From positions 1-32,630 of the forward strand of contig NZ_WRPM01000044.1 of the NCBI RefSeq assembly GCF_009758175.1: DNA of 32,630 nucleotides, given 5' to 3'. This document shows, piece by piece, positions 1 to 32,630 of this stretch. The notes below the pieces were generated by a model, which saw only the letters and a program-made list of their open reading frames with translations, did not search any database and had not been told where the DNA came from. A program made the position numbers and the translations under genes. This stretch comes from Nesterenkonia alkaliphila. GTDB lineage: Bacteria; Actinomycetota; Actinomycetes; Actinomycetales; Micrococcaceae. Positions within the stretch are counted from its first letter, which is position 1. Each line of letters starts with the position of its first letter.

Positions 1-57
1 ACAGCGCCGATGGTACTGCACTCGGAAGGGTGTGGGAGAGTAGGACACCGCCGGACA
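1..57 (+). rRNA. rrf: 5S ribosomal RNA, 3' part (5' end outside window)
   Basis: The first bases match the conserved 3' half of actinobacterial 5S rRNA: the GCGCCGATGGTACTGC segment, a GGGTGTGGGAGAGTAGGACACC segment, and a closing CCGCC that would pair with the GGCGG at the missing 5' end. About half of the molecule is present. The exact 3' end (about 56–58) is estimated. A strong hairpin follows within 10 nt, so this is the distal end of an rRNA operon. Confidence 0.93.
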
Positions 58-65
58 CACATTAG

Positions 66-111
66 AGAAAGCCCCCGAGCCCTGCAATGGCGCAGAGCCC
101 GGGGGCTTTCT
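66..111 (+). terminator. rRNA operon terminator
   Basis: A 12-bp perfect stem (AGAAAGCCCCCG at 66–77 with CGGGGGCTTTCT at 100–111) encloses further pairing (CCTGC with GCAG). It lies just after the 5S rRNA and before the first protein gene. The right arm supplies a short CTTTCT tract rather than a long U-run, as is common in high-GC bacteria. Confidence 0.9.
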
Positions 112-157
112 GCATGCCTGCTTGTATCCTGTTCCAGTGACGAAACGAGACCAGCCG

Positions 158-985
158 ATGAGCGATCGCCGAAGCTATCCCCCGCGCCAGCGCACCGAGC
201 GTGAGCAGCCCTCACACAACCCCAGAGACCTGCGCAGGGCCAATCGCGAGGACAGGGAACGCTCCCCGGAGATCGATGAGGACATCACCGGCAAGGAACT
301 CGACCGGGAGGCTGCCCGTCAGCTGAGCACCCTCACAGACAACAACCGCCAGTGGGTGGCCAAGCACCTGGTGATGGCCGGCCGGCTGCTGGATATCAAC
401 CCGCAGCTGGCCCTGGAGCACGCACTGGCCGCATCGCGCAGAGGAGGGCGCCTGGCCGTGGTCCGGGAGGCAGTAGGTCTGGCGGCCTATGCGGCAGAGG
501 ACTATGCCGAAGCACTGCGCGAACTGCGCACCTACCGCAGGATCAGCGGCGACCAGACGCACCTGCCGGTGATCGCCGACTGCCTGCGCGCCCTCGGTAA
601 GTCGGAGAAGGCCGTGGAACTGGCCCAGGAGCCTGAGGCCCAGCAGCTCACCGGTGCCGCTCGGGCCGAGCTGGCCATGGTGGTCGCCGGAGCCCACCAG
701 GACCAGGGCGATTCCGCCAGCGCAAAAGCTGCCCTGGAGATCCCCGAGCTGAGCCTCAGCCGTGCCTTCTCCTTCAGCCCCCGCCTCTATGCCGCCTACG
801 CGGAGGTGCTTCACCAGCTCGGCCAGGAACAGGAGGCCAGCAGATGGACCGCTCAGATTCCGGTGGCCGAGAAGGCCCTGGGCACCGGCCTGTTCGAAGA
901 GCCTGAGATCTACGACTTCGATGACGAGGAGGACGAGCCTGCCCTGCCCCGGGTCAAAGACGTGCTGCCGGAGTCCAGCTCATGA
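158..985 (+). CDS. TPR-like conserved hypothetical protein
   Basis: A 275-residue soluble protein. The first ~55 residues are very polar and rich in Arg, Pro and Glu. The rest is Ala/Leu-rich helical sequence with tetratricopeptide-like pairs (for example the stretches around LEHALAASRRGG and YAEALRELRTYRRISG), and the tail is acidic. I saw no catalytic motif. ATG 158 is preferred over TTG 122, because TTG 122 falls in a possible −10 sequence (TATCCT, 125–130) only 10 nt past the rRNA terminator. It overlaps the HAD gene by 4 nt (ATGA), so the two are translationally coupled. The position matches M. tuberculosis Rv1691 in the conserved tlyA neighbourhood. A scaffold or protein-interaction role is inferred from the fold only. 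Confidence 0.8.
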   Translation: MSDRRSYPPRQRTEREQPSHNPRDLRRANREDRERSPEIDEDITGKELDREAARQLSTLTDNNRQWVAKHLVMAGRLLDINPQLALEHALAASRRGGRLAVVREAVGLAAYAAEDYAEALRELRTYRRISGDQTHLPVIADCLRALGKSEKAVELAQEPEAQQLTGAARAELAMVVAGAHQDQGDSASAKAALEIPELSLSRAFSFSPRLYAAYAEVLHQLGQEQEASRWTAQIPVAEKALGTGLFEEPEIYDFDDEEDEPALPRVKDVLPESSS

Positions 986-1791
986 ACGCGGCCCTGATCG
1001 AGTCCCATGACGGGGTGCTCTTTGACCTGGACGGAGTTCTCTACCGTGGTGCCCATGCCGTCCCCGCAGCCCCGCAGGCAGTGGCCCAGCTCAAGGACAT
1101 GGACAGGCGCTGCGCGTTCGTGACCAATAATGCCTCGCGTTCGGCCGAGCAGATCGCAGCGCATCTGGTGGAACTGGGTATCGCCGCCGAACCGCATGAC
1201 GTCTACGGCTCCGCGACCGCCGGAGTCGCGCTGATGAGTCAGCACCTGGCACCGCCTGCCAAGGTGCTGGTCACCGGCAGCGACTCACTGCGCGAACTGT
1301 GCAGCGAGGCTGGCTACACCGTGGTGGAGAGCGCATCTGATTCCCCCGAGGCGGTCATCCAGGGCTTCGACCCCGACCTTGGCTGGAAGGACCTGGCAGA
1401 GGCCTCCTATGCCATCAATAACGGCGCCCAATGGTTCGCCACCAATCTGGACCGCAGCGTACCCCGTGAAAACGGCATCGCCCCGGCCAATGGAGCCCTG
1501 GTGGAAGCAGTCCGCTTCGCCACCGGCGCGCAGCCGCTGGCCGCTGGCAAACCCGAACCGGTGATGTTCAGCCAGGCTGCAGAATCCCTGGGACTGGAGC
1601 GCCCCCTGGTGGTGGGTGACCGGCTGGACACCGATATTCTCGGCGGCAACCGGGCCGGCTACACCACCGCGCTCGTGCTCACCGGGGCCACCGAGGAGAA
1701 CCAAGCACACACAGCCACGGGGCACCAGCGGCCCCACTGGATTCTGGACACCCTGGAAGACCTCTTCAACGGCAACCACCGGAGCCTGTGA
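982..1791 (+). CDS. HAD-superfamily phosphatase, NagD (subclass IIA) type
   Basis: A 269-residue HAD hydrolase with all four motifs. Motif I is DLDGV with nucleophile D15 and acid D17. Motif II is the TNN at 48–50 in FVTNNASRS. Motif III is K190 in AAGKPEP. Motif IV is GDRLDTD at 212–218. The cap inserted between motifs II and III is the C2 type, as in NagD, PGP and p-nitrophenylphosphatase-like enzymes. It is expected to dephosphorylate a small cytoplasmic metabolite (sugar phosphate, nucleotide or 2-phosphoglycolate), but the substrate cannot be read from sequence. Start ATG 982 overlaps the upstream stop, and its own stop shares a base with the next start, so the three genes form one operon. 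M. tuberculosis Rv1692 occupies the same place. Confidence 0.9.
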   Translation: MNAALIESHDGVLFDLDGVLYRGAHAVPAAPQAVAQLKDMDRRCAFVTNNASRSAEQIAAHLVELGIAAEPHDVYGSATAGVALMSQHLAPPAKVLVTGSDSLRELCSEAGYTVVESASDSPEAVIQGFDPDLGWKDLAEASYAINNGAQWFATNLDRSVPRENGIAPANGALVEAVRFATGAQPLAAGKPEPVMFSQAAESLGLERPLVVGDRLDTDILGGNRAGYTTALVLTGATEENQAHTATGHQRPHWILDTLEDLFNGNHRSL

Positions 1792-1961
1792 TGATCCAGA
1801 ACCACGACGCCGCCCCCACTCCAGATCAGGACTCCACCACAGCTGTGCACCTCACCACGGAGCAGGTCGAGCAGCAGATCGTTGAGGCGCAGCGGCTTCA
1901 TCAGCAGCTGACGGAACGGCTCAGGGCCACCGAGCAGACCAGCGGTCCTGCTGGCCGCTGA
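1791..1961 (+). CDS. Conserved small protein upstream of tlyA (56 aa)
   Basis: A short reading frame starting at an ATG that overlaps the HAD gene stop (TGATG) and ending 6 nt before tlyA. It encodes 56 residues: a polar N-terminus, then a Gln/Glu-rich helix (about residues 21–50, with LTTEQVEQQIVEAQ) and a short Gly/Pro tail. There is no signal peptide or membrane segment. The tight overlap on one side and the 6-nt gap on the other support real translation. M. tuberculosis has a similarly small protein gene (Rv1693) at this position between the phosphatase and tlyA. The function is unknown; the amphipathic helix suggests self-association or partner binding. Confidence 0.78.
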   Translation: MIQNHDAAPTPDQDSTTAVHLTTEQVEQQIVEAQRLHQQLTERLRATEQTSGPAGR

Positions 1962-1967
1962 TCAGCC

Positions 1968-2756
1968 ATGGCCGAACGCCTCGACAAAGCGCTGGTGGCC
2001 GCCGGGTTGGTGCCCAGCCGGAGCCGGGCACATCACCTGATTGAAAACGGGCAGGTGACAGTGGGCGGCGTCGTCGTCCACAAACCGGCAACAAAAGTGC
2101 AGCCCGGCCAGAAGCTGAGCATCACCGAGCAGGACCAGTGGGTCAGCCGTGCCGCCCATAAGCTGCTCGGGGCTCTGCAGGCTTTCGGGCAGATCCAGCC
2201 CGCCGGGCTGCGCTGCTTGGATGCTGGAGCCTCCACCGGCGGCTTCACTCAAGTGTTGCTGAGCAGGGGTGCCGAGCATGTGGTCGCGGTGGACGTCGGC
2301 CGCGACCAGTTGGCAGCGCAGGTCCGGGCTGATCCTCGGGTGACTGCCGTAGAGGGTCTCAACCTCAGATATGTGCGGCCCGGGGAGCTGGGGGAGCCGT
2401 TCGGGCTCATCGTCGCTGACCTGTCATTCATCTCTCTGCGGCTGGTGGTCGGGGCCCTCGCCGGCCAGGCCGCACCGGGGGCGGATCTGCTGCTGATGGT
2501 CAAGCCTCAGTTCGAGATCGGCCGGCAGCGCCTGGCCCGCACCGGGGTGGTCAGCAGTCCCGCCCAACGACGGGAGGCTGTGGTAGGAGTGATCGCCGCC
2601 GCCGAGGACGCCGGGCTGGCGCTGCGCGGAGTCTCACGCTCCCAGCTGCCCGGGCAGGACGGCAACGCCGAGTTCTTTCTCTGGCTGCGGAGTGAGCCGG
2701 CGGCAGCCATCTCCGCAACGGAGGATAGGCTGGGCAGTGTTGAGTTCGGCGGCTGA
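1968..2756 (+). CDS. tlyA: TlyA 16S/23S rRNA 2'-O-methyltransferase
   Basis: A 262-residue protein with an N-terminal S4 RNA-binding domain (about 1–60, beginning RLDKALVAAGLVPSRSRA) and a Rossmann-like RrmJ/FtsJ-type methyltransferase. The SAM-binding motif LDAGASTGG lies at 84–92, followed by the acidic VAVDVG strand and the MVKPQFE motif carrying a catalytic Lys. The family 2'-O-methylates 16S C1409 and, in many actinobacteria, 23S C1920, and its loss gives capreomycin resistance; this is family knowledge. The length is normal (~260–270). It lies 6 nt after the small protein and 56 nt before nadK's start. Confidence 0.96.
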   Translation: MAERLDKALVAAGLVPSRSRAHHLIENGQVTVGGVVVHKPATKVQPGQKLSITEQDQWVSRAAHKLLGALQAFGQIQPAGLRCLDAGASTGGFTQVLLSRGAEHVVAVDVGRDQLAAQVRADPRVTAVEGLNLRYVRPGELGEPFGLIVADLSFISLRLVVGALAGQAAPGADLLLMVKPQFEIGRQRLARTGVVSSPAQRREAVVGVIAAAEDAGLALRGVSRSQLPGQDGNAEFFLWLRSEPAAAISATEDRLGSVEFGG

Positions 2757-2799
2757 CGATCAGCGGCCGAACTGCACCCTGACCTGAGGACCAGAGGAT

Positions 2800-2807
2800 G
2801 GGAGGAG
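2800..2807 (+). promoter_or_regulatory. Strong ribosome binding site that sets the nadK start
   Basis: GGGAGGAG lies 5 nt upstream of ATG 2813. An in-frame ATG at 2798 overlaps this site, so the downstream ATG is the likely start. Confidence 0.7.
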
Positions 2808-2812
2808 AGCCT

Positions 2813-3763
2813 ATGCGGGCAGTGCTGGTACTGGCACATACCGGCCGGCGTGATGCAGTCGACGCCGCCGTCACTGTAGCCCGGAGCCTCCGATCCGCCG
2901 GTCTGCGGCCGGTGATGCTCCAGCACGACCTGGAGGCCATCGCCGCAGTGGCGGGGGACCAGCTGGCAGCCGCTGAGGTGGCGGTGGCCGAACGTGAGAT
3001 CGCCCTGGCCGACTGCGAAGTCGGTATGGTGCTAGGCGGCGACGGGTCCATCCTGCGAGCCGCCCACCGGGCGCGCAGCGCCAGACTTCCGCTGATGGGA
3101 GTCAACCTGGGGCATGTGGGATTCCTGGCCGAGTCCGAGCGCACCCAGCTGGATGAGTCCGTGCAGTGGGTGATCCAGCAGAACTACACCGTCGAGCAGC
3201 GGATGACCCTGGATGTCCAGGTGTGGCAGGCCGATAAGCACCTGGGCTCCAGCTGGGCCCTGAACGAGGCCAGTATTGAGAAAGCCTCCCGGCAGCGGAT
3301 GATCGAGTTGGTGATCGAGATCGACGGCGCACCGGTATCGGCCTTCGGCTGTGACGGGGTGGTGATGTCCACCCCCACCGGCTCCACCGCCTACGCATTC
3401 TCTGCCGGGGGACCCGTGGTCTGGCCCGAGGTGCAGGCCCTGGTGATGGTGCCGATCTCTGCCCATGCGCTCTTCGCCCGGCCGCTGGTGGTGGACCCCG
3501 CCTCCGTGATGGGCGTGGAGCTGCTGCCCCGCGGTGAGGAGCAGGGCGTTCTCTGGTGTGACGGCTCCCGCTCCATGGAGCTGCCCGCAGGAGCGCGGGT
3601 CGAGGTGACCCGTTCGGAGACCCCGGTGCTGCTGGCGCGGGTTCATCAGACGCCTTTCTCCCAGCGGTTGGTGGATAAGTTCAACCTGCCCACCACCGGC
3701 TGGCGCGGACCGGTGGAGGCTTCCAACACCCTGCCCTCCACAGAAGGCGGGGAGGAGGTCTGA
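2813..3763 (+). CDS. nadK: NAD kinase
   Basis: A 316-residue ATP/polyphosphate-NAD kinase that phosphorylates NAD to NADP in the cytoplasm. The diagnostic GGDGS is at 75–79, with catalytic D77, followed by MGVNLGHVGFLAE. The later NEASIEKAS and STPTGSTAYAFSAGGP blocks form the NAD site. The length is slightly above the ~300 usual in actinobacteria. The stop lies 6 nt before recN, so the pair is probably co-transcribed; nadK–recN adjacency is common across bacteria. Confidence 0.97.
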   Translation: MRAVLVLAHTGRRDAVDAAVTVARSLRSAGLRPVMLQHDLEAIAAVAGDQLAAAEVAVAEREIALADCEVGMVLGGDGSILRAAHRARSARLPLMGVNLGHVGFLAESERTQLDESVQWVIQQNYTVEQRMTLDVQVWQADKHLGSSWALNEASIEKASRQRMIELVIEIDGAPVSAFGCDGVVMSTPTGSTAYAFSAGGPVVWPEVQALVMVPISAHALFARPLVVDPASVMGVELLPRGEEQGVLWCDGSRSMELPAGARVEVTRSETPVLLARVHQTPFSQRLVDKFNLPTTGWRGPVEASNTLPSTEGGEEV

Positions 3764-3769
3764 GCGGAC

Positions 3770-5500
3770 GTGATTGAGCACCTGAGCATCAGTGGGCTGG
3801 GCGTCATTGAGCGCGCCGAGCTGGAACTGGCCCCCGGGTTCAACGTTGTCACCGGCGAGACCGGAGCGGGCAAAACTATGGTGATCACCGCCTTCGGACT
3901 GCTGCTGGGTGCCCGGGCTGAGGCCTCCACGGTCCGATCCGGCTCGCAGCGAGCCGCTGTGGACGCCGAGATCATGGTCGCTGCCGACCACCCAGCCAGG
4001 GACCGGGCCGCCGAGGCCGGAGTGCTGGAAGAACAGGGCAGAGAAAGCGCTGATGAGCCCCTTCTGCTGGGCCGGTTGGTCAGCTCAAAAGGCCGCAGCC
4101 GCGCCAGCGTGGCCGGCCGCGCAGTACCGGTGAGCGTACTGGGACAGGTGGGCGCAGAGCTGGTGACCGTGCATGGCCAGTCCGACCAGTTGAGGCTGAA
4201 GTCCGCGGCAGCCCAACGGGCGGCCCTGGACAGCTACGCCGGTGCCGAGTTCGCCCAGCTGCTGGCTGACTACCAGCAGAGGTTCCGCACCTACCAGCAG
4301 CACAAGGCCGAGCTGGAGCAGATTACAGCCCATGAGCTGGAGCGCCGGCGGGAGGCCGAACACCTTCAGCAGGCCCTGGAGGCCATCGACGCCGTGGAGC
4401 CGGTGCCCGGTGAAGATGAGCAGCTCAAAGCGGAGTCGATCAAGTTGGAGAACGTCGAGACCCTACGTGAGGCAGCCCGCACGGCTCAGGCGGTGCTCTC
4501 CGGTGGGGACGCTGCCGAGGTGGTGGAGCCCGGCCCCCATGCCGCACAGCTGCTCGAGGCCGCACAGTCGGCTCTGACCCCGGTGACAGATCAGGACCAG
4601 GAGCTGCAGCAGCTCGCCCAGCAGCTGGCCGAGGTTTCAGCGCTGCTCTCCGATGCCGCCTCCCAGCTTGGTCTCTACGCGGCCAGCCTTGATGAGACGG
4701 GCCCGGAGCGGTTGGCCCAGATCCACGCTAGGCGCGCGGAGATTGATAAGCTGCTGCGGCTCTACGGGCCAGAGATCACCGATGTGCTCGCCTGGGCCGA
4801 GCAGTCCCGGACCCGGCTGAGCACACTGCAGTCAGACGCTGACCGAATCCAGGAGCTCACCGATGCCGTGCAGCAGCAGGAGAAACAACTGCGCACCCAG
4901 GCTGAGGAACTGACCCGGCGTCGCCGGGAGGCAGGGCAGAGGCTGGCCGAGGCGGTGGAAGGTGAGCTTGCTGCCCTGGCCATGCCCCAGGCCCGGCTGA
5001 GAGTTCAGACAGACCCTGTCCCGGAGCTAGGCCTGCACGGGGCAGATACGGTGGCACTGCTGCTGAGCCCGCACTCCGGGGCTGAACCGCTGCCGCTGGG
5101 CAAAGGGGCCTCCGGCGGTGAGCTCTCCAGGGTCATGCTGGCCCTGGAGGTGGTGCTTGCTGAGCAGCAGCAGGCCGGGACCTTCATCTTTGATGAGGTT
5201 GATGCCGGTGTGGGTGGTAAGGCGGCTGTGCAGATCGGCAGACGGCTGGCAGCACTGGCCCAGCACGCCCAGGTCATTGTGGTGACGCATCTGCCTCAGG
5301 TGGCCGCTTATGCCGACCACCACATCCGGGTTCATAAGTCCTCAGATGCTGCCGCCGGTGTCACCGCCTCCGATGTGCGCGCCTTGGATCACTCGGAACG
5401 GGTGGGCGAGCTGGCCCGCATGTTGGCCGGCCAGGAGGACTCCGAATCCGCCCGGGCCCATGCTGCTGAGCTGCTCCACAGAGCCGGGGAGGCGTCGTAA
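3770..5500 (+). CDS. recN: DNA repair protein RecN
   Basis: A 576-residue SMC-like ATPase for double-strand break repair. Walker A GETGAGKT is at residues 29–36. A Gln/Glu/Ala-rich coiled coil fills the middle (roughly 165–390). The C-terminal half has the ABC signature region GASGGELSRVMLALE, Walker B TFIFDEVDAGVGG and the VTHLPQVAA His switch. The start is GTG 3770, about 11 nt after GGAGGAGG at the nadK end. The length fits the family (550–590). The gap to pyrG is only 40 nt. Confidence 0.96.
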   Translation: MIEHLSISGLGVIERAELELAPGFNVVTGETGAGKTMVITAFGLLLGARAEASTVRSGSQRAAVDAEIMVAADHPARDRAAEAGVLEEQGRESADEPLLLGRLVSSKGRSRASVAGRAVPVSVLGQVGAELVTVHGQSDQLRLKSAAAQRAALDSYAGAEFAQLLADYQQRFRTYQQHKAELEQITAHELERRREAEHLQQALEAIDAVEPVPGEDEQLKAESIKLENVETLREAARTAQAVLSGGDAAEVVEPGPHAAQLLEAAQSALTPVTDQDQELQQLAQQLAEVSALLSDAASQLGLYAASLDETGPERLAQIHARRAEIDKLLRLYGPEITDVLAWAEQSRTRLSTLQSDADRIQELTDAVQQQEKQLRTQAEELTRRRREAGQRLAEAVEGELAALAMPQARLRVQTDPVPELGLHGADTVALLLSPHSGAEPLPLGKGASGGELSRVMLALEVVLAEQQQAGTFIFDEVDAGVGGKAAVQIGRRLAALAQHAQVIVVTHLPQVAAYADHHIRVHKSSDAAAGVTASDVRALDHSERVGELARMLAGQEDSESARAHAAELLHRAGEAS

Positions 5501-5504
5501 GTGA

Positions 5505-7228
<1,724 letters not shown>

Positions 7229-7229
<1 letters not shown>

Positions 7230-8239
7230 TGGCCGCGCAGGCTGAGCCAGCTGCACAGCGCCAGCCTGCCCCCGCGTTCCGGACGGTGGCGCAGGCCAGT
7301 GCACTGTGGCCTGAGGTCGCCGACTACCTGGCTCATCTGCGCATTGAACGCGGCTCATCGGCCAATACCCTCGCCTCCTATGAGCGGGACCTGGCCCGCT
7401 ACGCCGCCCACTTGCACCTGCTGGGGCTGCAGGCACCCGCACAGATCGACTCCGGGCATATCTCCGAGTACCTGCAGGCGGTCACCACCGGGGCCGACGG
7501 CGGCACCGCATTGGCAGAGCGGTCAGTGGCACGTATGCTCGCCGCCGTCCGAGGCCTGCACAAATACTGGGCGCAGGAGGGGCGCACCGGGTACGACGCC
7601 GCCGCGGAGGTCACTGCCCCCAAACTCGCTCAGTCACTGCCCAAAGCGCTCAGTACCGATCAGGTCGGCCAGCTCATCGAGACCCCCAGCCCGGCCCAGC
7701 CGCTTGGTCTGCGCGACCGGGCCCTGTTGGAGTTCCTCTATGCCACCGGGGCCAGGATCACTGAGGCAGTCTCACTGGACGTGGACGATGTCCACGCCTT
7801 TCAGCCCGCGGGGGAGCAGGGGCTGGTGCTGGTGCGGGTCACCGGCAAGGGCAATAAGCAGCGGATGGTGCCCCTGGGCCGGATGGCGCAGAAGGCACTG
7901 GGTGACTATCTCAGCGCCGGCCGCCCCGCCCTGGCGGAGAAATCGGGGCGGCGGAGCTCAGCGGCCCTGTTCCTCAACAAGCTGGGTGGTAGGCTCTCGC
8001 GTCAGTCGGCCTGGGAGGTCCTGAAGAAGACTGCTGAGGCCGCTGGGATCACCGCTGAGGTCTCACCCCATACGCTCAGGCACAGCTGTGCGACCCATAT
8101 GCTCGAGGGTGGGGCAGATATCCGCACCGTGCAGGAGTTGCTGGGCCATGCCTCAGTGACCACCACCCAGATCTACACCAAGGTCACCGCCGAGTCCCTG
8201 AGAGAGGTGTATGCCTCAGCCCATCCCCGAGCGCGGTAG
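7229..8239 (+). CDS. xerD: Tyrosine site-specific recombinase XerD
   Basis: A 336-residue chromosome-dimer-resolution recombinase acting at dif with XerC. The N-terminal SAM-like core-binding domain spans ~30–120. The catalytic domain has the full set of residues: R176 (ATGARITE), K207 (VTGKGNKQ), H281 and R284 (SPHTLRHS), H307 (LLGHASV) and the nucleophile Y316 (TQIYTKV). It is slightly longer than the family's ~300 because of an Ala/Pro-rich N-terminal extension. It overlaps pyrG by one base. The parA–scpA–scpB genes that often follow xerD are displaced about 10 kb downstream by the prp block. Confidence 0.95.
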
Positions 8240-8279
8240 TCCTGAGCCCGGCAGGTCCAGCTCCGGCTGCCGGCTAGCC

Positions 8280-8315
8280 TTGCCGCGGCGGCTGGCTCAG
8301 CGTAACGTTTGAGTA
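8280..8315 (+). promoter_or_regulatory. Sigma-70-type promoter giving a leaderless PspC-domain mRNA
   Basis: A −35-like TTGCCG (8280–8285) and a −10-like TAACGT (8303–8308) are separated by exactly 17 nt. The ATG at 8315 is 7 nt past the −10, where transcription should begin. No Shine–Dalgarno sequence is present. Confidence 0.6.
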
Positions 8316-8581
8316 TGACGCGCTTCTTCGACGCTATTCGCAGCATCGGTTTCCGCCGCGGCCCAGACCGGCTGCTGGGCGGTATCGCAGGGGGCATCGC
8401 CCGGGGACTCAATGCCAATGTGTGGCTGGTCCGCCTCTTGGTCCTGCTCGCATTCCTTCTGCCCGTGGCAGGCCTGGGGGCCTACCTCCTGGTGTGGCTG
8501 CTCACTCCCTGGCAGGATGACACGATCCCCTTGGAACGTATGCTGGACAATAAGGACGGCGGTCCTCGGCCTCGCAGCTGA
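8315..8581 (+). CDS. PspC-domain small membrane protein
   Basis: An 88-residue protein with the PspC-domain pattern: a short basic N-terminus, RLLGGIAGGIARGLNANVWLVR at about residues 19–40, then one hydrophobic membrane helix (LLVLLAFLLPVAGLGAYLLVWLL) and the closing PWQDD. PspC-family proteins are phage-shock or envelope-stress membrane proteins, and short stand-alone versions are common in actinobacteria with unclear function. An upstream in-frame TTG (8309) falls between the −10 and the expected transcript start, so ATG 8315 is chosen. It is a single-gene unit with its own promoter and a bidirectional terminator after it. Confidence 0.85.
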   Translation: MTRFFDAIRSIGFRRGPDRLLGGIAGGIARGLNANVWLVRLLVLLAFLLPVAGLGAYLLVWLLTPWQDDTIPLERMLDNKDGGPRPRS

Positions 8582-8586
8582 CAGCG

Positions 8587-8627
8587 AAGCCCCGGAAGCC
8601 TACGGCTGAGCGTGGCCTCCGGGGCTC
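8587..8627. terminator. Bidirectional hairpin terminator between the PspC gene and prpC
   Basis: AGCCCCGGA (8588–8596) pairs perfectly with TCCGGGGCT (8618–8626), with extra inner AGCC/GGCC pairing. It lies between two convergent genes. There is no long U-tract on either strand. Confidence 0.8.
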
Positions 8628-8644
8628 CAGTATGAGTCCGTCTG

Positions 8645-9790
8645 CTATTTCTTCAGCTGGCGCTCATCTGGTCCGTTATAGGCACTCAGCGGGCGGATCA
8701 GCGAGTTGGCCGCCCGCTGCTCCATAATGTGCGCTGTCCAGCCGGTGATCCGGGAGGCGATGAACAGCGGCGTGAACAGCTCAGTGTCAAAGCCCATCAG
8801 GTGATAGGTGGGCCCGGCCGGATAGTCCAGGTTGGGTTTGATGCCCTTGGCCTCATCCATCGCCTGCTCCAGGCCGTCGTAGAGCCCGATGATCTCATGG
8901 CGCCCATAGTGCTCGATCATCGCATCCAGGGCAGCCTTCATGGTCGGCACCCGGGAGTCACCCTTCTTATACACCCGGTGACCGAAGCCCATGACCTTCT
9001 TCTTAGCGGCCAAGGCCTCCTCCATCCACGCCTTGGAGCGGGCGGCGGCCTCCTCGCGCGTCTCCTCCTTCCGGATGCCGATCTCCTCAAAGGTGTGCAT
9101 CACCGCCTCATTGGCGCCGCCGTGCAGCGGGCCTTTCAGGGCGCCGATTGCGGCAGTCACCGCAGAGTGCAGATCGGAGAGGGTGGAGGTCACCACCCGG
9201 GCGGTGAAGGTGGAGGCGTTGAAGGAGTGCTCAGCGTAGAGCACCATCGAGACCCGGAAGGCATCCACCACTTCTGGTGCTGCCTCCTCGCCGAAGGTCA
9301 TCCAGAGGAAGTTCTGGGAGTAGTCCAGATCCTCCCGGGGCTCAACGACCTCCTGGCCGCGGCGGCGCCGCTGGTCATAGGCAACCACTGCAGGGAAGGC
9401 CGCGAAGAGCTTCTTGGACTTGGCCAGCTCAGTCTCCGGATCGGATTCCTCAGACTGAGGGTCATTGGCACCCAGTACGGAGACCGCAGTGCGGCCCACA
9501 TCCATCGGATGGCAGTCGGTGGGCAGCAGGTCGATGGCGGACTTGACCCTGGGGTCCAACGCCCGGTGGGCACGTTCGAAGGTCACAAACTCCGCCAGCT
9601 GCGACTCGGTGGGCAGCTCGCCGGTCCACAGCAGCAGGGCGACCTCCTCGAAGCTGAGTTCGGCGGCCAGCTGCTGGACCGGATAGCCGCGGTAGAGCAA
9701 CGAATTGGTCTCCGGGTTGACCTTGGAGATGGCGGTGTAGTCGGCGACTACTCCGGCCAGGCCCTTGTACACAGTGTCTTCGGTAGTCAT
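8645..9790 (-). CDS. prpC: 2-methylcitrate synthase
   Basis: A 381-residue citrate-synthase-family enzyme condensing propionyl-CoA with oxaloacetate to give 2-methylcitrate. Catalytic residues are visible: H188 (AEHSFNAST), H223 (PLHGGANE), H271 (GFGHRVYKKGDSR, the CoA/substrate loop) and D322 (NLDYPAGPTY). The ~380-residue length is the short bacterial type without the N-terminal extension of TCA citrate synthase. The ATG at 9790 has AAGGAGT 5 nt upstream; an upstream in-frame extension to 9907 would overlap prpB and is not used. It is the last gene of gntR–prpD–prpB–prpC, 22 nt after prpB. Assignment as PrpC rather than plain citrate synthase rests on context. Confidence 0.95.
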   Translation of the reverse strand: MTTEDTVYKGLAGVVADYTAISKVNPETNSLLYRGYPVQQLAAELSFEEVALLLWTGELPTESQLAEFVTFERAHRALDPRVKSAIDLLPTDCHPMDVGRTAVSVLGANDPQSEESDPETELAKSKKLFAAFPAVVAYDQRRRRGQEVVEPREDLDYSQNFLWMTFGEEAAPEVVDAFRVSMVLYAEHSFNASTFTARVVTSTLSDLHSAVTAAIGALKGPLHGGANEAVMHTFEEIGIRKEETREEAAARSKAWMEEALAAKKKVMGFGHRVYKKGDSRVPTMKAALDAMIEHYGRHEIIGLYDGLEQAMDEAKGIKPNLDYPAGPTYHLMGFDTELFTPLFIASRITGWTAHIMEQRAANSLIRPLSAYNGPDERQLKK

Positions 9791-9812
9791 CGGTGACTCC
9801 TTAATGTGGAGG

Positions 9813-10724
9813 TTATTGGTTGAACTGTCCGGGAACGTCGAAGTCGAAGATCCCGGAGTCGAAGCTGCTGTATGCCTCATAGTCGACCAGCTCATAGAGC
9901 CGGGCACGGGTCATCATGGACTCTACCGCCGGCTGCTGGGTGCCCTCGGCGGCGATGGTGTCCAGAGTCCGTTCGATGGCCCCCATGGCGGAGCGCAGTG
10001 AGGTCACCGGGTAGATGATCAGCGCCACCCCCGCTGCGGCCAGCTGCTGCCGGGTGAACAGCTCAGACTTGCCGAACTCGGTCATATTCGCCAGCACCGG
10101 AACGTCCACGGCCGAGCACACCGCCTCGAACTCGGAGAGATCCTTCATGGCCTCGGGGAAGATGGCATCAGCCCCGGCGGCCACCAGGGCCTTGGCCCGG
10201 TCAATGGCCGCCTCCAGCCCCTCGGCGGCCCGTAAATCGGTGCGCGCCATGATCAGGAAGTTCTCATCCCGGCGGGCCTCCGCGGCAGCCTTGATCCGCT
10301 TGGTGGCGGTCTCGGTGTCCACGGTGGCCTTGCCGTCCAGGTGGCCGCAGCGCTTAGGGTTCACCTGGTCCTCAATATGACATCCGGCCAGTCCAGCGTT
10401 CTCCAGCTCATGGATGGTCCGGGCCACGTTCATCGGCTCGCCGAAGCCGGTATCGGCATCCACAATTGTTGGCAGATCGGACAGCCGGGCGATCTGGCCG
10501 GCACGGGTGGCCACCTCGGTGAGCGTGGTCAGCCCGATGTCCGGCAGGCCCAGCTCATTGGCCAACACGGCTCCAGAGATGTAGAGCCCGTCGAAGCCCT
10601 TCTCCTGGATCAGCGGTGCCGAGAGCGGGGTGAAGGTGCCGGGGAACTGGCGTGCCGCCCCCGGGGTGAGGATCTCGCGCAGCTGTTTGCGCTTAGCCTC
10701 CGGTGTGGTCTTTGCGTACAACAT
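9813..10724 (-). CDS. prpB: 2-methylisocitrate lyase
   Basis: A 303-residue member of the isocitrate-lyase/PEP-mutase family. It splits 2-methylisocitrate into pyruvate and succinate, the last step of the 2-methylcitrate cycle. The metal-binding DADTGFGEP lies at 89–97 and the catalytic-loop signature KRCGH at 124–128 (general base C126). The length is normal (~295–305). The ATG at 10724 follows the prpD stop after a single base, which indicates translational coupling; an AGGGA ribosome site lies inside the prpD end. Confidence 0.96.
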   Translation of the reverse strand: MLYAKTTPEAKRKQLREILTPGAARQFPGTFTPLSAPLIQEKGFDGLYISGAVLANELGLPDIGLTTLTEVATRAGQIARLSDLPTIVDADTGFGEPMNVARTIHELENAGLAGCHIEDQVNPKRCGHLDGKATVDTETATKRIKAAAEARRDENFLIMARTDLRAAEGLEAAIDRAKALVAAGADAIFPEAMKDLSEFEAVCSAVDVPVLANMTEFGKSELFTRQQLAAAGVALIIYPVTSLRSAMGAIERTLDTIAAEGTQQPAVESMMTRARLYELVDYEAYSSFDSGIFDFDVPGQFNQ

Positions 10725-10725
10725 C

Positions 10726-12243
10726 TCAGAACAGTCCCTTCGGGGAATTGGCCAGATCGACGACGCCGCCGGCAGCCTGGACGTTGAGACCCACCAGTTC
10801 TTCGGCACTCAGCTCGGGGAGGCGCTGGACTGTCTCCAGGAACCGGTCTGCCTCGGCGTCGTCGACAACGCCCTCTGCCAGAGTGCGGAACTTGGCGATG
10901 TACTGCTCCCGTGCGAAGGGGCGGGCCCCCAGCGGGTGGGCGTCGGCGACGGCAATCTCATCGGTGATCACCGTCCCATCGTTGAGGGTGATCTCCACCG
11001 AGCCGCCGAAGGCCTTCTCGGAGATGTCCAGGGAGTGGTAGCGGCGGGTCCACTCCGGGTCCTCCTCGGTGGTCACCTTGTGCCACAGCTCCACGGTGTC
11101 GGGCCGGCCGGCACGCTCAGGGGCGTAGGAGTCCACATGGTGCCAGCGGCCGTCCTGCAGGGCCACGGTGAAGATGTACGGGATGGAGTGGTCCAGAGTC
11201 TCCCGGGATGCCGTGGGATCGTACTTCTGCGGGTCATTGGCCCCGGAGCCGATCACGTAGTGGGTGTGGTGGCTGGTGCGGATCAGCACTGACTTCACGT
11301 TGGCGGGGTCGGTGATCTCCGGGTGCTCGGCGTGGAGCTTACGAGCCAGATCGATCCAGGCCTGCGCCTGGTACTCCGCAGAGTGCTCCTTGGTGTAGGT
11401 GTCCAGGATGCCGCGCTTGGGCTCGCCCTCGGCCGGCAGCGGCACGGTGTACTCAGCCTCCGGGCCGTCCAGAATCCAGGCGATCACCCCGTCCTCGCCC
11501 TCGTAGATCGGCACCGGGGAGGTCTGGCCGCGCAGGGCACGGTCCACGGCCTCAACGGCCATCTTTCCGGCGAATGCCGGGGCGTGGGCCTTCCAGGTGG
11601 AGATCTCACCCTTGCGGGACTGGCGGGTTGCGGTGGTGGTGTGCAGGGCCTGGCCCACGGCCTGGAAGATGGTCTCAGCGTCTAGGCCCAGCAGGGTGCC
11701 GATGCCGGCTGCGGCGGAGGGCCCCAGATGGGCCACATGGTCGATCTTGTGCTTGTGCAGGCAGATCGCCTTGACCAGGTCCACCTGGATCTCATAGCCG
11801 GTGGCGATGCCGCGGACCAGATCGGCCCCTGAGCGGCCGGTGTGCTCAGCCACGGCGAGGATGGCCGGAATGTTGTCACCGGGGTGGGAGTAGTCCGCGG
11901 CGAGGAAGGTGTCGTGGAAGTCAAGCTCCCGGACAGCCACGCCGTTGGCCCAGGCAGCCCACTCGGGGGAAACCTTCTCAGTGATGCCGAAGACCGAGCC
12001 GCCGCTGCCATTGGCAGAGGCCGGGTGGGCAAGGGCCTGAGCCCGGGCGGAGACAATGGGCGCCCGGTTCAGCGAGGCCACGGCCACCGAGGCGTTGTCG
12101 ATGATCCGGTTGATCACCATCTCGGTGACCTCATCCTCCACGGGCACCGGGTCCACAGCGACCTTGGCGATCTTATAAGCCAGCTGGTCCTCGCGGGCCA
12201 GGTTATCGGAACTGGGGTGGACCCGTACGGTGTGTTCAATCAT
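10726..12243 (-). CDS. prpD: 2-methylcitrate dehydratase
   Basis: A 505-residue MmgE/PrpD-family enzyme that dehydrates 2-methylcitrate to 2-methyl-cis-aconitate without an iron–sulfur cluster. Family features include the helical N-terminal domain ([32 protein letters not shown]) and the [18 protein letters not shown] region. Later come a conserved [12 protein letters not shown] block and the smaller C-terminal α/β domain. The length agrees with PrpD (~480–505). The ATG at 12243 has GAGAGGA 8 nt upstream and begins 13 nt after gntR. Because PrpD is present and no acnD/prpF is seen, the cycle is the direct PrpD type. Rehydration to 2-methylisocitrate presumably uses aconitase encoded elsewhere. 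Confidence 0.95.
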
Positions 12244-12256
12244 GGGGATAGTCCTC

Positions 12257-12904
12257 TCAGGTTGCTGGTTCTGGTTCGGAAAGCTGCTGCCGCTGCTGGG
12301 AGATGTAGCCCAGGCTGCGGCGCAGGTGGAGTCTGGTGGCGGCCTCTGCCATCTGTGGGTCGCCGGAGGCGATCCCTAAGCAAATATCGCGATGCTCTGC
12401 GGCGGAGCGGGCCAGGCGGTCCGGGCGGTCCTTGGCCAGGCGGCGGACCCGAGCCAGGTGAACGCGCAGACCGCTCAGCATGGTGCTGAGGTAGGGGTTG
12501 CCTACGGCCGCGTCGATCTCTTGATCCATCCGGGCGGCCAGACGGTAGTGGCTCTCGGCATCGGGGGCGAGTTGGGCGGCGTCGAACTCTTCTGCCAAGG
12601 CCGTGAAGACCTCTGCGCTGCCGCGCTGGGCAGCCAGGCTTGCCGCCTGGGACTCCAGCGGGATGCGCACCTCGAAGAGGCGATCCACGTCTTCCAGTGA
12701 GATATCAGTGACCACAGTGCCCCGGCGCGGGTGCTGCACGGCAAGTCCGGCTGCCACCAGCCGGGAGAAGGCCTCCCGGACCGGAGTGCGGGAGACGCCC
12801 AGCCGCTGGGACTGCTCCACCTCGCCCAGGACCGTTCCTGGGGGCAGGCTGCCCTCCAGGATCTCCTCCTGGAGCGCGGTGTATGCCGCATCACTTGCTC
12901 GCAT
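12257..12904 (-). CDS. GntR-family (FCD subfamily) regulator of the prp operon
   Basis: A 215-residue regulator with an N-terminal winged helix (about 5–70, recognition segment [15 protein letters not shown]) and an all-helical FCD ligand domain (Asp/His metal-type positions around [13 protein letters not shown] and EHRDIC). FCD domains usually bind carboxylate metabolites. As the first gene of the operon it probably represses itself and prpDBC until a propionate metabolite accumulates; this is inference from position. ATG 12904 is preferred over an extension to 12961, because the upstream region contains the TGTATACA operator/promoter and the extension has an atypical sequence. Confidence 0.9.
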
Positions 12905-12940
12905 ACCCCCAGTGTATACACAGAGGAGGCGACGGGTCAC
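12905..12940 (-). promoter_or_regulatory. prp-operon promoter with overlapping TGTATACA operator
   Basis: On the minus strand, GTGACC (plus 12935–12940) and TATACA (plus 12913–12918) are 16 nt apart and resemble −35/−10. The −10 sits inside the perfect 10-bp palindrome GTGTATACAC (12912–12921). TGTATACA-type sites are typical of FCD GntR regulators. The ATG is 8 nt past the −10, so the message may be leaderless. Confidence 0.6.
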
Positions 12941-12976
12941 CCTCCTAGCGGCATATGGCACGTTCTAGTGGGTTTG

Positions 12977-12984
12977 TGTATACA
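12977..12984. promoter_or_regulatory. Second TGTATACA operator-like site
   Basis: A repeat of the same 8-bp palindrome as the promoter site at 12913–12920, centre-to-centre 64 bp (about six helical turns). It lies in the 104-bp gap between the two gntR genes. An auxiliary site for cooperative or looped binding is plausible. Confidence 0.5.
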
Positions 12985-13008
12985 AGCCCGGGGATGCTCG
13001 AGGAGCCT

Positions 13009-13677
13009 TCAGGCGGCGGACTCCCGGGCCTGGAGATGGGCTTTGACCTCCTGATAAGCGGCCATGACATGCTCGCGGATGGCCTGCTCAGCAGCATCGG
13101 GGTCCCGGGAGGCGATGGCATCAACAATGTGGCGGTGCTCGGCAAAGGCTTCCTCGCGGCGGCTGGCGCTCTGATTGGAGAGGATCCGATACCGGTGCAG
13201 GTGACCTCGGATTTGGCGGAGCATTTCATCACTGCGGTGGATGCCTGCAGCCCTGAAGATCACATCGTGTAGCAGTGCGCCCAGCCGGTGGGTCTCGGAC
13301 TCCCGGTCCAGTAGGCGCTCCATCTGTTCAAGGAGGTCCGCCATCTCGGCGAGGTCGGCAGGGGAGGCGTGCTGGGCGGCCTCCCGGGCGCTGACCGACT
13401 CCAAAGCCGAGCGGATGAGGTAGAGCTCTCGGAGATCCTCCAGGTCAAGCGGGGTGACGAAGGTACCCCCAGTGGGCCCCTGCTCCACGAGGTTCTCACT
13501 GAGCAGCCGGCTCAGAGCCTCCCGCACCGGGGTGCGGCTGACTTTCATCTGCTGGGCAAGTGCCGTCTCGCGGAGTCGCTGACCGGGTGGAAGCTCCAGG
13601 GAGATGATCTGCTCTCGCAGGGTGGAGTAGACATAGTCGGCGCCGGAATAGCGGCGAACGCCCGGTGCAGGAGTCAT
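13009..13677 (-). CDS. GntR-family (FCD subfamily) regulator divergent from the transporter
   Basis: A 222-residue FCD-type GntR protein. The winged helix spans ~13–80 with recognition segment [16 protein letters not shown], followed by a helical FCD domain with the acidic/His ligand positions (HDVIFRAAG, EHRHIVDAI). It is related in architecture to the prp regulator but clearly distinct in sequence. It is transcribed away from the CitMHS gene across a 213-bp gap, which is the classic arrangement for a local repressor of the transporter. No Shine–Dalgarno sequence is visible before the ATG at 13677. Confidence 0.9.
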   Translation of the reverse strand: MTPAPGVRRYSGADYVYSTLREQIISLELPPGQRLRETALAQQMKVSRTPVREALSRLLSENLVEQGPTGGTFVTPLDLEDLRELYLIRSALESVSAREAAQHASPADLAEMADLLEQMERLLDRESETHRLGALLHDVIFRAAGIHRSDEMLRQIRGHLHRYRILSNQSASRREEAFAEHRHIVDAIASRDPDAAEQAIREHVMAAYQEVKAHLQARESAA

Positions 13678-13743
13678 AGGGTGTCAGGACTTTCTGTGAG
13701 AGCGCTCCTGTGACGGGGAGGTACCTGTGAGCTTTGACACCCT
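13678..13743. repeat. 9-bp inverted repeat at the divergent gntR/transporter promoter
   Basis: AGGGTGTCA (13678–13686) and TGACACCCT (13735–13743) are perfect inverted copies separated by 48 bp. The right arm overlaps the transporter −35 box, and the left arm abuts the gntR start. Between them are three direct CTGTGA boxes (TGTGA at 13695, 13709 and 13726). Regulatory use is likely but unproven. Confidence 0.5.
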
Positions 13744-13762
13744 GAGTGTACTGGGATATAAA
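13734..13762 (+). promoter_or_regulatory. Near-consensus sigma-70 promoter of the transporter gene
   Basis: TTGACA (13734–13739), a 17-nt spacer and TATAAA (13757–13762). The predicted transcript start is about 13769, giving a ~120-nt 5' leader. This is the best consensus promoter in the window, so tight repression would be needed. Confidence 0.8.
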
Positions 13763-13770
13763 GTACCGGG

Positions 13771-13790
13771 TCTACTTGCATGCATGTAGA
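13771..13790. promoter_or_regulatory. 20-bp near-palindrome, candidate operator for the transporter
   Basis: TCTACTTGCATGCATGTAGA is palindromic at 18 of 20 positions. It starts about 2 nt after the predicted transcript start of the TTGACA/TATAAA promoter, an ideal place for a repressor. The adjacent FCD GntR protein is the obvious candidate. Confidence 0.6.
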
Positions 13791-13890
13791 CAGAACGGAC
13801 CCTCGCACGACTTAAAACCCCACCTCAATCAGCAGGCCCATAGCTGTGCCTGCAGTCGGGGGCCGGGGAATAGGAAGAGAGTACCTCGAG

Positions 13891-15267
13891 ATGCTAACCA
13901 CTGTAGGGCTATTGACGATTGTTGCGGTCGTCGCCTTGCTGATCTCCAACCGGGTATCGCCCCTGGTCATCCTGACACTGGTTCCGCTCACCGCGGCACT
14001 GCTGGCGGGGTATGACTTTGATGAGATCAGCGAATTCTTCGAGTCGGGAATCGGCTCGGTGATGAGTGTCGCGATCATGTTTGTGTTCGCGATCCTCTAC
14101 TTCGGCATCATGCGCGATGTCGGGCTGTTCGAACCGCTGGTGAGGTTCATCGTCAGAGTTTCCCGCGGAAACGTGGTCGCGGTGGCCGTCGGCACGGTCT
14201 GCCTGGGCGCAGTGGCGCACCTGGACGGTTCCGGAGCCACCACCCTTCTGGTCACCATTCCGCCGCTGCTGCCGGTGTACAAGCGCCTGGGAATGAGCCC
14301 CTATCTGCTGCTGACCCTGGCCGTGACCAGCGTGGGCGTGATGAACCTGCTGCCCTGGGCCGGACCCATCGGCCGGGCCGGAGCTGTTACTGGCATTGAC
14401 CCCACTGAGCTCTACCGCCCGCTGATCCCGGTGCAGATAGCCGGCCTGGTGCTGCTGATCGCCATGGCTGTGGTGATGGGCATGCGCGAGAAGCGCCGGA
14501 TCGCCAAGCGCCAGGAGGCGCAAAAACTGGCCGCTGTCGGCGGGGACTCTGCCGATCAGAGCGCCCAGAGCCGGGGTAGTGCTGCCATCACCGACGAGGA
14601 GGACGAGGCAGAGAGCCCGGAGGAGCAGCAGCGCCGGCTGGAGCTGATGCGCCCCAAGCTCATCTGGGTCAACGCGGCGCTGACCGTGGCGATCATCGCT
14701 GTACTGATGGTGGGCTGGCTGCCCACTCCGTATGTGTTCATGGTGGGTGTCTGCCTGGCGCTTCTGATCAACTACCGCAAGATGCAGGAGCAGCTGGACC
14801 GGATCAAGGACCATGCAGCCAATGCGCTCTCGATGGCCGTGATCATCCTGGCCGCCGGATCCTTCCTCGGCATCCTGGGTGAGAGTGGGATGCTGGACTC
14901 CATCGCTGAGGACATCATCCAGGTGGCCCCCGAGCCGGTGCTGCAGAACATGCACATTGTGCTGGGCATCATCGCCCTGCCGCTGGACTTTGTGCTCAGC
15001 ACCGATGCCTTCTGGTTCGGATTCTTCCCCGTGGTGGAACAGGTGACGGCCTCAGTGGGGATCTCCACCACCACCGCCGTCTACGCGGCGGGCATCGGCA
15101 ATATCGTCGGTGCGCTGATCAGCCCCTTTGCTCCGGCGCTCTGGCTGGGACTGGGCCTGGCCCGCCTGGAGATCGGCAAGTTCATCCGCTACGCATTCCT
15201 CTGGATGTGGGGCTACAGCCTGCTGCTGTTCCTCGCCGCCATCCTGCTGGGCGTGGTGGAGGTCTGA
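13891..15267 (+). CDS. CitMHS-family citrate/tricarboxylate transporter
   Basis: A 458-residue polytopic membrane protein with about 11–12 hydrophobic segments. A charged cytoplasmic loop in the middle (about residues 195–255, rich in Glu, Asp, Gln and Arg) divides two halves. The motifs VAHLDGSGATTLLVTIPPLLP and NLLPWAGPIGRAGAVTGIDP in the first half, and the FVLSTDAFWFGFFPV region in the second, match the CitMHS family (metal–citrate or citrate–proton symporters). The substrate here is probably a tricarboxylate, but with prp genes alongside 2-methylcitrate or aconitate are also possible. ATG 13891 is chosen because GGAAGAGAG lies ~10 nt upstream; an upstream ATG at 13846 would add a non-hydrophobic tail. 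Confidence 0.88.
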   Translation: MLTTVGLLTIVAVVALLISNRVSPLVILTLVPLTAALLAGYDFDEISEFFESGIGSVMSVAIMFVFAILYFGIMRDVGLFEPLVRFIVRVSRGNVVAVAVGTVCLGAVAHLDGSGATTLLVTIPPLLPVYKRLGMSPYLLLTLAVTSVGVMNLLPWAGPIGRAGAVTGIDPTELYRPLIPVQIAGLVLLIAMAVVMGMREKRRIAKRQEAQKLAAVGGDSADQSAQSRGSAAITDEEDEAESPEEQQRRLELMRPKLIWVNAALTVAIIAVLMVGWLPTPYVFMVGVCLALLINYRKMQEQLDRIKDHAANALSMAVIILAAGSFLGILGESGMLDSIAEDIIQVAPEPVLQNMHIVLGIIALPLDFVLSTDAFWFGFFPVVEQVTASVGISTTTAVYAAGIGNIVGALISPFAPALWLGLGLARLEIGKFIRYAFLWMWGYSLLLFLAAILLGVVEV

Positions 15268-15293
15268 GCCCACCGCTTGGCTGAGTGACTGCC

Positions 15294-15328
15294 GGCCCCG
15301 GTTCGCTGAACATCAGCGGGCCGGGGCC
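15294..15328. terminator. Bidirectional terminator between the transporter gene and prpE
   Basis: GGCCCCGG (15294–15301) pairs with CCGGGGCC (15321–15328), and inner CGCTGA pairs with TCAGCG. It separates convergent genes and ends exactly at the prpE stop codon (15329–15331). Confidence 0.8.
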
Positions 15329-17257
15329 TCAGTCTTTGCTGCCCTGGGACCCACGCAGTACAGGCAGCAGGGCCTCGATCACACCGGGGTCCTCGATAGT
15401 GGAGGGCACCACATAGTCCTTGCCGTCTGCGATTTGGCGCATAGTCTTGCGCAGGATCTTTCCGGAGCGGGTCTTGGGCAGTGCCTCCACCACTGCGACC
15501 TCCTTGAAGTCGGCCACCGGGCCGATCGTGGCCCGGACATGTGCCACCAGCTCCTCGCGCAGCTGCTCCTGACTGATCTGCGCCCCGGCCTTCAGCACCA
15601 GGAACCCGGCCGGGCGTTGACCCTTGAGCTCATCAGCCAGGCCGATCACCGCGCACTCGGCCACCGCAGGGTGCTCCGCCACGGCAGCCTCGATCTCTCC
15701 GGTGGAGAGCCGGTGGCCAGAAACGTTGATGACATCATCGGTGCGTCCCATCACGTAGATGTAGCAGTCCTGGTCGATGTACCCGGAGTCCCCTGTGGTG
15801 TAGTAGCCCTTGAAGGCCGAGAGGTAGGCCTCCACATAGCGGGCGTCATCACCCCAGAGCGAGTACAGGGTGCCCGGCGGCAGCGGCAGCTTGATCGCGA
15901 TATTGCCCTCCTGCCCCGCCGGCAGCGGCTCGCCCAGCGGGTCCAGCACCGCCACGTCATAGCCGACCATCGGCAGTGCGGCCGAACCCACCTTGACCGG
16001 CAGCTGTTGGATCCCCACCGGATTGGCCGCGATCGGCCACCCGGTCTCGGTCTGCCACCAGTTGTCGATCACCGGCACATCCAGAGCCTCGCCGATCCAG
16101 CGCTGAGTCTCCGGGTCCAGCCGCTCCCCGGCGCTGAACAGGTAGTTCAGGCTCGAGATGTCATAGTCGGTGACTTTAGAGGCCGCCGGATCCGCTTTGC
16201 GGATGGCCCGCAGCGCAGTCGGTGCTGTGAACAGCGTGTTGATCCGGTGCTCCTGCACCATCCGCCAGAACGCCCCGGCATCTGGGGTGCCCACCGGTTT
16301 GCCCTCGTAGAGCACACTGGTGGCCCCGGCCAGCAGTGGGGCGTAGACGATATAGGAGTGACCCACCACCCATCCCACATCGGAGGCGCAGAGGATCACC
16401 TGCCCGGGCCCGATGCCGAAGATCGCAGGCATCGTCCAGTTCAGGGCCACTGCGGTGCCGCCCTGGTCGCGCACCACTCCCTTGGGCTTGCCGGTGGTGC
16501 CGGAGGTGTAGAGCACATAGAGCGGATGGGTGGCCGGCACGCTCACCGGCGCCGCAGGTTCAGCGGCGCTGAGCAGAGTCTGCCAGTCGTGCCAGGTAGC
16601 CTCGCTCCGGCTAGCCAGCTGCTCCGCACTGTGCTCAAATCCCTCCCGGTGAACCACGACGACGCTGCCCACCCTGTGCTGTGCCAGATGAAGTGCCTCA
16701 GCCACCTTGGGCAGATACTCCACCCGGCGGGTAGGTTCGATCCCGCCGGTGGCGGTGATCACGGTGTCCGGGGCGGCGTCGTCGATTCTGGAGGCGATCT
16801 CTTTGGCCGCGAACCCGCCGAAGACCACTGAGTGCACCGCACCCAGCCGCGCGCAGGCCAGCATGGCGATGACCGCCTGCGGGATCATCGGCAGATAGAG
16901 CAGCACCCGGTCACCGGTGCCCACGCCCAGAGCAGCCAGGGCACCGGCTGCGGCGGCTACCTCATCGCGCAGCTCGGCATAGCTGTAGCTGCGCGAGTCC
17001 TGAGTCATCGCGGAATCGTAGATCAGCGCGGTGCGGTCCCCATGCCCGGCCGCCACATGCCGGTCCAGGGCGTTATGGGTGATGTTGAGCTTCCCGTCAG
17101 GGAACCAGCGGTGCAGCGGGGCCTGGGAGCTGTCCAGGGCCTGGGTCGGCGGAACATCCCACTCCAGCTGCGCGGCGGTCTCCAGCCAGAAGCGCTGCGG
17201 GTCGGTAACAGATTCGGCGTAGATCTCGCGGTAGCTGTTGGAAGCAACAGATGGCAT
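15329..17257 (-). CDS. prpE: Propionyl-CoA synthetase (propionate–CoA ligase)
   Basis: A 642-residue AMP-forming acyl-CoA synthetase of the acetyl/propionyl-CoA synthetase group. It has the N-terminal ACAS domain (YREIYAESVTDPQRFW), the P-loop YTSGTTGKPKG and the WWQTETGWP motif. It also has TGDSGYID, the hinge GRTDDVINVSGHRLSTGEIE, and the C-terminal catalytic/acetylatable K600 in KTRSGK. It activates propionate to propionyl-CoA, the substrate of PrpC. ATG 17257 has AAGGAG 6 nt upstream; the in-frame ATG at 17293 lies in the predicted −10 region and is rejected. PrpE rather than acetyl-CoA synthetase is inferred from the prp neighbours and the ~640-residue length shared by both. Confidence 0.88.
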   Translation of the reverse strand: MPSVASNSYREIYAESVTDPQRFWLETAAQLEWDVPPTQALDSSQAPLHRWFPDGKLNITHNALDRHVAAGHGDRTALIYDSAMTQDSRSYSYAELRDEVAAAAGALAALGVGTGDRVLLYLPMIPQAVIAMLACARLGAVHSVVFGGFAAKEIASRIDDAAPDTVITATGGIEPTRRVEYLPKVAEALHLAQHRVGSVVVVHREGFEHSAEQLASRSEATWHDWQTLLSAAEPAAPVSVPATHPLYVLYTSGTTGKPKGVVRDQGGTAVALNWTMPAIFGIGPGQVILCASDVGWVVGHSYIVYAPLLAGATSVLYEGKPVGTPDAGAFWRMVQEHRINTLFTAPTALRAIRKADPAASKVTDYDISSLNYLFSAGERLDPETQRWIGEALDVPVIDNWWQTETGWPIAANPVGIQQLPVKVGSAALPMVGYDVAVLDPLGEPLPAGQEGNIAIKLPLPPGTLYSLWGDDARYVEAYLSAFKGYYTTGDSGYIDQDCYIYVMGRTDDVINVSGHRLSTGEIEAAVAEHPAVAECAVIGLADELKGQRPAGFLVLKAGAQISQEQLREELVAHVRATIGPVADFKEVAVVEALPKTRSGKILRKTMRQIADGKDYVVPSTIEDPGVIEALLPVLRGSQGSKD

Positions 17258-17293
17258 GATCAGACTCCTTCGTCTCGGTGTGGTGCTGATCAC

Positions 17294-17299
17294 AGAATA
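17294..17299 (-). promoter_or_regulatory. Candidate −10 of prpE
   Basis: TATTCT on the minus strand, giving a predicted transcript start near 17287 and a ~30-nt leader carrying the AAGGAG site. No good −35 is visible. No TGTATACA site was seen here, so prpE may not share the prpDBC regulator. Confidence 0.4.
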
Positions 17300-17375
17300 G
17301 ACGTTCCGGCCGCTGGGGTATGACCCAGTGTGACGAATCCAGCGTCTGTGCGCCCGCCGCTGGGCGGAATCAGGT

Positions 17376-17381
17376 GATAAT
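17376..17381 (+). promoter_or_regulatory. Candidate −10 for a leaderless tam transcript
   Basis: GATAAT ends 6 nt before ATG 17388, and no Shine–Dalgarno sequence is present. The −35 region is poor. Confidence 0.45.
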
Positions 17382-17387
17382 TCGGCT

Positions 17388-18188
17388 ATGACAGATCAGC
17401 GCACCGGGTGGAACCCGCAGGTCTACCTCACCTTCAGCTCCGAACGGCTCCAGCCCTTGGTGGATTTGGTGGCCCGGGTCAGGCATCCCCAGGCGCAGCG
17501 GATCGTAGACTTAGGCTGCGGGGCCGGCAACGGGGTCCCGGTGCTGCGCACCGCCTGGCCCCAGGCCCAGATTCTGGGCATCGACTCCAGCGCTGAGATG
17601 CTCGAGCGCGCTCGCAGCAGCGTCCAGGACGCCCGGACCACCTTCCTGCAGGCAGATATCCGCACCATCGGCTCCGAGGGTCTGCCGCAGGGGCAGGCGC
17701 CCGATGTGATCGTCTCTAACGCCGCCCTGCAGTGGCTGCCCGAGCACCGGGAGCTGCTCCCAGGGCTGATGGGCCTGGTGGCCCCCGGCGGGATCTTCGC
17801 CGTCCAGGTCCCAGGCAACTTCCAGAACCCCAGCCACCGGCTGCTCTACGAGTTCGCCGCTGCCGAGCCTTACGCCCAGCACATCGACCAGTCCCGGCTG
17901 CTGCAGCCCACCGCAGACCCACAGGACTATATGCACGACGTCGCCCAGCCCGGGTGGGAGGTGGAGGCCTGGGAGACCACCTACTACCACACCCTGCAGG
18001 GGGAGGACCCGGTCTTCACCTGGATCTCAGCCACCGCGGCCAAACCAGTGCTCGAACAGCTGCCCGAGGGGCTGGGTGAACAGTTCGTGGCACAGTACAA
18101 GGCGGCGCTGCGAGAAGCCTACCCGGCGTCGTCGTTGGGGACAGTGCTGCCCTTCCGGCGCCTGTTCTTCATCGCACGGCGCCGCTAA
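17388..18188 (+). CDS. tam: Trans-aconitate 2-methyltransferase
   Basis: A 266-residue class I SAM-dependent methyltransferase. The opening W-N-P-Q-V-YLTFSSERLQPLVDLVARV, motif I VDLGCGAGNGVP, the acidic GIDSSAEMLERAR loop and VSNAALQWLPEHRELLPGL are the pattern of Tam. Tam methylates trans-aconitate, an inhibitory isomer that leaks from aconitase reactions. The length fits (250–265). It stands alone between prpE (divergent) and parA. The neighbouring 2-methylcitrate cycle and tricarboxylate transporter give a sensible reason for a trans-aconitate-handling enzyme here, but that link is inference. Confidence 0.88.
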   Translation: MTDQRTGWNPQVYLTFSSERLQPLVDLVARVRHPQAQRIVDLGCGAGNGVPVLRTAWPQAQILGIDSSAEMLERARSSVQDARTTFLQADIRTIGSEGLPQGQAPDVIVSNAALQWLPEHRELLPGLMGLVAPGGIFAVQVPGNFQNPSHRLLYEFAAAEPYAQHIDQSRLLQPTADPQDYMHDVAQPGWEVEAWETTYYHTLQGEDPVFTWISATAAKPVLEQLPEGLGEQFVAQYKAALREAYPASSLGTVLPFRRLFFIARRR

Positions 18189-18203
18189 CTGGAAGGTTTG
18201 CGG

Positions 18204-18274
18204 TTGCCCGTGACATCACACCGGGTAATCTGGTCAGAACATTGACCGCTGTCGCTTCAGACCAGACCGGAGGG
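18204..18274 (+). promoter_or_regulatory. parA promoter and ribosome binding site
   Basis: TTGCCC (18204–18209), a 16-nt spacer and TAATCT (18226–18231) precede a ~43-nt leader. GGAGGG (18269–18274) is placed 6 nt before GTG 18281. This favours GTG 18281 over an upstream TTG at 18242. Confidence 0.55.
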
Positions 18275-18280
18275 CCGTAC

Positions 18281-19168
18281 GTGAACGCCGAGCAGCCGCG
18301 AACGCTTTTCACCATCCATGGTGATGCGATCATCGGCCCCACCGGCCGTCCCAAGCACGAGTTTCCCGAGCCGGAGCCCCTGGACGGCCACGGCCCAGCC
18401 CGGATCATCGCGATGGTCAACCAAAAGGGCGGAGTGGGAAAGACCACTTCTGCCATCAATCTGGCTGCCGCGCTGGCCGAGTACGGGCGCCGGGTGCTCA
18501 TGGTGGACTTCGACCCCCAGGGAGCACTCTCGGCAGGTCTGGGCGCCAACCCCCATGAGCTGGAGACCACTGTCTACAACGTGCTCATGGAGAAGGGCGT
18601 GGAGGTCACCGACGCCGTGGTCTCCACCCATGTGCCCGGGATGGACCTGCTGCCGGCCAATATCGACCTCTCCGCCGCGGAGGTGCAGCTGGTCACCGAG
18701 GTGGGCCGCGAACAGGTGCTGGAACGGGCCCTGCGCAAAGTCCGCAACGACTACGATGTGATCCTCATCGACTGCCAGCCCTCGCTGGGGCTGCTGACGG
18801 TCAACGCGCTGACTGCCGCCCACGGGGTGGTGATCCCACTGGTGGCCGAGTTCTTCGCCCTGCGCGCGGTGGCCCTGTTGAAGGACACCATTGAGAAGGT
18901 CCAGGACCGGATCAACCCGGACCTGGAAATCGACGGGGTGCTGGTCACTATGGTGGATCTGCGCACCACCCACTCCAAAGAGGTCATCCAGCGGATCGTG
19001 GAGGCCTTTGGGGAGAAGGTCTTCGAGACGGTGATCAAACGCTCGGTGAAGTTCCCCGACGCCACGGTGGCCGCGGAGCCGATCACCAATTACGCAGCCA
19101 AGCACGAGGGCGCCAAAGCCTACCGCCAACTGGCCCGGGAGCTGATTGCTCGAGGAGGGGCTCCGTAG
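18281..19168 (+). CDS. ParA-family ATPase (scpAB-associated)
   Basis: A 295-residue deviant-Walker ATPase with KGGVGKTT at residues 49–56, the VDFDPQGALSAGLG switch, the DCQPSLGLLTVNAL Walker B region and a late SVKFPDATVA block. It is the ParA/Soj-like protein encoded next to scpA in many actinobacteria (Rv1708 in M. tuberculosis). It is not the parA of the origin-proximal parAB operon, and no parB is present here. The role is probably in chromosome organisation with condensin. It overlaps scpA by one base (TAGTG). Confidence 0.9.
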   Translation: MNAEQPRTLFTIHGDAIIGPTGRPKHEFPEPEPLDGHGPARIIAMVNQKGGVGKTTSAINLAAALAEYGRRVLMVDFDPQGALSAGLGANPHELETTVYNVLMEKGVEVTDAVVSTHVPGMDLLPANIDLSAAEVQLVTEVGREQVLERALRKVRNDYDVILIDCQPSLGLLTVNALTAAHGVVIPLVAEFFALRAVALLKDTIEKVQDRINPDLEIDGVLVTMVDLRTTHSKEVIQRIVEAFGEKVFETVIKRSVKFPDATVAAEPITNYAAKHEGAKAYRQLARELIARGGAP

Positions 19169-20097
19169 TGGTTGAGCCTGCTCTGGCAGAGACCGCCGAT
19201 CCGGCAGCCGACCAGGGCCACGTAGCACTTGATGACCAGGGCCAGGAGATCCGCTCTGGCTTCACCGTGAGTCTGGACGGCTTTGACGGGCCGTTCGACC
19301 TGCTGCTGGGACTGATCGCCAAGCGCAGGATGGATGTCACCAAAGTGGCACTGGCTGAGGTCACTGAAGAATTCATCGCCTATGTGCGCACTCTGGAGGC
19401 CCAACGCGCACTGGATGAGTCCTCCAATTTTGTGTTCGTGGCCGCCACCTTGCTGGATATGAAACTGGTGCAGCTGCTGCCCGGCTCCCAGGTGGAGTCT
19501 GAGGATGACATTGCTGCGCTGGAGGCACGGGACCTGCTTTTCGCCCGGCTGTTGCAGTACAAGGCCTTTAAGCAGATCGCTGATCAGATGGGTGCCGCCG
19601 CCGCGGAGAATGCCGGCCGGTTCGCCCGGCGCCCCGGAGCTCATCCCGATATGGCCAATCTGCTCCCCGAGTTGGTGTGGAACACCACCGCTGAGGATCT
19701 CAAAGCACTTGCCGAGCGGGCCTTGGCCCGCCGCCAGGCCGAACCCGATGAGGTGGGCCTGGCGCATCTGCACGCCGCAGCGGTGAATGTGCGCGCCGAG
19801 ATGGCCGCGATGACCGAGCAGCTGCGCGCCGCAGGCCGGTGCAGCTTCACCGAGTTGGTGGCTGGCGCGGAGAGCCGGCTGGTTGTGGTGGTGCGCTTCT
19901 TAGGCCTGCTGGAGCTCTTCCGAGACCGTTCAGTGGAGTTCGACCAGCAGGTCCCGCTCGGCGAGCTGCTGGTCACCTGGTCCGGGCAGGCCGGCACCTC
20001 CCAGGACGCCCTGGACCGGGCCGCTGCAGAGTGGGATGAAGGCGAGGGCGACGCAGCGGGGAAGAGCACCTCGGGTCAGGAGAGCAGAGATGGCTGA
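19168..20097 (+). CDS. scpA: Segregation and condensation protein A (kleisin)
   Basis: A 309-residue kleisin of the Smc–ScpAB complex. The N-terminal LDGFDGPFDLLLGLI signature is at ~36–50. An acidic/helical centre and the C-terminal winged helix (FTELVAGAESRLVVVVRFLGLLELFRDRSVEFDQ) follow. It starts at GTG 19168 with GGAGGGG 7 nt upstream. The tail is poorly conserved and polar. It is translationally coupled to both neighbours. Confidence 0.95.
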   Translation: MVEPALAETADPAADQGHVALDDQGQEIRSGFTVSLDGFDGPFDLLLGLIAKRRMDVTKVALAEVTEEFIAYVRTLEAQRALDESSNFVFVAATLLDMKLVQLLPGSQVESEDDIAALEARDLLFARLLQYKAFKQIADQMGAAAAENAGRFARRPGAHPDMANLLPELVWNTTAEDLKALAERALARRQAEPDEVGLAHLHAAAVNVRAEMAAMTEQLRAAGRCSFTELVAGAESRLVVVVRFLGLLELFRDRSVEFDQQVPLGELLVTWSGQAGTSQDALDRAAAEWDEGEGDAAGKSTSGQESRDG

Positions 20098-20758
20098 ACA
20101 ACCCAGCGGCAATTCCGGAGCGCAGGGCAACCCTGCCCTGGAGGAGGCCGGCTCCTCGCAGCTGGTCTCCCATGAGGACTATCTTGCCGCGGTGGAAGCG
20201 GTGCTGATGGTCGCGGAAGAACCGGTGAGCCCCGCTGAGCTGGCCACTGCAGTCAGCCTGCCTCAGCATCAGGTCCAAGCACTGCTGGATGAACTGCGCG
20301 CCGAGGCTGACGGGGTGACTGAGAACTGGCCCGGGGACGCCCCGGCCGGTGCGCCGCGGCAGCGCGGCTATGAGCTGCGCGAGGTGGCCGGGGGCTGGCG
20401 CTACTACTCCCGGGCCCGCTACGCGGAGCAGGTCTCGGCCTTTGTGCTGGGCGGGCAGACCTCACGGCTCTCCCCGGCGGCTCTGGAGACTCTGGCCGTG
20501 ATCGCCTACCGGCAGCCGGTGGCGCGCTCAGCGGTCTCCGCCATCCGCGGGGTCAATGTGGACGGGGTGGTGCGCACCCTGGTTCAGCGGGGCCTGCTGG
20601 ATACCGCCGGCACCGATCCGGTCACCGGGGCCACCCTCTACGTCACCACCGCGGAGTTCCTGGAACGGTTGGGACTGGACTCGATTGAGGACCTGCCCAA
20701 GCTCAGCCCCCACCTGCCGGGGGTGGAGGACCTTGAGGATGACGCTTCGGCAGTCTGA
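20090..20758 (+). CDS. scpB: Segregation and condensation protein B
   Basis: A 222-residue ScpB with two winged-helix domains: AVEAVLMVAEEPVSPAELA... near the N-terminus, and LSPAALETLAVIAYRQPVARSAVSAIRGVNVDGVVRTL in the second half. It bridges ScpA and Smc heads. ATG 20090 overlaps the scpA stop by 8 nt and has GGAGAG upstream; a longer frame from 20036 would overlap scpA much more. Past its stop, the conserved order to rluB is broken by the DUF559 gene and its flanking repeats. Confidence 0.94.
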   Translation: MAEQPSGNSGAQGNPALEEAGSSQLVSHEDYLAAVEAVLMVAEEPVSPAELATAVSLPQHQVQALLDELRAEADGVTENWPGDAPAGAPRQRGYELREVAGGWRYYSRARYAEQVSAFVLGGQTSRLSPAALETLAVIAYRQPVARSAVSAIRGVNVDGVVRTLVQRGLLDTAGTDPVTGATLYVTTAEFLERLGLDSIEDLPKLSPHLPGVEDLEDDASAV

Positions 20759-20774
20759 CCCCTCTGGCTGCTTC

Positions 20775-20854
20775 TCATGGGGTTATCGGGAAATCATGGC
20801 CCTATAGGTGCATGAAATGCAGATAGCTACATGACTACTGGCGCTGGGAGTGGC
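20775..20854 (+). repeat. Dyad-symmetric element, copy A (upstream of the DUF559 gene)
   Basis: Four 15-bp motifs (consensus CCKATAGSNNCATGA): two on the minus strand at 20775–20789 and 20794–20808, and two on the plus strand at 20801–20815 and 20820–20834. The inner pair shares the palindrome CCTATAGG (20801–20808). CATG boxes at 20776, 20795, 20811 and 20830 (spacings 19, 16, 19) are exactly symmetric around 20804.5. A GCGCTG-rich tail (to 20854) is also shared with copy B. Positions 20781–20854 match 22040–22113 at 62 of 74 bases without gaps. Confidence 0.9.
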
Positions 20855-20875
20855 GGAGGCTGAGCTTCTCTGAGG

Positions 20876-20895
20876 TTATCCACAGGGGTGTGGAT
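20876..20895. promoter_or_regulatory. DnaA-box-like TTATCCACA within a short hairpin
   Basis: TTATCCACA (20876–20884) is a perfect DnaA box. ATCCACA and TGTGGAT (20878–20884 and 20889–20895) form a 7-bp inverted repeat around GGGG, just upstream of the DUF559 gene. A single box does not make an origin; the hairpin may instead regulate the gene. Confidence 0.5.
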
Positions 20896-20924
20896 TGTCT
20901 CTGCAGAAGTTTCAGAAGCAGGCA

Positions 20925-22022
20925 ATGCTGGGGACTATGGATTCTCAACAGCCGGCAAGCCTGCTGCGCGTAGCGTGTCCTTTGCAGGATGGCAGCCATT
21001 CATCTGACGCTCTCTCGGAGGCTATGCGCCGCGGTAAGATGCTGCGGCTGCGCCGCGGCGTCTATGTGCCGGCAGAGGTATGGCTGCGGAGTCACCCTTC
21101 GGAACGCTACCGGCTCGCTGTTGCCGCCGAGAGCCTGCAGAACCCCAATGCCGTGTTCTGTCGTGAATCTGCGCTCAGCATTCACGGACTTCCGCTGCTG
21201 GCGGTGCCGCGGCAGATTCACCTTCGAGTCGCGAGCAGAGGGTCGGTTCGGACCAGTCGCCAAACTCCGCTGACGGGCTCCGTATCCAAGGCGGAATTCC
21301 TGCGGCGTGCCCGGCTGGCCGGAGTGATCGACGAGACCGAAGTTCCGCCCTATGCCTTGCGTGGATTCGACACTGCGCGGCATCTGGACAGCGGGGGCTT
21401 GACCCAGAGTGAGAAGCAGGGGTTGGATCTCCCAACTCCGGCGGCGGGATCTGAGGTCCAAGAAAATCTGGTGGTCAATGTGGAACCGTTGGCACTGAGC
21501 CTGGTTGATACCGCTGTGCGGTTACCGTTTGCCGGTGCTGTGGTCCTCCTGGACGCCGCGCTGCACGGAGCACCTGCCCGGGCTCCGCTGGATGTGGCCC
21601 AACTGGGAGAGATCGCAGATGTTCAGCTGAGCGCGCGCAGGCGGCAGTATCTCAAAAGGCTGCTCCACTTTGCGTCTCCACTTTCGGAGTCCCCCGGAGA
21701 ATCTCTGGCCCGGGTGCGGTTCCATGAGCTGGGTTTTGCTCCGCCACAGCTGCAGGTCACCCTGCAGGTCCACAATAAGGCTTACCGACTCGATTTCTGC
21801 TGGGAGGCGGTCGGAGTCGTCGTCGAGTTTGACGGCTGGTTGAAGTACCGGATGGAGAATTCGACCTTTGACGAGGTGTATAAGCAGGAAAAGATCCGTG
21901 AGGACGCCATTCGCAGTACCCGCCGAACCGTGGTGCGGATCTACTGGGAAGACCTGATGGAGCCGCACTGCAGACGATTGATTGAGCTGCTTACTCGTGC
22001 CGGAGTGCCCCGCATGGCATGA
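20925..22022 (+). CDS. AbiEi-like (type IV antitoxin) N-terminus fused to a DUF559/Vsr-like nuclease domain
   Basis: About 365 residues. The N-terminal ~100 residues have the AbiEi-like winged-helix pattern (AMRRGKMLRLRRGVYVPAEVW, then FCRESALSIHGLPLL). The C-terminal ~110 residues are DUF559, a PD-(D/E)XK fold related to Vsr. The conserved sequence begins SPGESLARVRFHELG, continues YRLDFCWEAVGVVVEFDGWLKY with putative catalytic D290 and E301/D303, and ends EKIREDAIR...VVRIYWEDL. No AbiEii toxin gene is adjacent. The start is uncertain: ATG 20925, ATG 20937 or TTG 20895, with weak ribosome sites for all. Base composition looks less GC-biased than its neighbours. It is inserted between scpB and rluB and flanked by direct repeats, suggesting acquisition. 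It could be an orphan defence gene, a DNA-binding autoregulator, or a degraded nuclease. Confidence 0.8.
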   Translation: MLGTMDSQQPASLLRVACPLQDGSHSSDALSEAMRRGKMLRLRRGVYVPAEVWLRSHPSERYRLAVAAESLQNPNAVFCRESALSIHGLPLLAVPRQIHLRVASRGSVRTSRQTPLTGSVSKAEFLRRARLAGVIDETEVPPYALRGFDTARHLDSGGLTQSEKQGLDLPTPAAGSEVQENLVVNVEPLALSLVDTAVRLPFAGAVVLLDAALHGAPARAPLDVAQLGEIADVQLSARRRQYLKRLLHFASPLSESPGESLARVRFHELGFAPPQLQVTLQVHNKAYRLDFCWEAVGVVVEFDGWLKYRMENSTFDEVYKQEKIREDAIRSTRRTVVRIYWEDLMEPHCRRLIELLTRAGVPRMA

Positions 22023-22033
22023 GCCCCTGGTTT

Positions 22034-22113
22034 TCATGTGGTTATCGGGAAGTCATGGCCCTATAGGTGCATGAAGGACCGATAGGTACATGACAGATAG
22101 CGCTGAGACTGGC
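22034..22113 (+). repeat. Dyad-symmetric element, copy B (upstream of rluB)
   Basis: The same architecture as copy A, shifted by exactly 1259 bp. Motifs are on the minus strand at 22034–22048 and 22053–22067 and on the plus strand at 22060–22074 and 22079–22093. CATG boxes at 22035, 22054, 22070 and 22089 are symmetric around 22063.5. It begins within 12 nt of the DUF559 stop codon and ends just before the candidate rluB −10. Confidence 0.9.
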
Positions 22114-22116
22114 CGG

Positions 22117-22122
22117 TAGGAT
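22117..22122 (+). promoter_or_regulatory. Candidate −10 for rluB, abutting copy B
   Basis: TAGGAT ends 7 nt before ATG 22130, with no Shine–Dalgarno sequence, so the message may be leaderless. The −35 region would fall within the copy B element, so a protein bound there could control rluB. Copy A has a diverged GAGGCT at the equivalent place. Confidence 0.4.
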
Positions 22123-22129
22123 GATCCGC

Positions 22130-23080
22130 ATGAGTTTTCAGGGTAAGCGCGGGCCCAGGAAGTCGGCACCGAGGGCCAACCGGGCCGCCCGTACCCCCAA
22201 ACCGGGCTCCGAGGGCGGGCCGTTCGCAGATGCTAAACCCGAACGGCTGATCTCCGCCCAGCCCAAGCCCACCAAGATCCGTGCGGACGAGGCCGAGGCC
22301 AACTTCCAGGCTGTGCACACCGAGGACGGCGTGCGCCTGCAGAAGGTCCTGGCCCAGGCCGGGGTCGCCTCCCGCCGAGTCTGTGAGGACCTCATTGCTG
22401 AGGGCCGGGTTGCGGTGGACGGCAAGGTCATTGTGGAGCCCGGGGTGCGCGTGGACCCGCAGTCGGTGACCATCCATGTGGACGGAGTCCGGGTCACCCT
22501 GGAGGTCACCCACCGATACGTGATGTTCAATAAACCTGCCAAGGTCATGACCACTATGCATGACCCCGAGGGCCGGCGCTGCGTGGGCGACTTCCTGGAC
22601 CGTCAGATGCGCGCGGCCCGTCTGGTGCATGTGGGCCGGCTGGACTATGAGACCGAGGGCCTGCTGCTGCTGACCAATGACGGCGAGCTCACCAACAGGC
22701 TCACCCACCCGCGCTACGAGGTCCCCAAGACCTACCTGGCCGAGGTGCAGGGTGAGCTGAGCGTCAAGACTGCCAAGCAGCTGCAGAACGGGATCGAGCT
22801 CGAAGACGGTCCGATCGCCGCGGACCGGGCCTGGGTGGTGGGCTCCACTGGAAACCGCACCATGGTGGAGATCACTCTGCACTCCGGGCGCAACCGGATC
22901 GTGCGGCGGATGCTGGAACATGTGGGCCACCCGGTGACCAGGCTGGTGCGCACCGCCATCGGCAAGATCGTCATCGGGGATCAGCCCCAGGGCACGCTGC
23001 GCGAGCTCGAGCTCCAGGAGATCGGGCACCTGCAGGATCTGGCCAGCGGTGCAGCGGCAGGGGAGGGCTCCCGTGGTTGA
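22130..23080 (+). CDS. rluB: 23S rRNA pseudouridine synthase, RluB/RsuA family
   Basis: A 316-residue protein with a basic, disordered N-terminal ~60 residues (GKRGPRKSAPRANRAARTPK), an S4 RNA-binding domain (~66–115) and a pseudouridine synthase domain. The catalytic D172 lies in GRLDYETEGLLLLTNDG, with later SGRNRIVRRMLEHVGHPVTRLVR. The expected target is U2605 of 23S rRNA (E. coli numbering). ATG 22130 is preferred to ATG 22121, which overlaps the −10-like TAGGAT. It overlaps tyrA by 8 nt. Confidence 0.94.
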   Translation: MSFQGKRGPRKSAPRANRAARTPKPGSEGGPFADAKPERLISAQPKPTKIRADEAEANFQAVHTEDGVRLQKVLAQAGVASRRVCEDLIAEGRVAVDGKVIVEPGVRVDPQSVTIHVDGVRVTLEVTHRYVMFNKPAKVMTTMHDPEGRRCVGDFLDRQMRAARLVHVGRLDYETEGLLLLTNDGELTNRLTHPRYEVPKTYLAEVQGELSVKTAKQLQNGIELEDGPIAADRAWVVGSTGNRTMVEITLHSGRNRIVRRMLEHVGHPVTRLVRTAIGKIVIGDQPQGTLRELELQEIGHLQDLASGAAAGEGSRG

Positions 23081-24191
23081 GCCGGCCAAGCTTGCTGTGC
23101 TCATCCGGGGCACCGGACTGCTGGGCGCCAGCATCGGACTCGGCCTGCGGAAGGCCGGGCACCAGGTGCAGCTCTCGGACCCCTCACCCACTGCCCAGCG
23201 GATCGCCCAGGACATCGGGGCCGGAACCATCTGGCAGCCGGAGCAGGGAACCGATCCGGACCTGATCATCATCGCCGCCCCGCCGGAGGTGACCGCAGCC
23301 GAGGTGGCTGATGCCCTGCTGAGGTTCCCCGGCGGCGTCGTACTGGATATCGCCTCGGTGAAAGCGGCAATCCTCACCGATCTGGTCAACATGACAGCCG
23401 ACAACGCCGCCCCCCTCACCCGGGAGCATCTGACCCGGTACGTGGGCACCCACCCGATGGCCGGGCGTGAGCAGTCCGGGCCGGTGGCTGCCCGTGGGGA
23501 GCTGTTCACCTCAATGCCCTGGGTGATCTGCCCGCACCAGGATTCCGCGGCCGCTGCAGTGCAGGCCGCAGTGAACCTGGCGCAGACCCTAGGTGCCAGT
23601 GTGCACCGGATGGACGCGGTTAAGCATGATGAGTCGGTGGCTCTGATCTCCCACCTGCCGCAGGTGGCGGCCTCGCTGGTGGCCTCCCGCCTGCAGGATG
23701 CGGAGGCTGGGGCGCTGGCGCTCTCCGGCAACGGCCTGCGGGATGTCACCCGGATCGCGGCCAGTGATCCCAATCTGTGGGTGCAGATCCTCTCGGCCAA
23801 TTCCCGCCCCCTGGTGGAGATCCTCCACGGGCTGCGCGAGGACGTGGAGCGGCTGATCAGCACCTTGGAAGACCCCGCAGCCCCCGGCGGGCAGGCCGAT
23901 ATTGCCCAGCTGATCGCTGAGGGCAATGCCGGGGTGGCGCGGGTGCCCGGCAAGCACGGGGCCCCGCCGCAGTCCTTCTCAGTGGTCACTGTTATTGTTG
24001 ACGATCGGCCCGGGCAGATCTCCGCGGTGCTCAACGACGTCGGGAAAGTGGGTGTCAACGTGGAGGATCTGCGTATGGAGCACTCGGCCGGACACCAAGT
24101 GGGTATGTTGGAGGTGTCAGTGCTGCCCGGCCGCCGTGACGAGCTGGCCCAGGCGCTGACTGAAATGGGATGGAAGGTAGTACTGCATTGA
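23073..24191 (+). CDS. tyrA: Prephenate dehydrogenase with ACT domain
   Basis: A 372-residue enzyme converting prephenate to 4-hydroxyphenylpyruvate for tyrosine synthesis. It has an N-terminal Rossmann NAD(P) site (GTGLLGAS at 13–20) and a THPMAGREQSGP substrate-site block. The HLPQVAASLVASRL helix and a C-terminal ACT domain (~300–372, starting SFSVVTVIVDDRPGQIS) follow; the ACT domain is presumably for tyrosine feedback. GTG 23073 has GGGGAGGG 5 nt upstream inside the rluB end. The frame could extend to 23049, but that start lacks support. Confidence 0.94.
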   Translation: MVEPAKLAVLIRGTGLLGASIGLGLRKAGHQVQLSDPSPTAQRIAQDIGAGTIWQPEQGTDPDLIIIAAPPEVTAAEVADALLRFPGGVVLDIASVKAAILTDLVNMTADNAAPLTREHLTRYVGTHPMAGREQSGPVAARGELFTSMPWVICPHQDSAAAAVQAAVNLAQTLGASVHRMDAVKHDESVALISHLPQVAASLVASRLQDAEAGALALSGNGLRDVTRIAASDPNLWVQILSANSRPLVEILHGLREDVERLISTLEDPAAPGGQADIAQLIAEGNAGVARVPGKHGAPPQSFSVVTVIVDDRPGQISAVLNDVGKVGVNVEDLRMEHSAGHQVGMLEVSVLPGRRDELAQALTEMGWKVVLH

Positions 24192-24913
24192 GCACACACA
24201 CCGATGAGGCTGCGCCGGGAGCGCGCCCGCCCCAGGTGCGCCAACCGCGCCTGGTGATCGCGGTGGACGGACCCTCCGGCTCCGGGAAGTCCAGCGTCTG
24301 CCGTGCCGCCGCCACCCAGCTGGGTGCTGCCTACCTGGACACCGGTGCCATGTACCGGGCGGCCACCTGGTACTGCCTGGACCAGCAGGTGGACCTTGAC
24401 GATGAGGATGCCGTGGCCCTGGCAGTGGAGGAGCTGCCGTTGACCATCTCCACCGACCCGCAGCACCAGACCATCACCGTGGGGCAGGCCGATATCAGCG
24501 CAGAGATCCGCGAGCCGCGCATCTCCGAGAAGGTCTCCGAGGTGGCCACCAACCGCCGGGCCCGCACCCTGTTGGTGGCTGCGCAGCGCCGGATCATTGA
24601 TGAGGCCGGATTCATTGTGGCCGAAGGCCGCGACATCACCACCGTGGTGGCCCCCGATGCGCAGGTGCGCGTGCTGCTGACCGCCTCTGCGGAGGCCAGG
24701 CTGCGCCGCCGCGGCGCTCAGCTGGGCGGGACCCAGGATGCTGAGGCGCTCAAGCGCCAGGTGTTAGAGCGCGATAAGAAGGACTCCACGGCCAGCAACT
24801 TCACCGAGGCTGCCGACGGCGTGGCTGTGCTGGATTCCTCCGACCTCACCTTTGAAGAGACCGTGAACTCACTGATCGGCCGCGTGGAGCAGGCCCAGGG
24901 AGCTGGCGCCTGA
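24188..24913 (+). CDS. cmk: Cytidylate kinase
   Basis: A 241-residue (d)CMP kinase. P-loop GPSGSGKS is at 28–35. It also has [15 protein letters not shown], the [18 protein letters not shown] site, the arginine-rich RLRRRGAQ lid, and [20 protein letters not shown] 24188 is chosen because GGAAGG lies 9 nt upstream and the codon overlaps the tyrA stop (TTGA). An alternative ATG at 24170 lacks a good ribosome site. It overlaps der by one base. It supplies CDP/dCDP, complementing PyrG upstream. Confidence 0.93.
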
Positions 24914-26442
24914 TGAGTAGGGATGCCCAGGGGCCTGAGGAGTACGTGCCCACCGGTGATGAGGACCGGTTGGCCGCTCGCCTGGCCGAGATCACCGAGG
25001 AGGAGGCCGAGGCCCGCGCTGCAGCGCTGCGTGCCGGCCTGCAGGACTACGAGCTCGATGACGCTGACGCCGCCCTGCTGGAGGATGCAGAGGACGACGC
25101 CGCCGGGTTGCCCTATGTGCCCGCCCCGCCGGTGCTTGCCATCGTGGGACGGCCCAATGTGGGCAAATCCACCCTGGTCAACCGGATCATCCGGTCCCGC
25201 GAGGCAGTGGTGGAGGATGTCCCCGGGGTCACCCGGGACCGGGTCTCCTATCCTGCAGAGTGGAACGGACGGGATTTCACCCTGGTGGACACCGGCGGTT
25301 GGGAGGCTGATGCCAAAGGCATCCACAAGCGGGTGGCGGAACAGGCCGAGCTCGCAGTGGATGAGGCTGATGCGGTGATCTTTGTCCTCGACGGGCTGGT
25401 CGGGGCCACAGCAGTGGATGAGGCCGTGGTGAAGATGCTGCGCCGGAAGAAGAAGCCGGTGCTGTTGGCGGCCAATAAGATCGACTCTTCTGCTCAGATG
25501 TCTGAGGTCTATCCGCTGTGGAACCTGGGCCTGGGCGAGCCCTATCCGGTTTCGGCCCTGCACGGCACCGGCACCGGAGACCTGCTCGATGCCGCCTTGA
25601 AGCTCCTTCCCGAGACTGCTCAGCACGGGGGCCTGGTGCCCCTGGGCGGACCGCGCCGAGTGGCGCTGGTGGGACGGCCCAATGTGGGCAAGTCATCGCT
25701 GCTGAATAAGCTCGCCGGTGCCGAGCGTGTGGTGGTGGACAATGTGGCCGGCACAACCCGTGACCCGGTGGATGAGCTGGTGACCCTGGGCGGTGAGGAG
25801 TGGCGGTTCGTGGACACTGCTGGTATCCGCCGCCGGCAGCATATGGCATCCGGCTCGGAGTACTATGCGATGCTGCGCACCCAGCGGGCCCTGGACAAGG
25901 CCGAGGTGGCGGTGGTGCTGCTGGCCGTGGACGAGCCGGTCAGTGAGCAGGACATCCGGATCGTGCAGATGGCACTGGATGCCGGGCGCGCCCTGGTGCT
26001 GGCCTACAACAAATGGGACCTGTTGGATGAGGAGCGCCGCTACTACCTGGAGCGGGAGATCGAACGCGACCTGGCACATGTGGCCTGGGCGCCGCGGGTC
26101 AACGTCTCAGCGATGACCGGCTGGCATAAGGACAAACTGGCGCCTGCGCTGTCCCGTTCCCTGGAGAACTGGGAGCAGCGGATCCCCACCGGCCGGCTCA
26201 ACGCCTTCCTGGGCGAGCTGGTGGCCGCGCACCCGCATCCGGTGCGCGGCGGCAAGCAGCCCCGGATCCTGTTCGGCACTCAGCCCGCGACCCGCCCGCC
26301 CAAGTTTGTGCTGTTCACCACCGGGTTCCTGGACCCGGGCTACCGGCGGTTCATCACCCGCCGGCTGCGTGAGACCTTCGACTTCACCGGAACCCCCATC
26401 GAGGTGCAGATGCGCGTACGGGAGAAGCGCAAGCGCCGCTGA
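24913..26442 (+). CDS. der: Ribosome-assembly GTPase Der (EngA)
   Basis: A 509-residue double-GTPase for 50S subunit maturation. The first G domain has GRPNVGKST (79–87), DTGG (126–129) and NKID (188–191). The second has GRPNVGKSS (254–262), DTAG and NKWD. A KH-like C-terminal domain ends in the basic REKRKRR. The first ~70 residues are an acidic Glu/Asp/Ala extension not found in E. coli Der but common in actinobacterial versions. ATG 24913 overlaps the cmk stop (TGATG). It is the last gene of the parA–der run. Confidence 0.97.
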
Positions 26443-26487
26443 CCTCCGCCTCGACTCCGAGCTCGCTGCTCAGCATCGCCGTGAAGA

Positions 26488-26519
26488 GTGGCGGCCCACC
26501 CCGGAGGGTGAGCCGCCAC
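26488..26519. terminator. Bidirectional terminator between der and the secreted protein gene
   Basis: GTGGCGGC (26488–26495) pairs with GCCGCCAC (26512–26519), with inner CACCC/GGGTG pairing. It lies between convergent genes. Confidence 0.8.
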
Positions 26520-26544
26520 ATCAGTGCTGCTTGAACGGTTCAGA

Positions 26545-29184
26545 TCAGCAGTTGCCGCCGTCCTCCCAGGGACCCCACTGGTCCCCGGGCTCCTGATTGC
26601 GGCTGTACCACTTGGCAGTATAGATGGTGCCCTCGTGCACTACTGTTTCTCCGCCCCGGAACTCGGTGCTTGCAGCCCAGGCCGGGTACGTGCCGGATTC
26701 GCACTCGGTGGGAGCGCCGATCTCGGACCAGGCACTGTACGGGGAGGCCCCGGGCTCCTGGTTCCGGGTCCACCACAGAGCCTCAAAGACCCGGCCCTGG
26801 TATTCCACGATCTCTCCGCCGGTGTACACCGTGGCGGAATCCCAGGCCGGATGCTCCGGTTCGGGCTCAGGGGCCTCCTCCACAGTGATGGTGAACGGAT
26901 TCTCCCGAGTGATGTAGTTCTCGCCGAAACTGGGGGCGTCCACCAGTCGGGCCCAGAGTGTGTTCTCCCCGAGCTCCAGATCTGCAACGGGGATCTCCAG
27001 CTCAGCCGAGCGGGTTTCGGTGTCAAGCGAAGCGCTGGCGAAAAGTTCTCCGCCGGAGGCGCTGCGCAGTTCCCGCACCTCGATGGTTCCGGAGAGGTCA
27101 TGCGGGTAGTCGGCGGGAATGCCCTCGGGGTAGCGCTCCTGATAGTCGTACCGGTCCGGGATGGCCAGCTCGGCGGTGACCGTGGCGAAGTCGGCGTCGT
27201 CGTAGATGTTCTGCTCCTCGGGGGTCACAGTTACCGCCGGGTCGAACACGTAGAGCAGCCGAAGACCGCTGGGCTCAGCGGTCAGGGTGGTGGAGTCCAC
27301 CAGACGTGCCCGGATGTTCTCTGAGACCCGATCGGTGCGGAAGCTTTCGGTAGAAATCGTTACCGTGATCGGTTCATCCAAGGAGGTGATCTCGGCAGAA
27401 CCGATGGCCGGGGTGCCGGGTGTCACGGTGTACACCTCTATAGTGCCGTCGAGGTCCTCAGGAAGCACCGCGTCCTCGGGCAGGTTGATGGTCACCTCAA
27501 CCTCATTGTCCAGGCCGCGCAGCTCCGCGTGCTCCGCGGTGTAGAACGGCATCTGCAGGGAGACCTCAACCGGATCCTGTTCGGATTCAGTCACAGTCAC
27601 AGTCACGGGGTTGGACCATCCCTGATAGCCAGTGCCGTTCTGGTTGACAGTCCCCGTGTGGTTGTCATGGTAGAGCACCATGAACTCGTGCTCACCGACT
27701 GGCAGCTCATCGATCGCCATCGTGGCCGAATGGTCGGTCTCGGTGTAGCCGGTGATACCCAGATCCTCGAGAGGCTCTCCACCTTCAGAGGAGTACAGGT
27801 AGAAGTCTCCGCGAGGACTCCAACTCCCTGCCGGCCAGGAGCCGGGCTCGAACTCCATGACAGCCTCGATCTCAACGTCGGTGGCGTGGGTTTCACCTTC
27901 CCCAAGCTGGATTTCGGGAGTCGGGGTGCTCGCCTGGACCTCGGTGAACACGTGGACAGACACATTCCGGGTGGTCTCAGCGAACCGTTCGGAATTGATA
28001 TGACGCAGTTGGAAGACTCCATTGGTGCCGGGACTGAGGCGCTCAGCCGGGATAGTCACTTCTGCGGTGAAGGTCTCATCATCCACATCGCTGACGCTGA
28101 TCTGTTCTGCAGCAGAGCTGGTGGAGGCGTAAACCCCGATCTGCCCGCCCACCGGACGGTGGGGATAGTCCTCAGGAATGTCCAGACTCACTGTGATGGT
28201 GGCGTCATCGCCTTCAGCGGCGCCTGCGTTGCTGGCTATGATTGCCGGATCTGAGACACGCAACGTTCCGTTGCTGGGCGCAACGTTGGGAGCCTGAGCC
28301 AGCTGAGTGGAGCTCCCCTCGACGAGTCGCACCCAGACGGGACGGTTGGTGCTGGTCAGCGGCATCTGCGCGGTGCTGACCCAGTGGTCCACGTAGAGGA
28401 TCCCATTGACGATTTCTGCACTACCGTCGGCGACGGCATCGGCAATGTCCAAAGTGCTGAGCACATCACCAGAGTTGATCGCGTTCCCTGAGATGAACTC
28501 CAGGGTGCCGTCGAGTACCTCAACATCCGCCAAGCTGAAGTCGAAATCATCTCGAGGTCGGATCTGTGCAGTCACCCGGTGGTCGAGCCCGCGCAGCACA
28601 CGGTCACCGGTGGCGGTCCGTGCCCAGGTGGTCACATGGAAGGTCTGAGGCTCGGGATCCTGCTCTACGACGGTGATGCCGACAGCGGGGGAGTAGGTGG
28701 CGGGTACGGTCACGCCTTCTGCCTGAGTCTCCTCGTACACGGCCTGGATGTATGTGGTGTCGTGGGAGGCCCAGGCTTCAGGGGCATGGCTCCAGAAGCG
28801 GTACCATCCGCTGTTGATCTCGAACGGGTAGTTGAAGAGGGTCTCGCCGACGACATTGCCGTTTTCGTCCAGTTCCTCACCGACTACGAAACCGACCTCG
28901 GTGCCAGTGATATCCACGCCTTCGGCGGTGAACTCACCTTCAACCTGGTATTGATCGCCCGGAGCCAGCTCGGTAGGTGAAACGTCCATGGTCAGGGAGG
29001 TTTCTACCCCCTGCTCCTCGGGCCTTTCGGATTCTTCTGCCAGGTCTTCGGCCTGGTCCTCAGCAGTGCTGAGTGTTGGTTCCACAGTGGGTTCCACATC
29101 GGCGTGGGCAGCCGGTGCAAATCCGGTGAAAGCCAGGAATGAGGCAAGGGCGAGTGCGGTGAAGCCGCGTAATGGTGCAGGCAT
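26545..29184 (-). CDS. Large secreted Ig-like-repeat protein with two C-terminal chitin-binding (CBM5/12-type) modules
   Basis: 879 residues. The signal peptide is about residues 1–28 (basic start, Leu/Ala/Phe core, cleavage AHA|D). A short acidic linker follows. Several β-rich Ig-like units then fill ~65–770, recognisable by recurring phrases such as VWVRLVE, IRARLVD and LWARLVD and by repeated TVTV strands. Two ~45-residue tandem modules at ~779–824 and ~834–878 share the AW...GGE.V...G...A.W..RNQEPG pattern of CBM5/12 chitin-binding domains. There is no glycosidase motif, transmembrane anchor or LPXTG. Overall it is very acidic. It is likely an exported chitin- or glycan-adhering protein; the binding target is inferred. 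ATG 29184 has GAGG 8 nt upstream. Confidence 0.85.
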   Translation of the reverse strand: MPAPLRGFTALALASFLAFTGFAPAAHADVEPTVEPTLSTAEDQAEDLAEESERPEEQGVETSLTMDVSPTELAPGDQYQVEGEFTAEGVDITGTEVGFVVGEELDENGNVVGETLFNYPFEINSGWYRFWSHAPEAWASHDTTYIQAVYEETQAEGVTVPATYSPAVGITVVEQDPEPQTFHVTTWARTATGDRVLRGLDHRVTAQIRPRDDFDFSLADVEVLDGTLEFISGNAINSGDVLSTLDIADAVADGSAEIVNGILYVDHWVSTAQMPLTSTNRPVWVRLVEGSSTQLAQAPNVAPSNGTLRVSDPAIIASNAGAAEGDDATITVSLDIPEDYPHRPVGGQIGVYASTSSAAEQISVSDVDDETFTAEVTIPAERLSPGTNGVFQLRHINSERFAETTRNVSVHVFTEVQASTPTPEIQLGEGETHATDVEIEAVMEFEPGSWPAGSWSPRGDFYLYSSEGGEPLEDLGITGYTETDHSATMAIDELPVGEHEFMVLYHDNHTGTVNQNGTGYQGWSNPVTVTVTESEQDPVEVSLQMPFYTAEHAELRGLDNEVEVTINLPEDAVLPEDLDGTIEVYTVTPGTPAIGSAEITSLDEPITVTISTESFRTDRVSENIRARLVDSTTLTAEPSGLRLLYVFDPAVTVTPEEQNIYDDADFATVTAELAIPDRYDYQERYPEGIPADYPHDLSGTIEVRELRSASGGELFASASLDTETRSAELEIPVADLELGENTLWARLVDAPSFGENYITRENPFTITVEEAPEPEPEHPAWDSATVYTGGEIVEYQGRVFEALWWTRNQEPGASPYSAWSEIGAPTECESGTYPAWAASTEFRGGETVVHEGTIYTAKWYSRNQEPGDQWGPWEDGGNC

Positions 29185-29219
29185 ATGGATATCCTCGGAG
29201 TCAGGTAACTGAGTGATCA

Positions 29220-29235
29220 TGTAACCGAAGTCACA
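29220..29235. promoter_or_regulatory. CRP/GlxR-like binding site upstream of the secreted protein gene
   Basis: TGTAACCGAAGTCACA matches the palindrome TGTGA-N6-TCACA at 9 of 10 defined positions. It lies about 36–51 bp upstream of the ATG on the gene's own side. It overlaps a set of three direct TCANRTAAC boxes at 29201, 29217 and 29231. Just upstream, AACCATTG (29237–29244) and CAATGGTT (29268–29275) form a perfect inverted repeat. Confidence 0.5.
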
Positions 29236-29285
29236 TAACCATTGTGTGGCATGATCGTTGCCCGAGGCAATGGTTGCCGGCTGGC

Positions 29286-29349
29286 GCTACTTCACGGCTT
29301 CGCTACTCCACTATTGCGTTACTCCACCGCTCCGCTACTCCGCGCGCCC
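29286..29349. repeat. Four tandem 16-bp imperfect repeats
   Basis: Units at 29286, 29302, 29318 and 29334, each beginning GYTACTYC (for example GCTACTCCACTATTGC and GTTACTCCACCGCTCC). The last unit supplies the stop codon of the GlsB-type gene (CTA on plus at 29335–29337, TAG on minus) and runs into its 3' end. Confidence 0.75.
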
Positions 29350-29607
29350 ACGGTTGCGGGTGATGGCCTGCCAGATGAATGCCACAATCAGGCCTCCGAG
29401 GATTGCAAAAATCCAGGTGCCGAGGTCAAAGAAGCTGTCGTTGACATTGACGCCGAAGATGGCCGAGGCGATCCAGCCGCCGACCAGGGCTCCGAATACA
29501 CCGGTAATCAGGGTGACCAGGCAGCCGCCCTTCTGGTCACCGGGCAGGATTGCCCGTGCGATTGCTCCGGCGATCAGGCCCAGCAGCAGCCATCCGAGGA
29601 TACTCAT
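29335..29607 (-). CDS. GlsB/YeaQ/YmgE-family small membrane protein
   Basis: A 90-residue, very hydrophobic Gly-rich protein with three membrane helices: LGWLLLGLIAGAIARAILPG, the CLVTLITGVFGALVGGWIASAIF segment, and WIFAILGGLIVAFIWQAI. The conserved GAIAR and PGDQKGG elements belong to the 'transglycosylase-associated' (GlsB/YeaQ/YmgE) family. These proteins are often stress-induced; the family name does not indicate an enzyme. ATG 29607 has AAGGAG 7 nt upstream. The gene ends within a tandem repeat whose fourth unit provides the stop, so its C-terminus (RNRGRAE) may have been altered by repeat expansion. Confidence 0.88.
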   Translation of the reverse strand: MSILGWLLLGLIAGAIARAILPGDQKGGCLVTLITGVFGALVGGWIASAIFGVNVNDSFFDLGTWIFAILGGLIVAFIWQAITRNRGRAE

Positions 29608-29694
29608 CAGCTATCTCCTTTGTGTCAGCGGCGATAATGGCGGAACGTCTCTGAGTCTTCCACGGTTCACCCTTGTGGACAACGGTCACGGGCA

Positions 29695-29713
29695 GCTGAC
29701 ATGGGATGTCAGC
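29695..29713 (-). terminator. Hairpin downstream of the lipoprotein gene
   Basis: GCTGACAT and ATGTCAGC form a perfect 8-bp stem around GGG, 11 nt past the lipoprotein gene stop on the minus strand. There is no U-tract. It could also act on the GlsB gene promoter region. Confidence 0.55.
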
Positions 29714-29723
29714 AGACCCGGAA

Positions 29724-31019
29724 TCACCCGTAGAGGGCAGTCTCGATGTCCCTGGTGATCGCCGCTACCGAGGACCAGCTGGAGCCCTGAGTCAGGATGG
29801 TCAGCACATAGGTGCCAGAGGGGTGGTGCACGATCGCGGTGTCATGCAGGTTCCCGTTGATGAAGCCGGGCTTGTTCAGCACCTGCCCGGCGGAGCCGGC
29901 CGGGATCCCCTCTCGGTGCACATTCGCCGCCAGAGCGTTGCGCAGCCGGTCATGACCGGGTCCGCTCATTGCGAGGTTTCCTGCGCCCAGGTTGGACATG
30001 AAGTTCGTCAGGTCCTGGGCATTTGTGCGAATGCCGCCCTCTCCGCCCCGGGTGTTTCCGGCACCCTGGGCCGAGGCGTCAGCCCAGATGTTGCCCCAGC
30101 CGATCTCCGGGCCAAGCTTTTCCGGGCACGGGTTGTCACTGAGCACAATCATGTCCTGGAAGCACTGCGCCAGGTCCCGGTCCTCAAGCACGGGATCAGA
30201 CCAATCGCGTTGACCGGCCTCTACTTCCCGGATGATGCTGTAGGCCACAAAGATCTTGTAGGTGCTGGCGGTGACAAACGATTTCCCGGTGCCAGTGGAG
30301 GCGCTGCGGTTTTGGCCGCCGAGCTCCTGCACGCTTATCGAGATCTGCCCCGGATGCTGGGCGGCGAGCTGCCCGAGCAGCGCATTGAGATCACCGTCAA
30401 AGTTCACATTCGTCTGGGCAGGGGGCTCCGGCGCGGGAGCCGGCTCGGGCTCGGGCGCGGCCTCAGCCTGCTCCTGATCTAGCTCCTGATCCTGCTCCTC
30501 TTGTTCCAGCTCGGCCTGGCGGCGCTCCTCCGCTTCCGCCTCAGCATCTGCCTGACGCTGAGCCTCCTCCTGAGCCAGACGCTGCTCGCGCTGCTGAGCG
30601 GACTCATAGGCCCGGGTCAGCGAGGAGGACCATTCCTCCAGGCTCTGCCGGCGCTTGGAGGTATTCGCATCCGATGCCTCAGCCTCCGCTGGATCAGCCT
30701 CGCCCTGATCAGGGTCAGTGGGGGAGTGCTGGGTCTCTGCGGCGTCGTCCTCTGTCACCTGACCCGCTGGCACGGTCTGCTCCGGCGGGCGGGACTCGGC
30801 CACTTGGTGAACCACGATCGTTGCGGCGTCGCGCATAGTGGTGTCGGCGGAGTTGTGCACGGCAGCCGGCAGGGCCTCAGCGGCGCTGGCCGGCTGGATC
30901 TGGGCAGGGTCAGGTGCATGGAAGTTGGGTGTGCAGCCGGAGGCCAGCAGGGCCACAGTCAGGGCAGCCACTGAGGCTCGTCCGGGCACACCCGCAATCA
31001 GGGGAAGGCGCAGGTGCAT
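29724..31019 (-). CDS. Lipoprotein with a class A beta-lactamase/serine hydrolase domain
   Basis: 431 residues. The N-terminus is a lipoprotein signal with lipobox LASGC (lipidated C29). Residues ~30–120 are low-complexity and acidic. Residues ~120–185 are a Glu/Gln/Arg-rich coiled coil, followed by a Pro/Glu linker (186–200). The C-terminal domain (~205–431) has the penicillin-binding-fold motifs S252-T-Y-K255, S294-D-N296 and K383-P-G385 in place of KTG. It is anchored outside the membrane. It may be a beta-lactamase, a D-Ala-D-Ala peptidase-like protein or a peptidoglycan sensor; KPG and the long stalk argue against an ordinary secreted beta-lactamase. ATG 31019 is chosen for the signal peptide; it has no Shine–Dalgarno sequence but has TACCGT 6 nt upstream, so it may be leaderless. 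Confidence 0.82.
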   Translation of the reverse strand: MHLRLPLIAGVPGRASVAALTVALLASGCTPNFHAPDPAQIQPASAAEALPAAVHNSADTTMRDAATIVVHQVAESRPPEQTVPAGQVTEDDAAETQHSPTDPDQGEADPAEAEASDANTSKRRQSLEEWSSSLTRAYESAQQREQRLAQEEAQRQADAEAEAEERRQAELEQEEQDQELDQEQAEAAPEPEPAPAPEPPAQTNVNFDGDLNALLGQLAAQHPGQISISVQELGGQNRSASTGTGKSFVTASTYKIFVAYSIIREVEAGQRDWSDPVLEDRDLAQCFQDMIVLSDNPCPEKLGPEIGWGNIWADASAQGAGNTRGGEGGIRTNAQDLTNFMSNLGAGNLAMSGPGHDRLRNALAANVHREGIPAGSAGQVLNKPGFINGNLHDTAIVHHPSGTYVLTILTQGSSWSSVAAITRDIETALYG

Positions 31020-31240
31020 AGGGCAACGGTAACCATCCCTGAAGTGGGATCGGTGGAAATCCGCACCGGGGTTCAATCACGGTTTGGTTACAGGAGGCTT
31101 CGGGCTGTCAAAGATTCAAGGCACGACGACGCCCCCCCGCCCCTGGTCAGGGAGGGTCCCAGGCTGTGCCATATCGGGTGCCGGAATGATGTAGACTGTT
31201 CCGGTGCTCCGGCCGGTGATCGGCTTCCGGAGCGCTGCTA

Positions 31241-31317
31241 CGGGATATAGCGCAGCTTGGTAGCGCGTCCGTCTGGGGGACGGAAGGTCGTCGGTTCAAA
31301 TCCGGCTATCCCGACCA
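31241..31317 (+). tRNA. tRNA-Pro (anticodon GGG)
   Basis: A complete cloverleaf of 77 nt including an encoded CCA. The acceptor stem CGGGATA pairs with TATCCCG. The D stem is GCGC/GCGC. The anticodon stem TCCGT/ACGGA encloses loop CTGGGGG, giving anticodon GGG at positions 34–36. The T arm is GTCGG/CCGGC with TTCAAAT. The discriminator is A. A −10-like TAGACT (31192–31197) lies upstream. The 221-bp stretch between the lipoprotein start and this tRNA shows nothing else I can name. Confidence 0.97.
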
Positions 31318-31320
31318 CGA

Positions 31321-31410
31321 ATCAGTTACTCAAACAGGAGACTGGACGGTCTTGAGTAACAGGGTCACTGATAATTGCTTAGACACAGGAGACGTATGTC
31401 AGGTGTCTCA
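31321..31410 (+). mobile_element. Possible insertion-sequence end remnant between tRNA-Pro and the DUF1016 gene
   Basis: GTTACTCAA (31325–31333) and TTGAGTAAC (31352–31360) form a perfect 9-bp inverted repeat, nested in ATCAGT...ACTGAT. ACAGGAGAC occurs twice (31334 and 31385). The second copy forms a good ribosome site for ATG 31396, whose frame stops after seven codons. AGACAC (31381) and GTGTCT (31403) form another inverted repeat. This looks like the left end and first codons of a decayed transposase gene; the family is not identified. Confidence 0.35.
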
Positions 31411-32460
31411 CTCATGTAGTTTCTTCTCGTTATTCTCCAGTTCCCGCTCAATCTGCTCGATGCTTGGCAGGTTGGTCTTAAGTTCCTCTGGGAGTGACTC
31501 GGTCAGCTCGTAGGCGGAGACGCCCATCGGCTTGGACTCGTCCTGGAGCGCGTATTCAGCGACAACCTTGTCTCTGGTCTCGCACAACAGGAGCCCGATA
31601 GTGGGGTCGTCGCGGTCGGTGGCGACCTCGCCGTCCACGGCTGAGAGGTAGAACCGCAGCTGACCTAGGTGCTCTGGTTTGAACTTCCCTTTCTTGACCT
31701 CGATCACCACATAGCGGTGCAGTTTGACATGGTAAAAGAGCAAGTCGATGAAGAAGTCGCTGTCGCCGACCTGCATGTGGACTTGGCGGCCAACGAAGGC
31801 GAAGCCTGCGCCGAGTTCGAGGAGGAATTCTTCGACGTGCTCGATCATGGCTGACTCAATGGCGCGCTCTTCGGCCTCTTTTCCGAGACCCAGGAAATCC
31901 AGCTTGTACGGGTCCTTCAGCGACTGGACTGCAAGATCTGAGTCTGGCTTCGGCAGTGTCTGCTCGAAGTTGGTCACAGCAGCACCCCAGCGGTCGATCG
32001 CTCGGGTATCTATTTGGTCAGCCAGGATGTTCCGTGACCAACCGTTCTCGATGGCCTGTTCCGCGTACCATCGACGAGTTTTGGGGTCATCGAGCTTATC
32101 TAGCAGGGTTACCTGGTGGTACCAGGGCAATTGTGCAAGCACCTCTTGCACAATTGCCTCGTCTGGCCACGCGGCCGCGAACGCGCGCATGTACTTCAAG
32201 TTCCGTGGGGAGAACCCCTTCATGTCAGGGAACGCGGTGCGCAGGTCATGGGCCAGCTTGTCGATGACTTTCGCACCCCAGCCCTGATAGCGTTGGCGCT
32301 CCAGAATGTCGTTGCCGAGGCCCCAATAGAGCATCACCAGCTCGGAGTTGACCGTGCGGGCAGCCCGTTGCTGTGCCTGATACACGCGCCTCTTCACCTC
32401 GGCCAGCCACTCGGCGTAACCCTCTGGGGGTGGTGTCAGCGACGGTGTCTGATCGGTCAT
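31408..32460 (-). CDS. DUF1016/YhcG-type PD-(D/E)XK nuclease-domain protein
   Basis: A 350-residue protein. The N-terminal DUF1016 helical domain spans ~15–165 (VNSELVMLYWGLGNDI, GFSPRNLKYMRAFAAAWP, LPWYHQVTLLDKLDD). The C-terminal PD-(D/E)XK-like domain spans ~170–320 (GRQVHMQVGDSDFFIDLLFYH, then VVIEVKKGKFKPEHLGQL), with putative active-site D239, E254 and K256. YhcG-family proteins are widespread, often near restriction–modification or phage genes, and are thought to act on DNA ends; the exact function is unknown. ATG 32460 has AAGGAG 8 nt upstream. It lies directly beyond a tRNA and appears lower in GC than the core genes, consistent with an acquired island. Confidence 0.9.
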   Translation of the reverse strand: MTDQTPSLTPPPEGYAEWLAEVKRRVYQAQQRAARTVNSELVMLYWGLGNDILERQRYQGWGAKVIDKLAHDLRTAFPDMKGFSPRNLKYMRAFAAAWPDEAIVQEVLAQLPWYHQVTLLDKLDDPKTRRWYAEQAIENGWSRNILADQIDTRAIDRWGAAVTNFEQTLPKPDSDLAVQSLKDPYKLDFLGLGKEAEERAIESAMIEHVEEFLLELGAGFAFVGRQVHMQVGDSDFFIDLLFYHVKLHRYVVIEVKKGKFKPEHLGQLRFYLSAVDGEVATDRDDPTIGLLLCETRDKVVAEYALQDESKPMGVSAYELTESLPEELKTNLPSIEQIERELENNEKKLHE

Positions 32461-32554
32461 TTTGAGGTCTCCTTCGCGCACGGTAGGCGCGGATCACATG
32501 TTGATGATTTCAGCCTATCCGGAGGGTAGGACACAGCCCTTGTCCGGTGGTATC

Positions 32555-32630
32555 GCACGCGTTGAGCTAGTAGTGCCCCATAGAGTGGTGTAACCCTCCC
32601 GAGGGCCGTGACCGTATTCGTCTTGGATGT
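32555..32630. other. Non-coding window end, possible insertion-sequence edge
   Basis: From 32461 to the end there is no credible gene. The terminal stretch containing CCCCATAGAGTGGTGTAACC (32576–32595) resembles, from memory, the outer ends of IS256/Mutator-type elements in actinobacteria. No transposase is visible because the window stops. A small CCCTC/GAGGG hairpin follows. Confidence 0.25.

Follow-up and report, generated by a model that had tools for sequence, protein, structure and literature searches.

Two palindromes bracketing a predicted nuclease gene in Nesterenkonia alkaliphila: a candidate REPtron-like mobile unit with an unrelated enzyme

The described systems closest in layout to the locus considered here are the REPtrons, in which, as far as the accessible text of the source goes, an enzyme gene lies between its palindromes and solo palindromes occur elsewhere (PMC3733652). 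With regard to the enzyme, the accessible parts of two further papers describe the MTES_1575 REase as a Vsr-fold REase (PMC3710099), the DUF559 domain as common in Vsr-like enzymes, and VsrA of Caulobacter as a PD-(D/E)XK protein with a DUF559 domain that is linked to cytosine methylation (PMC12907096). In a literature search whose scope left out bioRxiv preprints altogether and the majority of subscription journals, no listed paper connected palindromic repeats with genes of the DUF559 or AbiEi type.

The present analysis concerns a 32,630 nt stretch of the N. alkaliphila genome (hereafter, the window), in which a gene for a predicted AbiEi-like winged-helix and DUF559/Vsr-like nuclease is bracketed by two palindromes. 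The initial annotation knew of no named system with this layout, which overstates the case given the similar arrangement of REPtrons, albeit with another enzyme and another palindrome, in the portion of their description available (PMC3733652). A REPtron-like mobile system built on an unrelated enzyme appears to be the best reading of the locus, with binding, cutting and movement being steps that we infer from sequence comparison.

The window locus and its protein

The upstream palindromic element, E1, occupies positions 20768..20854, and the downstream element, E2, positions 22027..22113, both on the + strand and delimited by sequence, repeat finder and alignment. E2 is a direct copy of E1, and together they form the longest direct repeat family that the repeat finder recovered in 20000-23000 (87 nt, 83 % identity, spacing 1259). 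Each is a palindrome of four half-sites, TCATG, TCATG, CATGA and CATGA, around a central TATA, with 19 bp separating the half-sites within each pair. Read from the sequence, those of E1 are TCATG at 20775-20779 and 20794-20798 and CATGA at 20811-20815 and 20830-20834, with the TATA dyad at 20803-20806; the same pattern recurs in E2 at +1259, the half-sites starting at 22034, 22053, 22070 and 22089 and the dyad lying at 22062-22065. The two direct dyad copies that the initial annotation placed around one AbiEi/DUF559-like gene are thus real, the spans given there being a sub-part of the full elements. To the left lies a gene that we take to be scpB (20090..20758, + strand) and to the right one that is presumably rluB-like (22121..23080, + strand), these product names coming from the initial annotation.

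Within the own genome, BLAST with E1 or E2 (E ≤ 0.001 and E ≤ 0.1) revealed no places beyond these two. A covariance model of window-type elements gave nine match rows; the six listed are E1 and E2, each on both strands, plus two palindromes of greater divergence, on contigs C49 and C7, that carry another word. These latter elements (L322 and L323) resemble E1 and E2 in geometry but have an ATCAGG-like word, and no nuclease gene of that word was noticed in the own genome.

The interval between E1 and E2 contains one long ORF on the + strand, taken here from an ATG as 20937..22022, with a TTG at 20895 as a possible alternative start (20895-22022). No second ORF of more than 171 aa is present in the interval, and there is therefore no room for AbiEii. 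Between E1 and the gene lies a DnaA-box-like motif, TTATCCACA (20876..20884, + strand, from the sequence). Searched on either strand, TTDTCCACA occurs in 45 of 81 upstream flanks within the genus, as opposed to 2/81 downstream flanks and 0/81 gene interiors, and in 13 of 67 upstream blocks within the order, against 0/67 downstream; its position upstream of DUF559 genes may reflect a promoter, an operator or a link to replication.

The window protein yields no Pfam match at E ≤ 0.01 to AbiEi_4, DUF559 or MTES_1575, its match to AbiEi_4 (PF13338) being sub-threshold (E 0.018; 15.6 bits against a cut-off of 25). Amongst 51 aligned homologues, the window protein included, 14 match AbiEi_4, six DUF559 (PF04480) and two MTES_1575 at E ≤ 0.01, and a search of the same 51 against NCBIfam gave no match. 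Residues E255, D286, E297, D299 and K303, which we take to be catalytic residues of the PD-(D/E)XK type, are invariant in 51/51 of the aligned proteins; as expected, these acidic residues and the lysine fit a predicted active PD-(D/E)XK-type nuclease. A sequence search of the PDB found no match at E ≤ 1, and a structure model from a two-row alignment was unusable (mean pLDDT 38).

Homologues are present in 28/30 genomes of the genus, with one to seven matches each where present (some being split pieces), in 100 of 198 genomes sampled from the order (E ≤ 1e-20) and in 27 of 296 sampled across the phylum (E ≤ 1e-15). The DUF559 proteins of loci L110 (G013) and L116 (G005) are nearly identical in the protein tree, with branch lengths of 0.008 and 0.057, and are closer than most pairs; a recent transfer between the two species is possible. 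L116 runs up to the end of its contig, and L035 contains a related fragment.

Matching palindromes beside DUF559 genes

Bracketing by matching palindrome copies is found well beyond controls in the genus, in the rest of the order and in the rest of the phylum. For the genus, 450 nt upstream of each homologous gene were compared with 300 nt downstream, a locus passing when its direct repeat score exceeded the 99 % point of mismatched pairs; 35 of 80 loci did so and 45 fell below the threshold, the set comprising 81 loci after omission of three short, weak matches, one of which 81 was too short for the flank test. Tests of the same kind, each with its own threshold, were passed by 45/67 loci from other genera of the order and by 16/23 from the rest of the phylum, where further orders and classes are represented. 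The order set consists of high-scoring matches rather than a random draw (68 taken, 67 usable), and the phylum set of 23 out of 26 new loci, the three omitted being two from the order and one from the own genome. None of 25 rluB loci passed, and amongst 21 window genes with enough flank the DUF559-like gene alone did so (0/20 for the others). The control maximum in the genus was 151, with a 99 % point of 32, because related loci were included in the control. When flanks were compared in inverted orientation 32/80 loci also passed, as is expected for palindromes. Furthermore, palindromes scoring more than 22 of 34 were present in 64 of 161 genus flank segments, whilst coding control segments reached a maximum of 22.

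The internal arrangement of these elements was assessed in palindromes chosen by symmetry alone. A word repeated at an offset of 19 (at least 6/7 identical) was found in 53/125 arms in the genus, against 2.0 in shuffles, in 90/150 arms from loci of the order (2.2 in shuffles) and in 10/39 from loci of the phylum (0.6 in shuffles), these arm counts overstating the number of independent cases as arms and paired copies are not independent. Smaller peaks occur at an offset of 18 in the genus and of 20 in the order. The recurrent geometry consists of four occurrences of one word, spaced by 19 bp inside each arm and mirrored between arms, with the word itself differing between subfamilies. In one family of 20 copies (A3), outer half-site columns are on average 99 % identical and linkers 64 %. 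This difference, and seven pairs being broken in at least half of the 20 sequences, make a hairpin-only reading less likely for A3; other families nevertheless pair along nearly the whole arm, and in one family pair counts are barely above shuffles. A conserved TATA centre as a cut site is not proposed, with TATA lying within the central 12 positions in just 18 of 64 palindromes. One further element type (L308, L309, L316 and L319) has runs of A and of T at either extremity, and might additionally act as a bidirectional transcription terminator.

With regard to the pairing of element and protein, an element is shared by approximately 1 % or less of the 837 locus pairs below 50 % protein identity, by about one of the eight pairs at 50-60 %, and by 16/16 pairs at 60 % or above. 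All 16 of the latter also share outer flanking DNA, and are thus orthologues at one site, so that the comparison at this level is confounded. The window gene and that of G005, the nearest relative, form the only different-site pair above 60 % identity that was compared; they are 66 % identical and have recognisably similar elements. The suggestion that the element follows the protein across sites comes from this one close pair and from the best-match test at scpB-rluB solos described below. The elements of N. ebinurensis MD2 are identical to those of G005, of the same genus, over the 90-nt stretches compared.

Site histories, solo elements and other cargo

None of the 27 relatives with scpB next to rluB carries a gene of this kind at the site; outside this number are G021, where a contig end cuts the site, and G007, in which no match to rluB was found. 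The scpB-rluB interval of G005 contains one element but lacks the gene. The window gene pairs with that of G005 in the protein tree (100/93), both falling in a clade of six rows (100/98), and the five members other than the window gene lie near efp: proximity within 1.5 kb is confirmed for the genes of G005, G013 and G009, and those of G000 and G020 are placed about 1.6 kb away by coordinates. The G005 gene runs with efp, and the other four run against it. In 25 of 30 genomes the aroB-efp gap measures 38-159 nt, and therefore has no room for the gene. The window gene has probably moved, because it is nested in a clade whose other members adjoin efp. The interpretation in the initial annotation is partly borne out. 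Its view of the gene as cargo between two repeats is supported, the gene is absent from all 27 assessable relatives, and the single copy without a gene that was to be looked for is found in G005.

Dispersal was examined by BLAST for three families and by one covariance model. The element family of the G004 and G010 gene gives 18 and 19 match rows in these two genomes (14 and 13 places by hand count), and amongst the other 28 genomes of the genus a single weak match, in G016, which holds the next nearest homologue of the gene in the tree. The element of the own genome's second nuclease gene (L072) was found by hand count at six places in G000, at four in G005 and, weakly, at one in G023. Its word is present in the flanks of 0/7 DUF559 loci of G005, and the L072-type elements of that genome, on C46, C33, C1 and C48, are orphans lacking a gene of the same word, possibly left after gene loss.

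Five relatives have a palindrome and no gene at scpB-rluB, and in four of these the best match amongst the 81 DUF559 loci belongs to the same genome (G013 and G009, and more weakly G012 and G020). For the fifth, G005, the window locus is the best match and its own locus the second. A covariance model built from G000 and G005 elements only was used to find sites in the other genomes. The initial annotation held that an element found everywhere without any link to DUF559 genes would speak against its reading, and this is mostly not what is seen: among the matches listed, 12 of 79 distinct sites have a DUF559 gene no more than 800 bp away, as against 0.24 expected, yet the remaining 67 lie away from such genes. 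By a rough ORF rule, 22 solos divide into 12 between tandem, eight between convergent and two between divergent ORFs, a set that includes orthologous pairs, one of which (L137 and L138) the rule places in different classes.

The elements also enclose genes of other kinds. At a site beside a gene that is presumably mgtC-like, element and cargo are both absent from G011, a single element is present in G008, G023 and G026, and one shorter variant in G003 and G018, whilst in G019 and G024 an SNase-domain gene lies between two direct elements and in G022 that gene is accompanied by one shorter element. Empty, solo-element and element-cargo-element states are therefore all present amongst relatives at this site, in line with the presence/absence polymorphism expected in the initial annotation, although at another site and with a different cargo gene. 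SNase-domain genes next to or between palindromes were recorded at loci L340, L341 and L342. At a second cargo site, the content differs between sister species: G008 (L348) has an ORF without Pfam match and G023 (L351) an MFS transporter gene. Within the bracketed DNA the two genomes match over 26 nt at most, whereas the flanks are 84-90 % identical. Elements are also clustered, with five pairs less than 5 kb apart among the 16 sites listed for G008 (0.39 expected) and three among the 13 listed for G023 (0.26 expected); in G008 one close pair brackets a DUF559 gene, and another, about 190 bp apart, has no gene between its members. The elements so delimit exchangeable segments, and not DUF559 genes alone.

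Possible explanations and relation to known systems

We consider it slightly more probable than its converse that the gene together with its two palindromes makes up a single unit in a system of mobile repeats, with the palindrome as the cognate element of the nuclease. Such an element would present one recognition word four times at a constant spacing; elements are found solo or as a pair around the nuclease gene, and sometimes around other cargo. The winged helix would bind the half-sites and the nuclease would cut in or near the element, whereupon repair or recombination with another copy could insert, swap or remove the DNA between copies (E ↔ E-gene-E), the gene thereby spreading into sites that hold a solo element.

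The main rival is that the palindromes are passive recombination hot spots, i.e. terminator-like or REP-like intergenic repeats moved by other means, with the nuclease gene as one frequent cargo. Its best support comes from the bracketing of other cargo (the SNase gene, the MFS transporter and genes without Pfam match) and from orphan elements such as those of L072 type in G005; the 67 listed sites away from DUF559 genes, the A/T-run ends of some families, and the position of 20 of the 22 solos, which lie between ORFs in tandem or convergent arrangement, also accord with it. Passive repeats do not, however, readily account for DUF559 flanks lying far above controls in three nested samples, for a roughly 50-fold excess of model sites, among those listed, beside DUF559 genes, for one family being nearly confined to the two genomes that have its gene, or for the tendency of scpB-rluB solos to match the nuclease flanks of their own genome. 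In addition, Y1_Tnp, the sole transposase/integrase family searched, is absent from 29/30 genomes. We regard passive hot spots as an unlikely explanation, if one to be taken seriously.

Inverted repeats at the promoters of AbiEi genes are bound by the AbiEi proteins themselves, and the palindromes might accordingly be operators bound by the AbiEi-like winged helix, serving autoregulation and a small regulon; one copy is indeed upstream of the gene. The second copy lies directly past the stop codon, however, divergent ORFs flank just two of the 22 solos by the rough rule, and gene relocation and the cargo states are left unexplained, so that an operator-only reading is disfavoured and we judge it highly improbable. 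The same downstream copy and distribution of solos are unlike an operator, and speak against the duplicated control region considered in the initial annotation. Both domains, DUF559 and AbiEi, are encountered in defence settings, and the gene could alternatively be a passenger, such as a defence gene, within an insertion sequence or an array of integron-like cassettes for which the enzyme is encoded elsewhere. Other cargo is likewise bracketed, but the recurrence of the same enzyme family between elements of different words over a phylum speaks against this reading, which we judge more improbable still.

Taking the mobile-unit reading further, Actinomycetota may harbour a phylum-wide, undescribed mobile class, in which winged-helix/Vsr-like nucleases, each with a private four-half-site palindrome, would cut palindromes present as solo copies and have their genes copied there. 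The palindromes would thereby turn into docking sites where chromosomes acquire, exchange and lose the nuclease gene along with other genes. This broader proposal is tentative, and we hold it to be rather less probable than not. If true, it would provide a likely role for many poorly characterized AbiEi/DUF559 genes of Actinomycetota, a second, unrelated enzyme type for the REP-like way of life, and a mechanism by which individual genes located between core genes could be gained, lost or exchanged. Pairs of an enzyme and its private element, all of one recurrent geometry, are directly testable for binding and cutting.

With regard to other known systems, the AbiE type IV toxin-antitoxin shares the N-terminal AbiEi-like winged helix; the window locus differs in having no room for an adjacent AbiEii and in its fused nuclease-like domain. 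Free-standing homing endonucleases, including the Vsr-fold I-Bth0305I, resemble the locus in having a nuclease gene at sites vacant in relatives and in the spread by cutting and repair proposed here, whereas the target in this case would be a palindrome present at dispersed places, a copy of which would afterwards lie on either side of the gene. Integron cassettes with attC likewise place genes between imperfect palindromes and exchange cargo; here, unlike in integrons, members of one enzyme family have matching element words to their left and right. VsrA belongs to the same nuclease domain family but is tied to cytosine methylation, and the accessible text of its description contains no bracketing palindromes (PMC12907096).

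Membership of the RAYT family was rejected, as the own genome has no match to Y1_Tnp (PF01797, HUH) and within the genus such a match occurs in 1/30 genomes (G009), whilst five of 14 control genomes were positive. Within what the available REPtron texts describe, the predicted enzyme here is a winged-helix protein with a Vsr-like nuclease domain rather than an HUH tyrosine transposase, and the element spans about 65-75 bp with four half-sites, compared with 20-40 bp for the REP palindrome, which bears a GTAG or CGTC tag. Two to about 22 sites were counted per genome here. The likeness to REPtrons (RAYT/TnpA-REP with REP) lies instead in organization: in both, as those same accessible texts portray REPtrons, an enzyme gene is flanked by its palindrome, gene-less copies are dispersed between genes, and enzymes are, or here would be, specific to their repeats (PMC3733652, PMC8266576).
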